Positions 1 through 64,000 of a stretch of 64,000 nt of DNA are shown one piece after another. Location: positions 62,001-126,000 of the forward strand of contig JAHDFB010000001.1 of NCBI GenBank assembly GCA_020628475.1, written 5' to 3'. The notes under the pieces are model-generated. The model saw nothing but the letters and a program-made list of their open reading frames with translations. It searched no databases and was not told the origin of the DNA. The translations under genes and the position numbers were made by a program. Source of the stretch: Saprospiraceae bacterium (GTDB lineage: Bacteria; Bacteroidota; Bacteroidia; Chitinophagales; Saprospiraceae). Position 1 is the first letter of the stretch; every line of letters starts with the position of its first letter.

Positions 1-1
1 T

Positions 2-850
2 TTTTGTTGTTACACAGAACTCCTTGCTCAAAATCCAAGCTTTAGCCCTTTCGAAGGAAATATATACGTATTACCCAATAAAGAATTGGAAATGGGGCAT
101 GGTCCGCATATTTATGACGATTCAATTATAGGTCAAGTAAGATTCGAGGAATTGAATTTTGAATCTAGAAATTTTAATCTTGGTTTACCGGGCGTTCCTA
201 TCAAGGATGCCTTTGGATTGGTTCTATTTTCCACACTGTCGATTGAACAAGATGGATGCTATCTTTTCGCACTGAATTCTGATGATGGCTCCAAACTTTG
301 GATAGATCAACATTTATTATTGAATAATGACCGTCCCCATAAAATGAGGCTCAAGATCGATACCTTGTGGTTGAAAAGAGGGAAATATCCCGTAAAACTG
401 TGGTATTATAACGCATATCCTGAGCGATTAGGTTTGGAGTTGAAATCCAAAATGCTTCCCGACAGCTTAACTTGTCATTCAACCGAACAATTAAGGAGCG
501 TTTCCGAGCACATTCAAGGTGATATACTATTTGATTTCGATGACATATCCATCAAAAAGGAAGCCTATAGCTACTTGGATAGTCTGGTGTTCATATATGG
601 TCAGGAAAGATTTGATTCAGTACATATCATTGGTCACACAGATTCTATAGGCTCAGAATTTTATAATCAACAATTATCTTTACGAAGGGCGCATGCAATT
701 CGTACTTATTTAATGGAAAAGTATGTTAATCTACCATGGAAGATCAAAATTAGTGGTGCAGGAGAGCGACAACCAGTGAAGAACAATACTTCTAAAGAGA
801 ATCGAAGCCAAAATCGCCGGGTAGAAATCATTTTCTCAAAAACAAAATGA
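2..850 (+). CDS. PA14-like / OmpA C-terminal domain protein, 5' end outside window
   Basis: Frame is open upstream of the listed TTG start to the window edge (..FCCYTELLAQNPSFSPFEGN). C-terminus DILFDFDDISIKKEAYSYLD..IIGHTDSIGSEFYNQQLSLRRA..GAGERQPVKNN..NRRVEI is OmpA-like. N-terminal part LFALNSDDGSKLWIDQHLLLNN resembles PA14. Confidence 0.85.
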   Translation, partial: FCCYTELLAQNPSFSPFEGNIYVLPNKELEMGHGPHIYDDSIIGQVRFEELNFESRNFNLGLPGVPIKDAFGLVLFSTLSIEQDGCYLFALNSDDGSKLWIDQHLLLNNDRPHKMRLKIDTLWLKRGKYPVKLWYYNAYPERLGLELKSKMLPDSLTCHSTEQLRSVSEHIQGDILFDFDDISIKKEAYSYLDSLVFIYGQERFDSVHIIGHTDSIGSEFYNQQLSLRRAHAIRTYLMEKYVNLPWKIKISGAGERQPVKNNTSKENRSQNRRVEIIFSKTK

Positions 851-942
851 TCCTAAAAAAATACCTGTTCATTTTTCGTTTGTCCGTTCTTTATAATCTT
901 CGCTATTTTACAATTAAATTGACGGTACTCTAAGAAGAAAAG

Positions 943-1989
943 ATGGAAATTAAAGATGTTCAGAAAATTGAAGAATATTATCAAGCTTTAGTAGCTCGCG
1001 ACCAAAGCTATGTGGGAATATTTTTTGTTGGGGTTAAAACCACATCTATTTTCTGCATCGCTAGCTGTAGAGCACGGAAACCAAAGTTCGAAAACACGGT
1101 CTTTTATACAGATTTTAAAGATGCCTTGGATCACGGATTTCGACCTTGCAAAATCTGCAAGCCAACCGAACATGCCCATCAAGCTCCTGAGTTTGTTGAG
1201 TCCGCGATAAAAATGGTCACCGAAAATCCGAAGCAGAAAATTAAGGATTATCAACTCAGACAAGCGGGGATAAGTCCAGAAAAATTGAGGCGCTGGTTCA
1301 ATAAGCACTATGGTATGACCTTTCAATCTTTCCAGAGGATGTATCGTATAAATAATGCCTATACGGAGCTAAAAAATGGAAAGAATACCGCGGAATCGGC
1401 TTATGGTGTAGGTTATGAATCATTAAGTGGCTTTGCTTATACCTTCAAAAAACTATTGGGACAGGCTCCACATCGTATGGAGCATGAGCCAATCAAAATT
1501 CAACGCCTTACAACACCGCTCGGTCCCATGTTTGTGTGTGCTACTGAAAAAGGAATATGCCTGTTGGAATTCGTTGATCGTCGAATGCTAGAAAGTGAGT
1601 TTCAAGATCTTCAGAAACGCCTCCATCGCTCGATCATCATTGGAGAAAATGAACATATTATACAACTTAAAAAGGAATTGAAACAATATTTTGAAGGGCA
1701 ACGATCAGAATTTGAAATATCCTTGCACTTAGTGGGTACAGCATTTCAACAATTGGTTTGGCAGGCTCTGAGAACCATTCCGGCTGGACAGACACGAAGC
1801 TATCAGGAACAGGCTCGGCTAATTCATAAACCAAATGCAGTGCGGGCTGTCGCTTCTGCGAATGGCTACAATAAGATAGCGATTATCATTCCTTGTCATC
1901 GTGTGATCGGTTCAGATGGCCAGTTGAGAGGTTATGGTGGTGGTCTGGAACGGAAAGCTTGGTTACTTCGGCATGAAGCAGCATTATAA
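943..1989 (+). CDS. ada: Bifunctional Ada-type methylated-DNA repair protein / AraC-family activator
   Basis: N-terminal Ada zinc motif (CIASCRARKP...FRPCKICKP), AraC HTH, and C-terminal MGMT active site IIPCHRVIGSDG. Confidence 0.93.
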   Translation: MEIKDVQKIEEYYQALVARDQSYVGIFFVGVKTTSIFCIASCRARKPKFENTVFYTDFKDALDHGFRPCKICKPTEHAHQAPEFVESAIKMVTENPKQKIKDYQLRQAGISPEKLRRWFNKHYGMTFQSFQRMYRINNAYTELKNGKNTAESAYGVGYESLSGFAYTFKKLLGQAPHRMEHEPIKIQRLTTPLGPMFVCATEKGICLLEFVDRRMLESEFQDLQKRLHRSIIIGENEHIIQLKKELKQYFEGQRSEFEISLHLVGTAFQQLVWQALRTIPAGQTRSYQEQARLIHKPNAVRAVASANGYNKIAIIIPCHRVIGSDGQLRGYGGGLERKAWLLRHEAAL

Positions 1990-2039
1990 ACATGTTTGAA
2001 AGGATGATTATTTCCAGGTAAATATTCTTTAAATAATAA

Positions 2040-2150
2040 GGGCGTCCGGGCGTTACGTCCATGGCTCGTTTTTCACTCGGCCTCGTTCCTCGGCTCGGCT
2101 GCACCGACCATTCCCATCACTGACGCGGGGACATCATTGGCTGTTTCATA
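2040..2150. repeat. GC-rich structured intergenic element E1
   Basis: Hand count 59 G+C of 90 at 2041-2130 between AT-rich flanks. Hairpin GGGCGT(2040-2045)/ACGTCC(2055-2060). Shares a GGGCG-TCCG..TACG..CCAT skeleton with 27891-27920. Confidence 0.55.
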
Positions 2151-2345
2151 GATTGATTTTGTCTCTTTTATTAGATTTTTTAAAATTATTTTTCCTGTAA
2201 TAAGAAGCTGTTATTCAATGTTTTGTGTTGGGTTATTGCGTGTGGTTTTAAACCTTCGTTGTCACATTTGACGAACGCAATCTTTATAAAAATGTCAGAA
2301 AAAAATATCTAACTTAATCGAGCTACGCTCATAAACAATCTTATT

Positions 2346-3695
2346 ATGAAAAATTTAAAAAACACCAATTTGATAAAAGCAATTTGTATGCTTTTTGTGG
2401 TGGCAATCTGGAATGTTTCTTGTTCAGAGGAAGCATTAAAATCAAAATGTTCTGAACTCACTTCTCCGATTACGAATTCCGTCAATATTCCCGATAGAAT
2501 GGAAAATATGTTGGAAGTGGTACGTACTTTAGACTATGTTAATAATTATGATTCCGTAGAGTCTTTTCACGCAGATCTTTATGGTGAGTCTGAAGAAGCA
2601 CTTGAAAATTTAGCTTTTGTCAAAAATGAAATGGATACCTACGAGCAAATAGGCTATAATTCTTATGTCGATAAACAACTGGACGATGAATTGATCAACG
2701 ATAATATCCACAAAGAATTTATCAATTTCGGTATGGATCTTGAAAACCTATTAGCAATGGAACCAAGCCTAGATGAATTTAAAGCATTCGTTACGACTAA
2801 AAAAGCTGAAATAAGTGGTAAAGAGTTGTGTGATTCTGAAATTAAATTGATGCAAGACTTTTATGATTTGGTACAGGGTGCAGCTCAATATTTTTACAAG
2901 CACTATACCGTTGATGGAGAAATTTCTATGAGAGGATGTGGCTTCTTTAAGAAATTAGGATGTTTTGCATTATCACTCATCGTTGCTGTTATTGGTACTG
3001 TGATTGGAATTATTATTTTCACTGGAGCGGTAGTAACTAACGGTGATAAATCAGGAACATTATCGCAGGATCAATCAGAATTTTTAGCTCTAGCATTGGG
3101 AATCTATCTTGGTTTTAATTTCTACAAGTGGTGTTGTGGTAAAGATGATGTTGAAGAGCAGGTATGTGAAGCACCAACAGGCGCGATCTTACAACCAACG
3201 ACTTGCGATGGTTTCAGATATACGATTTATGGTCCAAGTACATATGGTCTAACGGATTGGACAAATACAAATTTGGATCCAGGATCTGATCAAACTCCGA
3301 CACCATCTATCAATTTATCCGTAATTGATCCAAATGAAGATTTGGCGATATATGCAGAAATCGCTTGTTTGGAAAGTGGATCATCCGCCGTATTATATAC
3401 ATGGGATGATGAACCGGAATTTGAAGTGCCAGGCAACATCAATTTGAGCTGGGTTACCTACCCACCAAGTGCAGCACAACAAGGAAGCTGGCATCCATTA
3501 AAAGTATCTACACCGAATAGTTCTCTATTTACTTACGAATGGACCGTATCCAATAATAATGTTATCAATGGAACAGGAAATTCAGTCATGGTGAAGTTTA
3601 TCAATTCTGGATATGCAAACATAACGGTCAAAGTGACAAATACATGTACAGGACAGGTTCAAGTAATATCAGCAGGAACATTCGTGTATATCTAA
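2346..3695 (+). CDS. Hypothetical lipoprotein with internal hydrophobic segment and C-terminal PKD/Ig-like region
   Basis: Lipobox-like WNVSC; hydrophobic CFALSLIVAVIGTVIGIIIFTGAVV; C-terminal YEWTVSNNNVINGTGNSVMVKFINSGYANITVKVTN. Confidence 0.75.
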   Translation: MKNLKNTNLIKAICMLFVVAIWNVSCSEEALKSKCSELTSPITNSVNIPDRMENMLEVVRTLDYVNNYDSVESFHADLYGESEEALENLAFVKNEMDTYEQIGYNSYVDKQLDDELINDNIHKEFINFGMDLENLLAMEPSLDEFKAFVTTKKAEISGKELCDSEIKLMQDFYDLVQGAAQYFYKHYTVDGEISMRGCGFFKKLGCFALSLIVAVIGTVIGIIIFTGAVVTNGDKSGTLSQDQSEFLALALGIYLGFNFYKWCCGKDDVEEQVCEAPTGAILQPTTCDGFRYTIYGPSTYGLTDWTNTNLDPGSDQTPTPSINLSVIDPNEDLAIYAEIACLESGSSAVLYTWDDEPEFEVPGNINLSWVTYPPSAAQQGSWHPLKVSTPNSSLFTYEWTVSNNNVINGTGNSVMVKFINSGYANITVKVTNTCTGQVQVISAGTFVYI

Positions 3696-3725
3696 TCGAA
3701 GGTTTCAAAAATAATTAGAGTTTTT

Positions 3726-3766
3726 CAAAAGGGTTTAACGAGTTCGTTAAGCTCTTTTGTTTTTTG
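3726..3766 (+). terminator. Rho-independent terminator
   Basis: caaaagGGTttaacgaGTtcgttaaGCTcttttg followed by T-run, just after the CDS ending at 3695. Confidence 0.8.
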
Positions 3767-3860
3767 TATCACGAGATCAAGCCCTGTAATTTGTCAGCAA
3801 CTTTCATAGAAGATATTCATTAAATAAAATACTAATATTGAGGTCTACAAATATTCAAGT

Positions 3861-4694
3861 ATGACCAAGATATTGCAGTGTATTCTTTTCGTCGTTTTAT
3901 TAATACTTATGGTAAGCTGTAAGCAGGCCCTTCAAAAAAAAGATTTGAAGGTAGATGCTCAAAAAAAATCAGATTTGCGCTTGGATCACTTCAATATTTG
4001 GGTAGAAGATCCTGAACCTGCCAAACAAGCATTGATCGACATTGGATTTTTGGCTGTACCTGATACGCTCTCTAGAATACATGAAGGGCAGGGCACGACG
4101 GGAAGGTATTTCTACTTTTTCAATGGCTATCTCGAACTGATTTTTATTCATAAGCAAGATGAATTTGATCAAAACAATCGCATGAATCCCGAGATGGATT
4201 TTGAAGAACGGGCCAATTTTGCCAAAAATAATGCCTCTCCATTCAGTATTGCCTTGAGTGTAAATGAGTATGCTGTTGAGAAAATTCCGTTCGAAAAAGT
4301 GGACTATCATCAAGATTGGATGAGCGATTATACGAGTATCTATGCTGCAAAAAACTCTAAATTAAAGTTGGGAGAACCATCGGTATTCGTTGTTTATCCT
4401 GAAATCGAAATTGATCGCTTTGAAACCGAGGCAGATTTAGTGAAAATTCCTGAAGAATATGCCATTTGGCGATCTTTTTTTAAGCATCCCAATGGTGCTC
4501 GAAAAATTAGTAAAATCCGCCTGACTTCCAATGCCGTGGACTTTCAATCAGAAACCATACAAAGCTTAAATGGTATTGATGAGCTTGAAGTCATTCTAGG
4601 AGAAGAGCATTTGATGGAATTATTTTTTGACGATCAAATTCAAGGAAAAAGCTATGATCTTCGCCCCGAAGTTCCTTTGAAGATTTATATGTAA
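3861..4694 (+). CDS. VOC/glyoxalase-like domain lipoprotein
   Basis: Lipobox LILMVSC; LRLDHFNIWVEDPEPAKQALIDIGF...GTTGRYFYFFNGYLELIFI typical of glyoxalase-like domains. Confidence 0.75.
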   Translation: MTKILQCILFVVLLILMVSCKQALQKKDLKVDAQKKSDLRLDHFNIWVEDPEPAKQALIDIGFLAVPDTLSRIHEGQGTTGRYFYFFNGYLELIFIHKQDEFDQNNRMNPEMDFEERANFAKNNASPFSIALSVNEYAVEKIPFEKVDYHQDWMSDYTSIYAAKNSKLKLGEPSVFVVYPEIEIDRFETEADLVKIPEEYAIWRSFFKHPNGARKISKIRLTSNAVDFQSETIQSLNGIDELEVILGEEHLMELFFDDQIQGKSYDLRPEVPLKIYM

Positions 4695-4772
4695 GAATAG
4701 CCTTTTTGAATTGCTCGGATCTTTAAAGAAGCTCTGAATTTTTTCTATTTTCGATCGACTAAACTGGATATC

Positions 4773-5375
4773 ATGGATGTCATTGCTGCTTTTTATAAAA
4801 ATTATTATGAAGAGAATAAAGCCTATTTCTTGGAGTTTCAATCTGAAAAATTTGGATTGACAGAGGATAACTATTGGGATACGGTCTTAGAATCTTCGAG
4901 AACAACAATCCAAGACTTTAAATCAATTGAAAAGAGATTAGAAAAGGACATACCAGAAAGTTTTAAGCATTTTTTCATGCATGCCTACTCCATATATGCA
5001 TATTTTGATCTGAGAGGAATTTCGATTGTTGGTTCGCTAAAAACCAGTCCTTTGTCAGAACTACGAAAATACTTTTTTGAACTGGGTATTTCTGAGGAAT
5101 TAATGGCGTTAGATCTTCTTCCATTTGGAGTCTATGAAGATGAATGGTATATCTGCTTGGATTTATCTCAGGACGAAGAGCATCCTCCGATTGTTTTATT
5201 TGAAATGAGTCAATGGTATAATGGAGTGGAAGCAAAATCCCACAAGAATTGGTTTTCTAATTTTGAATCTTTTATTGCTTGTATGGCATCTTATATTGAT
5301 GGAGCTTCTACGGATGCCTTTGATACGATCGATCCAGCACATCATTTTTCAACAGCATATAACTATTGGAAATGA
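4773..5375 (+). CDS. SMI1/KNR4 (SUKH)-like protein
   Basis: FKSIEKRLEKDIPESFKHFFMHAYSIYAYFDLRGISIVG..LDLLPFGVYEDEWYICLDLS fits the SUKH pattern; family call by eye only. Confidence 0.5.
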   Translation: MDVIAAFYKNYYEENKAYFLEFQSEKFGLTEDNYWDTVLESSRTTIQDFKSIEKRLEKDIPESFKHFFMHAYSIYAYFDLRGISIVGSLKTSPLSELRKYFFELGISEELMALDLLPFGVYEDEWYICLDLSQDEEHPPIVLFEMSQWYNGVEAKSHKNWFSNFESFIACMASYIDGASTDAFDTIDPAHHFSTAYNYWK

Positions 5376-5377
5376 AA

Positions 5378-5409
5378 AAAATAGCTTTTTACTACTGTGA
5401 GCTATTTTA
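5378..5409. terminator. Putative bidirectional terminator
   Basis: aaaatagct...agctatttt inverted repeat directly after the stop at 5375. Confidence 0.6.
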
Positions 5410-5474
5410 TTGTCTAGTATTCTATCGCAGAGTGCTGATCGCTTAAAAGTTTTACAGAACAGATCAATAAGGAT

Positions 5475-5578
5475 CGCACCGCGGTATGGATAGAAGCGGG
5501 TTTCATTTTCGTGTAACGAAATGAATATGAGCGGATAGCCAGGTGCACTGGCTGCATAGACAGGGCAACCGCCCTAAT
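5475..5578. repeat. Structured intergenic element E2
   Basis: Three hairpins: TTCATTTTCG(5502-5511)/CGAAATGAA(5517-5525); GCCAG(5538-5542)/CTGGC(5548-5552); GGGC(5563-5566)/GCCC(5571-5574). 3' block TGCATAG..GGCaAcCGCCCTaATCA recurs at 39318-39344. Confidence 0.6.
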
Positions 5579-5586
5579 CAAACAAC

Positions 5587-6300
5587 TTATCCTTCAAAAT
5601 GGAATGAAATCGTAAAGGTACGTGTCAGTAATTTATCGATGACTCGTGATTCATTCAGCTCGTTGTTGTAGGAAAGGATATTTCCAATTCCCTGTGACAT
5701 CTTGATTTCCGGACTAAGGATAAAGAAAGGGAAGAAAAATTGCATACCGGCACCGACCTCCAAGGAGAAATCATGTGGAACCACGGTCACGTCTTTCTGT
5801 CCGTCCTGTCTTCGCGCAAAACCATTGACATCGTAGGAGTATTTCATGCCAGCCACCACGAAGGCTCGTTTGTCCTTAAAAGGTGCTGATTTGTATCGAA
5901 TCAAAATGGGAATGTCGGCATATACAAATTCGATATTGTCATTCCGATAGGGGAGATCTTCCCCTGGTTTGTAATAGCTTAAGCTTCGCTCAGAAATCGA
6001 AAATCCCGCCAAGACACGGAAGTCGAAATAATGCCCCAATTTCAAATTGAAAATGCCTTGAAAGGTCAACCCAGGTTTCGAAATCGGTTGATTGATAGAG
6101 ATGGAATCATTGAGTATAAAATTACGGCTATGATTGACTGTAAAACTGGAATTGTTCACCGCTAAGGCGATTCCATAATAGAGTCCTTTATTCTTGAAAT
6201 CCAAGTAATTATAACTCTTGTCTACGGTGGATTGCCCGAAAGAAAACGAGCTAGCCAAGGCTACAAATAATACTATTTGACACCAGTGTAGACGGCGCAT
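5587..6300 (-). CDS. porT: PorT family outer-membrane beta-barrel protein (T9SS component candidate)
   Basis: Outer-membrane barrel with PorT-like pattern, directly downstream of ubiE. Likely start MRRLHWCQIVLF rather than the ORF-track start at 6324. Confidence 0.75.
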   Translation of the reverse strand: MRRLHWCQIVLFVALASSFSFGQSTVDKSYNYLDFKNKGLYYGIALAVNNSSFTVNHSRNFILNDSISINQPISKPGLTFQGIFNLKLGHYFDFRVLAGFSISERSLSYYKPGEDLPYRNDNIEFVYADIPILIRYKSAPFKDKRAFVVAGMKYSYDVNGFARRQDGQKDVTVVPHDFSLEVGAGMQFFFPFFILSPEIKMSQGIGNILSYNNELNESRVIDKLLTRTFTISFHFEG

Positions 6301-7001
6301 ATACCCATACTTAAACTTTCCCATTCATTATTTTTTAATCCAGCCTTTTCCATGTGGCTGACAAATTTATCGTAATCTGGAAAGGCCTGAACACTTTCGT
6401 ACAAATAACGATACGCTTTTGGATCTTTGGAAGTTAAACGACCAATCAACGGCAAAACGTATTTGAAGTATAAATTAAATCCAAATTTAAAAAGAAAAAA
6501 ACGAGGTTTGGTAAACTCGAGTACGACCATTTTACCACCGGGCTTGATCACACGAGACATTTCGGTCAATCCTTTATCTAGATTTTGGAAATTTCGAACT
6601 CCAAAGGCCACGATAGCTGCATCAAAGGTACCGTCTTCGAAGGGTAAGTTTTCCGAATCACCATTTAATAAAACGATCTTATCATTCAGATTTTTCTTGG
6701 TCAATTTCTTACGTCCTACTTCCAACATTTCGTCGGAAATGTCCACTCCCGTAATATGGTCAACCTCTAGCAGATTGTGAGCAGTGATGGCCAAATCACC
6801 TGTACCTGTAGCCACATCAAGTATTTTTTTAGCTTGACTAGCTTCTAACTTTTGAATGGCTTTTTTACGCCAACTACGATCGATACCTAAGGATAGAAAA
6901 TGATTTAGAAAATCGTACGCAGGTGCGATGCTGTTGAACATTTTACGTACCTGATTTTTCTTTTCACCTTCTTCGGAATATGGTTTTACGACTTTTTCCA
7001 C
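6273..7001 (-). CDS. ubiE: Demethylmenaquinone methyltransferase
   Basis: VRKMFNSIAPAYDFLNHFLSLGIDRSWRKKAI, LDVATGTGDLAI, AFGVRNFQNLDKGLTEMSRVIKPGG. Confidence 0.95.
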   Translation of the reverse strand: MEKVVKPYSEEGEKKNQVRKMFNSIAPAYDFLNHFLSLGIDRSWRKKAIQKLEASQAKKILDVATGTGDLAITAHNLLEVDHITGVDISDEMLEVGRKKLTKKNLNDKIVLLNGDSENLPFEDGTFDAAIVAFGVRNFQNLDKGLTEMSRVIKPGGKMVVLEFTKPRFFLFKFGFNLYFKYVLPLIGRLTSKDPKAYRYLYESVQAFPDYDKFVSHMEKAGLKNNEWESLSMGICAVYTGVK

Positions 7002-7017
7002 GTATTGAAATTTTGCA

Positions 7018-7025
7018 CAAAATTA
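7018..7025 (-). promoter_or_regulatory. Bacteroidota -7 box TAATTTTG upstream of ubiE
   Basis: Reverse complement of CAAAATTA matches TAnnTTTG; about 17 nt from start codon. Confidence 0.45.
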
Positions 7026-7277
7026 GTAATGAATAAGGGATTACGCATCATAATTTTCTTAATTTATTAAAAAATTGACCGTTGCGCAATTCCATACTAC
7101 ATACAATGCTTCAACGAGCTTTTAGTTTTGAAAAGCGCTCATTTTTGACAGAAGAATGACGGCTTTTTAAGGATGTGGAAAATGCTGGCAAAAAAATCTG
7201 TTATTTTCTTGCCAAGACACTTGTAAATACTGAGAAATTAATATGGGAAAAATTCATATATAAAGGTATAAATTGAC

Positions 7278-7285
7278 TATTTTTG
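7278..7285 (+). promoter_or_regulatory. Bacteroidota -7 box TATTTTTG upstream of gyrA
   Basis: Matches TAnnTTTG, 36 nt before ATG. Confidence 0.45.
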
Positions 7286-7320
7286 CCGTTTATTTTAAAA
7301 TTAGTATTTATAAATTATAA

Positions 7321-9789
7321 ATGGCTGAAAATCAAAGAATAATATCGATAGATATCGAGGATGAAATGAAATCGGCATACATCGATTATTCGATGTCCGT
7401 GATCGTTTCCAGAGCGTTGCCCGATGTTCGGGATGGAATGAAACCCGTGCATCGTCGTGTATTGTATGGGATGTCGGAATTGGGATTGACGGCAAGTAAG
7501 TCACACAAGAAATCGGCGAGAATTGTTGGAGAGGTTTTAGGTAAGTATCACCCGCATGGTGATTCTTCTGTATATGACACCATGGTACGTATGGCACAAG
7601 ATTGGTCCTTGCGCTATCCTATGGTGGATGGTCAAGGGAACTTTGGGTCAATGGACGGTGATAGCCCAGCGGCCATGCGTTATACAGAGGCTCGTTTGGA
7701 GAAAATATCCGATGACATTCTTTCTGATTACAAAAAAGAAACCGTTGATTTTCAACTCAACTTTGATGATACCTTAGAAGAACCGACGGTTTTACCTACA
7801 AAGATTCCAAATCTTTTGGTGAATGGTGCTTCAGGTATTGCAGTGGGTATGGCTACCAATATGTTGCCGCATAACTTGACGGAAGTTGTAAACGGAATCA
7901 TCCGTTATGTGAAAAATAATGATATCACCATCGATGAATTGATGGAAGATATCAAAGCGCCGGATTTTCCAACAGGTGGAATCATCTATGGAACCAAAGG
8001 TGTCAAAGAAGCTTTCGAAACAGGTCGAGGAAAAGTGGTCTTACGTGGAAAGGCAGAAATAGAGACCTTGAATAATGGTCGAGAGCGTATTGTTGTTTCA
8101 GAAATTCCATTCCAAGTGAATAAGGCAAATCTAATCATGAAGATTGCCGAATTGGTGAATGATGGAAAGATCGAAGGTGTTAGCAATGTCAACGACGAAA
8201 GTGATCGTAGAGGTTTACGAATTGTCGTAGATGTGAAGCGAGATGCGATGGCGAACGTCGTATTGAGTAAGCTTTATAAGTATACACAATTACAAACATC
8301 CTACGGTGTTAACAATGTTTGCTTAGTTAATGGTCGACCACGTACTTTGAATTTAAAGGAATTGATCGCTGAATTCGTGAAATTCAGAATCGAGGTAGTA
8401 GTACGTCGTACGCAATTCGAACTGAAAAAAGCAGAAGAGCGGGCACATATCTTAGAAGGATTAATTAAGGCGATTGACAATATCGACTTAGTGATCAAAT
8501 TGATACGTAGTTCCAAGACGGTCGAAGATGCGAAAAATGCTTTGATGGCTGAATTGGATTTATCGGAGATCCAAGCGAAAGCGATCCTTGAGATGCGATT
8601 ATCCAAGTTGGTTAGTCTGGAAATGGACAAGATCAAGACGGAGTACGAAGAGTTGATGAAGTTGATCGAACGTTTGAAAGCGATTCTTGCTAGTGAAGAT
8701 TTGCAAAAGGATATCGTTATTCAAGAGTTAGAGGAGGTGCGTGAGAAGTACGGAGACGAACGAAGAACGGAGATCAGCTATGCAGATGGCGAAATTTCCA
8801 TAGAGGATATGATTCCGAATGAAGAGGTGGTGATCACGATTTCTACTTTAGGATACATCAAACGAACCCTGAGTTCGGAATATAAGACTCAAGGCCGAGG
8901 AGGTCGAGGTGCTCGTGGATCAAAAACACGGGACAAAGATTTTATCGAACATCTATTCGTTGCCAATAATCACAATTATCTATTGTTGTTTACGGAGCAA
9001 GGACGATGTTTCTGGATACGTGTGTACGAGATTCCAGAAGCTTCCAAAGGATCAACAGGTAGGGTGATTCAGAATTTGATCAATATTCCTAAGGATGATA
9101 AGGTCAAGGCATATATCAAAATCGATGATTTAACGGATCAAGATTTCATCAATGAAAATTACCTCTTGTTTGTTACCAAGAATGGTGTGATTAAGAAGAC
9201 CTTGGTAGAGCAATTCTCACGTCCGAGAACCAACGGTATTAACGCGATTACTATTCGAGAAGGAGATACTTTATTAGAAGTCTTATTGTCGAATGGAAAC
9301 AATGATGTCATTCTTGCCAGTAGAAAAGGAAAAGCGATTCGATTCAATGAGAAAAATGTACGTTCTATGGGGCGTACAGCAGCCGGAGTACGAGGTATTA
9401 CCTTGGGTGAAGATAACGAGGTTGTTGGTATGTTGAGTGTGAATCCAGAAGAAAGTATTGATGTTTTTGTGGTCGCTGAAAATGGATATGGTAAACGATC
9501 TGACTTGGATGCTTATCGTATTACGTCTAGAGGTGGTAAAGGGGTAAAAACCATGAATATTACCGATAAGACAGGCCAATTGGTGGCTATTAAGAAGGTG
9601 ACGGATGATGATGAATTAATCATTACCAATAAGTCCGGTATTGTAATTCGAATTGCGATGGCTGATTTCCGAGTAATGGGAAGAGCGACACAAGGAGTTC
9701 GAGTGATCAAGTTGAGTAAAGGTGATTCGATCGCAGATGTTGCAGTGATCAAGAGAAGTGAAGAAGAGGATCAGTCGGAAGAAGAGTAA
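7321..9789 (+). CDS. gyrA: DNA gyrase subunit A
   Basis: [33 protein letters not shown]-type N-terminus, [20 protein letters not shown] GyrA box region. Confidence 0.97.
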
Positions 9790-9871
9790 TTGGACTAAAT
9801 ATTTTGACGGTTTCGGATCTCTTGCTAATTTTAACATTATGACAACATTTTCAGGGGAACGTAGATCGTCT

Positions 9872-9879
9872 TAGATTTG
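9872..9879 (+). promoter_or_regulatory. Bacteroidota -7 box TAGATTTG upstream of TPR protein
   Basis: Matches TAnnTTTG; followed by 5'UTR hairpin GGGTT/AACCC at 9897-9911. Confidence 0.4.
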
Positions 9880-9942
9880 TAAATGTTTTGGGAATAGGGT
9901 TTGTTGAACCCAAAAAATTGAATTTTAAATTAATAGAATAAT

Positions 9943-11235
9943 ATGAAAAAAACGATTTTGTTATTTGTTGCTGTATTTGGACTGTTTTCAGCAGCTATAG
10001 CTCAGCCTACGGGTATGAAAGCTATTAATAAGGCGTCAAGAGCATTAAGCACATTTAACTTGGATCAAGCTGCGAACGCAGAAAAGTTGGATCAGGCGAA
10101 AGAATTAATGATGACTGCCTTTGAAGATAGTGAGGTACAAGCTTCTTCTAAAGCGCACTCTATCAAAGGAAATATCCTAGCGGCTTTAGCAAATAAGACG
10201 ATTAATGCGGCTATTTTAGATCCTGCTACGGCTAAAGGAGCTGATATGACGACGGCACTTCAAGCGTATGGAGCTTTTCAAAAAGGATTGGAACTTTCTG
10301 TGAAGAAATTCGAGAAAAAAGAAGCTTTGAAAGGACTTGTGAAAGTAGAGCAATTATTGGAAAACATGGGGATCATCGCTTACCAAAATCAGCAGTGGAA
10401 AGATGCTTATGATTCGTTTCAAGCGACATTGGATGCATCCGCTGCATTGGTAGGTGCTGGCGAGAACTCCGTGGTGGACGCACAGAAGAAACAAGATATT
10501 ATCATCAATGCATTATCCGTTGGTGCTCAAGAAGGATCTGGTGTAGATTTTACTCCGATGTTGGAAATGGCTATTTCAGAAGATATCGATAATGCTGCAA
10601 TTTACCAGATTGCTTATAACACCTATTCTGAAAAAGATAAGGAGAAAGCAATTAAGTATTTGGAAATGGGACGTGAAAAATATCCGGATAATGCGGGATT
10701 ATTATTCGCTGAAATTAACCGATACATTTCTGAAGGTAAATTGGAATTGTTGATTGATAAATTGAAGCAGGCGATTGAAAAGGAGCCAGAAAATGCAACT
10801 GTTTACGGTACTTTAGGTAATGTATACGATCAATTGTATACAAAAGCGAATGAAGCAAATGACGAGGCTAAGGCAAATGATTATTTCGAAAATGCAAAGA
10901 AATATTACATGTTAGCAACGGAAAAAGATCCGAATTCCTTTTCTTCTTACTACGGTGTAGGAGCTTTATATTTCAATAAAGCGGCACAGGTAGGAAAAGA
11001 ATTGAACGCGATTGGTAATGATTTTTCAGATGCAGCAATCAAGAAATATGATGCGTTAAAAGCTGAAATGCAAGAATTGTACAAAGAATCATTCCCTTAC
11101 TTGGAATCAGCTGAAAAAATCAATCCAGAAGATCCTCTTATTTTGAAGGCACTTCAAGAATACTACGTAAGAATCGGAGAAATGGATAAATCCAATACTT
11201 ACAAGCAAAAGTTAGAAGCTTTAAGACAGAAATAA
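9943..11235 (+). CDS. Exported tetratricopeptide repeat protein
   Basis: Signal peptide MKKTILLFVAVFGLFSAAIAQ; TPR-like helices (ATVYGTLGNVYDQLY.., SFSSYYGVGALYFNKA). Confidence 0.85.
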   Translation: MKKTILLFVAVFGLFSAAIAQPTGMKAINKASRALSTFNLDQAANAEKLDQAKELMMTAFEDSEVQASSKAHSIKGNILAALANKTINAAILDPATAKGADMTTALQAYGAFQKGLELSVKKFEKKEALKGLVKVEQLLENMGIIAYQNQQWKDAYDSFQATLDASAALVGAGENSVVDAQKKQDIIINALSVGAQEGSGVDFTPMLEMAISEDIDNAAIYQIAYNTYSEKDKEKAIKYLEMGREKYPDNAGLLFAEINRYISEGKLELLIDKLKQAIEKEPENATVYGTLGNVYDQLYTKANEANDEAKANDYFENAKKYYMLATEKDPNSFSSYYGVGALYFNKAAQVGKELNAIGNDFSDAAIKKYDALKAEMQELYKESFPYLESAEKINPEDPLILKALQEYYVRIGEMDKSNTYKQKLEALRQK

Positions 11236-11254
11236 TTGGATTAAAAGATATTTT

Positions 11255-11288
11255 AAGCCCGTAAGAAATTGCTCTTACGGGCTTTTTT
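11255..11288 (+). terminator. Rho-independent terminator
   Basis: aagcccgtaag-aaattgct-cttacgggctt followed by tttttt. Confidence 0.92.
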
Positions 11289-11436
11289 TATGGGCTTATC
11301 TCGTAATGAAGGAACAATACATTAGACATTTTTATATTTTCTTTAACAACTCTGTAACTTTTATTTAAAAAATTACGTTATAAATGCAACCAAGTTATTT
11401 TTAACTTCGTCTTTCTATTGAACCCATACTTTTACC

Positions 11437-11655
11437 TTGATGAAAAAACGACTGACAACAATTTTCTTTTCCGCCTTTCTTGTTCTAAGCGTGTTTTCTT
11501 TCATCTACTTAAATGCAGAAAACCCTCACTTTGCCATGTTTGAGATGAAAACAGATTTCCCCGCTTTCAATGTATCTTCCTCTTCTTTACCTGACGTAGA
11601 AGCAGTGAAAAATACCTTGATTTTTATGAAGGAAATTATTTTATTTGATTTATAG
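11437..11655 (+). CDS. Small exported hypothetical protein
   Basis: Signal-like MMKKRLTTIFFSAFLVLSVFSFIYLNA; converges with fmt. Confidence 0.5.
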   Translation: MMKKRLTTIFFSAFLVLSVFSFIYLNAENPHFAMFEMKTDFPAFNVSSSSLPDVEAVKNTLIFMKEIILFDL

Positions 11656-12585
11656 AGTACTGCTTATTTCTAAGTCTCCATCTTTGTAACCATTTAGAAA
11701 ATCTTGTATAGGCATTCTTCGCTTACCCTGAAGCTGTATTTTCTCCAGTATAATAAAACCGTTTTCACAAGCGATTTTCATAAATGATTTATTATCCGTC
11801 AATACCTTTCCTGGAATTTGCTTTCCTTCTGATACCTCTTTTTTGCAATCTATAATGTTGAATTGCTTACCATCCAGGGTCGTCCAAGCCGTTGGATAAG
11901 GACTCATTCCTCGAATAAAATTATAAACAACATCCACGTCTTGATCCCAGTTAATCTGACAGGTTTCATGATAGATTTTAGGTGCTTTGGTTACCAAAGA
12001 AGCGTCTTGTGACTTTAGTTCAATGTTCCCTTCTTCGATGGCTTGTACCGTTTTAAGTACTACTTCAGCGCCCATAAAACGCATCTTTTCATACACCTCA
12101 CCAGCGGTTTCATCTTCAAGAATAGGCATGGATTGTTGAAATAAAAAGTCGCCTGTATCGATTTCATGCTTCAGTTTAAAACTAGTGACACCAGTCTCTG
12201 TGTCTCCATTGATCACCGCCCAATTGATTGGAGCCGCTCCGCGGTATCGAGGCAATAAGGAACCGTGTAGGTTATACGTACCGTGTTTTGGCATATCCCA
12301 AACTACAACCGGTAACATACGGAAGGCTACGACAATCTGAAGATCGGCTTGATAGCTGCGTAATTCTTCAATGAAATCTGGATGTTTTAAATTCTTCGGT
12401 TGTAAAACGGGAATTTGATGTTCTTCTGCATACTTTTTTACAGCGGTTTTGAGTAGTTTTTTACCACCTCTTCCCCCCATCTTGTCGGTAGCTGTAATGA
12501 CAGCTACTACATTGAAGCCATTTTTTACTAGAATGTCCAGCGAAGGAACTGCAAAATCGGGAGATCCCATAAAAATTATACGCAT
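11650..12585 (-). CDS. fmt: Methionyl-tRNA formyltransferase
   Basis: MRIIFMGSPDFAVPSLDILV, NLHGSLLPRYRGAAPINWAVINGD. Start moved to MRIIF because the ORF-track extension overlaps a -7 box. Confidence 0.95.
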   Translation of the reverse strand: MRIIFMGSPDFAVPSLDILVKNGFNVVAVITATDKMGGRGGKKLLKTAVKKYAEEHQIPVLQPKNLKHPDFIEELRSYQADLQIVVAFRMLPVVVWDMPKHGTYNLHGSLLPRYRGAAPINWAVINGDTETGVTSFKLKHEIDTGDFLFQQSMPILEDETAGEVYEKMRFMGAEVVLKTVQAIEEGNIELKSQDASLVTKAPKIYHETCQINWDQDVDVVYNFIRGMSPYPTAWTTLDGKQFNIIDCKKEVSEGKQIPGKVLTDNKSFMKIACENGFIILEKIQLQGKRRMPIQDFLNGYKDGDLEISSTL

Positions 12586-12600
12586 ATCAAGTGTTTGCCG

Positions 12601-12608
12601 CAAAAGTA
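12601..12608 (-). promoter_or_regulatory. Bacteroidota -7 box TACTTTTG upstream of fmt
   Basis: Reverse complement of CAAAAGTA; 16 nt from the MRIIF start. Confidence 0.5.
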
Positions 12609-12684
12609 CAGATATAAGTCCATTGGTCGAATAAATTTTAAATAAACTGAAAGAATGAGTATTATCACTTTAAAACCACACTTT

Positions 12685-13473
12685 ATGTCAAGAATCATTT
12701 TTAGTTCAGCGCTCCTGTTTTGTTTTATTTGGGTCGGAGCCCAAAAACAAAGTGAAGCCGTATTTCGTAGACCCATCAAATTGGATGTACGTGCATTGTC
12801 GGGTTTGGATTTGAAACGGGTGCAAAATCAAGATGATCCCGATCGAATTTTACATCAAAAGCGATTACTATGGGGAGATGATCTTGGAGTATTTGTCGTA
12901 TCTAGTGAAACAAAAGCTGTACACTGGGATGGATACGGCATAGAAGAATTTATATATGTTATCAATGGTCGTGCTCGGTTAAATCCTGATGATGGAGAAG
13001 AACGTTTTTATGATCCTGGTGAATTCTTTGTGGCTCCATTGGGTTATGAAGGCGAATGGGAAACACAAGGGGCAAAAGCCTATTACTATGAATTATCCAT
13101 CATAGCCACCGATCGATCTGATACAACTGTCAACAACAATCAAATTGCACCGTTTGATTTTTCTTCAGAACTGTTGAGTGGTGTACATCTTCCGGATACA
13201 CTTCCAATTGATGGATTCGTACAGACCTGTTATGTTGGCCCACAGCTCACTGTAGAGTTGATTGCCGAAAATCCTTCGGAAAAAACGATACAATTCGATG
13301 AAGATGCCCTGATTTATGTGCTCTCTGGTGCATTGAGTTTGGAATATGAAGAAGAAGAGGTCGATCGTTATTATACGAGAGATTTTCTAATTATTCCTAA
13401 TGGATTTAAAGGACTCTGGAGCACGGAAGGTCATGATATATTTCGGTATATCAAAGTGACGAGTACGAATTAA
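12685..13473 (+). CDS. Exported cupin-domain protein (two cupin-like halves)
   Basis: MSRIIFSSALLFCFIWVGAQ signal; IEEFIYVINGRARLNPDDGEERFYDPGEFFVAPLGYEGEWET and a second repeat-like half. Confidence 0.7.
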   Translation: MSRIIFSSALLFCFIWVGAQKQSEAVFRRPIKLDVRALSGLDLKRVQNQDDPDRILHQKRLLWGDDLGVFVVSSETKAVHWDGYGIEEFIYVINGRARLNPDDGEERFYDPGEFFVAPLGYEGEWETQGAKAYYYELSIIATDRSDTTVNNNQIAPFDFSSELLSGVHLPDTLPIDGFVQTCYVGPQLTVELIAENPSEKTIQFDEDALIYVLSGALSLEYEEEEVDRYYTRDFLIIPNGFKGLWSTEGHDIFRYIKVTSTN

Positions 13474-13522
13474 TGGAATTCCGTTGGATTCCAATTATCT
13501 TTGGCGAAACAAAAGAAAAATC

Positions 13523-14083
13523 ATGAAAATACTTCTCTTCGGAATATTGATTTGTTGGAACGCCATGCTTTTTGCGCAGCCCTTAGAATTGGTGAAGGGA
13601 TCAAAAACCAAACAATTTGCCCAAGGAACTGGATTGGAAATTTCATACAAAGATTCGAGCTGTTCGGAATGTTGGCCGAATAGATTGGAAGGTAAGTTGG
13701 ATTCAGTAAGCCGGGATAGTATTTATTTGGAGGTTTTTCGATCTAAAAGTTATGAAAGTGGAGGTAGAATCAGGAAAGCTATCTCGATAAAAAAAGAGGA
13801 GAGAGGCATAGAAATGGTCGTGTCAAAGAAAGATATACTCTATATTAGAAAGGCAACATGTACTAGACAAAAGTTTAATTATACAATGGCCTCATTAGCT
13901 GTGGGGACGGCAGCTATTTCTAGTTATTTTTCAAGTCATATTGTGACCGATAAAGAAAGTAAGAAAAGACTTAGAATGTATGCTTTATCTGAATTAGGGG
14001 CTGGAATAATATTACATCTATTATCACGAAAAAAGCCGAAATTGAAAGTGCAGCCAACGGATAATCAATGGCGCATTGTATGA
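13523..14083 (+). CDS. Hypothetical exported/membrane protein
   Basis: Probable start MKILLFGILICWNAMLFAQ. Confidence 0.6.
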   Translation: MKILLFGILICWNAMLFAQPLELVKGSKTKQFAQGTGLEISYKDSSCSECWPNRLEGKLDSVSRDSIYLEVFRSKSYESGGRIRKAISIKKEERGIEMVVSKKDILYIRKATCTRQKFNYTMASLAVGTAAISSYFSSHIVTDKESKKRLRMYALSELGAGIILHLLSRKKPKLKVQPTDNQWRIV

Positions 14084-14096
14084 TGGTGGAAAATTC

Positions 14097-14921
14097 TTAA
14101 AATGATAAAGATGCAGGTCTAATTTTTAGATGTCGCTCTTCTTGAAAGTCTTTTCTGAAAAAGACGATTCCCATGAAATAGAGATCCATACTTGCGGTTA
14201 CCGCAGGGTGTTTTTGAATATTTTTCCAAGCTTTATACATGCCACTGGACCAATGGATATCATCAAATATTAGAATGGAATCATTGTGGACCATCGGCAG
14301 GCACCATTCGAAATACTGATAGGTGGCTTTTTCTCTATGATTCCCATCGATAAAAGCAAGATCGATAGGTGATTTTGATTCTTGGGCGAAAGCCCTAAAA
14401 GTCGTATCGAAATTACCTTCAATGATATCTAAATTGCTAAGCTTCCATTGCTTTTTTTGGAATTCGATAAATTCTACAAAATGTGGATTACCTTCAAATG
14501 ATGTCACCTTGTTTTTATTGGATACACTGGCTAAATAAAAACTGGACAATCCTAGGGAAGCTCCTAGCTCAACGATTTGAAGAGATGGTTTTTCGATGCG
14601 ATGCTGTAACCAATCGACCGTACGAAAAATGGTACGTAGCTGATAGGCCCCAGAAAGTTGCTGTTTCGCCACATCCGATATTTTCTTGACACGTGCATTG
14701 CTATAGGAAGAACCTGCACCTAGTTCCACAATCTCAATATCATGATCATTGTGGAGATAAGCATGACGAATCGATTCTAAGGTTTCAAAAACATAAAATC
14801 GGCGATCATCGGAAATGACTTGATTGTAAAACTCGAATAAATAAGGACTGTGAATACCATGTTGATTGGTCGATTGGATCATAAAGGCCACAAATTCAAA
14901 CAGTTGTTGTAATTTATTCAA
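14097..14921 (-). CDS. Class I SAM-dependent methyltransferase
   Basis: IVELGASLGLSSFYLASVSNKNKVTSFEGNP, IDLAFIDGNHREKATYQYFEWCLP. Confidence 0.82.
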   Translation of the reverse strand: MNKLQQLFEFVAFMIQSTNQHGIHSPYLFEFYNQVISDDRRFYVFETLESIRHAYLHNDHDIEIVELGAGSSYSNARVKKISDVAKQQLSGAYQLRTIFRTVDWLQHRIEKPSLQIVELGASLGLSSFYLASVSNKNKVTSFEGNPHFVEFIEFQKKQWKLSNLDIIEGNFDTTFRAFAQESKSPIDLAFIDGNHREKATYQYFEWCLPMVHNDSILIFDDIHWSSGMYKAWKNIQKHPAVTASMDLYFMGIVFFRKDFQEERHLKIRPASLSF

Positions 14922-14984
14922 GTTATAATTTTATATTAAGAAAAGATTTCATATATATTTACATGATAATCTAATAAATAGATA

Positions 14985-17804
14985 TTGATGCGCGATATAC
15001 ACTTACCAAGATTCAAAGCTAAAGAATTATTGATTGGTTCTTTTTTTATTGTCTTATTTTCTTTTCAATCCAACGGGCAACTTTCATTTAGCCCGGCCCC
15101 TCATTTCTTGGAGTCGACACATTCGACCATATCACTCATGACCAGTGATATGAATAATGATCAGCAGGATGATATTATCGTATTGGGTGAAGGAACGCGT
15201 ATAGAAGTACATCTTAACAATGCTTTGGAACGCTCTTGGAAAAAAGTTTCTGGTCCCGTGGTCGGCTATTGTTGGGCTGGAATGATTGGTGATTTCAATA
15301 ATGATGGTAAAAAGGAGATCGTTACAGGATCACAGAGTGTACCGTTTCGGATTTATACCTATGATTATGAGACCGAATCCTTCATTCTATATTATCAATT
15401 TGATGAGACTTTTTTTATTCAAAATATGAATGTTGTTGATATAGACAATGATGGCTGGTTGGATTTATTTCTATGCAATGATGATGGTACGAATTACACC
15501 TTGATGAATGACGGATCTGGGAATTTAGAACAAGCAACAATTATTGATTTTAACACCATTCCAGCCAGTGATAATTCCGGAAATTACGGAAGTGTATTTT
15601 TAGATTTCGATTTAGACGGCGATCAGGATTTGTACATCGCCAAATGCAGAGGATTTGCAGATTCATATGATGACCCTAGACGAATCAATCAATTTTACAT
15701 CAATGACGGAAATCAAAATTTTGAAGATCAAGCACCTCAGTTCGGTGTAGCCGTCGGGGCTCAGAGTTGGGTAGCCGATTTTGCAGATTTGGATTTAGAT
15801 GGAGACAACGATTTAATCGTAGCCAATCATTACGATGATTTACAAGTTTTTGAGAATATCAATAATGAAAGTTTTGTGGAGGTACAGCAGGAGAGTGGAA
15901 TTGGATTAAGCAATTCATTTTGGCAGTTGAGCTTTATGGATATGGATAATGACGGTTATCTAGATGTGATCATCACAGCGGATGATTTATATGTATACTT
16001 GAACAATGGAGATTTTAGCTTTACGCCTGTTGACCTCATTCAAAATAATCCCATCGTCCGAGATTTTACGGTAACGATCGGAGATTATAACAACGATGGA
16101 TTTTACGACCTATGTACGGGCTATGGTAGCTTGAACCAAGCTTCTACGCATGCTGACAGCATTTGGTTAAATAATGGAAATGATAATCAATGGATTGATC
16201 TGGTATTACGAGGAACCGATTCGAATCGAGATGCCATCGGTACGACCGTCTACTGTTATCAAGGTGATAAACAACAAATCTATCAAATTAAAGGAGGACA
16301 CAGCTATGGAATCTTGAATACCACAACGGTTCACTTTGGGCTAGGATTGGAAGCATTGGATAGTGTTAAAATCGTTTGGCCCAGCGGAAACGTTCAGTTA
16401 TTGAATGACTTGACTGTCAATCAAAAATATTTTGTAGAAGAAAATGGTTGTTACGGTGCTGTATTGGTAGAGCAATTTGAATCGTATCAACATTGCGAAG
16501 GAGATGAGATGGAGCTGTCCTTTCCCTATTCTAATTTTAGTCAGTGGAATCAAGGTCAAATGGAAGAGAATATTAGTTATCAATCAGACGAGTTGCTATT
16601 TGCTGAGTATTTGGTGGAAGATTGTCCGATGGATGCTTGGAAAATCTATCCACATTTTTATGATACTACGATGATTTTCAGAAACGAACTCCTCAGTGAT
16701 GGCGTATATTTACCCTGCCCAGATGAGCTCATTTTAATAGAGATTCCGGCAGATGAGGTTATCTGGAGTAATGGTCATGAGGGCAATAGCTATGAAAGTA
16801 CTGAAGAAGAAATGTTCACTGCGAATTATAAGCAGATTTGCCAAGATGTTCAAGTAGAATACGAGCGCTTGAATATATCTAGTGGTTTCGAAATCTTGGA
16901 TCAGACTGTAGAGTATGAAGATGGTGATGACGTAATGTTAGAAGTATACAGTGAGCAAACACAATGGTTTGAAACGGAATTGGAAACGGTACCATTTCAT
17001 ATTGGAGCGACGTATTTATTTGAGAACGTGACAGAGGATCGTACGGTCTATGTTGAAGACCATATTTCAGAACAATATGTGACCACAACTGGCTTGGATC
17101 AACCTTCTGAAACTGCTGGTGTACCTGGATCAAATGTGTCACCAATTATGTTTTTCGAAGTAAAGCACCCGATCCTGTTAAATAGTATCGATGTCCATGC
17201 TGATTTCGCCGGTACACGGGAGATTGAAGTATATACGGATGAATATTTGCTTATTCATGAACAAGAATTTGAGCTTGGCGTCGGAAAAACGGTTCTCACA
17301 TTGGATATCGAATTGCAACCCGGTCGATATTTGATCAAAACGGATGAAATCAAAAATCAAGAGTATTTAGGTTCTAACGGGCCGCAACTTTATAGGGATG
17401 TGCAATCCGAGGATTATTATCCAATAGTTGATGATAAGGAAATATTGGAACTTACAGGAAATTCATTCTCTATTTCGACTGCATATTATGCCTTTTATAA
17501 TTGGCAATTTGAAGTGGCAGAAAAATATTGCCCTCCAACGCTGCGACATGAAATTACTCTTCAATCTGTGAATGCCTTGGAAACGACTTCCTTGGCGTCG
17601 ATATATTACAACAACCCGACCAATAATGTATTACGCATGGAGTTAGCGGGAAAACACGACCTATTTATTTTTAATACGAATGGTGTGCAGCTTGAACAAG
17701 TTGAACATAGAGATGTATCAGAAATCGATGTGTCTGATTGGATTCCGGGATACTATATTATACGAGTGCAACATCAAAGTTATCCTTTGATTATTACGGA
17801 TTAA
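14985..17804 (+). CDS. FG-GAP/VCBS repeat, ASPIC/UnbV-domain protein with T9SS sorting domain
   Basis: Repeated D-x-D-N-D-G motifs (DIDNDGWLDLF, DMDNDGYLDVI, DYNNDGFYDL), GTTVYCYQGDKQQIYQIKGGHSYGILNTTTVHFGLG, C-terminal CTD-like segment. Confidence 0.88.
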   Translation: MMRDIHLPRFKAKELLIGSFFIVLFSFQSNGQLSFSPAPHFLESTHSTISLMTSDMNNDQQDDIIVLGEGTRIEVHLNNALERSWKKVSGPVVGYCWAGMIGDFNNDGKKEIVTGSQSVPFRIYTYDYETESFILYYQFDETFFIQNMNVVDIDNDGWLDLFLCNDDGTNYTLMNDGSGNLEQATIIDFNTIPASDNSGNYGSVFLDFDLDGDQDLYIAKCRGFADSYDDPRRINQFYINDGNQNFEDQAPQFGVAVGAQSWVADFADLDLDGDNDLIVANHYDDLQVFENINNESFVEVQQESGIGLSNSFWQLSFMDMDNDGYLDVIITADDLYVYLNNGDFSFTPVDLIQNNPIVRDFTVTIGDYNNDGFYDLCTGYGSLNQASTHADSIWLNNGNDNQWIDLVLRGTDSNRDAIGTTVYCYQGDKQQIYQIKGGHSYGILNTTTVHFGLGLEALDSVKIVWPSGNVQLLNDLTVNQKYFVEENGCYGAVLVEQFESYQHCEGDEMELSFPYSNFSQWNQGQMEENISYQSDELLFAEYLVEDCPMDAWKIYPHFYDTTMIFRNELLSDGVYLPCPDELILIEIPADEVIWSNGHEGNSYESTEEEMFTANYKQICQDVQVEYERLNISSGFEILDQTVEYEDGDDVMLEVYSEQTQWFETELETVPFHIGATYLFENVTEDRTVYVEDHISEQYVTTTGLDQPSETAGVPGSNVSPIMFFEVKHPILLNSIDVHADFAGTREIEVYTDEYLLIHEQEFELGVGKTVLTLDIELQPGRYLIKTDEIKNQEYLGSNGPQLYRDVQSEDYYPIVDDKEILELTGNSFSISTAYYAFYNWQFEVAEKYCPPTLRHEITLQSVNALETTSLASIYYNNPTNNVLRMELAGKHDLFIFNTNGVQLEQVEHRDVSEIDVSDWIPGYYIIRVQHQSYPLIITD

Positions 17805-19158
17805 GGCGAATGACCAAATATTCGGAGGGCCCGAGAACGGTATTCAAAGGCTTGACTTGATTGGTTAATAATGCGGTCGCATTTTCTGGAATCACTATTT
17901 GTTCGGATTGCTCTTTCGGATTGAAATACACTTGAATGGCGTGTTCTTGGTTTTTACGTTCGAATCGAAGAATATTCGGTTTACTTTCCAGCCATTTTAC
18001 TGGGCTTCCGTAAGGTAGGTTATGTAGTGCCGTATACTCTTTTTTGATCGTAAACAGTTTGGTATAAAAATCCTGATAAGCGTATTGCTTAAATCCAATA
18101 GTATCTTTTTCGAAAAATTCCAATCGTTTTCGCATGGGCTCCTCCATTCCCGAATACAATAAAGGTATACCATCTAATAGTCCTTTGACCACGGCCCAAC
18201 CTTGAGCGGCATCTCCCAATCTTTCAAAGACTGTACCGTTCCAAGAATTTTCGTCGTGATTGGAACAGAAATAGAGACTATTTCCTTCCGAATATTGTCC
18301 CTGATTTTTTACGTGTATTTGCTTAAATTCATCGACAGACTTACTTCCTTTTGCGACATCGTTCATCGCATGAAACAGACTCCAACCGTAGTTTGCATGA
18401 AAATAACCCTGATTCCGATGTTCGGGTGTTTCAGATTCGGCGAGCATAAATAGTTCTCTTTCAGCGGACAAAGCCTTTTGGGCGGAAGCCCAGAAATCAT
18501 TAGGTACTCCAAAAGCAATGTCCATACGATAACCATCGATATGCATCACTTCAAGCCACCATTTCAACTGTCGAATCATTTCGGCTTGCATTTCCTTGGA
18601 ATCATAATTCAAATCGGCCACATCTGTCCATCCAAAAGATTCGCCTTGATCGTTCTGTGGATCAACAATATTGCCTTGTAGATCTTGCGTATACCAGTCC
18701 GGATGATCCTGAATCCAATGATGATCCCATCCTGTGTGATTCGGTACCCAGTCTAAAATGATATGCATGTCTAAGGCATGAATTTGATCGATCAATTTTT
18801 CCATATCTTGCATGCTACCAAATGCTGGATTGACCTCCAGGAAATTACTTACGGCATAATACGAACCCAACGTACCTTTTTTCTTGGTGGTAGAAATAGG
18901 ATAAATCGGCATGAACCAGAGAATGTCTACGCCCATTTTTTTCAATCGTGGAAGATGTGTGGTAAAAGCATTGATAGTCCCTTCCTCCGTATATTGACGA
19001 ATATTAACCTCATAAATATTAGCTGATTGAGCCCAGGTCGGTAAGGGAAATAATTCCGAAATAAGCTCCGATTCTTCCTGAATCGGAGACGCTTGTTTAC
19101 AACTTCCTAAGAAGATACAGAAGCCAATCAGTAGAAGTATCTTGAAAATTCGATCCAT
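17794..19158 (-). CDS. GH13 alpha-amylase family lipoprotein
   Basis: Lipobox IFLGSC; DWVPNHTGWDHHW, DGYRMDIAFGVP, LAESETPEH, SNHDENSW. Confidence 0.92.
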   Translation of the reverse strand: MDRIFKILLLIGFCIFLGSCKQASPIQEESELISELFPLPTWAQSANIYEVNIRQYTEEGTINAFTTHLPRLKKMGVDILWFMPIYPISTTKKKGTLGSYYAVSNFLEVNPAFGSMQDMEKLIDQIHALDMHIILDWVPNHTGWDHHWIQDHPDWYTQDLQGNIVDPQNDQGESFGWTDVADLNYDSKEMQAEMIRQLKWWLEVMHIDGYRMDIAFGVPNDFWASAQKALSAERELFMLAESETPEHRNQGYFHANYGWSLFHAMNDVAKGSKSVDEFKQIHVKNQGQYSEGNSLYFCSNHDENSWNGTVFERLGDAAQGWAVVKGLLDGIPLLYSGMEEPMRKRLEFFEKDTIGFKQYAYQDFYTKLFTIKKEYTALHNLPYGSPVKWLESKPNILRFERKNQEHAIQVYFNPKEQSEQIVIPENATALLTNQVKPLNTVLGPSEYLVIRLNP

Positions 19159-21464
19159 TATGCATGTACTAGGGCAGAAAGGGAGTAGAGGCTGTCGTTG
19201 ATTTTAATTTGAATCGCTTCCCCTTTCTTCAGTTCTACATAACAGCCTTCATCACTAATTCTTACACGAAGTAAACGATCTCTAAAATTAATTAAGAAAT
19301 GAAAAGACTTCCAAGCTTTAGGTAAACTAGGTTTGAATTCTAGTAAATCATTTTTTACACGCATACCTGCAAAACCTTTTACCACGCTCATCCAAGTACC
19401 TGCCATCGATGTGATATGAAGACCATCTTCCGTATCATTATTATAATCATCCAGATCGAGCCTGGCCGTTCTAAGATACATTTCATAGGCCTTATCCTCC
19501 ATACCGAGTTTAGACGCTAAAATGGCGTGGACACATGGAGACAAGCTCGATTCATGAACCGTACGAGGTTCATAAAACAAAAAGTTCTTCTCATGCTCCT
19601 CAACCGAAAATTCATCTTCGAAGAAATAAAGACCTTGTAACACATCCGCTTGTTTGATAAAGCAAGAACGTAATACTCGATCCCAAGACCAATTTTGATT
19701 CAACGGAAGATGTTTTTTATCCAATGCCGAAACTAACAATTGTTCCTTATCCAAATAATTGTCTTGCTGTAAAAAGATACCTAAGCGCTCATCTTTTGGA
19801 TAGTACATGTTCGAAATAATGTCCTTCCATCTTTTCGATTCGGATTGCTCATCAAAATTCAATTTATTATAGAGCGAATTAAAGGAGAAGCCTTTCGCGC
19901 GTAGAGATTCAATGACTTCCAAGGTATATCGTAGGCACCAACAAGCGATGTAATTCGTGTACCAATTGTTGTTGACATTATTTTCGTATTCGTTCGGACC
20001 CGTTACTCCATGCATCATATATTGTCTAGAATGCTCCGAATAGTGAATTCTCGACGCCCAGAAACGACTGATACCGATGAGAACTTCTAATCCAGGTCCT
20101 TCCAAATAACTGCTGTCACCCGTATAATTGACGTAATCATATATGGCATAAGCAATTGCCCCATTTCTGTGTATTTCTTCGAAGGTAATTTCCCATTCAT
20201 TGTGACATTCCTCTCCGTTCATGGTAACCATTGGATAAAGGGCTTCGCCCTGTGTAAATCCAATTTGTGCTGCATTTTCGTAAGCTTTGTCTAGTTGGTG
20301 ATAGCGGTACAACAACAACTGTTTGGCTACTTTTGAGGAAGACGTTCCGAGATAGAATGGAAGACAATATGCTTCGGTATCCCAATAGGTAGAACCTCCG
20401 TATTTTTCACCAGTAAAGCCTTTAGGGCCGATGTTTAAGCGAGAATCTTCGCCCGTGTATGTCTGATTAAGATGGAAAATATTGAATCGTATAGCTTGTT
20501 GTGCAGCCACATCGCCTTCAATTTCAATATCGGCGTGTTCCCATTTCTTTTTCCATGCGGCAATATGCCCATCTTTGAGCTCGTCGAATCGATGGTCTAA
20601 ATAACCAAATACGACCATTCTAGCATCTTCTTCTATATGATCGTGATCATAATCTAAGGAAGAAATAATACTAACAATTTTGAATAATTCTAGTGAACTG
20701 CCCTGTTTCAGCGAAAAGCTGGATGTAAAGCCAATGTATTTTTCGGATTGAATTTTCTGCTCTTCAAAACTTACCGCTCTGCCATCAATCAGGTATTCGG
20801 TATTCATAGCAGCTGCTACTGAAAATCTGGTTTTTTTGGTCCAGGCACTATTATAGGCAATCTCGCCATCGAAATGTACCTTTTTTTCTTCCCAGAATTT
20901 TTCATCGTAGTTGCTATCTTCATTTTGAACATCAAAATTCAAACCCTGTGTGATTTCAATGTTTACATTTTCAGATACATTAGATATGGCAAAAGATTGT
21001 ACCGCTAACCGATCATCTGCGATACTGCAAAATCGCTCTGACTCGATATAAAATTGGACATGATTAAAGCGCACAAGACATGTGCGATATAGAATGCCTG
21101 TTTGCATATCAATCTCACGATGCCATTCTAAAATATCGGCTTTGGCCAAGTCGAAACGCACGCCGTTGATCTTGAAGTCGATCGATGACCAATCCATCGC
21201 ATTCAGCACTTTAGAATAATACTCCGGGTAGCCGTTTTTCCACCAGCCAACCAAGGTTTTGTCTGGATAATAGACGCCAGCCACATAATTTCCGGGCATA
21301 GTCGGTCCAGAATAGTATTCCTCTAGACAAGCCCGTTGTCCGAATTTACCATTCCCGATACTACAAATACTTTCTGTGATTTTATTGTATTCGCCGTGAA
21401 AGCCATCTTCGATGACCTTCCAAGGATCTTTGACCAAATAATCTTTAGTTAGTTTCTTTTCCAT
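19158..21464 (-). CDS. GH65 family disaccharide phosphorylase (maltose phosphorylase-like)
   Basis: GSTYWDTEAYCLPFYL, MNGEECHNEWEITFEEIHRNGAIAYAIYDY, HGVTGPNEYENNVNNNWYTN; linked beta-PGM. Confidence 0.93.
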   Translation of the reverse strand: MEKKLTKDYLVKDPWKVIEDGFHGEYNKITESICSIGNGKFGQRACLEEYYSGPTMPGNYVAGVYYPDKTLVGWWKNGYPEYYSKVLNAMDWSSIDFKINGVRFDLAKADILEWHREIDMQTGILYRTCLVRFNHVQFYIESERFCSIADDRLAVQSFAISNVSENVNIEITQGLNFDVQNEDSNYDEKFWEEKKVHFDGEIAYNSAWTKKTRFSVAAAMNTEYLIDGRAVSFEEQKIQSEKYIGFTSSFSLKQGSSLELFKIVSIISSLDYDHDHIEEDARMVVFGYLDHRFDELKDGHIAAWKKKWEHADIEIEGDVAAQQAIRFNIFHLNQTYTGEDSRLNIGPKGFTGEKYGGSTYWDTEAYCLPFYLGTSSSKVAKQLLLYRYHQLDKAYENAAQIGFTQGEALYPMVTMNGEECHNEWEITFEEIHRNGAIAYAIYDYVNYTGDSSYLEGPGLEVLIGISRFWASRIHYSEHSRQYMMHGVTGPNEYENNVNNNWYTNYIACWCLRYTLEVIESLRAKGFSFNSLYNKLNFDEQSESKRWKDIISNMYYPKDERLGIFLQQDNYLDKEQLLVSALDKKHLPLNQNWSWDRVLRSCFIKQADVLQGLYFFEDEFSVEEHEKNFLFYEPRTVHESSLSPCVHAILASKLGMEDKAYEMYLRTARLDLDDYNNDTEDGLHITSMAGTWMSVVKGFAGMRVKNDLLEFKPSLPKAWKSFHFLINFRDRLLRVRISDEGCYVELKKGEAIQIKINDSLYSLSALVHA

Positions 21465-21467
21465 GTA

Positions 21468-22139
21468 TTACGCGAATTGAAATAGTTCAATAAGATGCTC
21501 TGGGTGTTTATCCTGAAAACTGGAATACACGATATTGGCCTCATGCAAAACCGCTGAATCACCGATTCCAACAGATTTGAATCCTCCATTATTTGCGGCT
21601 TTAATACCGTTAATACTATCTTCGAAAACTACGCACTTTTTTGGATCTAATCCGAAATGATCACTGCAATTGTAAAAGACTTCGGGATCTGGTTTACTGC
21701 GGCTAACCGTGTTGCCATCGCTTATAATATCGAAGAAGTCGATGATTTCAATGCGTTTTAAAATGGTTTTAGCATTCTTCGAAGCAGAGCCTAAACCTAT
21801 TTGTATATTATTTTTGGAAAGACGAATCAGATAGGGGAGTACACCGGGTAATATTTCTGTTTTATCCATGCCTTCGATCAACGAAAGATAGATGTTGTTT
21901 TTTTCGATAAGCAGACTTTGAAATTCTTGATCGGAGATCGTTTTTTCTGCTGATTGAAGAATAAGCTTTAGTGACTCTACGCGACTTACCCCCTTCAATT
22001 GTTCATTGAATGTTTCATTAAAATCAAAATCCAGTCGATGCGCTATTTCCCTCCATGCCTTAAAATGGTATCTCGCGGTATCCACGATAACGCCATCTAA
22101 ATCAAAAATACAGGCCGCTATTTGATCTTTCCAATTCAT
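21468..22139 (-). CDS. pgmB: Beta-phosphoglucomutase
   Basis: IFDLDGVIVDTARYHFKAWREIAHRL, LKGVSRVESL, GSASKNAKTIL, VFEDSINGIKAA. Confidence 0.93.
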   Translation of the reverse strand: MNWKDQIAACIFDLDGVIVDTARYHFKAWREIAHRLDFDFNETFNEQLKGVSRVESLKLILQSAEKTISDQEFQSLLIEKNNIYLSLIEGMDKTEILPGVLPYLIRLSKNNIQIGLGSASKNAKTILKRIEIIDFFDIISDGNTVSRSKPDPEVFYNCSDHFGLDPKKCVVFEDSINGIKAANNGGFKSVGIGDSAVLHEANIVYSSFQDKHPEHLIELFQFA

Positions 22140-22217
22140 ATTAATATACTTAGTGTAAATCTAACACTTTGTATTTAATATCAAAATCATTCGCCTTATT
22201 TTATACGACAATGATGC

Positions 22218-23849
22218 TTATTCGACCTCTTCTTTTTCTAGTTCTTTCTTGAATGCTCGCAATTCATTTAGATAATGATTGGATGTTGCTGCATCTTCAA
22301 TTTCGTCCATATTTCTCAAAATATAAATCTGGTTTCGATGAGCATGTAAACTATCCTCTAGACACTTTTCTTTATATTTTCTGAGATAGAATTCGAGTAG
22401 GTTTGGTGCATTTTGGAAGATCACGTTCATATATTCTGACATTTGAGCATAGAGATCGTGTTTTAAGGCATAATCGACCAACAGATCATAATCTTCCAAC
22501 TGCTGATAAATGTCCAAGACATGTTTTGAATAGGCCAATTGTGGACGAATAGATCGTAAAATCTTTTCCAGATAGGGACGAGATTCTTCTTGGTCAAACT
22601 CGAATAACTCCTGTAAAATGGAATATGATTTTTGATGGATATATTTATCACTTAAAAGAGGTAGCAAAAGATCGGATCGATCTTCTTTACGAGCCAATAA
22701 TATTTCAATTTCTTTGAATGAGAAAGCGTCTAATCGATCCACTTGTTTGCATGCTTCGATAAATGCATAACTGCCTTCCATCATTTCAAAACGAAGAAGA
22801 TGTTTGAATATTCGTTGAAGATGATGAGCCTTTAAATCATCGAAGATGCTTTGATAGGATGATGTAGTCTTCTGATGCAGTAATAGTATGAGTGCACAGA
22901 TATCACTGTACACATGCTTCTGTACAACCGATTTCAGGCGCTCCGTTAGTCGTTCCTGTAAGTGGATCAGCTGTACTTGATCTGATTGCTGAATCAAGTA
23001 ATAGGCCACATTTTTTTGAATATGTGGGAAGTGGTAATAGGATAAGGAAACAATATCTAAAAGTTGGTGCTCTAGAAGCGTTCTCAATTCAGGTGCAATA
23101 TCAGATTGCAATAGTTCCCAAACCTGATCGTGTAAGGATTGATTGAATTGATGCAGTGCATCCGACTCCATTTTTCCATGCATGATGGCATAGGCACATT
23201 TCTTGAGCAGTAGAGTAATAATGGTGGCAGCTTCTACATAGGATTTCAGCGAAGCTGCATCCTTGTACTGCTCAAATAATTCTAGTCCATTTTTGATGAA
23301 ATAGTTGATGGATGGAACTGAATATTTTTCATCCAACCCAGTTAAAGGTCGTAACACCTTATCCAAAATGCTTCGGTATTTACTAGCTACATCTTCTACA
23401 GGTACTCGACGTGCAAAATGAACCTTCAATGCCGTATCGAATTTGTTGTTTTTCTTGGCATACTGTTTCATAAAAGCCAACAAAATCTTGGGATCAATAT
23501 GATCGATAATGGCATCGACTGACAATTTCGAAATAGATGATTTCCCTTTTTGAGATTTTGCTTGTTTGATGGCCTGCTTTTCGGCGCGTTTTCGACGTAT
23601 TAAAAGGAGGACAGCGGCGATATGCGCGCACAGTGTCCCTCGTTTGAAGTCAGCACAATCACAGGTGTACTTTTTGACATAACGAGGGCTCATCAATACC
23701 TCGATTTCATGAGAGTCGCATTGATAAATATGAAGATTGCGTTCTTGATTTTTAATCTCAATCAGCGCTTCCTGTTCCAAAATATCCTCCGCTTGAAGAA
23801 ATAAAGATTCGGGAATCTCCGATTCAAGAAAATCAAGATTTTTTATCAT
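22218..23849 (-). CDS. SWIM zinc-finger domain protein
   Basis: SPRYVKKYTCDCADFKRGTLCAHIAAVLLLI matches CxCxnCxH SWIM. Confidence 0.85.
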   Translation of the reverse strand: MIKNLDFLESEIPESLFLQAEDILEQEALIEIKNQERNLHIYQCDSHEIEVLMSPRYVKKYTCDCADFKRGTLCAHIAAVLLLIRRKRAEKQAIKQAKSQKGKSSISKLSVDAIIDHIDPKILLAFMKQYAKKNNKFDTALKVHFARRVPVEDVASKYRSILDKVLRPLTGLDEKYSVPSINYFIKNGLELFEQYKDAASLKSYVEAATIITLLLKKCAYAIMHGKMESDALHQFNQSLHDQVWELLQSDIAPELRTLLEHQLLDIVSLSYYHFPHIQKNVAYYLIQQSDQVQLIHLQERLTERLKSVVQKHVYSDICALILLLHQKTTSSYQSIFDDLKAHHLQRIFKHLLRFEMMEGSYAFIEACKQVDRLDAFSFKEIEILLARKEDRSDLLLPLLSDKYIHQKSYSILQELFEFDQEESRPYLEKILRSIRPQLAYSKHVLDIYQQLEDYDLLVDYALKHDLYAQMSEYMNVIFQNAPNLLEFYLRKYKEKCLEDSLHAHRNQIYILRNMDEIEDAATSNHYLNELRAFKKELEKEEVE

Positions 23850-23850
23850 C

Positions 23851-24381
23851 TTACTCTTCCTCTGATTGACCTCTAGAGAAACTGGCGCTCATTTTATCCT
23901 TGGCATCCGACGCAAATGATTTGGTCTTATTTACAGCATTCGCCACCGATTCGTTTTCCATCACTTTGGAGCCCATGTCTTTGGCTTTATCGGCCACATC
24001 ACCGGCAAAATCTTTGGTTTTATTTACTGCATTGGCCACTGCATCATTTTCCATGACCTTAGAACCAACATCCTTGGCTTTTTCAGCCACGTCACCAGCA
24101 AATTCTTTCGTCCGATCCACCGCATTTTTAACCGCTTCATTTTCTTTGATATCATCAATGACATCCTTGGTTTTCTCCGCAACGACACCTGCCACTTCTT
24201 TGGTCTTTTCAACGGCGTGTTGTACCGCCTCATTTTCCTTGATTTCTTCGATGACTTCTTTAGCCTTGTCAACGGTGGCTTCTGCGGCATCTTCGATTTT
24301 GTCAACAATATTTTTGACCGTGTCAGATTCTACGATATCCTTGGTCTTCTTAGAAAAACGATTGAAAAGATTTTTGAACAT
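23851..24381 (-). CDS. LEA/YtxH-like repeat protein with 31-aa periodic repeats
   Basis: ENEAVQHAVEKTKEVAGVVAEKTKDVIDDIK / ENEAVKNAVDRTKEFAGDVAEKAKDVGSKVM / ENDAVANAVNKTKDFAGDVADKAKDMGSKVM. Confidence 0.8.
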   Translation of the reverse strand: MFKNLFNRFSKKTKDIVESDTVKNIVDKIEDAAEATVDKAKEVIEEIKENEAVQHAVEKTKEVAGVVAEKTKDVIDDIKENEAVKNAVDRTKEFAGDVAEKAKDVGSKVMENDAVANAVNKTKDFAGDVADKAKDMGSKVMENESVANAVNKTKSFASDAKDKMSASFSRGQSEEE

Positions 24382-24399
24382 TAGGTATTGAATTTTAGA

Positions 24400-25731
24400 T
24401 TAATAATAGCCGATATAATTATGCGGAGTAATAGCCGCCAACTCTATTTTAACATCTTCTGGCACGTCTAAAGTTTCGATAAAGGCAGAAATTTTTTCAG
24501 CAGTGATGGCACTACCTCGTGTTAAGGCCTTCAACTTTTCATAAGGTTTATCCACTTGTTCTCGACGTAATATGTTTTGGATAGCCTCTGCCACGACAGC
24601 CCAATTTTGCTCCAAATCAGCCTCTAATTTAGCCGTGTTAAGACTCACCTTAGAAAGACCTTTTTCCAATGATTTCAAGGCGATCAAACTGTGTCCAAAA
24701 GGTACACCAACATTTCTAAGAACGGTGCTATCCGTCAAATCTCGTTGTAATCTAGAAATAGGGAGCTTATGTGCTAAATGATCAAAAATGGCATTGGCCA
24801 TACCAAGATTTCCTTCGGCATTTTCCCAATCGATTGGATTCACCTTATGCGGCATAGCGGAAGAACCAACTTCATTCTTTACCACTTTTTGTTTGAAGTA
24901 ATCCATCGAAATATAGGTCCACATATCTCGAGCTAAATCGATAAATATCGTGTTAATACGGCCGATACACTGAAAAATAGCCGCTATGTCATCGTAATGT
25001 GCTATTTGCGTCGTCGTCTGGTGACGAATTAATTCCAGTTTTTCCATGACAAACTGATCTCCGAATGCTTTCCAGTCAATATTCGGGAAGGCCACTTTAT
25101 GTGCATTGAAATTTCCTGTGGCGCCTCCAAATTTAGCGTGTAGATCCAGATCAAAGAGTAAATCGAGTTGATGCTCAATCCGTTCGATAAAGACATGGAT
25201 TTCCTTACCAACCGTTGTAGGTGAAGCGGCCTGACCATGCGTTCGCGCCAACATCGGAATCCCCGCCCATTCGGTCGCTTTTTCTTTCAAATGGTCCACA
25301 AATTGTTCGATGGACGGAATCAATACTTCGTCCATAGCCGCACCAATCATCAAAGGGAACGATGTATTATTGATATCCTGAGAAGTCAAACCGAAATGCA
25401 CAAATTCGAGCTCTCGTTCGATACCTTTGGCCTTTAATTTTTCTTTCAAAAAGTACTCAACTGCCTTGACATCGTGATTCGTAACTTTTTCAATGTCTTT
25501 TACTTGCTGCGCTTCTTCCACCGTCAGATTGTCGATGTCCTGCTCAATAGATTTAAGAGCATCCATCGAAACATCTTTGAGCTGATCTAAACCCAATTCC
25601 ACCAGGCTTTGGAAATACAGGATTTCCACTTTTAAACGATATTTTATCAAAGCGAATTCAGAAAAATACGCCTGTAATTCTTGGGTCTTATTCCCATATC
25701 TCCCGTCTACAGGAGAAATTAGTTCTAGCAT
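24400..25731 (-). CDS. purB: Adenylosuccinate lyase
   Basis: MLELISPVDGRYGNKTQEL, ARTHGQAASPTTVGKE, VGSSAMPHKVNPIDWENAEGN. Confidence 0.97.
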   Translation of the reverse strand: MLELISPVDGRYGNKTQELQAYFSEFALIKYRLKVEILYFQSLVELGLDQLKDVSMDALKSIEQDIDNLTVEEAQQVKDIEKVTNHDVKAVEYFLKEKLKAKGIERELEFVHFGLTSQDINNTSFPLMIGAAMDEVLIPSIEQFVDHLKEKATEWAGIPMLARTHGQAASPTTVGKEIHVFIERIEHQLDLLFDLDLHAKFGGATGNFNAHKVAFPNIDWKAFGDQFVMEKLELIRHQTTTQIAHYDDIAAIFQCIGRINTIFIDLARDMWTYISMDYFKQKVVKNEVGSSAMPHKVNPIDWENAEGNLGMANAIFDHLAHKLPISRLQRDLTDSTVLRNVGVPFGHSLIALKSLEKGLSKVSLNTAKLEADLEQNWAVVAEAIQNILRREQVDKPYEKLKALTRGSAITAEKISAFIETLDVPEDVKIELAAITPHNYIGYY

Positions 25732-25735
25732 TGAA

Positions 25736-27808
25736 TTATTTTTTATACTTTTTTTCAGTAAGTCGTTTCAAGAAGTAATAAGATTCCACCTGAGATCGTA
25801 TCGCAAGATCATTTGGCAAGTCTCTATATTCATTGATTTTTTTATGATGTAATGACCGCGATTTTATATTGTCATTCATCTGGAATTTAAGCATCGTATT
25901 GATTTCATACTTGAGATCTTTGTCCAAAATAGGTACGGCCGTTTCTACGCGATGATTGAGATTCCGTACCATCCAGTCTGCCGAACTGATATAAATCTGT
26001 TCGTCTCCTTTATTGGCAAACTTATAGATACGACTATGTTCTAAAAATCGATCTACGATGCTAAAGGAGGTGATATTTTCACTAATGCCTGGTACACCGG
26101 CGACAATAGAACAAATCCCACGACAGATCAGAGTGACTTCCACACCATTTTGATTCGCTTCATACAGTGCATTGATCATATCTTGATCCTGAATACTGTT
26201 GAGTTTTAAAACGATTTCAGCAGGATATCCATTTTTGGCATTCTTGATTTCTTGTCCAATTTTCTTCAGCAACATTTCTTTCATCCCAAATTGTCCGACC
26301 AACAAATGCTTAAAAGGAATATCCGGACGTTTTTTCGTTTCTAAATAAGAAAAGACCCGTGTTACCTCCGATGTAATTTTTTTATTAGCGGTAAAAAGGC
26401 CGATGTCTGTATAAATTTTGGCGGTTCCTTCGTGGAAATTACCCGTACTGAGATAACTATATATGACAGGTTTACCTTGTTCAATTCTACGTACTAAGGC
26501 CATCTTGGCATGTACTTTTAGACCGGGCATCGAGTAATGCACTTGTACGCCTGCTTTTTCAAGAAATTCTCCCCATTTTAGGTTGTTCGCCTCATCAAAT
26601 CGTGCCTTGACCTCTATAAATGCAGAGACACTTTTTCCATGTTGCACCGCATCAGAAAGCGATTGCATAATCTTCGAATCTTCGGACACTCGATACTGAA
26701 CGATTTTGATATGCGTGACCATTGGATCCAATGCCGCCTGTTGAAAAAACTGAACGACACTATTATAGGACTGAAAAGGCGTGTTGATCAGATGATCTTT
26801 CTTGGAGATCTCTTCAAAAATACTGCTCTTATTTTCCAGGGGTTTGTATTTTATTGGAGGTAGCTTCGTATTGGTCAGATAGTCTTTTCCAAAATTCGGG
26901 AAAGAAAAGAAATCCGAATTATTATGATATCGCCCCTCTGGTAATAGATCGTAATTACTTAATTCCAGTACATCCGTTAGAAATTCCAAGAAATGGTCAG
27001 GAATATTTCGATCGTAAACTAGGCGAGAAGCCGGCCCAATATGCCGTTTAGACAAGGATTTTCGAATTTTTGAAATCAAATCCCCACTAAACTCGTCATC
27101 GATGTACAATTCAGCATCCCGAGTTAGTTTGATAGAATAACTATCGATGATCTCATAACCTGGGAAAATCAATTTTAAACTGTGTCGAACGACATCATCC
27201 AACATAATAACCACATTTTTGGATTCATCCAAACTAGGTAATTCTAGGAAGCGCCGAACATGATCACTCGGTATTTTTACAATGGCATAATCCGGATCTG
27301 GATTGGTTTTTTTCTTGTCCTTCAATAGAATCGCCAAATATAAGGCGCGATTACTTAAGAAGGGTTTGATTTTATCTTCGACGAGCAGTACGGGCTGCAC
27401 AAAGGGTAATAACTCATCTGCAAAGTAATTCTCCACATAGCTTTTCTGATAATCATTTAGATCGAGACGCCGTACGAGTTGTATACCGTGATTGACCAAT
27501 TCAGGAACGATGAGCTCTTCAAAAATAAAACTGAACTCCTCTTGCTGTTCCTTGACGACGTTCAGAATTTTTTCCAAAATAACCTCCGGGGGGAAGGCCA
27601 ATTCTTTCCTCGTTTTCTTTGAAGTTCGATACAAAGTTCGGTGATTGGCGACCCGCACTCGGAAAAATTCGTCCAGATTATTCGAATAAATCGCCAAGAA
27701 TTTTAACCGTTCTAGTAAGGGAACAGATGGGTCTTTTGCTTCTTGCAGGACGCGATAATTAAAGGAAAGCCAGCTAATATCGCGATGTATGTACGGTATT
27801 TTATTCAC
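25736..27808 (-). CDS. ppk1: Polyphosphate kinase 1
   Basis: HRDISWLSFNYRVLQEA, ERLKFLAIYSNNLDEFFRVRV, YSMPGLKVHAKMALV, YLSTGNFHEGTAKIYTDIGL. Confidence 0.97.
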   Translation of the reverse strand: MNKIPYIHRDISWLSFNYRVLQEAKDPSVPLLERLKFLAIYSNNLDEFFRVRVANHRTLYRTSKKTRKELAFPPEVILEKILNVVKEQQEEFSFIFEELIVPELVNHGIQLVRRLDLNDYQKSYVENYFADELLPFVQPVLLVEDKIKPFLSNRALYLAILLKDKKKTNPDPDYAIVKIPSDHVRRFLELPSLDESKNVVIMLDDVVRHSLKLIFPGYEIIDSYSIKLTRDAELYIDDEFSGDLISKIRKSLSKRHIGPASRLVYDRNIPDHFLEFLTDVLELSNYDLLPEGRYHNNSDFFSFPNFGKDYLTNTKLPPIKYKPLENKSSIFEEISKKDHLINTPFQSYNSVVQFFQQAALDPMVTHIKIVQYRVSEDSKIMQSLSDAVQHGKSVSAFIEVKARFDEANNLKWGEFLEKAGVQVHYSMPGLKVHAKMALVRRIEQGKPVIYSYLSTGNFHEGTAKIYTDIGLFTANKKITSEVTRVFSYLETKKRPDIPFKHLLVGQFGMKEMLLKKIGQEIKNAKNGYPAEIVLKLNSIQDQDMINALYEANQNGVEVTLICRGICSIVAGVPGISENITSFSIVDRFLEHSRIYKFANKGDEQIYISSADWMVRNLNHRVETAVPILDKDLKYEINTMLKFQMNDNIKSRSLHHKKINEYRDLPNDLAIRSQVESYYFLKRLTEKKYKK

Positions 27809-27812
27809 GGCT

Positions 27813-27820
27813 CAAATTTA
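27813..27820 (-). promoter_or_regulatory. Bacteroidota -7 box TAAATTTG upstream of ppk1
   Basis: Reverse complement of CAAATTTA; close to start codon at 27808. Confidence 0.4.
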
Positions 27821-27890
27821 CAATTACTAATGATATTCACCATGTAAAATGTCCGCCTTATTATTCGGATTCAATATATAATAAATATAT

Positions 27891-28015
27891 GGGCGGTCCG
27901 CAGAACGCCCTACGGGCCATCTGCGGCGGAGTATTTCGTGTTTCGCTGAGGCTCATCACGCCTGACGGCGCGACAAGCACTTCATGTTCCTACCGCATCG
28001 AGATCATGGAAATCA
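27891..28015. repeat. GC-rich structured intergenic element E3
   Basis: Hand count 59 G+C of 90 at 27891-27980. Nested hairpin CCGCAGA(27898-27904)-AC-GCCC-TAC-GGGC-CA-TCTGCGG(27920-27926); later hairpin CGCC-TGAC-GGCG. Confidence 0.6.
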
Positions 28016-28157
28016 ATAAAATCTGCCAACGAATGATACTAAATCGGTAAAATCTACTAATTTGTCGATAATTTGAAGAAGATGAAACTCAAGCTTTAAT
28101 TTCCTCGTTATTCTATGCGTACCTTCACGATAGTTTCGGGAAGAAATAGACAAGATT

Positions 28158-28874
28158 ATGATAGACAAGATTTATAAAAAAATGATCATGCAAGAGAATA
28201 AAACACAAGAAGAAAAAGCCGACTCGGTAATCAGAAATCATATGATTTGGTCCATGGGGGCTGGTTTGATTCCTGTTCCTATTGCTGACTTTTTCGCCGT
28301 TAGTGCTATTCAACTGGATATGATCCGGCAATTGGCAAAACTGTATGAAATTGATTTCTCCGAACAAGCGGGAAAGGCATCGATTACTTCATTGACCAGT
28401 TCTGGTTTAGCAAGATTAGGAGCTAGAGCCGTTAAATTTATTCCAGGTGTAGGTACGATTTTGGGTGGAATTACTATGAGTGTACTTTCAGGAGCTTCGT
28501 CATATGCGCTTGGAGAGGTATTCAAAAAGCATTTTGCAACCGGTGGAACTTTCTTGGATTTTGAGCCTTCAAGAGTGAAGAAATTCTATGATGAACAGTT
28601 TGAAAAAGGAAAGACCATTGCTAAAGACATCAAGGAAGAAGAAGATTTCGAGGAGGAATTGAAAAAAGTGAAGAAATCAGAGAAGCTGTCCAACAAGGTT
28701 GTGAAGATAGAAGATGAAGTAGAACCGATCATCGAAAAGGAAAAAGTGGTCGTTGATCCTATTCCGGATGTAGAAGATCCGATATCTAAAATAATGAAAT
28801 TAGCGGAGATGCGTGATGCCGGTATCATTACCGATGAGGAGTTCTCTGCTTTGAAAGCGAAAATAATCGCTTAG
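28158..28874 (+). CDS. DUF697-like membrane protein with C-terminal SHOCT-like domain
   Basis: IRNHMIWSMGAGLIPVPIADFFAVSAIQLDMIRQLAKLY; C-terminus ISKIMKLAEMRDAGIITDEEFSALKAKII. Confidence 0.8.
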   Translation: MIDKIYKKMIMQENKTQEEKADSVIRNHMIWSMGAGLIPVPIADFFAVSAIQLDMIRQLAKLYEIDFSEQAGKASITSLTSSGLARLGARAVKFIPGVGTILGGITMSVLSGASSYALGEVFKKHFATGGTFLDFEPSRVKKFYDEQFEKGKTIAKDIKEEEDFEEELKKVKKSEKLSNKVVKIEDEVEPIIEKEKVVVDPIPDVEDPISKIMKLAEMRDAGIITDEEFSALKAKIIA

Positions 28875-29872
28875 ATTTTCATACGGGGCTGCGGTGTAAT
28901 ACTTTGATCTACAAAAGCGTTGTTTTCAAATTTATAGTGCCCGGCCATTGCAATCATTCCTGCGTTATCGGTGCAATACCGGAAGGCAGGAATGAAACTT
29001 TTCCAGCCATTTTCTTGGCATAAAGCTTCTAATCGAGCTCTCAAACCTGAATTTGCACTAACGCCTCCAGCAATGGCTAATTGATCTATATTGTAGGCTC
29101 GTGCAGCCTTTTCTAGTTTAATCAGTAGAATATCAATGATGATATCTTGTACCGATCGACTAATATCTTCTTTATGATTTTCGATAAAGTCCGCATCTTC
29201 TTTGATATGCTTGATCAAGAAATTGCGAATGGCTGTTTTCAAGCCACTAAAACTAAAGTTGTAGCCGTCAATTTTAGGGATTGGAAAGGAATAGAGCCGT
29301 TGTCCTTCCTTCGCTAATCGATCAATAACGGGCCCAGCAGGATAGGGCAGTCCCATCATCTTTCCTGTTTTATCAAAGGCCTCTCCGGCCGCATCATCCA
29401 AGGTTTCTCCCAACACGATCATATCCGAAGGGCTGTTTACCAATACAATTTGAGTGTGACCACCAGATACGGTTAAACAAATAAATGGAAATGACGGCTT
29501 TGGATCATCAATCATATGTGCTAGAATGTGTGCTTCCATATGATTGACAGAAATAAGTGGAATGTTTTGAGCGAGTGCAAATCCCTTGGCAAAGGAGGTT
29601 CCCACCAATAAACTTCCTAAAAGACCTGGACCTTGAGTAAAGGCGACCGCATCGATATCTTTCGGAGTCAATCCAGCTTCTTTTAATACAAAATCAACCA
29701 CTGGTACAATTTGTTGCTGATGTGCTCGACTGGCTAGTTCAGGTACTACACCACCATATTGTGCATGAATTTTTTGCCCCGATACACCAAGACTAAGCAT
29801 TTTTGCATCATGCATTATAGCCGCTGAAGTGTCGTCACAAGAAGATTCTATTGCTAAAATTGTACTGGGCAT
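28871..29872 (-). CDS. tsaD: tRNA N6-threonylcarbamoyladenosine transferase
   Basis: ILAIESSCDDTSAAI, VNHMEAHILAHM, AIAGGVSANSGLR. Confidence 0.97.
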   Translation of the reverse strand: MPSTILAIESSCDDTSAAIMHDAKMLSLGVSGQKIHAQYGGVVPELASRAHQQQIVPVVDFVLKEAGLTPKDIDAVAFTQGPGLLGSLLVGTSFAKGFALAQNIPLISVNHMEAHILAHMIDDPKPSFPFICLTVSGGHTQIVLVNSPSDMIVLGETLDDAAGEAFDKTGKMMGLPYPAGPVIDRLAKEGQRLYSFPIPKIDGYNFSFSGLKTAIRNFLIKHIKEDADFIENHKEDISRSVQDIIIDILLIKLEKAARAYNIDQLAIAGGVSANSGLRARLEALCQENGWKSFIPAFRYCTDNAGMIAMAGHYKFENNAFVDQSITPQPRMKI

Positions 29873-29883
29873 AATTTTTTCCG

Positions 29884-29891
29884 CAAATATA
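29884..29891 (-). promoter_or_regulatory. Bacteroidota -7 box TATATTTG upstream of tsaD
   Basis: Reverse complement of CAAATATA, 11 nt from start codon. Confidence 0.45.
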
Positions 29892-29992
29892 CTAGCTGTA
29901 GAAAGAAATTCAATTCGTAATCCGTGTAGAATTTATAAAAAAAGCGTATTATTACGTCATTATCATTAATCAAAAAAAAACCTATTTCTTCG

Positions 29993-30574
29993 ATGAAATT
30001 AATTTTGAACCTTCTTTTATTATTAGTTTGTGCGGGAATCGCATACCTTATTTATGGTAATATCAAAGAACCGATCGTTTTTGAAGATGCATACAAAGAA
30101 CGTCAAGGGGCTGTGGTTACCCAATTGGAAAAGATAAGAGAAGCACAAGAAATTTACAAGCGTGTAACAGGAGAATATGCTGATAATTTTGATTCTTTGA
30201 AATATGTATTGGCCAATGATAGCTTTGCCATCTACAAGATCATCGGAAACTTGGATGATGAAAATAATGAGGCGCAAATCGATACTTTCTATGAGAGTGC
30301 AGGGGATTCTATTCGTGCTATGGGTATCAGTATTGATTCTTTGGATTATGTTCCTTATGGTGAAGCAGGTGCAGCATTTTCGATCGATGCGGATACATTG
30401 ACGTTCCAGAATACGCTAGTAAATGTAGTAGAAGTAGGTATTCAGAAGAAGAAATACATGGGTAAATATGCCGATGAAAAGTATAAAAAATACAATCCAT
30501 TCTATGATCCGAATGATGTTATAAAATTTGGAGATATGGCCTCACCAAATACCTCGGGTAATTGGAGAAATTAG
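29993..30574 (+). CDS. Membrane-anchored hypothetical protein with pseudopilin-like segment
   Basis: N-terminal TM LILNLLLLLVCAGIAYLIYG; QLEKIREAQEIYKRVTGEYADNFDSLKYVL. Confidence 0.65.
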   Translation: MKLILNLLLLLVCAGIAYLIYGNIKEPIVFEDAYKERQGAVVTQLEKIREAQEIYKRVTGEYADNFDSLKYVLANDSFAIYKIIGNLDDENNEAQIDTFYESAGDSIRAMGISIDSLDYVPYGEAGAAFSIDADTLTFQNTLVNVVEVGIQKKKYMGKYADEKYKKYNPFYDPNDVIKFGDMASPNTSGNWRN

Positions 30575-31323
30575 AGATTGTATACAACACCATCGCTCAT
30601 AAAGAGCAGTTAAAAAATACAAGACTTTCAGTTGTTTTATCAACTGAAGGTCTTTGTTTTTTTATTGATGGTTCTGCACAAGATCAAGCGGCTATCTTCT
30701 ATGCTAGATCCTTTTCCATTCAAGAGAAATCGAAAATTATAGCACGTATTATGGAGGAGTATCAGGTCGCAGATGTGCAATTGTATTACGACGATCCGCG
30801 TTATTCATTGATTCCTAGAAATTTGTTCTTATATGGATATGAAAAGGATTATGTTCGAAACATATTCGAATATTCCAATAAGGATGTGTTATTTAATGAT
30901 CAGTTAAGTGCACTAGCAGCTGTCAATGTCTATGCTTATTCTTTATCAGAAGATCTGTATATACGACAACAATTTCCGGGAATCAAAACCAAGCATATAG
31001 CCTCATCCATCATTGAGACATTTGAGCCGTTTAAACAGGGAGTACTCATTTATTTCACCATGCAATCTATGTATTGTATAGAGCGTAAAGCAGGACATTT
31101 AGAGGCGAATGTGCGCTACAATTTCCGTACGAAAGAAGATATATTATATTATATACGTTCCTTCATTGGAGATCAAGTCACACCAGAAAACATTATTCTT
31201 GCTGGATTGATACCAAATGCAGAGGAGAACATACCTTTTCTTAAAGGCTATTTAAACAATATCAGCCAACATGACCAAGATATTTGGATCAATAGTCATG
31301 TAATCTTTAATTCATTGCAATGA
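30562..31323 (+). CDS. DUF3822 family protein
   Basis: NTRLSVVLSTEGLCFFIDG N-terminus, position directly upstream of rsmD-like gene; TTG start overlapping upstream stop. Confidence 0.75.
   Translation: MEKLEIVYNTIAHKEQLKNTRLSVVLSTEGLCFFIDGSAQDQAAIFYARSFSIQEKSKIIARIMEEYQVADVQLYYDDPRYSLIPRNLFLYGYEKDYVRNIFEYSNKDVLFNDQLSALAAVNVYAYSLSEDLYIRQQFPGIKTKHIASSIIETFEPFKQGVLIYFTMQSMYCIERKAGHLEANVRYNFRTKEDILYYIRSFIGDQVTPENIILAGLIPNAEENIPFLKGYLNNISQHDQDIWINSHVIFNSLQ
30621..30664 (+). terminator. Terminator-like hairpin inside DUF3822 CDS
   Basis: aagactttcagttg(30621-30634) / caactgaaggtctt(30641-30654): 14 pairs, one G-U; followed by tgttttttta. Confidence 0.75.
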
Positions 31324-31868
31324 GAATTATTTCTGGACGATTTGGTGGTAGAAAGTTTATCCCACCAGCTAAAAATTGGCCGACTCGACCAACTACCGAT
31401 ATTTCCAAGGAAGGACTCTTTAATATATTGATGAATACCATCGATTTTGAAGAAGTGACCATGTTGGATTTATTTGGAGGTACGGGAAATCATTGCTATG
31501 AATTTGTTTCTCGAGGCTGTACTGACGTGACTTATGTGGACCAACATGGACCAGCGGTTGGATTTGTTAAAAAATTGAGTAAAGAACTGAAAATAGAAGA
31601 TTGCATTACGATTGTTAAGTCCGATGTATTTAAATTCTTAAAAAGAAATACCCGTCAGTTTGATTATATATTTGCCGGGCCTCCATACCCACTTCCCAAT
31701 CTAGGAGACATTCCTGATATCCTATTTGAATCCAATGTATTAAAAGAAGATGGATTATTTGTATTAGAACATAATCCGGATCATAATTTCGAGAATCATC
31801 CATGCTTTTTGAAAGTGCGAAAATATGGGCAAACAAGATTTGCTTTTTTTGCACATGCAGCAAAATAA
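31320..31868 (+). CDS. rsmD: RsmD-like 16S rRNA (guanine-N2) methyltransferase with altered motif IV
   Basis: MRIISGRFGGRKFIPP..RPTTDISKEGLFNIL, LDLFGGTGNHCYEFVSRG; motif IV reads FAGPPY instead of xDPPY. Confidence 0.85.
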   Translation: MRIISGRFGGRKFIPPAKNWPTRPTTDISKEGLFNILMNTIDFEEVTMLDLFGGTGNHCYEFVSRGCTDVTYVDQHGPAVGFVKKLSKELKIEDCITIVKSDVFKFLKRNTRQFDYIFAGPPYPLPNLGDIPDILFESNVLKEDGLFVLEHNPDHNFENHPCFLKVRKYGQTRFAFFAHAAK

Positions 31869-32082
31869 ATGCCCAGGAAAGTAGCTTTGGTCAAATTATA
31901 TTTCGATTCAGTTATACATATAAAAAAAGTTACTATGATCTTGCAGGTCTTCCTGCTGACATTGTCTTAATTCGTTGATAATCAATGGTGTGTGCATTTG
32001 TTAACATTGAGTTAACCTAAACGTCACATAGTATTAATTATTACATAACACCATCGTAACTGACTTTACTTGTCTTGCCTCG

Positions 32083-32090
32083 TAGCTTTG
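32083..32090 (+). promoter_or_regulatory. Bacteroidota -7 box TAGCTTTG
   Basis: Matches TAnnTTTG, 37 nt before ATG at 32127. Confidence 0.4.
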
Positions 32091-32126
32091 TGGTAAATGT
32101 AACAAACTTTATACAAGACAAGATTT

Positions 32127-33743
32127 ATGAGAAAAATTTACACGCTTTTATTTTTATTGTTGGTAGCACATTTGGCTACGTCACAAATCACCATCACGGA
32201 TGCTGATTTGGTCGCAGACAATGATTATGTATGGAACGCAGATGATGAAATCATTCTGGACGGTTATGTATTTTTAGAATCTGGAGCGACATTGACAATT
32301 ATGCCAGGAACGGTAATTAAAGGAAAAGCGCTTCCTTCTACAGGAGACAACGCTTCAGCTCTAATCATTTCTCAAGGAGCACAAATTTTGGCTTCAGGAA
32401 CTTCTAGTAGTCCGATTATTTTCACTTCAGAATTAGATGATTTATCGAATAATAGTGAATTAACTTCAGATGATAAAGGACTTTGGGGAGGATTGATTAT
32501 CCTGGGAGAAGCAGTAGTAGGAGTAGATGGTGGATCTGAAAACATCGAAGGTATTCCATCTACAGAAGGAAGAGCGATGTACGGAGGAACGAATAATGAC
32601 GATAATTCAGGAGTGCTTCAATATGTATCTATTCGCCATGCAGGAACAGCTTTAGAAGCAAACAATGAGATCAATGGTTTGACATTAGGTGGTGTAGGAA
32701 GAGGAACCAAGATTGAGTATATCGAAGTATTCGCAAATAAAGATGATGGAATCGAGTGGTTCGGTGGAGCTGTCAATGTAAAAAATGCCGTAGTATCTTT
32801 CTGTGGTGATGATTCTTTCGATTTTGATCAGAGCTGGGATGGAAAAGGACAATTCTGGTTTAGTATTCAGGATGAGGAATCCAATAGAGCAGGAGAGTGG
32901 GATGGAAGTGAAGCTTCTGATTTGACTCCAAGTGTTATCTTTCAATTATCCAATGCAACATTCATCGGAGGTGGTGATTCAAGTGAGCACGAAGATGGAA
33001 ACGATGCGCTACGTATCAGAGATGCAGCAGCAGCTAAGGTGTATAATTCCATCATGATCGATTTTGCTGATAGAGCGATTCGATTAGATGATGACTTTAC
33101 TGGAGATTCATTTGATCGATTGGTTGATGGTGATATCGAATTTAAGAATAATGTGCTTTGGGATTTCGGAGCAGGTACTACCGTCGCAGAGATTACGAAG
33201 ACAGGAGACGATCAGCAGCCATTGATTGATGCCGTTGAAAATGGTGGAAACCTATTAATTGATCCAATCATCGGTGGAATTTCTAGACAACCAGATGGTG
33301 GCTTAGACCCAAGATGTGGTGAGTGGGATGTACTAACAGGAGCAACGGATTTGGAAGACGAATTTTTCGAAGATGTAAATTACATTGGCGCATTTGGCAC
33401 AGATAACTGGGCGAAAGGATGGACAGCTTTAGATGCGTATGGATATTTTGGAAATTTATTTTCTTCTAATAAGTCTACTCAAATTGATGTAGAAGTATTG
33501 GATGTATATCCGAATCCATTCAACACACAAATTAATGTTGATTTCAATTTAGATGCGAAAGCAGTAGTAGCCATTGAAGTGTATACAATCAATGGTCAAT
33601 TGATTGAATCTGTTTCTTCTACACTTACTGCAGGAGCGCATACTTCAACCATTGAATTGAATCAATTAAATGCAGGTAACTATATCGTAGCATTAAAAGA
33701 AAATAACGTGTTAACAGCGGTTCAACAAATCGTAAAAAAATAA
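32127..33743 (+). CDS. Secreted parallel-beta-helix-like protein with T9SS type A sorting domain
   Basis: Signal peptide; GATLTIMPGTVIKGKA..; C-terminus VLDVYPNPFNTQINVDFNLDAKAVVAIEVYTINGQLI..LNAGNYIVAL..VQQIVKK. Confidence 0.88.
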   Translation: MRKIYTLLFLLLVAHLATSQITITDADLVADNDYVWNADDEIILDGYVFLESGATLTIMPGTVIKGKALPSTGDNASALIISQGAQILASGTSSSPIIFTSELDDLSNNSELTSDDKGLWGGLIILGEAVVGVDGGSENIEGIPSTEGRAMYGGTNNDDNSGVLQYVSIRHAGTALEANNEINGLTLGGVGRGTKIEYIEVFANKDDGIEWFGGAVNVKNAVVSFCGDDSFDFDQSWDGKGQFWFSIQDEESNRAGEWDGSEASDLTPSVIFQLSNATFIGGGDSSEHEDGNDALRIRDAAAAKVYNSIMIDFADRAIRLDDDFTGDSFDRLVDGDIEFKNNVLWDFGAGTTVAEITKTGDDQQPLIDAVENGGNLLIDPIIGGISRQPDGGLDPRCGEWDVLTGATDLEDEFFEDVNYIGAFGTDNWAKGWTALDAYGYFGNLFSSNKSTQIDVEVLDVYPNPFNTQINVDFNLDAKAVVAIEVYTINGQLIESVSSTLTAGAHTSTIELNQLNAGNYIVALKENNVLTAVQQIVKK

Positions 33744-33769
33744 CAGTAATAGTAAGTAGTAATAATAAG

Positions 33770-33808
33770 TCTATATCCCGAATCATTGAATTTCGGGATA
33801 TAGATTTT
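33770..33808 (+). terminator. Rho-independent terminator
   Basis: tctatatcccgaa / ttcgggatataga followed by tttt. Confidence 0.85.
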
Positions 33809-33823
33809 ACAAAAAAGTGTAAC

Positions 33824-33859
33824 TCTAATATCTAATAATCTAATATCTAATATCTAAAA
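33824..33859 (+). repeat. Heptanucleotide tandem repeat (TCTAATA, five units, one with +1 A)
   Basis: TCTAATA|TCTAATAA|TCTAATA|TCTAATA|TCTAAAA then C and ATG at 33861. Confidence 0.9.
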
Positions 33860-33860
33860 C

Positions 33861-36701
33861 ATGCAATATTTAAAACAGAGTCTAATTCTCTTCTTTATTT
33901 TATGTACAAGCCTTAACCTTATGGCACAAAGTGGTGTTGTCAGCGGAACGATCGTTGATGAAGCGAGTGCAGATCCACTGATTGGAGCTTATGTATTTGT
34001 AGAAGGAACAGATAAGGCGGCCGCTACCGATTTTGATGGTAAATACAAAATCGAATTAGCACCAGGAACATACCAATTAAAAATTACCTACATCGGTTTT
34101 CCGAATAAGATTATTGATGAAGTCATCGTAAAAGATGGTGAAATTACTTATTTGGATCTTTCACTTTCTGAAGGATCAGAACAAATGGAAGAAATCGTGG
34201 TCAAAGCGAAAGTAATCGAGCGATCTGAAAATTCTGTGATGATGTTACAGAAGAAATCGTACAAGATTCAGGACGGTATATCTTCACAAGAAATGTCAAA
34301 GCTTTCTGTCAGTAATGTGGCTGGAGCCATGAAGAAAATTACGGGAGCTACAGTACAAGATGGAAAATACCTAAATGTGCGAGGACTTGGAGATCGATAT
34401 TCATTGGCACAGATGGATGGTATTGCTTTACCAAGTGTAGATCCTTATAAGAACAGTGCTCAGTTGGATTTTATTCCAACCAACATCATTGAAAATATCA
34501 TTGCCAGTAAAACATTTACTCCAGACCAACCTGGTACGTTTACTGGTGGTAATGTAACCATTAAAACGAAATCCTTGCCAGAGCAAGAAACATTCTCTGC
34601 TGGTTTATCTTTCGGATATAATACGGTCAGCAATTTAAATAATAAATTCCTTAAAAATACGAGATCAGGGCTTGATTTCTTGGGATATGATAATGGCTCA
34701 AGAAGACTTCCATCGGAATTTACGAATGAAGAAAATGCTGATTATTTACAAGATTTAGTGCCTCTATTGGTACGATTGGGTAATGCAGATATCGGAGAAG
34801 GGGCTGATCGTATGAGCAGTTTAGTGGATTTTGAATTTGATTCTGAAGAAACGACATCACCGATTAATCATGGTCTGAACCTATCATACGGTAACTCTTA
34901 CAAATTGAAAAAAGGAGGAGAGATCGGATTGATCTTCGCCGGTAAATACAGCCGAGATTATACACATCGGGAAAACCAAGTTAATGCTCAATACGGTGTG
35001 AATGGAGAATTGAGACAATTTGGAAACTACTTAGTGGATCAGAGTGTGGAGTCTCCACAGATCAATGGTTTCGCAGGTTTGTCTTATAAAATCAACGGAA
35101 ATCATGAATTGACGGTTAAAAATCTGTACAATCACCAAACAGCGATCTCTTCAAGAAAGGTTATTGGTGAAGATGGCCAAAACATTCAGGCACCTTCTTT
35201 CAAATTGGGACGAGATAATACCTTCCAAGAATTATCATTAAACATGACTTCATTATCTGGAACGCACCGTCTTCCAAGAGTAGGAGGTTTGAAGATCGAA
35301 TGGACAGGAGCATACATCAAGTCAAGAAGATATGAGCCAGAATTGGCTTACCTATCTACTCAGTGGAATGAAGAAACGGACGTTGAAGGTATTCCGGAGG
35401 CGAATGTTGCGCCACCATTATTATTCTGGAGAGATATTAACGATAACACGTATTCTGGTAAGATTGATTTCACCTTACCAGTTCCTGCTATCTGGAATGC
35501 AGATTTAAAGGCTGGATTCAATATGTATTCAAAATACAGAAATAGTGACGAGACCTCGATCAATATTGCGACGGCCAATAATGCACCAGAATTTACAGGC
35601 GGAAACGCAAATGATTTCTATACTCAAGAAAATGCAGGTATCATTGGACAGGATGATCAAGGAAGAGCATTATTTGGAAACTACTTAGTAGATTATACCA
35701 ACCCTAAGAACAGTTACACAGGAAGTTCTATGGTGACAGCTGGTTATATTATGACCATTTTGAAGCCATTGGATAACTTTAAAATTGTAGCGGGTGTTCG
35801 TGCTGAAAACACCAATATCTTTGCTCAAAGTAAGATTGTCGATCGAATTGAGACAGTCGAAGCAGATTCTACCAACACAGGTAGTATCCAGTCTTTAGAC
35901 TTCTTACCGGCGGTATCATTGATATACAATGCGACGGATAAAGCTAATTTTAGATTGAATTATTCTAAGACGATTGCACGTCCTAGTTTACGTGAAATCG
36001 CACCGTTTGCATCTTGGGATCCGATTTTATCTATTTTCTTCTTAGGAAACCCGAATTTAACAACGACCGATATCAATAACTATGATGCACGATGGGAATT
36101 ATTTATGAATCGTGGGGAATTGATTGCTTTAAGTGTATTCTATAAAGATTTCAACAATCCAATCAGTTTGTCTGTAAAGCCTGCTTCAAACACCGAGTTT
36201 CAGTACGTAAACGTGACAGAAGGGTATGTATCCGGATTGGAGATTGAATTTAGAAAGAATTTGAATTTTATTTCTCCGAGATTGGATGGTTTCAAATTTG
36301 GTGGTAATTTCTCCTTGATTCAATCAAGAATGGGCATTCCTGCCAATGCGCGATTTATTCCTGAAAAGAGAACATTTGATGGACAGAGTCCGTTTTTGGC
36401 CAATGCGAATCTTACCTATTCAAATTTAGAATTGGGTATTGAGAGTGCTATTTCTTACAATTATGTTGGAAAGCGATTATCTTCTTTAGGAGATCAGGCT
36501 CCTGATAATTATTTAGCTCCGTTCAATACGTTGAACTTTGTATTCAGTAAGAAATTTGGAAGATATAACTTGAAATTCGGTGCAACGAATTTATTAAATA
36601 ATCGAGTAAGAGAAACGTTAACCTACGAAGGTGTTGATTACGTTACGCGAGCATACGACCGTGGAATTGGATTCAACTTCGGTGTAAGTTATAAGTATTA
36701 G
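33861..36701 (+). CDS. TonB-dependent receptor with carboxypeptidase-regulatory-like N-terminal domain
   Basis: GVVSGTIVDEASADPLIGAYVFVEGTDKAAATDFDGKYKIEL; plug NVRGLGDRYSLAQMDGIALPS; barrel C-terminus. Confidence 0.94.
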   Translation: MQYLKQSLILFFILCTSLNLMAQSGVVSGTIVDEASADPLIGAYVFVEGTDKAAATDFDGKYKIELAPGTYQLKITYIGFPNKIIDEVIVKDGEITYLDLSLSEGSEQMEEIVVKAKVIERSENSVMMLQKKSYKIQDGISSQEMSKLSVSNVAGAMKKITGATVQDGKYLNVRGLGDRYSLAQMDGIALPSVDPYKNSAQLDFIPTNIIENIIASKTFTPDQPGTFTGGNVTIKTKSLPEQETFSAGLSFGYNTVSNLNNKFLKNTRSGLDFLGYDNGSRRLPSEFTNEENADYLQDLVPLLVRLGNADIGEGADRMSSLVDFEFDSEETTSPINHGLNLSYGNSYKLKKGGEIGLIFAGKYSRDYTHRENQVNAQYGVNGELRQFGNYLVDQSVESPQINGFAGLSYKINGNHELTVKNLYNHQTAISSRKVIGEDGQNIQAPSFKLGRDNTFQELSLNMTSLSGTHRLPRVGGLKIEWTGAYIKSRRYEPELAYLSTQWNEETDVEGIPEANVAPPLLFWRDINDNTYSGKIDFTLPVPAIWNADLKAGFNMYSKYRNSDETSINIATANNAPEFTGGNANDFYTQENAGIIGQDDQGRALFGNYLVDYTNPKNSYTGSSMVTAGYIMTILKPLDNFKIVAGVRAENTNIFAQSKIVDRIETVEADSTNTGSIQSLDFLPAVSLIYNATDKANFRLNYSKTIARPSLREIAPFASWDPILSIFFLGNPNLTTTDINNYDARWELFMNRGELIALSVFYKDFNNPISLSVKPASNTEFQYVNVTEGYVSGLEIEFRKNLNFISPRLDGFKFGGNFSLIQSRMGIPANARFIPEKRTFDGQSPFLANANLTYSNLELGIESAISYNYVGKRLSSLGDQAPDNYLAPFNTLNFVFSKKFGRYNLKFGATNLLNNRVRETLTYEGVDYVTRAYDRGIGFNFGVSYKY

Positions 36702-36751
36702 AAAAAAGTAGAGACGGAAGTCTCTTTTAAGATAGATATTAGAGTGCATAC

Positions 36752-36783
36752 GGGCTTTGCTAATTCGTTAGCAAGGCCTGTAT
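36752..36783 (+). terminator. Hairpin downstream of TonB receptor
   Basis: gggctttgctaa-ttcg-ttagcaaggcct; weak T-tract. Confidence 0.55.
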
Positions 36784-37270
36784 CATTTTATGGAGACAGC
36801 ATAATAGTACCGTGCATTGTTTATTTTTCTATAAAGCTTGACTTTTTTAATATTTTAACTGCTTCCGATCACGTTCTGAGGAATAATTCGGGTAAAAATG
36901 TCGTATTCAAGAAATTTAATTTTATTTCGTGCCTAAAAAATAGGGGGGAGGCGGTCTTTAAAACGTCTAATAGTAAATGCTTGGTAGAAGTATCGAGAAT
37001 ATAGCATAAGCGAGAAGAAAATTCGGGAATGTCTGCTTCAAAATTGTCTTTTATTTTTCAAAAATGATAATGACTTGTTAAAATTGAACAAAAGTCAAAA
37101 ATCGAAGCAACAATCTGGCCTTTCAAATCGTCTATATATGTACTTGACCAACTGTAAAGCAGAAAGTGAAGTAGAGGATTAAACGTTAAATTTTTATCAA
37201 TGAGTTACATATTATAAAAATTTATACTATATTAGTTCTTGCAAATTATAAACCCATATTTAATATCGTT

Positions 37271-37381
37271 ATGTTTAAATCATTATTTAACCGATTTTTT
37301 GCGTCTTTGGGTTCAAAGACTCAGAAATCAGTACAGATCCTCAAGGTAGACGAGGAGTACGAAAGCTGGATAGGAATTTAG
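37271..37381 (+). CDS. Putative 36-aa small protein
   Basis: ATG..TAG encoding MFKSLFNRFFASLGSKTQKSVQILKVDEEYESWIGI, followed by a terminator at 37446-37480; not in the ORF track. Confidence 0.45.
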   Translation: MFKSLFNRFFASLGSKTQKSVQILKVDEEYESWIGI

Positions 37382-37445
37382 TGTTTCGTATGTCTACGCC
37401 CATAGAAATCGGAAATGAGAATCCGATAGAACAAAAAATGTAAAG

Positions 37446-37480
37446 AACCTGATATTTTACCGATATCAGGTTTTTTGTTT
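37446..37480 (+). terminator. Rho-independent terminator
   Basis: acctgatat-tttacc-gatatcaggt followed by ttttttgttttt (start approximate). Confidence 0.85.
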
Positions 37481-37496
37481 TTTATAGCTCGACATC

Positions 37497-37832
37497 ATGA
37501 CCAACAGAACGGATCTGAAAAACACATTAAGAAAGAATCGAAGCGTCATTTTTTTGTATTTATCGATGAGCTTGTTTTTTCTTTCTTTCGTTCTGAAATT
37601 TTTTCGGCAAGAATTATTTGGAATTCAACGCGGTTATGCTCCGCATGAATTATCGTTCCATTTTATGGTGCTTCTGCCCATCCAGCTGTGTGCCTTATTG
37701 ATCATTTTATACATCTTGGTATTTCGGTCTAGATATTTGTCTTCTCATAGTCGTATGATCGGCTGGATATTTTTGATTGGTATGATGGCTTATTGGTTAT
37801 ATCGTTGGCTTCCTATTTTTTTAGATTTGTGA
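37497..37832 (+). CDS. Small multi-pass membrane hypothetical protein
   Basis: Several hydrophobic helices (VIFLYLSMSLFFLSFVLKFF, FMVLLPIQLCALLIILYILVF, MIGWIFLIGMMAYWLYRW). Confidence 0.6.
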   Translation: MTNRTDLKNTLRKNRSVIFLYLSMSLFFLSFVLKFFRQELFGIQRGYAPHELSFHFMVLLPIQLCALLIILYILVFRSRYLSSHSRMIGWIFLIGMMAYWLYRWLPIFLDL

Positions 37833-37871
37833 CCTTGTTTTAAGAAAGGTGTATAGCATTAGCTCACCTGT

Positions 37872-38492
37872 TTAATATTCCATTTTGATTTTATATGTAG
37901 GGGGTATTTCAAATTTCATCTTTTCTTCTGACCGTGCTATTTCATCTTGTAAAAAATCCGCAAAGTTCTTCCATGTTGAAATTACTGTTCCATTTTGAAG
38001 CATGGAAAATATTTCGTTGTTGCCATCCGCAAAATAGCCCAATTTCTCTTTTCCCGAATAGTGCGAAGTGCCAAAATGAAAAAACGAATATTCTACTTGG
38101 TATTCTTGAATCCATGAAAGATTAGCCCGGAATAGATCCTGCGCTCGAACGCTACTTTTATTGGTTTGGTGGGCGTTAACAATGGATGAGGTAATTCCGT
38201 ACAATGCTATGTCGTATATGAAACATCCATTGATTTCGTTTAAAAAATCTACATAAAAAGAAGGTATTGCTTTATCGGATCTGGATTCGAAAGTTTGGAT
38301 CCAATCGTTTGTTACTGGTGGGAATAATAATATGCCCCAATTCATTGGTGCGATCCATGGGCGATGAAAAATGAATAATTCATCGCCACTTCCGATTTTA
38401 GAATTGTTTGCAATGTATTTGAGACATTGATGCTTTATGGCATCCAATTCTAAAGGATAATTAGAAATTCTATTTTTAATCGTTTCATTCAT
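37872..38492 (-). CDS. SMI1/KNR4 (SUKH)-like protein
   Basis: AIPSFYVDFLNEINGCFIYDIALYGITSS typical of SUKH; family call by eye. Confidence 0.5.
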   Translation of the reverse strand: MNETIKNRISNYPLELDAIKHQCLKYIANNSKIGSGDELFIFHRPWIAPMNWGILLFPPVTNDWIQTFESRSDKAIPSFYVDFLNEINGCFIYDIALYGITSSIVNAHQTNKSSVRAQDLFRANLSWIQEYQVEYSFFHFGTSHYSGKEKLGYFADGNNEIFSMLQNGTVISTWKNFADFLQDEIARSEEKMKFEIPPTYKIKMEY

Positions 38493-38581
38493 TTTAATGC
38501 TTCAGTGGGTGTTATACTGAGTTATGATTGGTTAGGATTGGCAATGTTTTGCGATGATAAATAATATTGAAGAGCTAATTT

Positions 38582-39073
38582 TTATTTTAGGAACTCTATT
38601 TTACAATTTTCTTTTATAAATTTTTTACCCCTTACTTTTCCAATGCAGGTTCCAAATTTATTGTTCATATATTTTTCATCTCCAAGATCTTCGCCATGAC
38701 TATTATAAATAATTTGAAATGTGAGAAGGTCTATAATAACAAAGGCAAAAGGATCTCGAATGACTAGTGTTTTACTATATTTTTTTCCTTTATATTCAAT
38801 ATCGTTGTAGATGAAAAATCGAGCTTCATCAAAACTTTCTATATCCTCTATTAATTTGAAACGGACTTTTTGATTGGTATTTTTATCGATAATTTTCACC
38901 TTTCGCTTAATCGAATGTAGGTCATCTAAAAGAAAAATTTGAACTCGATAGACATAAGTTATTTCTAAATCTTCATGTTGGAAAACTACTTTGGAATTTT
39001 TAGAGCAAGAACTAAATATCACAATGCTTGTGAATACGAGGAACAATACTTTGTATACTTTAAGGATGCGCAT
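38582..39073 (-). CDS. Hypothetical lipoprotein
   Basis: MRILKVYKVLFLVFTSIVIFSSCSKNSK lipobox. Confidence 0.65.
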   Translation of the reverse strand: MRILKVYKVLFLVFTSIVIFSSCSKNSKVVFQHEDLEITYVYRVQIFLLDDLHSIKRKVKIIDKNTNQKVRFKLIEDIESFDEARFFIYNDIEYKGKKYSKTLVIRDPFAFVIIDLLTFQIIYNSHGEDLGDEKYMNNKFGTCIGKVRGKKFIKENCKIEFLK

Positions 39074-39224
39074 TTATAAGTTCTTTTTATTTATCCTTTT
39101 CTTAGCCTTTGAAGGCTACTCTAGAATCTTCTATCTAAATATATGTAAATTCACAATATAAGTTTTTTATAACTTGAAGTCTAACAGATCATTACCTCGT
39201 AAGAAATTATGAATAGTAGCACGG

Positions 39225-39344
39225 AAATACTAGACATGCGATAGCGATAGTAACTGGCTTGACGGCGATGATCGGCGTCATGATCCTGACGCAGGAAGGA
39301 TGACCTTAGGGAAACAGTGCATAGCGCGGCCATCGCCCTTATCA
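39225..39344. repeat. Structured intergenic element E4 (same family as E2)
   Basis: Near-palindrome GACGGCGATGATCGGCGTC(39261-39279), hairpin TCCTG-ACG-CAGGA(39284-39296), 3' block TGCATAGCGCGGCCATCGCCCTTATCA. Confidence 0.6.
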
Positions 39345-39361
39345 TTATTATTCTAAAAAGC

Positions 39362-40297
39362 TTACTTTAACTTTTCGCGACTGGCTAATAGATACAGCAC
39401 GGCCATCCGGTTGGCGACGCCATTTTCGACCTGTTGCAATATGATCGAATGTTCAGAATCTGCTACATCACTGCTCAATTCCACTCCTCGATTGATCGGC
39501 CCCGGGTGCATGATAACGGGTACATTTTTCAAGGAATCGAGCAATGCCCGGTTGATACCATAATATTGGCTATACTCGCGCAATGAAGGTATGTACTGAA
39601 TATCTTGTCGTTCCAATTGTATGCGTAAAACATTGGCCACATCAGCCCATTCCAAAGTCTCTCGTAAGTTGTAGCTCACATCAACACCCAAGGTAGAAAT
39701 GTGTTTTTGAATCAATGTCGGAGGGCCACAAACTACCACTTTGGCCCCTAATTTCTTAAGGCAATATATATTGCTCAGCGCAACTCGAGAATGCTTTATA
39801 TCTCCAATAATGGCGATTTTCTTTCCTTTCAAATTTCCCAGTTGTTCGCGCATCGAATAAGCGTCCAATAGGGCCTGGGTCGGATGTTCATGGGTGCCGT
39901 CCCCAGCATTGATAATATTGGCATCTATGCGATCTGCAAGAAATTGCGGAGCTCCAGGTGCAGGATGGCGCATCACGACCATATCCACTTTCATGGATAA
40001 TATATTATTGACCGTATCTAAGAGCGTTTCTCCCTTCTTGACAGAAGAAGCGGCTGCCGAAAAGTTGACAACATCTGCACTCAACCTTTTTTCTGCTAAT
40101 TCGAAAGAAATTCGAGTCCGCGTAGAATTCTCGAAGAAGAGATTTGCCACGGTCACATCTCGTAAAGACGGTACCTTTTTGATGGGACGATTGATGACTT
40201 CTTTGAAATTGTCGGCGGTGTGAAAGATGAGTTCTATATCCTCTTTGGTGATATATTTGATTCCTAGTAGATGTTTCGTACTAAGTTGCTGATTCAT
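39362..40297 (-). CDS. pyrB: Aspartate carbamoyltransferase catalytic subunit
   Basis: FFENSTRTRISFELAEKRL, GDGTHEHPTQALLDAYSM, IMHPGPINRGVEL. Start at MNQQLSTKHLLG. Confidence 0.97.
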   Translation of the reverse strand: MNQQLSTKHLLGIKYITKEDIELIFHTADNFKEVINRPIKKVPSLRDVTVANLFFENSTRTRISFELAEKRLSADVVNFSAAASSVKKGETLLDTVNNILSMKVDMVVMRHPAPGAPQFLADRIDANIINAGDGTHEHPTQALLDAYSMREQLGNLKGKKIAIIGDIKHSRVALSNIYCLKKLGAKVVVCGPPTLIQKHISTLGVDVSYNLRETLEWADVANVLRIQLERQDIQYIPSLREYSQYYGINRALLDSLKNVPVIMHPGPINRGVELSSDVADSEHSIILQQVENGVANRMAVLYLLASREKLK

Positions 40298-40298
40298 T

Positions 40299-40856
40299 TT
40301 ATTGCTTCTTTTTATCGGCAGAGAAGAAAAGTATCCGATCTTCCGGATGTTCGTCATTCCACTCCACTTTCACATATGCTTCATCTAAGGAGTCAACATT
40401 GATTCCCGTATAATCTGCTTTGATTGGTAAATGTCGATTGAATCTTCGGTTAACTAGGGTTAAGAGTTCGACTTGGAGGGGTCTTCCAAAGTCTTGCAAT
40501 GCTGATAATGCTGCTTGTATCGTCCGTCCAGTATACAAGACATCATCTATGAGAATGACACGTTTTCCTTCGATCAAGAAATCCAACTCTGTAGAACTCG
40601 GACTTAAAGGGGTATCTCGTCTTCGGAAATCGTCCCGATAAAAGGTAATATCTAATTTTCCATATTGGAATTTGGCCTTTTTATGATTCTTTTTAATCAA
40701 GGCTATGATTCGTTCTGCAAGTAATACACCTCTTTCCTGTATTCCAATAATACAGGTATTCTCAAAATCACCATGATTTTCTATGACCTGATGGGACAAG
40801 CGCTCCAGTGTCAGCTGAAACTTGCCTTTATCCAATATGATTTTTCCTTCTTTCAT
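40299..40856 (-). CDS. pyrR: Bifunctional pyr operon regulator / uracil phosphoribosyltransferase
   Basis: IIGIQERGVLLAERI, VILIDDVLYTGRTIQAAL (PRPP motif), upstream of pyrB. Confidence 0.95.
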   Translation of the reverse strand: MKEGKIILDKGKFQLTLERLSHQVIENHGDFENTCIIGIQERGVLLAERIIALIKKNHKKAKFQYGKLDITFYRDDFRRRDTPLSPSSTELDFLIEGKRVILIDDVLYTGRTIQAALSALQDFGRPLQVELLTLVNRRFNRHLPIKADYTGINVDSLDEAYVKVEWNDEHPEDRILFFSADKKKQ

Positions 40857-40864
40857 TCGTCGTG

Positions 40865-40872
40865 CAAATATA
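40865..40872 (-). promoter_or_regulatory. Bacteroidota -7 box TATATTTG upstream of pyrR
   Basis: Reverse complement of CAAATATA, 8 nt from start codon. Confidence 0.45.
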
Positions 40873-40916
40873 CGCTACCATTCTTAGCTGTTCCAATGAA
40901 CCGACTAATTTTTACT

Positions 40917-41957
40917 TTATGGAGCCGGATTTGGATTTTGATCGTGAATGTTGTTGATTGATCGCAGCAATTCTATGCTTAATTCCATATCTCCAGTCGC
41001 AATATTTTCTTTGAGCTGTTCCATGCTTGTTGCTCCGATGATATTACTAGCAACAAATGGACGTGTATTGACAAAGGTCAAGGCGAGTTGTGCTAGACTC
41101 ATATTATGTTGCTGAGCCAATTCGTAATAAGCTCTTGCAGCTTCTATAGATCGTGGTCCATTATATCGGGACATCTGAGCGAATTGATTGATTCGATTTT
41201 CTGGACGGTCGGTACCGTTGTGAAATTTATCCGTTAATCGTCCAAAACCCAGCGGAGAATAGGGGAGCAGCCCGATGTTTTCTCGCATCGAAATTTCTGC
41301 CAATCCAACCTCGTACTGCCGAGTTAGTAAAGAGTATGCATTTTGTATACTAACCGCCTTCGGATGACCTTGTGCTTTGGCTATTTCGTTGGTGCGCATG
41401 ACTCCCCAAGGGGTTTCATTTGAAAGCCCCCAATGTCTGATTTTTCCTTGCTTGATTAAATCATTCAAGGTATCAATAGCCTCCTCGAAGTTATCTACCC
41501 AGGGATCATTTGGATGATGTGTATAACCGAGTTGTCCGAAAAAGTTACTCTTTCTTTCTGGCCAATGCAGCTGATAAAGATCGATGTAATCCGTTTGAAG
41601 ACGGCTAAGACTTTTGTCGATGGCATCTAGGATACGACTTTTGGAAAAGCCGAGATTGTCTGCTATGAATTTCATATTGGCAGAGGGGCCGGTGACCTTT
41701 GTGGCTAATATAAATTGATCTCGATTATTGCGTTCTTTGATCCAATTTCCAATGATACGTTCCGTGGCACCTTGTGTTTCGTCGCTGTAAGGAACGCTGT
41801 ACATTTCGGCTGTATCGAGAAAGTTTACACCTTGTTCTAATGCGTAATCCATTTGTTCGAATGCCTCATCTTGTGTATTCTGGCGACCAAAGGTCATGGT
41901 CCCTAAACAAATCACACTTACATCGAGGCCTGTTCTACCGAGTTTCTTATACTTCAT
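40917..41957 (-). CDS. Aldo/keto reductase
   Basis: MKYKKLGRTGLDVSVICLGTMTFG, VNFLDTAEMYSVPYS, IDLYQLHWPER. Confidence 0.95.
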   Translation of the reverse strand: MKYKKLGRTGLDVSVICLGTMTFGRQNTQDEAFEQMDYALEQGVNFLDTAEMYSVPYSDETQGATERIIGNWIKERNNRDQFILATKVTGPSANMKFIADNLGFSKSRILDAIDKSLSRLQTDYIDLYQLHWPERKSNFFGQLGYTHHPNDPWVDNFEEAIDTLNDLIKQGKIRHWGLSNETPWGVMRTNEIAKAQGHPKAVSIQNAYSLLTRQYEVGLAEISMRENIGLLPYSPLGFGRLTDKFHNGTDRPENRINQFAQMSRYNGPRSIEAARAYYELAQQHNMSLAQLALTFVNTRPFVASNIIGATSMEQLKENIATGDMELSIELLRSINNIHDQNPNPAP

Positions 41958-41976
41958 TGGCTAAAGCTTTTATTTG

Positions 41977-41984
41977 CAAACTTA
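41977..41984 (-). promoter_or_regulatory. Bacteroidota -7 box TAAGTTTG upstream of aldo/keto reductase
   Basis: Reverse complement of CAAACTTA, 20 nt from start codon. Confidence 0.45.
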
Positions 41985-41992
41985 AAATTTAA

Positions 41993-42000
41993 TATGTTTG
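41993..42000 (+). promoter_or_regulatory. Bacteroidota -7 box TATGTTTG upstream of tpiA
   Basis: Matches TAnnTTTG, 44 nt before ATG; divergent with the AKR box. Confidence 0.35.
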
Positions 42001-42043
42001 AGCCATAGAAAAAAAGCATCTTTGCAAAAAAAATAAACTGGAC

Positions 42044-42799
42044 ATGACAAGACGTAAAATCGCCGCTGGAAATTGGAAAATGAACATGGAATTTGAGGAA
42101 GGAATGGAGCTGGCTCGGAAGGTCAGTCATATGGATATTCCGGATGGTGTTGAAGTTATTTTGGGAGTTCCATCTCTTTATTTGAAGCCGTGCGTGGATA
42201 TGTTATTACATGTACCCAAGGTGCATGTTTCTGCTCAGAATTGTCATCAAGCCAAAAAAGGCGCCTATACGGGAGAGATAGCAGCGGGTATGTTGGAATC
42301 CATTTCTTGTCCAAAAGTAATTTTAGGACATTCTGAACGTCGGGCGTATTTTCAGGAAGATAATGCCATGTTGGCCGAGAAGGTGGACCGAGCGTTGGAG
42401 CATGGATTGGAAATTATATTCTGTTGTGGTGAAAGTTTAGATACTAGAAAAGCCGGAGAGCAGAATGCCTTTGTTACCAATCAATTGAAAGAAAGTTTAT
42501 TTCATTTATCGGCGGAGGTGATATCTACACTGGTGATCGCTTATGAACCGATATGGGCCATAGGGACAGGAGAAACCGCGAGTCCAGAGCAAGCGCAGGA
42601 TATGCACGCTGCGATTCGTTCTTTCATCGCTGAACAGTATGGACAAGAAATTGCGGAACAAATTCCAATTTTATATGGAGGATCTGTCAAAGCTGCCAAT
42701 GCTCAGCAAATTTTTGGACAATCAGATGTAGATGGTGGTCTCGTAGGAGGAGCATCTTTGGATGCTGAACAGTTTCAACAGATTATACAATCGTTTTAA
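42044..42799 (+). CDS. tpiA: Triosephosphate isomerase
   Basis: RKIAAGNWKMNM, VILGHSERRAYF, AYEPIWAIGTGETAS, ILYGGSVKAANA. Confidence 0.98.
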   Translation: MTRRKIAAGNWKMNMEFEEGMELARKVSHMDIPDGVEVILGVPSLYLKPCVDMLLHVPKVHVSAQNCHQAKKGAYTGEIAAGMLESISCPKVILGHSERRAYFQEDNAMLAEKVDRALEHGLEIIFCCGESLDTRKAGEQNAFVTNQLKESLFHLSAEVISTLVIAYEPIWAIGTGETASPEQAQDMHAAIRSFIAEQYGQEIAEQIPILYGGSVKAANAQQIFGQSDVDGGLVGGASLDAEQFQQIIQSF

Positions 42800-42849
42800 T
42801 GAAAAAAACGGACCAGTATTGATTGGTCATCATGAATCATCATAAAAGA

Positions 42850-42888
42850 AAAGCGGAAACATTCAAGTTGAATGTTTCCGCTTTTTTG
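42850..42888 (+). terminator. Rho-independent terminator
   Basis: aaagcggaaacattcaa-gt-tgaatgtttccgctttttt. Confidence 0.93.
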
Positions 42889-42912
42889 TAGTATAATTTT
42901 TTTTAGCAGAAC

Positions 42913-43653
42913 CTATATAGACATAAAGCTTGCTCGTTTTCCACATACTGATTTAGCATATTGACCTAATCCGAAGTTTAATTCTAGTACTACCTCAATA
43001 AAGGCAGGATTCGTCGGAGCATAGTCGTCATAGGTTAGCGGTGCAATGTAGAAGTCATTTTCGACACCAGTAGCATTGAGTATATCGTATAATCCATAGC
43101 TCAATCGGAATCCTAAATTTGCTGTAAAGGCATCTGCATTGAACATGTAATAACCAAATCCAAGTACTGGACTGATCATATTGTCGACAAACTGATCATC
43201 TACGATTTCTGTATTTGCGCCATTTAAGGTTTGGGTAAATCGCTGATAGAGACCATATTTTGCCCCGAGTTCAACGTAATTGAGATTTCGATTGTATCGA
43301 TACATAAAGTAGAAATCCGCTGAATTATAGGCAATACGTTTATTAACTAGATCAATATTATCTGATTTTAATTCATTTCTCTGCGCGCTCAGGCTATACA
43401 TCGCATCAATGGTAATTGCGTGAAATTCACCGAAGTTGAATCCAAATTTTCCTCCGATTCCATAGGTTGAAGCGAAAATAGGCGTGATGTTTCTGTCATT
43501 AATAAGGTTGTTATTATACAGTAATCCTGCTCCGGCAGAAACTTTTAATCCTGCATCCAACCAGAAGTAAATTTTTTGACTAGATAATTGACTGGTGCTG
43601 GCTGTAATGAGCACGAATAGGATAAGAAAGTTTTTGAATTTGTTCATTCTCAT
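42913..43653 (-). CDS. Outer-membrane beta-barrel hypothetical protein
   Basis: Signal peptide and alternating amphipathic strands (AITIDAMYSLSAQ, ADFYFMYRYNRNLNYVELGAKYGLY). Confidence 0.7.
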   Translation of the reverse strand: MRMNKFKNFLILFVLITASTSQLSSQKIYFWLDAGLKVSAGAGLLYNNNLINDRNITPIFASTYGIGGKFGFNFGEFHAITIDAMYSLSAQRNELKSDNIDLVNKRIAYNSADFYFMYRYNRNLNYVELGAKYGLYQRFTQTLNGANTEIVDDQFVDNMISPVLGFGYYMFNADAFTANLGFRLSYGLYDILNATGVENDFYIAPLTYDDYAPTNPAFIEVVLELNFGLGQYAKSVCGKRASFMSI

Positions 43654-43744
43654 AATATTTTGTTTATAAATGCCGTAATAAAGAAGACATTACGTATTAG
43701 CAAATATAATAAAGTGTATCAGTTTAAAGGCCTTGAACGGCTAT

Positions 43745-44536
43745 TTATTTGCGAATAATATCTCCTACATGGATAGTGCCTTCCTTGATTAACGCTGCGT
43801 TCATTCCGAAAATAATGTGATTACCTTGCTTCCTGGTTTTGGAAAGATATCGAATCGGTTCTTTAGAAGAGACGCCTGTATCTTGATGTATTCCTATGAC
43901 CTGACATCGTTTACAGGGTTTGACCATTTGAAAATGCACATCGGAAATGCTGAATTCTTGAAGTTGATCTTCTGCAAATGCTTCACATCCATCAATGATG
44001 AGGTTTGCTCTAAACTGTCGGATATCGATTTGTTCGCCAATTTCTTGACTGATCTTCTCTACGGATGCTTTGGAAAGTACTAAAAAGGGATAGCCATCGG
44101 CATAGCTCATGGTGCTATTGTACGGTGCTACCTGTAATTGTTTAGTTCTGGGTTTTTCTGCGCTCATTTTCACCAGTCGAACCGGTTTGTTTAGGTAATT
44201 TGAAAACCATTGATTAATATGGTTGGGATATTGATAAGATTGAATCTGATCATCCCAAACGGTTACCGTAACGGGCTGTTCGCTAGTCAGAGTCCATGGT
44301 ATTTCGATACCGTTCGTTTCGTTTTGTTTTTCATGAACGTAGATAGCCTTGTCGCGAATTTGAACGGCTAAGGTGGTTAGTACAGGCATGGTTCGTTGCG
44401 AAACGAAACGATTTTCTTGATCTATCAGAAGCCATCTTCGATCGTATTCCAAGCCGCTTTGAATAACTTTTGCCTCACTGAGCTGGATGCCGCCTAATGA
44501 TTTGACTGGGTATACTACGATTTCAGACAGATGCAT
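43745..44536 (-). CDS. MOSC domain-containing protein
   Basis: MHLSEIVVYPVKSLGGIQLSEAKV, FRANLIIDGCEAFAEDQL, VKPCKRCQVIGIHQDTG. Confidence 0.92.
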   Translation of the reverse strand: MHLSEIVVYPVKSLGGIQLSEAKVIQSGLEYDRRWLLIDQENRFVSQRTMPVLTTLAVQIRDKAIYVHEKQNETNGIEIPWTLTSEQPVTVTVWDDQIQSYQYPNHINQWFSNYLNKPVRLVKMSAEKPRTKQLQVAPYNSTMSYADGYPFLVLSKASVEKISQEIGEQIDIRQFRANLIIDGCEAFAEDQLQEFSISDVHFQMVKPCKRCQVIGIHQDTGVSSKEPIRYLSKTRKQGNHIIFGMNAALIKEGTIHVGDIIRK

Positions 44537-44537
44537 T

Positions 44538-45079
44538 TTATGAATTTAGTCGTTTCCAAAATTCCCAAATGGTGATTCCACCACAAACAGAAACATTGAG
44601 TGAGTGTTTCGTACCAAATTGAGGTATTTCGATGCAGTAATCACTTAAAGATATTGCTTTTTCACTGACTCCGTGCACTTCATTTCCGACGATCAAGCAG
44701 ATTTCTTGTTTTTGGTGCATCGTCTCGAGATGAAAATCCTGCAGTTCGATGGATTTGTCCGTTTGTTCGATCGCCAGTATCGTATTGCTCTCTCGTAAGG
44801 ATTCTAAGAGCTCTTCGATGTTTTCGTGATAAGACCAATCCATAGAATGTGTTGCACCAATGGCTGTTTTCGTAATTTCTTTATGCGGAGGTTTTGCCGT
44901 GATACCACACAGGTAAATATGCTTTAAAGCAAAGGCATCAGATGTTCGAAAAAGAGCGCCAACATTCAGTGCGGAGCGGATATCATCTAATACCAGATTA
45001 ATCGCTGTTTTTTCTTGATTTTTGAAGGCCTCAACATCTAAGCGTTCTAGTTCTTCAAGACTCTTTTTTTTCGCTTCCA

Positions 45080-45080
<1 letters not shown>
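44538..45080 (-). CDS. TrmH/SpoU family RNA methyltransferase
   Basis: NVGALFRTSDAFALKHIYLCG, IVGNEVHGVSEKAI, CIEIPQFGTKHSLNVSVCGGI. Confidence 0.92.
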
Positions 45081-46795
<1,715 letters not shown>

Positions 46796-46979
46796 TTAAT
46801 TCGATTCATTTCTAGACGGAAGTGCTAATGTTGGTGATTTTCAATTAGATAGAGCATTCGTAGATTTAAATTGTAAAAAAAAGTCATATTAGGCTTTGAA
46901 AATCTAAAATCTTATATAATTTTGCATCCGCAATCAGAAATGCATCCAATGTGAAATATACAATGGTATAAAATATATT

Positions 46980-47067
46980 GGAGGAGTGGCAGAGCTGGTT
47001 TAATGCACTGGTCTTGAAAACCAGCGTACGTTAACGCGTACCGGGGGTTCGAATCCCTCCTCCTCCG
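46980..47067 (+). tRNA. tRNA-Ser (anticodon TGA)
   Basis: Acceptor ggaggag/ctcctcc, anticodon loop cttgaaa, long variable arm cgtacgttaacgcgtacc, T-loop ttcgaat; CCA not encoded. Confidence 0.95.
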
Positions 47068-47069
47068 CA

Positions 47070-47097
47070 AAGCCTCTTTTTAAGAGGCTTTTTTTAT
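47070..47097. terminator. Terminator of tRNA-Ser, overlapping the 3' end of the convergent CDS
   Basis: AAGCCTCTT-TTT-AAGAGGCTT + TTTTTT. Confidence 0.88.
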
Positions 47098-47520
47098 GTC
47101 CTTAAAGTAGCTTTGAATTCTTTTGGCAAATTCAGGATCATTTTTGTATCTATCCAAAAGCGTATTATAATCTTCCCAATCCAGTATACTCTTTTTTAAG
47201 GCTTCCTTTATTTTATTGCTTTTGAGATCCTTTGTCTCTTGATTTAGCTGACGTAATTCTACTAAGAATTGATTTTCTTGATCTGATTTAACGTAGTCTG
47301 CTGCTAGATCTTGATCGACAAGTGTACGGTATCGATCTTTAGAAATATTGTACTTTTTCATCAATTCTAATTGTGCTTGCGCCGTCGAATTGATTAATGT
47401 AGATTGACTTAGATACAACTCAGCGAAGGCTTTTTCTTCTTTCGGAGCATATAATTTCTGTGCCGTCGTCGTATTCGTTATCCAAGCAAATATTAATAAT
47501 ATTATGAGATATCGCATCAT
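47080..47520 (-). CDS. Exported hypothetical protein
   Basis: Signal peptide MMRYLIILLIFAWITNTTTAQK. Confidence 0.65.
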   Translation of the reverse strand: MMRYLIILLIFAWITNTTTAQKLYAPKEEKAFAELYLSQSTLINSTAQAQLELMKKYNISKDRYRTLVDQDLAADYVKSDQENQFLVELRQLNQETKDLKSNKIKEALKKSILDWEDYNTLLDRYKNDPEFAKRIQSYFKDIKKAS

Positions 47521-47650
47521 GTTTCAAATTTTCATAAATATACATCTATATGAGTGATATGGAAGCTAAAGTGTGGCATCCGCCATTAAATAAATCGGAT
47601 TTATTTGACTAAATGTCTTTTTATGTAATTCATGGACTTTCTATTCTTCG

Positions 47651-47658
47651 TATCTTTG
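47651..47658 (+). promoter_or_regulatory. Bacteroidota -7 box TATCTTTG
   Basis: Matches TAnnTTTG, 9 nt before ATG at 47668. Confidence 0.45.
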
Positions 47659-47667
47659 ACGAAGCGT

Positions 47668-48243
47668 ATGAAAAGAATACATCACATTTATTTGCTCTTT
47701 CTTGTATTCATCGTAACTGGTGGGCAAATGTTGGGGCAAAAAAAATCTTCCCTTGAATATGGGATCGGATATTTTGGTAACACCTGGATCAATCCTGGAC
47801 TGGAGTTCTCTATGGAATATCCTCTGATCAACACTAGAACTGGAAAATCTAAATATTCTGATTTAGGAGAATCGATGATCACGCTTCAAGGAAGTGCTGC
47901 GGCTTATTGGGATCCCTTTTCGCATGTTGGATTATTGAATTATTACCAATTGAATTTCAAACAGTATTTCGGAAAAAGGTTGGGGATTCAGATGGGATTT
48001 GGTTTCGTACTTCAATCCAACGTAACTGGAGATAATTATGTGGTTGATGAAGACTTTCAAATTGAGGAACAGGGATTCGTACGGAATAATTATGGAGGTA
48101 TTCATATTTCGGGCGGATTTTTTGTAGATAATAAATACAATAACAGAGGCGTTTTGAATAAAATGAGTCTGTATGTTTTAGCTCCTCATAATGCGGGCAT
48201 TTTGCCAGTATTTAGTTATCATTTCATTTATCTTATGAAGTAG
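47668..48243 (+). CDS. Exported hypothetical protein
   Basis: Start at MKRIHHIYLLFLVFIVTGGQMLGQ; upstream 12 codons of the ORF overlap the -7 box. Confidence 0.65.
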   Translation: MKRIHHIYLLFLVFIVTGGQMLGQKKSSLEYGIGYFGNTWINPGLEFSMEYPLINTRTGKSKYSDLGESMITLQGSAAAYWDPFSHVGLLNYYQLNFKQYFGKRLGIQMGFGFVLQSNVTGDNYVVDEDFQIEEQGFVRNNYGGIHISGGFFVDNKYNNRGVLNKMSLYVLAPHNAGILPVFSYHFIYLMK

Positions 48244-48247
48244 TTTG

Positions 48248-49297
48248 ATGCATAGATTATATATTTTACTATTACTTGTGGTAACTTTTTTTTCTTGCGA
48301 AAGGCAAGATGCGGAAGCCATGATTGATCTAATCAATGTGGTGCGTGATGATGCCACAATTCCCGCTTATATATACGGTAATACCGGAAGTAAAGTATTC
48401 TTAATTATATTACATGGAGGCCCGGGAGGAAGTGGATTAGAATATCGCGGTGGTGCTTTTACAGAAAGCATGGAACAAGATTATGCGGTTGTTTATACGG
48501 ATCAACGTGGACAAGGTATGTCGCAAGGGAATTTAAATCCCGAAGATTTTACACCAGAGAATTTGGCTGCCGACGTTCATGCTTTAGCGCTGAGTCTACG
48601 ATATAAGTATGGTGAAGATATTCGATTATTTCTATTTGGGCATAGTTGGGGAGGGACTTTAGGTTCTACCGTCATGGTCAACCCGGAATATGCGGTTCAA
48701 TACAGAGGTTGGATAGAAGTGGCTGGTGCGCATGACATGCCCATGACATTCTTAGGTGGATTAACCAAAATGGATACGATTGCAGGAGAGCAAATTGCGG
48801 CAGGTAATAATGTATCTTATTGGGAAGGTATCCGAGAATCGGTTTCACAGATTGAACCTACTATTGAATCAAATGATCAAGGGATTCTCACTCAAAATAT
48901 GTTGGCCTTTAAGGCAGAACAAAAGCTGACAGATCAAGGCGATATTAATGCGCCTTCGGTTGAGTATTTATTTGATGCCTTGAATAATATTTATTTCATA
49001 AATAATAACATCACTTCTTTTTTTAGTGGTAATTATACCAATGGTATTTTCTTTGAAAATGGCTTGACCAATTTTAGTGTGACGGATCAACTTAAAAATA
49101 TCGAGACCCCAAGTCTTTTGTTGTGGGGGAAGTATGATATGGTTGTTTCTGATACCTTAGGGTATAGTGCATTGGAAGAGATCGGGGCAGAGGATAAGGC
49201 TTTACATATATTTGAAGAAAGTGGACATTCTCCTTTTGTGAACGAACCTGCTTTATTCACTGAAATTGTGATCGATTTTATTGAACGTTTAAAATAA
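48248..49297 (+). CDS. Alpha/beta hydrolase lipoprotein (proline iminopeptidase-like)
   Basis: Lipobox VVTFFSC; HGGPGGSGLEYRGG, YTDQRGQGMSQG, LFGHSWGGTLGS, ESGHSPFVNEPALF. Confidence 0.85.
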   Translation: MHRLYILLLLVVTFFSCERQDAEAMIDLINVVRDDATIPAYIYGNTGSKVFLIILHGGPGGSGLEYRGGAFTESMEQDYAVVYTDQRGQGMSQGNLNPEDFTPENLAADVHALALSLRYKYGEDIRLFLFGHSWGGTLGSTVMVNPEYAVQYRGWIEVAGAHDMPMTFLGGLTKMDTIAGEQIAAGNNVSYWEGIRESVSQIEPTIESNDQGILTQNMLAFKAEQKLTDQGDINAPSVEYLFDALNNIYFINNNITSFFSGNYTNGIFFENGLTNFSVTDQLKNIETPSLLLWGKYDMVVSDTLGYSALEEIGAEDKALHIFEESGHSPFVNEPALFTEIVIDFIERLK

Positions 49298-49301
49298 TTC
49301 C

Positions 49302-50489
49302 ATGTCGTTTCCTATTGATCAAATCAGAGCTCGGACCCCGGGTTGTCATGATAAAATATTTGTTAATAGCGCCGGTGCTTCATTGGTGTCAAGTTCATTA
49401 ATCGAAATATCCAAGAAATATTTGGATCAAGAAGCTGATATAGGAGGATATGATGTGATGGCGAATCATTATGATGCTTTTTCAGAGTTTTATAAGGAAG
49501 CGGCCAATTTGATTGGAGCCAAAGCGAGAAATATGGCTTTTGCGATCAGTGCGACAGATGCCTATTCCAAAGTGCTATATTCCTTTGACTGGAAACCGAG
49601 TGATGTCATATTAACCACTAAGGATGATTATGTTTCAAATATCATTTCCTTCATCCATATTCATCGAAGATACGGGACATCTATCGAGTTCGTAGATACT
49701 ACCGAACAAGGAGACATAGACTATGATGACTTAAGAATCAAACTGGATCGTTTCCAACCGACACTGTTTGCTTTAACACATATTCCGACGAGTGCAGGAA
49801 CTATCCATGATGCAGAAAGAGCCGGCGCTATCTGTGCAGAAAGTGATTGTTATTATCTGCTGGATGCATGCCAATCCATAGGTCAGATCGAGGTCAATGT
49901 GGAGAAGATTCAATGTGATTTCTTGACGGTTACGGGTCGGAAATTTCTTCGCGGTCCACGAGGAACTGGATTTCTATATGTATCTGATCAGATATTGGAT
50001 CAAAATATGGGGCCCTTGTGTATCGATTTAGCTGGATCCGTTTGGAATGAGGAAACAAGTTTTGAGTTTGGCCCAGAAGCGAAAAGATTTGAATATTGGG
50101 AGAAAAACTATAGTAATTTTTTTGGCTTGACCCAAGCTATACGTGAAATTAATGAAATTGGAATCCGTGAAATTGAGCGATACAATACGACACTTAGTCA
50201 ATATTACAGATCTGCTTTAACCGAAATTGAAGGGTTGAAAATATATGATCACGGTTCTCGAAAGGGAAATATCATTACTTGGAAAATTGCTGGATATTCT
50301 CAACAAGAAATTGCCGAGTATTTTTCAAAACATCGCGTATTTTATAGTTTTTCCAACAAATCCAGTGCCTTGTATGATATGAATCGCAAAGGCGAAGAGT
50401 GGGTCGTGCGATTTTCTCCTCATTACTTCAATACGATGGAAGAAGGGGATCGATTACAAGAAATAATAGCAGGGTTACCAAAGAAATAA
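49302..50489 (+). CDS. Class V aminotransferase family PLP enzyme
   Basis: VNSAGASLVSSSLIE, YLLDACQSIGQIEVNVEKIQCDFLTVTGRKFLRGPRGTGFLYV. Confidence 0.88.
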   Translation: MSFPIDQIRARTPGCHDKIFVNSAGASLVSSSLIEISKKYLDQEADIGGYDVMANHYDAFSEFYKEAANLIGAKARNMAFAISATDAYSKVLYSFDWKPSDVILTTKDDYVSNIISFIHIHRRYGTSIEFVDTTEQGDIDYDDLRIKLDRFQPTLFALTHIPTSAGTIHDAERAGAICAESDCYYLLDACQSIGQIEVNVEKIQCDFLTVTGRKFLRGPRGTGFLYVSDQILDQNMGPLCIDLAGSVWNEETSFEFGPEAKRFEYWEKNYSNFFGLTQAIREINEIGIREIERYNTTLSQYYRSALTEIEGLKIYDHGSRKGNIITWKIAGYSQQEIAEYFSKHRVFYSFSNKSSALYDMNRKGEEWVVRFSPHYFNTMEEGDRLQEIIAGLPKK

Positions 50490-50582
50490 GGCCACAATAT
50501 TTAATGAGCTTTTCACAGGCAAAAATTGATGCATATACAACTAATTATAGTATTTTTCGTTTTTGAAAATTACTTGAAGTAA

Positions 50583-51344
50583 ATGAATTACGATCGTATT
50601 GCAGAAACGCTGGATAAAGCGGCCCATCTTAAAGAATTAACACAACAAATTAGTAGCTACAGACCGCTTAATCTGGATGAAGCTTATGCTGTCCAAGCTA
50701 TTTCAATTGGACGGCGATTGATTCGTGGTGAACAACTCGTTGGCTTGAAATTGGGCTTTACCAGTAAGGCTAAGATGGAACAAATGAGTGTTCATGATAT
50801 GATATGGGGACGATTAACGGATCAAATGACCATTGCACATCAAGGTAACACCAAGATGGATGCGTACTTACATCCTCGTGCAGAACCAGAAATTGCCTTT
50901 CGAATTTCCAAAGATATTCCTGAAACGTTGAATTTGTCTAATATCAAGGAATATGTTGATGGAGTAGCCGTGGCGATTGAAATTATTGATTCGAGATATG
51001 AACATTTCAAATTTTCACTCGAAGATGTAATCGCAGATAATTGTTCTTCCTCTGGATATTGTATTGGAGAATGGAAGTCCGTCGGTACGCCTGTAGAGGA
51101 TGTTGCTATTTCTCTATCGGTCAATGGGGCCGAAGTCAATGCTGGTAGAACCAGCGCTATCTTAGGTAATCCTTGGGAATCTATGGTGGCAGCCACTCGA
51201 TTAGCACAAGAATATGGCGTTGAGTTGAAAGCGGGATATGTTATTTTAGCAGGTGCAGCTACAGCAGCCGTATATTTAGAGTCCGGTCAAGAAATCTCTG
51301 CACAGGCAGATGGTTTTGGTCAAGTTTCATTTCAGATGAATTAA
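50583..51344 (+). CDS. FAH/2-keto-4-pentenoate hydratase family; probable 4-oxalocrotonate decarboxylase
   Basis: VGLKLGFTSKAKMEQMSVHDMIWGRLTDQM, LHPRAEPEIAFRISKD, AVAIEIIDSRYEHFKFSLEDVIADNCSSSGY. Confidence 0.85.
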   Translation: MNYDRIAETLDKAAHLKELTQQISSYRPLNLDEAYAVQAISIGRRLIRGEQLVGLKLGFTSKAKMEQMSVHDMIWGRLTDQMTIAHQGNTKMDAYLHPRAEPEIAFRISKDIPETLNLSNIKEYVDGVAVAIEIIDSRYEHFKFSLEDVIADNCSSSGYCIGEWKSVGTPVEDVAISLSVNGAEVNAGRTSAILGNPWESMVAATRLAQEYGVELKAGYVILAGAATAAVYLESGQEISAQADGFGQVSFQMN

Positions 51345-51345
51345 T

Positions 51346-52809
51346 ATGAAGGTATTACGCAATTATATCAATGGACAATTTCAGGATGCTTCAAAAGGAG
51401 GTACGATCGAGCTCATTGATCCGAGCAAAAATATAGTCTATGGAACAGCACCCGATTCTGGAGAGGAAGACGTATTGAATGCGATCAATGCCGCTAAGAG
51501 CGCTTTCCCGATTTGGTCAAGTATGTCGATCGAAAAGCGAAATCATTATTTAAATAAGATTGCGGATCTCATTGACGAAAAGGCGGATATGTTGGCGAAA
51601 GCCGAATCTCTGGACAACGGTAAACCAATAAAATTAGCCGCACGTGTTGATATACCTAGAGCATCATCGAATATGCGTTTTTTTACCAATGCGATCTTAC
51701 AATTTAATGGAGAAAATTACCTGATGGCCGATGGCAGTGTTAATTATACGGTTCGAGACCCACTTGGGGTAGTCAGTTGTATTTCTCCGTGGAATTTACC
51801 CTTGTATTTGTTTACTTGGAAGATCGCACCTGCTTTAGCAGCTGGTAACACGGTTGTGGCTAAGCCCTCTGAAGTGACCCCGCTCACCGCATTTTTATTT
51901 ACAGAAATCTGTAAAGAAGCAGGTCTTCCAGACGGCGTCTTAAATGTGGTGCATGGATATGGTCATACCTTAGGAAATAGCCTAGTTAAACACGATACTA
52001 TCAAGGCTATCTCGTTTACTGGAAGTACTCGAACAGGAGGGATTATAGCCCAATCTGCTGCAGCTCTATTTAAAAAGGTATCTCTTGAAATGGGTGGTAA
52101 AAATCCAAATATCATTTTTGCAGACTGTGACTACGATAAAATGTTGGCGACCACCTTACATTCTTCCTTTGCCAATCAAGGCGAAATTTGTCTTTGCGGT
52201 TCACGTATTTTGGTCGAAGAAAGTATTTATGATCAATTCTTGAATGATTTTGTCGCGAAGACAAAAGCCCTGAAAGTGGGGCCGCCTGATCTTTCAAGTT
52301 CTAAAATAGGTGCTATTGTCAGTGAAGATCATTACAATAAAATTCGTTCATATGTTCAGTTAGCCCAAGAAGAAGGAGGGCGTATTGAATGTGGTGGTAC
52401 GAGACCTGATGATTTACCAGAAACGCATCAGCAAGGATTTTACTTGCTTCCAACAATTATTACTGGCCTTGATCAACAATGTAGAACCAATCAGGAGGAA
52501 ATTTTTGGTCCTGTTGTGACGGTGGAGTCCTTCAAAACGGAGACGGAAGCTCTGGAAAAGGCCAATGCCACAAAATATGGACTATCAGCTAGTCTTTGGA
52601 CATCAAACGTACATCGTGCCCATCGATTTTCGAGATCATTAGAAAGCGGGATTGTATGGGTAAATACTTGGTTGAAGCGCGATTTAAGGACACCTTTTGG
52701 CGGAGTGAAGCAAAGTGGAGTAGGGCGAGAAGGCGGATTTGATGCACTTCGATTTTTTACAGAAGTCAAGAATATTTGCATTCAAGTCAATACGGACGAA
52801 GCTCTTTAA
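51346..52809 (+). CDS. Aldehyde dehydrogenase; probable 2-aminomuconic semialdehyde dehydrogenase
   Basis: SPWNLPLYLFTWKIAPALAAGNTVVAKPSE, SFTGSTRTGGIIA, LEMGGKNPNIIF, NQGEICLCGSRI; context. Confidence 0.88.
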   Translation: MKVLRNYINGQFQDASKGGTIELIDPSKNIVYGTAPDSGEEDVLNAINAAKSAFPIWSSMSIEKRNHYLNKIADLIDEKADMLAKAESLDNGKPIKLAARVDIPRASSNMRFFTNAILQFNGENYLMADGSVNYTVRDPLGVVSCISPWNLPLYLFTWKIAPALAAGNTVVAKPSEVTPLTAFLFTEICKEAGLPDGVLNVVHGYGHTLGNSLVKHDTIKAISFTGSTRTGGIIAQSAAALFKKVSLEMGGKNPNIIFADCDYDKMLATTLHSSFANQGEICLCGSRILVEESIYDQFLNDFVAKTKALKVGPPDLSSSKIGAIVSEDHYNKIRSYVQLAQEEGGRIECGGTRPDDLPETHQQGFYLLPTIITGLDQQCRTNQEEIFGPVVTVESFKTETEALEKANATKYGLSASLWTSNVHRAHRFSRSLESGIVWVNTWLKRDLRTPFGGVKQSGVGREGGFDALRFFTEVKNICIQVNTDEAL

Positions 52810-52839
52810 AAATGAATTAATAAATAAAAGATTATAGAT

Positions 52840-53358
52840 ATGGCAACACTTTTTCCTGTTATCAATTTTAATAAGTGGATTGACGAAAATCGTCATTTAT
52901 TGAAACCACCAGTAGGGAATAAAGCTATCTGGCAAGATGGTGATTTTATCGCCATGGTGGTTGGTGGCCCCAATTCGAGAAAAGATTATCATATCAATCA
53001 AACCCCAGAATTTTTCTATCAGGTTGAGGGGGATATGGTATTAAAAATAATTGTCGACGGTGAACCTCAAGATGTTCATATTAATGAAGGTGACATTTAT
53101 TTACTACCTCCCAATATTCCTCATTCTCCTCGACGACCTGAAAATACAGTGGGGCTCGTCATTGAACAAAAAAGACCGGAAGGAATGATCGATGGACTGG
53201 TATGGCACTGTGAAAATTGTGGTACTAAATTGTATCAGGATAGTTTTTCCATGGTCAATATAGAAGAAGATTTGAAAATCGCCTTCGAAGCATTTTTCAA
53301 GGATAAAGAAAAAACGACCTGCTCGAATTGTGGAACTATTATGGAACGACCTAAATAA
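52840..53358 (+). CDS. 3-hydroxyanthranilate 3,4-dioxygenase
   Basis: FNKWIDENRHLLKPPVGNKAIWQDGDFIAMVVGGPNSRKDYHINQTPEFFYQVEGDMVLKI; C-terminal CENCG and CSNCG metal site. Confidence 0.96.
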   Translation: MATLFPVINFNKWIDENRHLLKPPVGNKAIWQDGDFIAMVVGGPNSRKDYHINQTPEFFYQVEGDMVLKIIVDGEPQDVHINEGDIYLLPPNIPHSPRRPENTVGLVIEQKRPEGMIDGLVWHCENCGTKLYQDSFSMVNIEEDLKIAFEAFFKDKEKTTCSNCGTIMERPK

Positions 53359-53364
53359 TAGCCA

Positions 53365-54438
53365 TTGAATAAAGTCAAAATTGACGGACATGGCCATTTA
53401 GTGCCACACCCTCAGGAAATTCCTCAGTTTATGAAGGATCATAAGGTTTTCTGGGTGGATGATAATATGGAGTTTATGTATCAAGGTGACTGGCGTCGTC
53501 CGGTTACTCATGGTAGTTTCTTTCTTGAAGAAAAATTGCTCTGGTTAGCGAGTAACGATATTTCGCACGAGGTCATTTTGAATTTGTCCCAACTCTATTG
53601 TAATGGTATGGAACGTCAATTATGTTCAGATGTCATTCGATTTCAGAACGATTTTAACGCCTCCACTCAGCATAAACATCCGGATAAGTTTACTTGTGGA
53701 TTTGTAGTGCAGCCAAGATATATGGATGATGCTATTCGAGAAATTGATCGTTGTGTCAACGAATTAGGTCTGTCATTGCTTTGCTTACCGACGCATTATT
53801 TGGATGCTCAAGATCAATGGAAGAGTATTGGTGATCCGGCTTTGGAACCCATGTTCGAGTATATTAATCAATTGGGGCTAGCTCTAGAAATTCATCCTTA
53901 CGATGGTAATAAATTTATTCATCTCGAGAATCAGCTATGGCGCTTTCATTTGGTGTGGATGTGCGCACAAACAGCAGATGCGTATCATTTTTTCTGTGCA
54001 CATGATTTTCCCGACAAATTTCCAAATATTCGTACCTGCTTTGCGCATGGAAATCAATTCGGACAGATGAATATTGGCCGACGTAAGCAAGGTTTTTATG
54101 GAAGACCGGATTTATTTGAAGGTACGATAGCGCCGGAAAAAAATATTCAATCCTCCAATGTTTATTTTGATACCTTAGTCCATGATGTCTATTCATTCCG
54201 ATTGTTGGTAGATCGTCAAACGAGTAATCAAGTTATTGCAGGCATTGATGATCCATATCCATTGGGAGAGATGGAGTTGGATCACGGATCTTATCCAGGT
54301 CGAGTAATTGACGAAGCAAAGGCACTTGGATTTATTAACGAGATCGAATACGAGCATATATGGCATGACAATGTTTTAAATTGGCTTGGAGGAGATAATA
54401 AGCAGGCCATTTATGACCGCTTGCAAATTAAAGAATAA
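53365..54438 (+). CDS. Amidohydrolase family; probable 2-amino-3-carboxymuconate-6-semialdehyde decarboxylase
   Basis: KIDGHGHLVPHP.., LCLPTHYLDAQDQWKSIGDPALEPMFEYINQLGLALEIHPYDG, FAHGN, GIDDPYPLGEME; TTG start; follows the dioxygenase gene. Confidence 0.85.
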   Translation: MNKVKIDGHGHLVPHPQEIPQFMKDHKVFWVDDNMEFMYQGDWRRPVTHGSFFLEEKLLWLASNDISHEVILNLSQLYCNGMERQLCSDVIRFQNDFNASTQHKHPDKFTCGFVVQPRYMDDAIREIDRCVNELGLSLLCLPTHYLDAQDQWKSIGDPALEPMFEYINQLGLALEIHPYDGNKFIHLENQLWRFHLVWMCAQTADAYHFFCAHDFPDKFPNIRTCFAHGNQFGQMNIGRRKQGFYGRPDLFEGTIAPEKNIQSSNVYFDTLVHDVYSFRLLVDRQTSNQVIAGIDDPYPLGEMELDHGSYPGRVIDEAKALGFINEIEYEHIWHDNVLNWLGGDNKQAIYDRLQIKE

Positions 54439-54459
54439 TCATTTTTAAAGGAATAATTA

Positions 54460-55734
54460 GTGAGTAATTTTGTTTTTGAGGAAGGTAGGGCTTACGCCCA
54501 AAGTCTGGATCAGTCAGATCCCATGAGATCATTCCGTGATGCCTTTCATCACCCAGTTCAAGCAAACGGTGAAACTTTTATATACCTCTGTGGTAATTCA
54601 CTCGGTTTACAACCAAAAGGAGTGCGAGGGAAGATAGATCAAGAATTAAACGATTGGTCCACGCTGGGTGTCGAAGGTCATTTTCATGCGAAGAATCCAT
54701 GGATGCCATATCACGAATTTCTGACTGAAGCGATGTCCAAAATTGTGGGTGCAAAGCCCTCTGAAGTGGTGGTGATGAATACGCTTTCGGTCAATTTACA
54801 TTTGATGATGGTTTCGTTTTATCGACCGACTAGTACACGAAATAAAATTATCATCGAATACGATGCGTTTCCATCCGATCGCTATGCAGTAGAATCTCAA
54901 ATCAGACATCACGGATATGATCCTGCTGAATGTTTGATAGAATTGAAAGCAAGAGAAGGAGAAGTTTGCCTTCGAGATCAGGATATATTAGATGTCATCG
55001 AAAATTTGGGAGATTCCCTTGCCTTAGTCATGTTAGGTAATACGAATTATTATACGGGACAATTTTTTGACATGGCCGGTATAACCAAGGCTGCACATCA
55101 AGTAGGTGCCATGGCGGGCTTTGATTGTGCACATGGTGCGGGAAATGTGAATCTGGACTTACATAATAGTGGGGCTGATTTTGCTGTCTGGTGTAGCTAT
55201 AAATATTTAAATAGCGGGCCTGGTTCATTGGGGGGATGTTTTGTACATGAACGACATGCCGATAATGCTGCGTTAAATCGATTTGCTGGTTGGTGGGGAC
55301 ATAATAAGGAAACGCGATTTGGAATGCGCGATCCATTTGATCCTATATCCGGTGCAGAAGGTTGGCAGTTGAGTAATCCTCCTATCCTAAGTATGGCCGC
55401 TATCAAGGCTTCGTTGGACGTATTCGAAGAGGCTGGCATGGAAAACCTTTGGGCGAAAGCCCGAAAAATAACGGCATACATGGAATATTTAATACTTGGC
55501 TTGAACAAACAGGATATTCAAATTATTACACCAAAGGAAATGTCTCGACGAGGAAGTCAACTCTCGATTCAAGTGAAAAATGCCGATAGAAATGTCTTTG
55601 ATCGTATCACGAAAAGAGGGGTGATCGCTGACTGGAGAGAACCAGATGTGATCCGAGTCTCGCCGGTGCCGCTATATGTATCCTATGAGGATGTCTATAA
55701 TTTTGTTGAAATACTAAAAACAGAAATTGCATGA
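54460..55734 (+). CDS. kynU: Kynureninase
   Basis: YLCGNSLGLQPKGV, GFDCAHGAGNVNLDLHNSGADFAVWCSYKYLNSGPGSLGGCFVHERH; GTG start. Confidence 0.96.
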   Translation: MSNFVFEEGRAYAQSLDQSDPMRSFRDAFHHPVQANGETFIYLCGNSLGLQPKGVRGKIDQELNDWSTLGVEGHFHAKNPWMPYHEFLTEAMSKIVGAKPSEVVVMNTLSVNLHLMMVSFYRPTSTRNKIIIEYDAFPSDRYAVESQIRHHGYDPAECLIELKAREGEVCLRDQDILDVIENLGDSLALVMLGNTNYYTGQFFDMAGITKAAHQVGAMAGFDCAHGAGNVNLDLHNSGADFAVWCSYKYLNSGPGSLGGCFVHERHADNAALNRFAGWWGHNKETRFGMRDPFDPISGAEGWQLSNPPILSMAAIKASLDVFEEAGMENLWAKARKITAYMEYLILGLNKQDIQIITPKEMSRRGSQLSIQVKNADRNVFDRITKRGVIADWREPDVIRVSPVPLYVSYEDVYNFVEILKTEIA

Positions 55735-57095
55735 TAGAATTAACGCAACGAATCGCTATTGTTGGAGCAGGACTATGTGGTAGTTTGTTGGCAATCAATC
55801 TGGCTCAGCGTGGCTTTAATATCAACTTGTTTGAGAAAAGGACCGACTTGAGAAAGGATACGATTGAAGGCGGAAGATCAATCAATTTAGCGCTTTCTAA
55901 TCGAGGACTGAAGGCTCTGGCTATGGTTGGTTTGGAAGCCGAGGCTCGAAAATTGTGTATTCCTATGGAGGGTAGAATGATTCATGATACCAGTGGGCAA
56001 AAACGATTTTCACAGTATAGTGGTCGTGAAAATGAATATATAAATTCCATTTCTCGAACTGGATTGAATGCATTATTGCTGGACAAGTTGGAGGAATATA
56101 GCAATGTAAATGTGTTTTTCGAAGCAGCTATAGATACGGTAGACGTCGTGAATAGCATCATTAAATATGACTATTTAGACCAGCGCTTGGAAGAATCCTT
56201 TGATGTGGTTTTTGGCACGGATGGTGCGGGTTCTCGCGTTCGAAAGAGTATTTATACAGAACTAGGAGATGAGGCGGAGTACAGCAGTGAATTCTTAGAA
56301 TATGGTTATAAAGAATTAGAAATCCCGGCCTCTGTTGATGGCGGATTTCAAATTGAGAATAATGCCTTGCATATTTGGCCAAGAGGTCATTTTATGATCA
56401 TCGCATTGCCAAATTTGGACGGTAGCTTTACGGTGACCATGTTTAATCCATACGAGGGATCGGTAGGATTTAATTCCTTGAAAGAAGATCCAGAGATTAT
56501 GGCCTATTTTCAAGAATATTTTCCAGATTTAGTTGATTTATTGCCGGCATTACAAGATGATTTTGACGATCATCCCGTGGGCCGCTTGGGAACAATCAAA
56601 TGTGCTCCTTGGCACTTTAATCAGACCTGTATTATGGGAGATGCCTGTCACGCGATCGTACCGTTTTATGGTCAAGGCATGAACGCCTCTTTTGAGGATG
56701 TCTATGTTTTTGATCAATTATTGACCGACCATATGAACAAAAGTTGGCCTGAATTATTTGAACGATTTCAGATAGAGCGGAAACCTGATACGGACGCCAT
56801 TGCAGACTTAGCACTGGATAATTTTCAAGAAATGCAAGATAAGGTGGATGATCCTGAATTTATTAAAAAACGCAAATTAGAAATGTTACTGGAAAAACGA
56901 TTTCCAGCATACTATTCGAAATACAGTTTGGTGACTTTTAAGGATGAGTTATCCTACGAACAAGCCATGACGCAAGGACGAGCTCAGGATGCTTATTTGT
57001 TGGGCTTGTGTTCGCAAGAATCTTTTCAACAGCCAGAAACAGATAAAGAATTGGAAGCTATTTTAAATGACATGAGTAAAGCGCTGAAAATATGA
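55731..57095 (+). CDS. kmo: Kynurenine 3-monooxygenase
   Basis: IAIVGAGLCGSLLAINLAQRGFNINLFEKRTDLRK, GRSINLALSNRGLKAL, MGDACHAIVPFYGQGMNASFEDV. Confidence 0.96.
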   Translation: MIELTQRIAIVGAGLCGSLLAINLAQRGFNINLFEKRTDLRKDTIEGGRSINLALSNRGLKALAMVGLEAEARKLCIPMEGRMIHDTSGQKRFSQYSGRENEYINSISRTGLNALLLDKLEEYSNVNVFFEAAIDTVDVVNSIIKYDYLDQRLEESFDVVFGTDGAGSRVRKSIYTELGDEAEYSSEFLEYGYKELEIPASVDGGFQIENNALHIWPRGHFMIIALPNLDGSFTVTMFNPYEGSVGFNSLKEDPEIMAYFQEYFPDLVDLLPALQDDFDDHPVGRLGTIKCAPWHFNQTCIMGDACHAIVPFYGQGMNASFEDVYVFDQLLTDHMNKSWPELFERFQIERKPDTDAIADLALDNFQEMQDKVDDPEFIKKRKLEMLLEKRFPAYYSKYSLVTFKDELSYEQAMTQGRAQDAYLLGLCSQESFQQPETDKELEAILNDMSKALKI

Positions 57096-57508
57096 ACAAG
57101 AATAAAGTACTAGAGCATCGGGCAAGACCGCTAGGAAATTACCCACATGTGAAGCGTGTAGGTGATTTCATTTATGTTAGTGGTACTAGTAGCAGAAGAG
57201 CCGATAACACCATTGAAGGGCATTCTGTTGACTCCGATGGCAATAACGTTTTGGACATTCGAATCCAAACCAAGGCGGTCCTAGAAAATATTGGTGTTTT
57301 GTTAAAAAGTATGGGTGCTGATTTATCGGACATCATAGATATCAGCTCATTTTTGGTGGATATGAAGGATTTTAAGGGTTACAATGAGGTCTACGGTAGT
57401 TATTTTAATCATGAGACTGGACCTACTCGAACGACCGTTGCCGTTCATCAATTACCGCATCCCTTATTATTAATAGAAATTAAGGCGGTCGCGTATATCG
57501 GAAAATAG
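57092..57508 (+). CDS. RidA/YjgF-family protein; probable 2-aminomuconate deaminase
   Basis: ARPLGNYPHVKRVGDFIYVSGTSSRRADNTIEG, DIRIQTKAVLENIGVLLKSMGADLSDIIDISSFLVDMKDF, GPTRTTVAVHQLPHPLLLIEIKAVA. Confidence 0.9.
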   Translation: MNKNKVLEHRARPLGNYPHVKRVGDFIYVSGTSSRRADNTIEGHSVDSDGNNVLDIRIQTKAVLENIGVLLKSMGADLSDIIDISSFLVDMKDFKGYNEVYGSYFNHETGPTRTTVAVHQLPHPLLLIEIKAVAYIGK

Positions 57509-57569
57509 ACAGCATTTTGACCAACCATTGGAGGTATGTTCTCGTCTACAAGAATAAACCAATGGATGT

Positions 57570-59552
57570 ATGAGGAGCCTTCTATTTATTTTATTGTTTT
57601 CTTTTATAAGTACTATTCATAGTGCTCAGACCTTTGAGTTGGTCGAGGTAGGGGCTTTCGCCCAAAATAATTACAATAGTAATTCTACAAGCTGGGTTGA
57701 TTTTGATAATGATGGAGATCTTGATCTATTTGTGACCAATGGTGAACTTGGACAACCCAATGAATTTTATGAAAATTTGGGGGGAGGTCAATTCAAAAGC
57801 ATTGAAAATGAAATTACAGCTATGGATAGTTATTCGTTCAGTGCAGTTTGGGGCGATTATGACAATGATCGGGATTTAGATTTGTTGATTTCTAATGCGA
57901 ATTATAAGGAAAGTTACGGCGCAAGAAATTACTTGTTTGAAAATCAAGGAGACGGAAGTTTCGTCAGTATTACAGACATCAAGCCTATTGAAGATTTTGA
58001 TCCGACCTATGTTTCGACTTGGGTAGATTATAATAATGATGGTTGGTTGGATATATTTTCGGTGAATGCCTATGGATGGAAAGATGCGCTGTACAAAAAT
58101 AATGGTGATAAAACATTTACAAAGATAGAAGGGAATGATATGGTTGAGCGAGCTTCTCATCATATCAGCTGTGCATGGAGCGATTATGATAACGATGGAG
58201 ATCAGGATGTTTTAATCATCAATGCCGATTCATTTGATGGTCTCAAATTATACAGAAATGATGGAGAAGATCAGTTTACTGCGGTTGATAATAACTTGAC
58301 CTTGGAAAAATTTGAGGCGCCGCGAAGTGCCAGCTGGGGAGACTACAACAATGATGGTTGGATGGATGTCGTCGTGGTTGATCGAGAGGACGATGATGTG
58401 GTATTTAAAAATGTCAATGGCAGTTTTAGTAAACTAAGTACGTCGGAAATCCAAGTGTCCGATGCTTTTTCAGGTAATGGAAGTCAATGGGGAGATTTTG
58501 ACAATGACGGAGACTTAGATTTAGTATTGTCGCATCATTTCGATGAAAAATCAGAGTTTCATCGTAACAATGGAAACGGTACGTTTACGAAAATTGAAAC
58601 AGAATGGAATAATGCTGGAGACGGTTTTGCTTGGTCCATTTCCGGTGTGGATGTCAATCAAGATGGCCGGTTGGATATTTTTCAATCCAATCGATTTAGC
58701 GGCGCGGGCACAGGGTCTGCAGGATATAAGAATTTTTTATTTCTGAATGATTCTGAAATTTGCAATAGCAGTTTGTTGGTTTCACTAGCAGGTATCGAAT
58801 CGAATACTTACGGATTAGGTGCTAAAATCATTGTTCGTGGACAAGATGCTGATGAAAATCCTATTTACATCAAACGAGAAATGCGCTGTCTTTCAGGAGG
58901 TGGTTATTCTACGCAAAATGGATTAATCGCCCATTTTGGAATGAACAATATAGAGATTCTAGAATCTATAGAGGTACAATGGCCTTCTGGGAAAGTTTTA
59001 GAATATTCAGATTTTGAAGACAATCATCATCTACGACTTTGGGAAGATGGACAGATAGAGTATTTGGGGTCACTTAATCAATTGGCGATCAACGAATTTC
59101 GATCAGATCAATGTCCATATGAAGTCAACCGTCTAGAGGCAACTCATAATATAGGAGATGTTCAATGGTATTTAAATGGCGATAACTATTCCAATGAAAC
59201 CATGATCGATGTTCCTGAAGTACCAGAAATACAGCAATATATAGCCGAAGACATGTGTGAAAATCGAGATACCGTGGATATCGTTCGATCGAGCCTTCAA
59301 TCAACGATGTTTCCAAATCCTGCAGTGGATGATGTTCGTTTCATATTTTCTGGACAATCCATCGATTCTAAAGCCTCCATCCGATTGTTTGATATTTCTG
59401 GAAAATTCATTCAGGAAAACCATTTTGACTTGCAACAGGGATCAGGAATTTATAAACTAAGTACGAAGCATTTACCGGCAGGAGCCTATGCCGTTGAAAT
59501 TAGCTCTTCCTGTTGGTCTGAAACCAAGAAGTTGGTGAAAATTAGGTTGTAA
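57570..59552 (+). CDS. FG-GAP/VCBS repeat, ASPIC/UnbV-domain protein with T9SS sorting domain
   Basis: Repeated D-x-D-N-D-G motifs, LAGIESNTYGLGAKIIVRG.., STMFPNPAVDDVRFIFSGQ..RLFDISGKFI..LPAGAYAVEISS. Confidence 0.88.
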   Translation: MRSLLFILLFSFISTIHSAQTFELVEVGAFAQNNYNSNSTSWVDFDNDGDLDLFVTNGELGQPNEFYENLGGGQFKSIENEITAMDSYSFSAVWGDYDNDRDLDLLISNANYKESYGARNYLFENQGDGSFVSITDIKPIEDFDPTYVSTWVDYNNDGWLDIFSVNAYGWKDALYKNNGDKTFTKIEGNDMVERASHHISCAWSDYDNDGDQDVLIINADSFDGLKLYRNDGEDQFTAVDNNLTLEKFEAPRSASWGDYNNDGWMDVVVVDREDDDVVFKNVNGSFSKLSTSEIQVSDAFSGNGSQWGDFDNDGDLDLVLSHHFDEKSEFHRNNGNGTFTKIETEWNNAGDGFAWSISGVDVNQDGRLDIFQSNRFSGAGTGSAGYKNFLFLNDSEICNSSLLVSLAGIESNTYGLGAKIIVRGQDADENPIYIKREMRCLSGGGYSTQNGLIAHFGMNNIEILESIEVQWPSGKVLEYSDFEDNHHLRLWEDGQIEYLGSLNQLAINEFRSDQCPYEVNRLEATHNIGDVQWYLNGDNYSNETMIDVPEVPEIQQYIAEDMCENRDTVDIVRSSLQSTMFPNPAVDDVRFIFSGQSIDSKASIRLFDISGKFIQENHFDLQQGSGIYKLSTKHLPAGAYAVEISSSCWSETKKLVKIRL

Positions 59553-59593
59553 TGTCTTTTTAAGTTGTATAAGTTGTTGACAATTAGATTGAT

Positions 59594-59607
59594 AGGTATT
59601 AATACCT
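59594..59607. promoter_or_regulatory. 14-bp perfect palindrome upstream of 59704 gene
   Basis: AGGTATTAATACCT; about 97 nt before the ATG. Confidence 0.35.
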
Positions 59608-59703
59608 GTTTTTAGTAGGAATATTCTCAAATGTTCGATAGGGAACTGAATAGCCTATATCTTTATAGGTATACAATTATTTGACCCTATTAAACAACAA
59701 GTT

Positions 59704-61533
59704 ATGCGAACGAAAACAATTCCAATTTTTCTTCTGGCATTCCTGTTTTTACATTCATCTTGTGAAGAAGCTATGCAAGATGCTGGTGGAAATTCTAGCA
59801 CTGCAACACTGAAAGCATTCAATACTCCAGCCTTTATAGGCAAAAAGGATGTTGCTTCTTTATCAAAGACCGAGCAACGCTCATTTTTTGAGGCTTGGAA
59901 TGATTATGTAAATGGATGGACAGAAAATGCAATCAATGTAGGATTGCAACCAGAAAATACTAATTCCTTACCTGGACCTTATTATTTCAATCCTTTGAAA
60001 GAGAATCCAGATTCTCCAAGTATCACGGTTCCGGTCCGTTGGAACGCATTTCCTTATCGCGTTCGATTTTATTATGCTGATCAAGTGGCGGAGAAATTTA
60101 AAAATGATAGTATTCAAATTGGTGGGGTACAATATCCAATGAGCACCTATGCACTTTATGAATTAGCCGACCTGGGACCAGATGGTTTTAAAGATAAGTA
60201 TCCGAATTTTAATCAAAACGTTGTACCGAAAGATTTATGTGGAAATACCAAGTTTGGAAATCAAGCATTTACTCCTATTGGACCACGAGGCTGGTTGGAT
60301 GAGTACAACGAATTCTCTGTAAGACGTGATGAAACTGGTGAAATAACCTCTGCGATGTTTACGAGTGAAAACCCAGAGTATTATTGGACGCTCTGGTCGG
60401 TTTCACCGGAATCTGTATTGGAGATTTATCGAAAAACGCTAGGGAATCCAAATATTCCAATGGATGATTTAATATTAACGGTTGATGGAGAAAAAGTTAG
60501 GACTCCGACGGGTTATGCTTATAATCCAATTAACAAGTGGAATAGTGGAACGAGTATGGATGAAAATGGTGGAGGTGCTATTCATTTAACGAGTTCTCCG
60601 AATGAGTTAAGTGCAGAGATTATATTGGCAGCTGGAGCTTGTATTCCAAGACCAACAGAAGGCGTGCATTTTAGAAATAATGTTTCTAATGATTTGATCT
60701 GTTGTGCGAGTTATGGACGTCGCTTTAGAAATAGTGACCCGCATATTGGGCAATCAGTCAATCAAGCGATTGCGAACCGAGATTTAAAACTAGCAGGAAC
60801 CTTATTAAATCCAGTTGGTCTTTATATGCAACTACCCAATTTTGATCTTTTTTCATTACCGGCAGACTTGGAGGAAAAAGGATATAGTTTTGAGGACTGT
60901 TGGCATATATTAAGAGGGGAGGCGAGTAGCGATTATTATCCGAACAGTACCATATTACGGGCAGAATTTAGGATTCCGCCGGAGTGGAATATAAAGGCAA
61001 GTGATATCACGGTTGCAGGTAATCCATTGCTGTTTGCATCTCAGATTTCTGAAACGGCAGAAGTTCAATTGGTTGCCGTTTCAAAAACGATGCCGCAAGC
61101 GGCTCCTATTCAATCTTGTGTGCAAGAACGGGAAACCGTGTTGCCATCGGTTTCTTTGGCTATGTACAAGCCTACATTTGATGGATTTGTTGCGAGTGGA
61201 GTAGATACATTGAGTAATTTTAGTTCTAATCCCGTTAGTTTGGCAGCCAATAGTTCTCAAGATCAGGTTTATATTATTCTAGGTGGATTTGATCAATCCG
61301 CTACCGATTTCGATATTGATTTTTTGAGTACTTCTACCAATGAGTCCGTTGATATGGAATTTCAAATACAAGAAGTAACTCCGAAAAATTTTGAAGGGTC
61401 TCCTTCTTTATTCCTTCTTGGAACGATGCAAGCAGGCGAAGTGCCTGAAGGTGGAGTTTCCATACAAGTGACAAATGCTCAGGATACGAGCCAAGTTTCT
61501 GCGATCACACCTGCCTATTTTCGTGTGAAGTAA
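59704..61533 (+). CDS. Uncharacterised lipoprotein
   Basis: Lipobox LLAFLFLHSSC; conserved-looking RTPTGYAYNPINKWNSGT..GGGAIHLTSSPNELSAEIILAAGACIPRP. Confidence 0.75.
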   Translation: MRTKTIPIFLLAFLFLHSSCEEAMQDAGGNSSTATLKAFNTPAFIGKKDVASLSKTEQRSFFEAWNDYVNGWTENAINVGLQPENTNSLPGPYYFNPLKENPDSPSITVPVRWNAFPYRVRFYYADQVAEKFKNDSIQIGGVQYPMSTYALYELADLGPDGFKDKYPNFNQNVVPKDLCGNTKFGNQAFTPIGPRGWLDEYNEFSVRRDETGEITSAMFTSENPEYYWTLWSVSPESVLEIYRKTLGNPNIPMDDLILTVDGEKVRTPTGYAYNPINKWNSGTSMDENGGGAIHLTSSPNELSAEIILAAGACIPRPTEGVHFRNNVSNDLICCASYGRRFRNSDPHIGQSVNQAIANRDLKLAGTLLNPVGLYMQLPNFDLFSLPADLEEKGYSFEDCWHILRGEASSDYYPNSTILRAEFRIPPEWNIKASDITVAGNPLLFASQISETAEVQLVAVSKTMPQAAPIQSCVQERETVLPSVSLAMYKPTFDGFVASGVDTLSNFSSNPVSLAANSSQDQVYIILGGFDQSATDFDIDFLSTSTNESVDMEFQIQEVTPKNFEGSPSLFLLGTMQAGEVPEGGVSIQVTNAQDTSQVSAITPAYFRVK

Positions 61534-61561
61534 TTATTGTCCATCCTTAAAAGAAAATCTA

Positions 61562-62947
61562 ATGAAATCTACCATATTTATTATATTATTTGCACTGGGA
61601 TCTCTCTTTATCATATTCTCTAGTGCCACTTCCAAGTCAGATCAAAATGCTGATTTAACCATCGTTTGTTCAGACTTTTCTATATCCTCGACTGTCCCCA
61701 CGGATGCACTCATATTAAATCAATATTGCGCCAATGCTTTCGCTTGGGAAGCATTTTTAGCCTTGAATTGGCCCGCTAAAAAGAATGGAAGCGGTGGTTA
61801 TGTAGATGGTGTTCCAGCGGATGTTCCATTTTCAGAAGTGGGAGAACCTGGGGATTTAAGTCCGACGGTTTGGGAAACCTATGCAGATGCGAATGCTGTA
61901 TTTACTAATACTGCTCCACCAAAGTGGGAAGAAAATCAAATTGTCCCATTGGGACCGGGAGAAGATTGTTCCGAGTCTAAAATTATGCGCTTTTTTAATA
62001 AGCAAACATCTCCTCAGGAGGAGGACATTCAAGATTTATTTCAAGCTACTGGAGAGGAATGGCTGATTGCTCAAAATTCTGGTTTGGTTTGGTATGAGGT
62101 TTTAGTAAATAAAAAAGAATTTGAATTTATTTATAACAAGAAGTTGTATGATCAAGACAGTCTTTGGGCATATGGTGAACGAGAAGGAGCCATTTGGTTA
62201 CCGGAGGGAGCTATGGAATTAAAGGCATCTTGGTTGCAATTTTCGGATGAAGCCTATGAAAATAATGAGAATAATATTCAGGAGCGGTATAAAATCGTAC
62301 GAGCTTGTGTGCCAAGATCTGTTGCTTTTGATGAAAAAGGCAATTTGATACTCGAAGATTATCAACCGACCTATATTGGTTTGGTCGGATTGCATATAAT
62401 TACGAAAACACCTACTGCACCTCAGTTGATTTGGGCTACTTTTGAACAGGTGGATAATGTACCAACTGAAGGAACGGATGAAATGAGTAATAATTACACC
62501 TTCTACAATGCCTCCTGTTCTGAGAGGTGTGAAGTCAATACTCCTTTTCCTGTCGTAAAAGGTGAACCTGTCGATACTTCGATTCCTAATCAAACTACTC
62601 GGTTAAAAATGAATAGTATTGGGTCAGATGCCGTTGAAATGAATAAGGTAGCTAAAAAACTTATCACGGAACAGAATCCCAACTCCGTTTGGCAACATTA
62701 TCAATTAATAAATGCTCAGTGGCCGAATACGGCCTTGTCTGACGTGATGAATGGAACGGGTAATTCTTTAGAAAATGGAGGGGCATATCCAACGGTTCAA
62801 GTCATGGGCAATCCTGTATCTGAGACCTATATTCAGGAAATCAGTTGTATTGAGTGCCATGATGGATCAACGATCAGTAGAGGTGGAAAAACTTTGACCA
62901 CTGGATATAGTTTCGTTTTCTTGAAAGCTCAAAAACAAACCAATTAA
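61562..62947 (+). CDS. Cytochrome-c-family-like exported protein with single C-terminal CxxCH
   Basis: CANAFAWEAFLALNWPAKKNG, YIGLVGLHIITKTPTAPQLIWATFEQVDNVP, SETYIQEISCIECHDGS. Confidence 0.78.
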   Translation: MKSTIFIILFALGSLFIIFSSATSKSDQNADLTIVCSDFSISSTVPTDALILNQYCANAFAWEAFLALNWPAKKNGSGGYVDGVPADVPFSEVGEPGDLSPTVWETYADANAVFTNTAPPKWEENQIVPLGPGEDCSESKIMRFFNKQTSPQEEDIQDLFQATGEEWLIAQNSGLVWYEVLVNKKEFEFIYNKKLYDQDSLWAYGEREGAIWLPEGAMELKASWLQFSDEAYENNENNIQERYKIVRACVPRSVAFDEKGNLILEDYQPTYIGLVGLHIITKTPTAPQLIWATFEQVDNVPTEGTDEMSNNYTFYNASCSERCEVNTPFPVVKGEPVDTSIPNQTTRLKMNSIGSDAVEMNKVAKKLITEQNPNSVWQHYQLINAQWPNTALSDVMNGTGNSLENGGAYPTVQVMGNPVSETYIQEISCIECHDGSTISRGGKTLTTGYSFVFLKAQKQTN

Positions 62948-62979
62948 GACATATATGTTCATTTATTCTTAATGAATGT

Positions 62980-63029
62980 AAGGAATGATTTATAGCCAAT
63001 CGTAGCGCTTATAAATCATTCCTTTTTTT
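62980..63029 (+). terminator. Rho-independent terminator
   Basis: aaggaatgatttata ... tataaatcattcctt + ttttt. Confidence 0.88.
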
Positions 63030-63221
63030 ATACTTGTTAATAGCAGAATCTAAACCCTTAAGAGCTTGTTAATTTCCTATTAAAACTCCTGAAAAAGGTT
63101 CCGATTTATTCAAATTAGAGTTTTTGAAACTCTGTAAAAGTCCGTATATGCTAGTTTTACTTTTATTATGAAACACTACGATGTGTCCAGCATTGTAGTA
63201 TTTATTAAAACAAATTAAATC

Positions 63222-64000
63222 ATGTTAAAAATGAAAGTAAAAAGAAATGTAATGAGTTTCAGTTTGGTCATGTTATTCGGATGCTTACTGATAAGTTGTA
63301 CCAAACCAAGATATCATTCGAGCACATTAAAGGACGAATTGAATAATGCCACATTTGTGGAAATTATTGAAGAAAATCTTACAAAATTACCAGCAGGTGC
63401 TCAGGTTGCTATTGGAATCATTGATCAAGAAGATACCGAATTTATCGGCGTTATGAATGATCAAGAAACCCTAAGAAGTATTGAAAATGAGGAACGTATT
63501 TTCGAAATTGGTTCTATTACGAAAATTTTCACGAGTATTTGTTTGTCTGATTTGGTTTTGTCCAATGAAGCGAGTCTAGAGGAAACCATCCAAGATCAAT
63601 TCGATTTTTCCCTTCATGAAGGGCATGATATCACCCTGAAACAATTGGCAAATCATACTTCAGGTATGCCTAGGCTTCCTTCGAATTTAATTTCATGGAA
63701 TGATTTTGATGATCAAGATCCTTATGCGTCTTATGACTTTGATAAATTTAAAGGCTATTTGGAAAACAAACTTAAACTTAAGTCGGAGAGTGGTACGGAA
63801 TATTTATATTCCAATTTAGCTACTGGAATGCTTGGATATATATTAGCGCAAAAACGCAATAGCACATATGAGGAATTACTGCAAGAAAGTGTTTTTAAAC
63901 CTCTAAATATGGATCAATCCACCACTTTATTGGATAAAGTGGATATGGAGAAACTCGTTGAACCAAGAAATAAAAAAGGAAAAATTGTGTCGCATTGGAA
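63222..64000 (+). CDS. Class C beta-lactamase-like serine hydrolase lipoprotein, 3' end outside window
   Basis: Read by hand, not in ORF track: MLKMKVKRNVMSFSLVMLFGCLLISC lipobox; SxxK in FEIGSITKIFTS; YSN in EYLYSNLATGMLGYILAQ. Confidence 0.85.
   Translation, partial: MLKMKVKRNVMSFSLVMLFGCLLISCTKPRYHSSTLKDELNNATFVEIIEENLTKLPAGAQVAIGIIDQEDTEFIGVMNDQETLRSIENEERIFEIGSITKIFTSICLSDLVLSNEASLEETIQDQFDFSLHEGHDITLKQLANHTSGMPRLPSNLISWNDFDDQDPYASYDFDKFKGYLENKLKLKSESGTEYLYSNLATGMLGYILAQKRNSTYEELLQESVFKPLNMDQSTTLLDKVDMEKLVEPRNKKGKIVSHW

Follow-up and report, generated by a model that had tools for sequence, protein, structure and literature searches.

Flavo-1-type hairpin units beside porT and pyrB of a Saprospiraceae bacterium as probable REP-like DNA repeats

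Flavo-1, REP elements and the E2 locus

To our knowledge, no function has been assigned to Flavo-1 since 2010. The family is typed in Rfam as Gene; sRNA, and it has been counted among the bacterial sRNA families (PMC9029176). In F. psychrophilum, Flavo-1 matches were reported to occur without distinction on the sense or the antisense strand of transcribed regions, many of them being untranscribed (PMC9723704). The element described here, E2, has in common with Flavo-1 (RF01705; Weinberg et al. 2010, PMC2864571) the order of helices, an A.G mismatch, a 3x3 GNA/GGA loop and the conserved loop letters. The Rfam model corresponds to arm 1 of the E2 unit only, while the closing stem, the terminal CC and the second hairpin fall outside it.

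Two kinds of DNA element are also comparable. REP/BIME sequences, which are associated with RAYT (TnpA-REP), resemble the E2 family in being short, dispersed, intergenic imperfect hairpins with many copies and no fixed strand. The E2 family differs in that it is longer and two-armed, lacks the GT[AG]G foot at the hairpin base and has no cognate RAYT gene that could be found. MITEs, driven by DDE transposases, differ from E2, its second copy E4 and their siblings, in which the pairing end is only 5 bp long and a target duplication is lacking; the likeness is that in a relative, G013, the core is carried within such an element.

E2 lies in a 64 kb window, the whole stretch of DNA that was analysed. 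The first-pass annotation of this window had placed a block of hairpins at 5475-5578, between convergent genes, with a 3' block shared with 39318-39344. In the window sequence, both motifs (ATGGATAGAAGCGG and GAGCGGATAGCC) were located where it had put them, as were the 3' block and the hairpins. The convergent genes were identified as a SUKH-1 (SMI1/KNR4) gene (4773..5375, + strand, PF09346) and porT/sprT (5587..6324, - strand, NCBIfam equivalog NF052311, 150.9 bits with a cut-off of 125), the nearest named relatives of the PorT being Saprospiraceae metagenome-assembled genomes. Both copies do lie just past the 3' end of a minus-strand gene, with 12 nt between the 3' end of E2 and the porT stop codon and 23 nt between E4 and that of pyrB (39362-40357, - strand). 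The limits of both units had to be redrawn, to 5481..5574 (+ strand, 94 bp) for E2 and to 39238..39338 (+ strand) for E4.

E2 is a complete Flavo-1-type unit, consisting of a closing stem, arm 1, arm 2 and a terminal CC. The 5' arm of the closing stem P1 (GCGGT, 5481..5485, + strand) pairs with 5568-5572 and covaries across copies. Its 3' arm ACCGC with the terminal CC occupies 5568..5574 (+ strand), where the family 3' end consensus is CC[AT]AA[TA]. Arm 1, the Flavo-1 hairpin (5487..5541, + strand), is made up of TGG/CCA, an A.G mismatch, TA/TA, a 3x3 purine loop GAA/GGA, GC/GC and an apical hairpin; it is supported by the RF01705 match and by covariation, and was recovered by single-strand DNA folding. 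Arm 2 (5542..5567, + strand) is a variable hairpin region that overlaps the palindrome AGCCAGGTGCACTGGCT (5537-5553).

E4 is the second complete unit of the window. Its closing stem is GCGAT/ATCGC and its arm 2 is nearly absent. It belongs to a sub-family whose arm 1 has GATGACCTTAGGGAAAC in its apical portion, with the siblings L204, L206, L208, L209 and L210 in the same genome. E2 and E4 have in common the 3' end of the closing stem and the CCCTAATCA/CCCTTATCA tail. The earlier alignment of a 28/27-nt block between them therefore holds only in part: its ends ACCGCCCTAATCA/ATCGCCCTTATCA are homologous and belong to the closing stem, as its 3' arm. TGCATAG, in contrast, corresponds in E4 to the conserved GGATAG of arm 1 and in E2 sits in the variable arm 2, so that this portion of the alignment is out of register.

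Structure, copies and relation to Flavo-1

A covariance model, R1, was built from a hand alignment of eight copies, all from Saprospiraceae and including E2 and E4. In the window it found only two places, E2 (E 2.9e-8) and E4 (43.0 bits, E 3.9e-9), both of them training copies. Copy numbers here are lower bounds, as they refer to the best-scoring candidates per genome only. R1 found at least 18 places, mostly outside ORFs, in the genome of E2 itself and at least seven in the genus-mate G003; in seven of the eight other family members (G004-G011) there was no match at E<=0.1 among the best-scored candidates. E2 thus belongs to a set of multi-copy, extragenic, dispersed hairpins, as REP elements do. 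When E2 was compared by BLAST with the genome that carries it (a 61% complete assembly), no second full copy was found. The quoted motifs alone, with mismatches allowed, were not more frequent in the window than expected by chance. The copies have structure and core letters in common, not overall sequence.

The general unit measures 75-105 bp, and its paired ends enclose the Flavo-1 hairpin and a variable second hairpin. Besides GCGGT/ACCGC in E2 and GCGAT/ATCGC in E4, the 5-bp closing stem appears elsewhere as GCGTG/CACGC, GCGTC/GACGC, GGGAT/ATCCC and GGGTG/CACCC. It is followed by CC and then usually by A/T-A-A, so that the ends read G[CG]GNN...NNC[CG]C-CC-WAA. The common plan of arm 1 is 3 bp, an A.G mismatch, 2 bp, a 3x3 loop GNA/GGA, 2 bp and an apical hairpin; the portion up to the last 2 bp, with a GNA/GGA-type loop, was present in 27 of 28 Saprospiraceae copies. 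Arm 2 varies in size, from nearly absent in E4 to enlarged in L024.

The stems covary, and the first-pass annotation was right to call the element dispersed and structured. In the hand alignment of eight copies both sides had changed in 9 of 16 pairs and 99.2% of the cells pair. With 28 copies the corresponding values were 10/16 and 95.9%, compared with 24-43% in slid versions of the alignment. As both alignments lean towards structure, an alignment-free test of the arms was added. Of 18 held-out copies, 15 contained their own 5' arm in reverse complement, followed by CC; the rate with foreign arms was 3.5%.

A chance cluster of hairpins would agree with the unremarkable folding of E2 as RNA (z=-0.55; as single-strand DNA, z -3.2). 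Folding energy by itself is weak evidence for E2 and the real evidence is the covariation. Together with the E-values of the model, the copy number and the held-out arms, and above all the copies in other genomes, which refute it, this leaves chance with practically no probability.

At gathering thresholds, Rfam reported only a tRNA in the window. When a permissive threshold was used against all 4227 families, RF01705 matched at 5479-5549 (+ strand) over model positions 1-76, with 27.9 bits and E=4e-4. Flavo-1 had been named earlier as a candidate, and the full-length match bears this out, but the score is under the gathering cut-off of 42 bits, which the best copy of the same genome (29.2 bits) also misses. 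For this reason we class E2 as a variant related to Flavo-1 and not as a member accepted by Rfam.

Sub-threshold RF01705 matches were found at seven or more places in the own genome (E<0.05) and at twelve or more in G012, of the same family (E<=1). G013, of the same order, has at least 134 matches, many of them over the threshold. In a survey with the best 15 candidates scored per genome, 40 of 297 Bacteroidota genomes gave matches at E<=1e-5, in agreement with the first-pass statement that such sequences are common in this phylum. Two complete genomes of one genus, G190 and G225, had at least 30 and at least 39 matches, respectively; we take them to be Flavobacterium from the known distribution of Flavo-1.

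R1, with no Flavobacterium-like sequence in it, recovers loci of G190/G225 that are above the RF01705 threshold. One of them (G190:C1:1840910) scored 59.1 bits with RF01705 and 38.2 bits (E 5e-7) with R1. The closing stem GCGNN...NNCGC was also seen in 7 of 62 copies of these two genomes. Since such intermediates score with both models, E2 can be grouped with Flavo-1 by descent, to the extent that they show it. When ten loci from the own genus were scanned with Rfam at E<=1, Flavo-1 was not listed, a measure of how much the copies there have diverged from the Rfam model. E2 and E4 can be described as extended, degenerate Flavo-1 members of Saprospiraceae type, and it is highly probable that E2 is a real element of Flavo-1 type reaching beyond the Rfam model. 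R1 extends detection to Saprospiraceae, where Rfam gives nothing above threshold. At L206 2708-2742, a match to the DUF805b cis-regulatory RNA (RF02914) was observed, with 34.5 bits, just under the gathering score of 35.6.

Placement relative to genes

The orientation of flanking genes was read along the element, as upstream/downstream gene, using simple longest ORFs and not curated calls. The counts were ++ 3, -- 8, +- 8 and -+ 3 in the own genus, ++ 21, -- 34, +- 40 and -+ 13 in G013, and ++ 19, -- 16, +- 8 and -+ 11 in G190/G225. Strict sense against antisense was 24 vs 42 for the own genus and G013, a weak bias, and 43 vs 58 when the Flavobacterium-like genomes were included, which is weaker still. 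There is no consistent strand preference relative to genes across these genomes, in agreement with the report on F. psychrophilum (PMC9723704). Under the assumption that the contig start lies near the origin, the copies of G190/G225 had no replication-strand bias.

In most copies of the own genus (19/25) and of G013 (74/108), a stop codon lies opposite the 3' end of the unit, and convergent gene pairs outnumber divergent ones (48 vs 16 in the own genus plus G013). These tendencies, together with the short distances from E2 and E4 to the stop codons of porT and pyrB, argue for an element of the 3' UTR or intergenic part of an mRNA, that is, a decay barrier or a Rho-dependent or other 3'-end element, like REP in enterobacterial 3' UTRs. 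However, avoidance of promoters accounts for the convergent excess without any function, and in G190/G225 the contexts are mixed (11 divergent, 8 convergent). Furthermore, no element was found downstream of porT in the genus-mates G001 and G003 or in more distant relatives; the next gene differs there too, so that the comparison offers no clean empty site. G002 was left out of it because its contig ends too early. A terminator scan of 5300-5700 and 39050-39420 gave no G+C-rich hairpin with a T run, and thus no terminator-like site at E2 or E4. An mRNA element of this kind is considered unlikely, and a 3'-UTR role for porT or pyrB is possible but unsupported. The earlier proposal of a structured RNA or processing element at gene 3' ends could not be upheld as a general rule, given the inconsistent orientation, the porT relatives and the terminator scan.

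Positions 5383-5415, between the SUKH stop codon and E2, contain a palindrome rich in A/T (AATAGCT...AGCTATT), and both strands have T runs there. It was missed by the terminator scan, probably owing to its low G+C content. This palindrome could be a bidirectional terminator, which would put E2 within the porT 3' UTR.

DNA-level features and mobility

The base pairs of the core helices comprised 1392 Watson-Crick, 14 G.T, 6 A.C and 23 other cells, so that G.T accounts for about 1%. The stems of 15 distinct tRNAs from the same fetched loci contained 8.1% G.T. More frequent passage through G.U would be expected if an RNA were under selection, but the strong conservation of the core weakens this comparison. 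The family fold was recovered in 10 of 22 copies with single-strand DNA energy parameters and in 8 of 22 with RNA ones. As this difference is small, the striking z values of E2 were not used as proof.

According to the Rfam typing, E2 would be the gene of a trans-acting small RNA. The covariation supports a folded strand, and in RNA folding the Flavo-1 strand recovers the family fold far better than its complement (8 and 0 of 22 copies, respectively), as this explanation would predict. Against it stand the dozens to more than 100 non-identical copies per genome, the lack of a promoter- or terminator-like site at E2 and the indistinct, often untranscribed matches of F. psychrophilum. In view of the many copies, the inconsistent strand, the absence downstream of porT in relatives and the 1% of G.T pairs, the placement is unlike that of an sRNA or a cis-regulatory RNA, and a small RNA gene is regarded as very improbable.

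In G013, the Flavo-1 core lies in the middle of MITEs of about 250 bp (L088-L167, e.g. L091 2041-2286 and L147 7110-7357) with 12-bp terminal inverted repeats GACAAGTTTATC and 8-bp target duplications. The flanking 8-mers were 0.733 identical, compared with 0.427 after shuffling (maximum of 54% in 500 shuffles), and no comparable signal was seen at other lengths. This shows that the Flavo-1 core moved as DNA in the G013 lineage. In 23 Saprospiraceae copies no target-site duplication was detected at any offset tried, nor was a clean empty site found.

If E2 were a RAYT-driven REP element, the repeat would have to flank a cognate gene for a Y1 HUH transposase. In favour of this reading are the size, the hairpin and the dispersal of the unit, its asymmetric end, which resembles a foot (CCWAA, or TTWGG on the opposite strand), and the report of atypical structures flanking the subclass 2.6 TnpA genes of Bacteroidetes (PMC6006769). 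No Y1_Tnp gene was found in G000-G003, of which G000 and G001 are incomplete, or in G237, and copies are present in all of them (at least seven in the near-complete G003 and at least 15 in G237). In addition, 32 Y1_Tnp loci (12 + 20) were scanned, and at the thresholds applied no Flavo-1 match lay closer to any of them than about 1.5 kb; subclass-2.6-like Y1 genes were flanked by other repeats. RAYT was rejected as the mobiliser on these grounds, and this explanation is largely refuted. By visual inspection, a single degenerate unit was noticed in L048, with about 100 nt between it and an IS200-type gene. The Y1 transposase genes of L051, L053, L056 and L058 lie amid repeats of their own, e.g. 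CCAAGGTTTTGCTCCGATGGAGCAAGGTT arrays in L051, which are candidate Bacteroidota REP families.

E2 and E4 are best explained as REP-like dispersed hairpin DNA repeats, with a probability of roughly 0.6. One strand would fold into a hairpin whose purine-purine internal loops are conserved, the folded form being probably single-stranded DNA and not RNA, and a putative enzyme acting in trans would copy the unit around the genome. The Saprospiraceae copies would then have spread by transposition and would be tolerated mainly between genes, the unit working, or having once worked, as a REP-like repeat. Any effect on porT or pyrB, such as slower 3' mRNA decay, would be a side effect. A broader suggestion, which we make tentatively, is that Flavo-1 may not be a small-RNA family but a group of Bacteroidota-wide mobile hairpin DNA repeats, recognised in single-stranded form by a non-RAYT enzyme and occasionally captured by MITEs. 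The exact-ended extended unit, its strand-indifferent placement, the scarce wobble pairs and the carriage by MITEs make a DNA-level origin directly testable. Such an origin, if true, would mean that many Bacteroidota genomes need their annotation corrected.

In G013, Flavo-1 units were also observed in groups of two to four with spacings of 0.5-2 kb (L088 4099-8400, L089 1262-1841 and L090 2100-6700), with small toxin-antitoxin-like genes between the units. These groups resemble cassette arrays, but their orientation is mixed. The idea of integron attC sites was set aside because of the mixed orientations and because no attC-like core was seen. Four of the 28 units (L202 252-331, L069 84-170, L211 80-165 and L084 6919-6987) lie no more than about 330 bases from a contig end, as if near-identical copies had broken the assembly.
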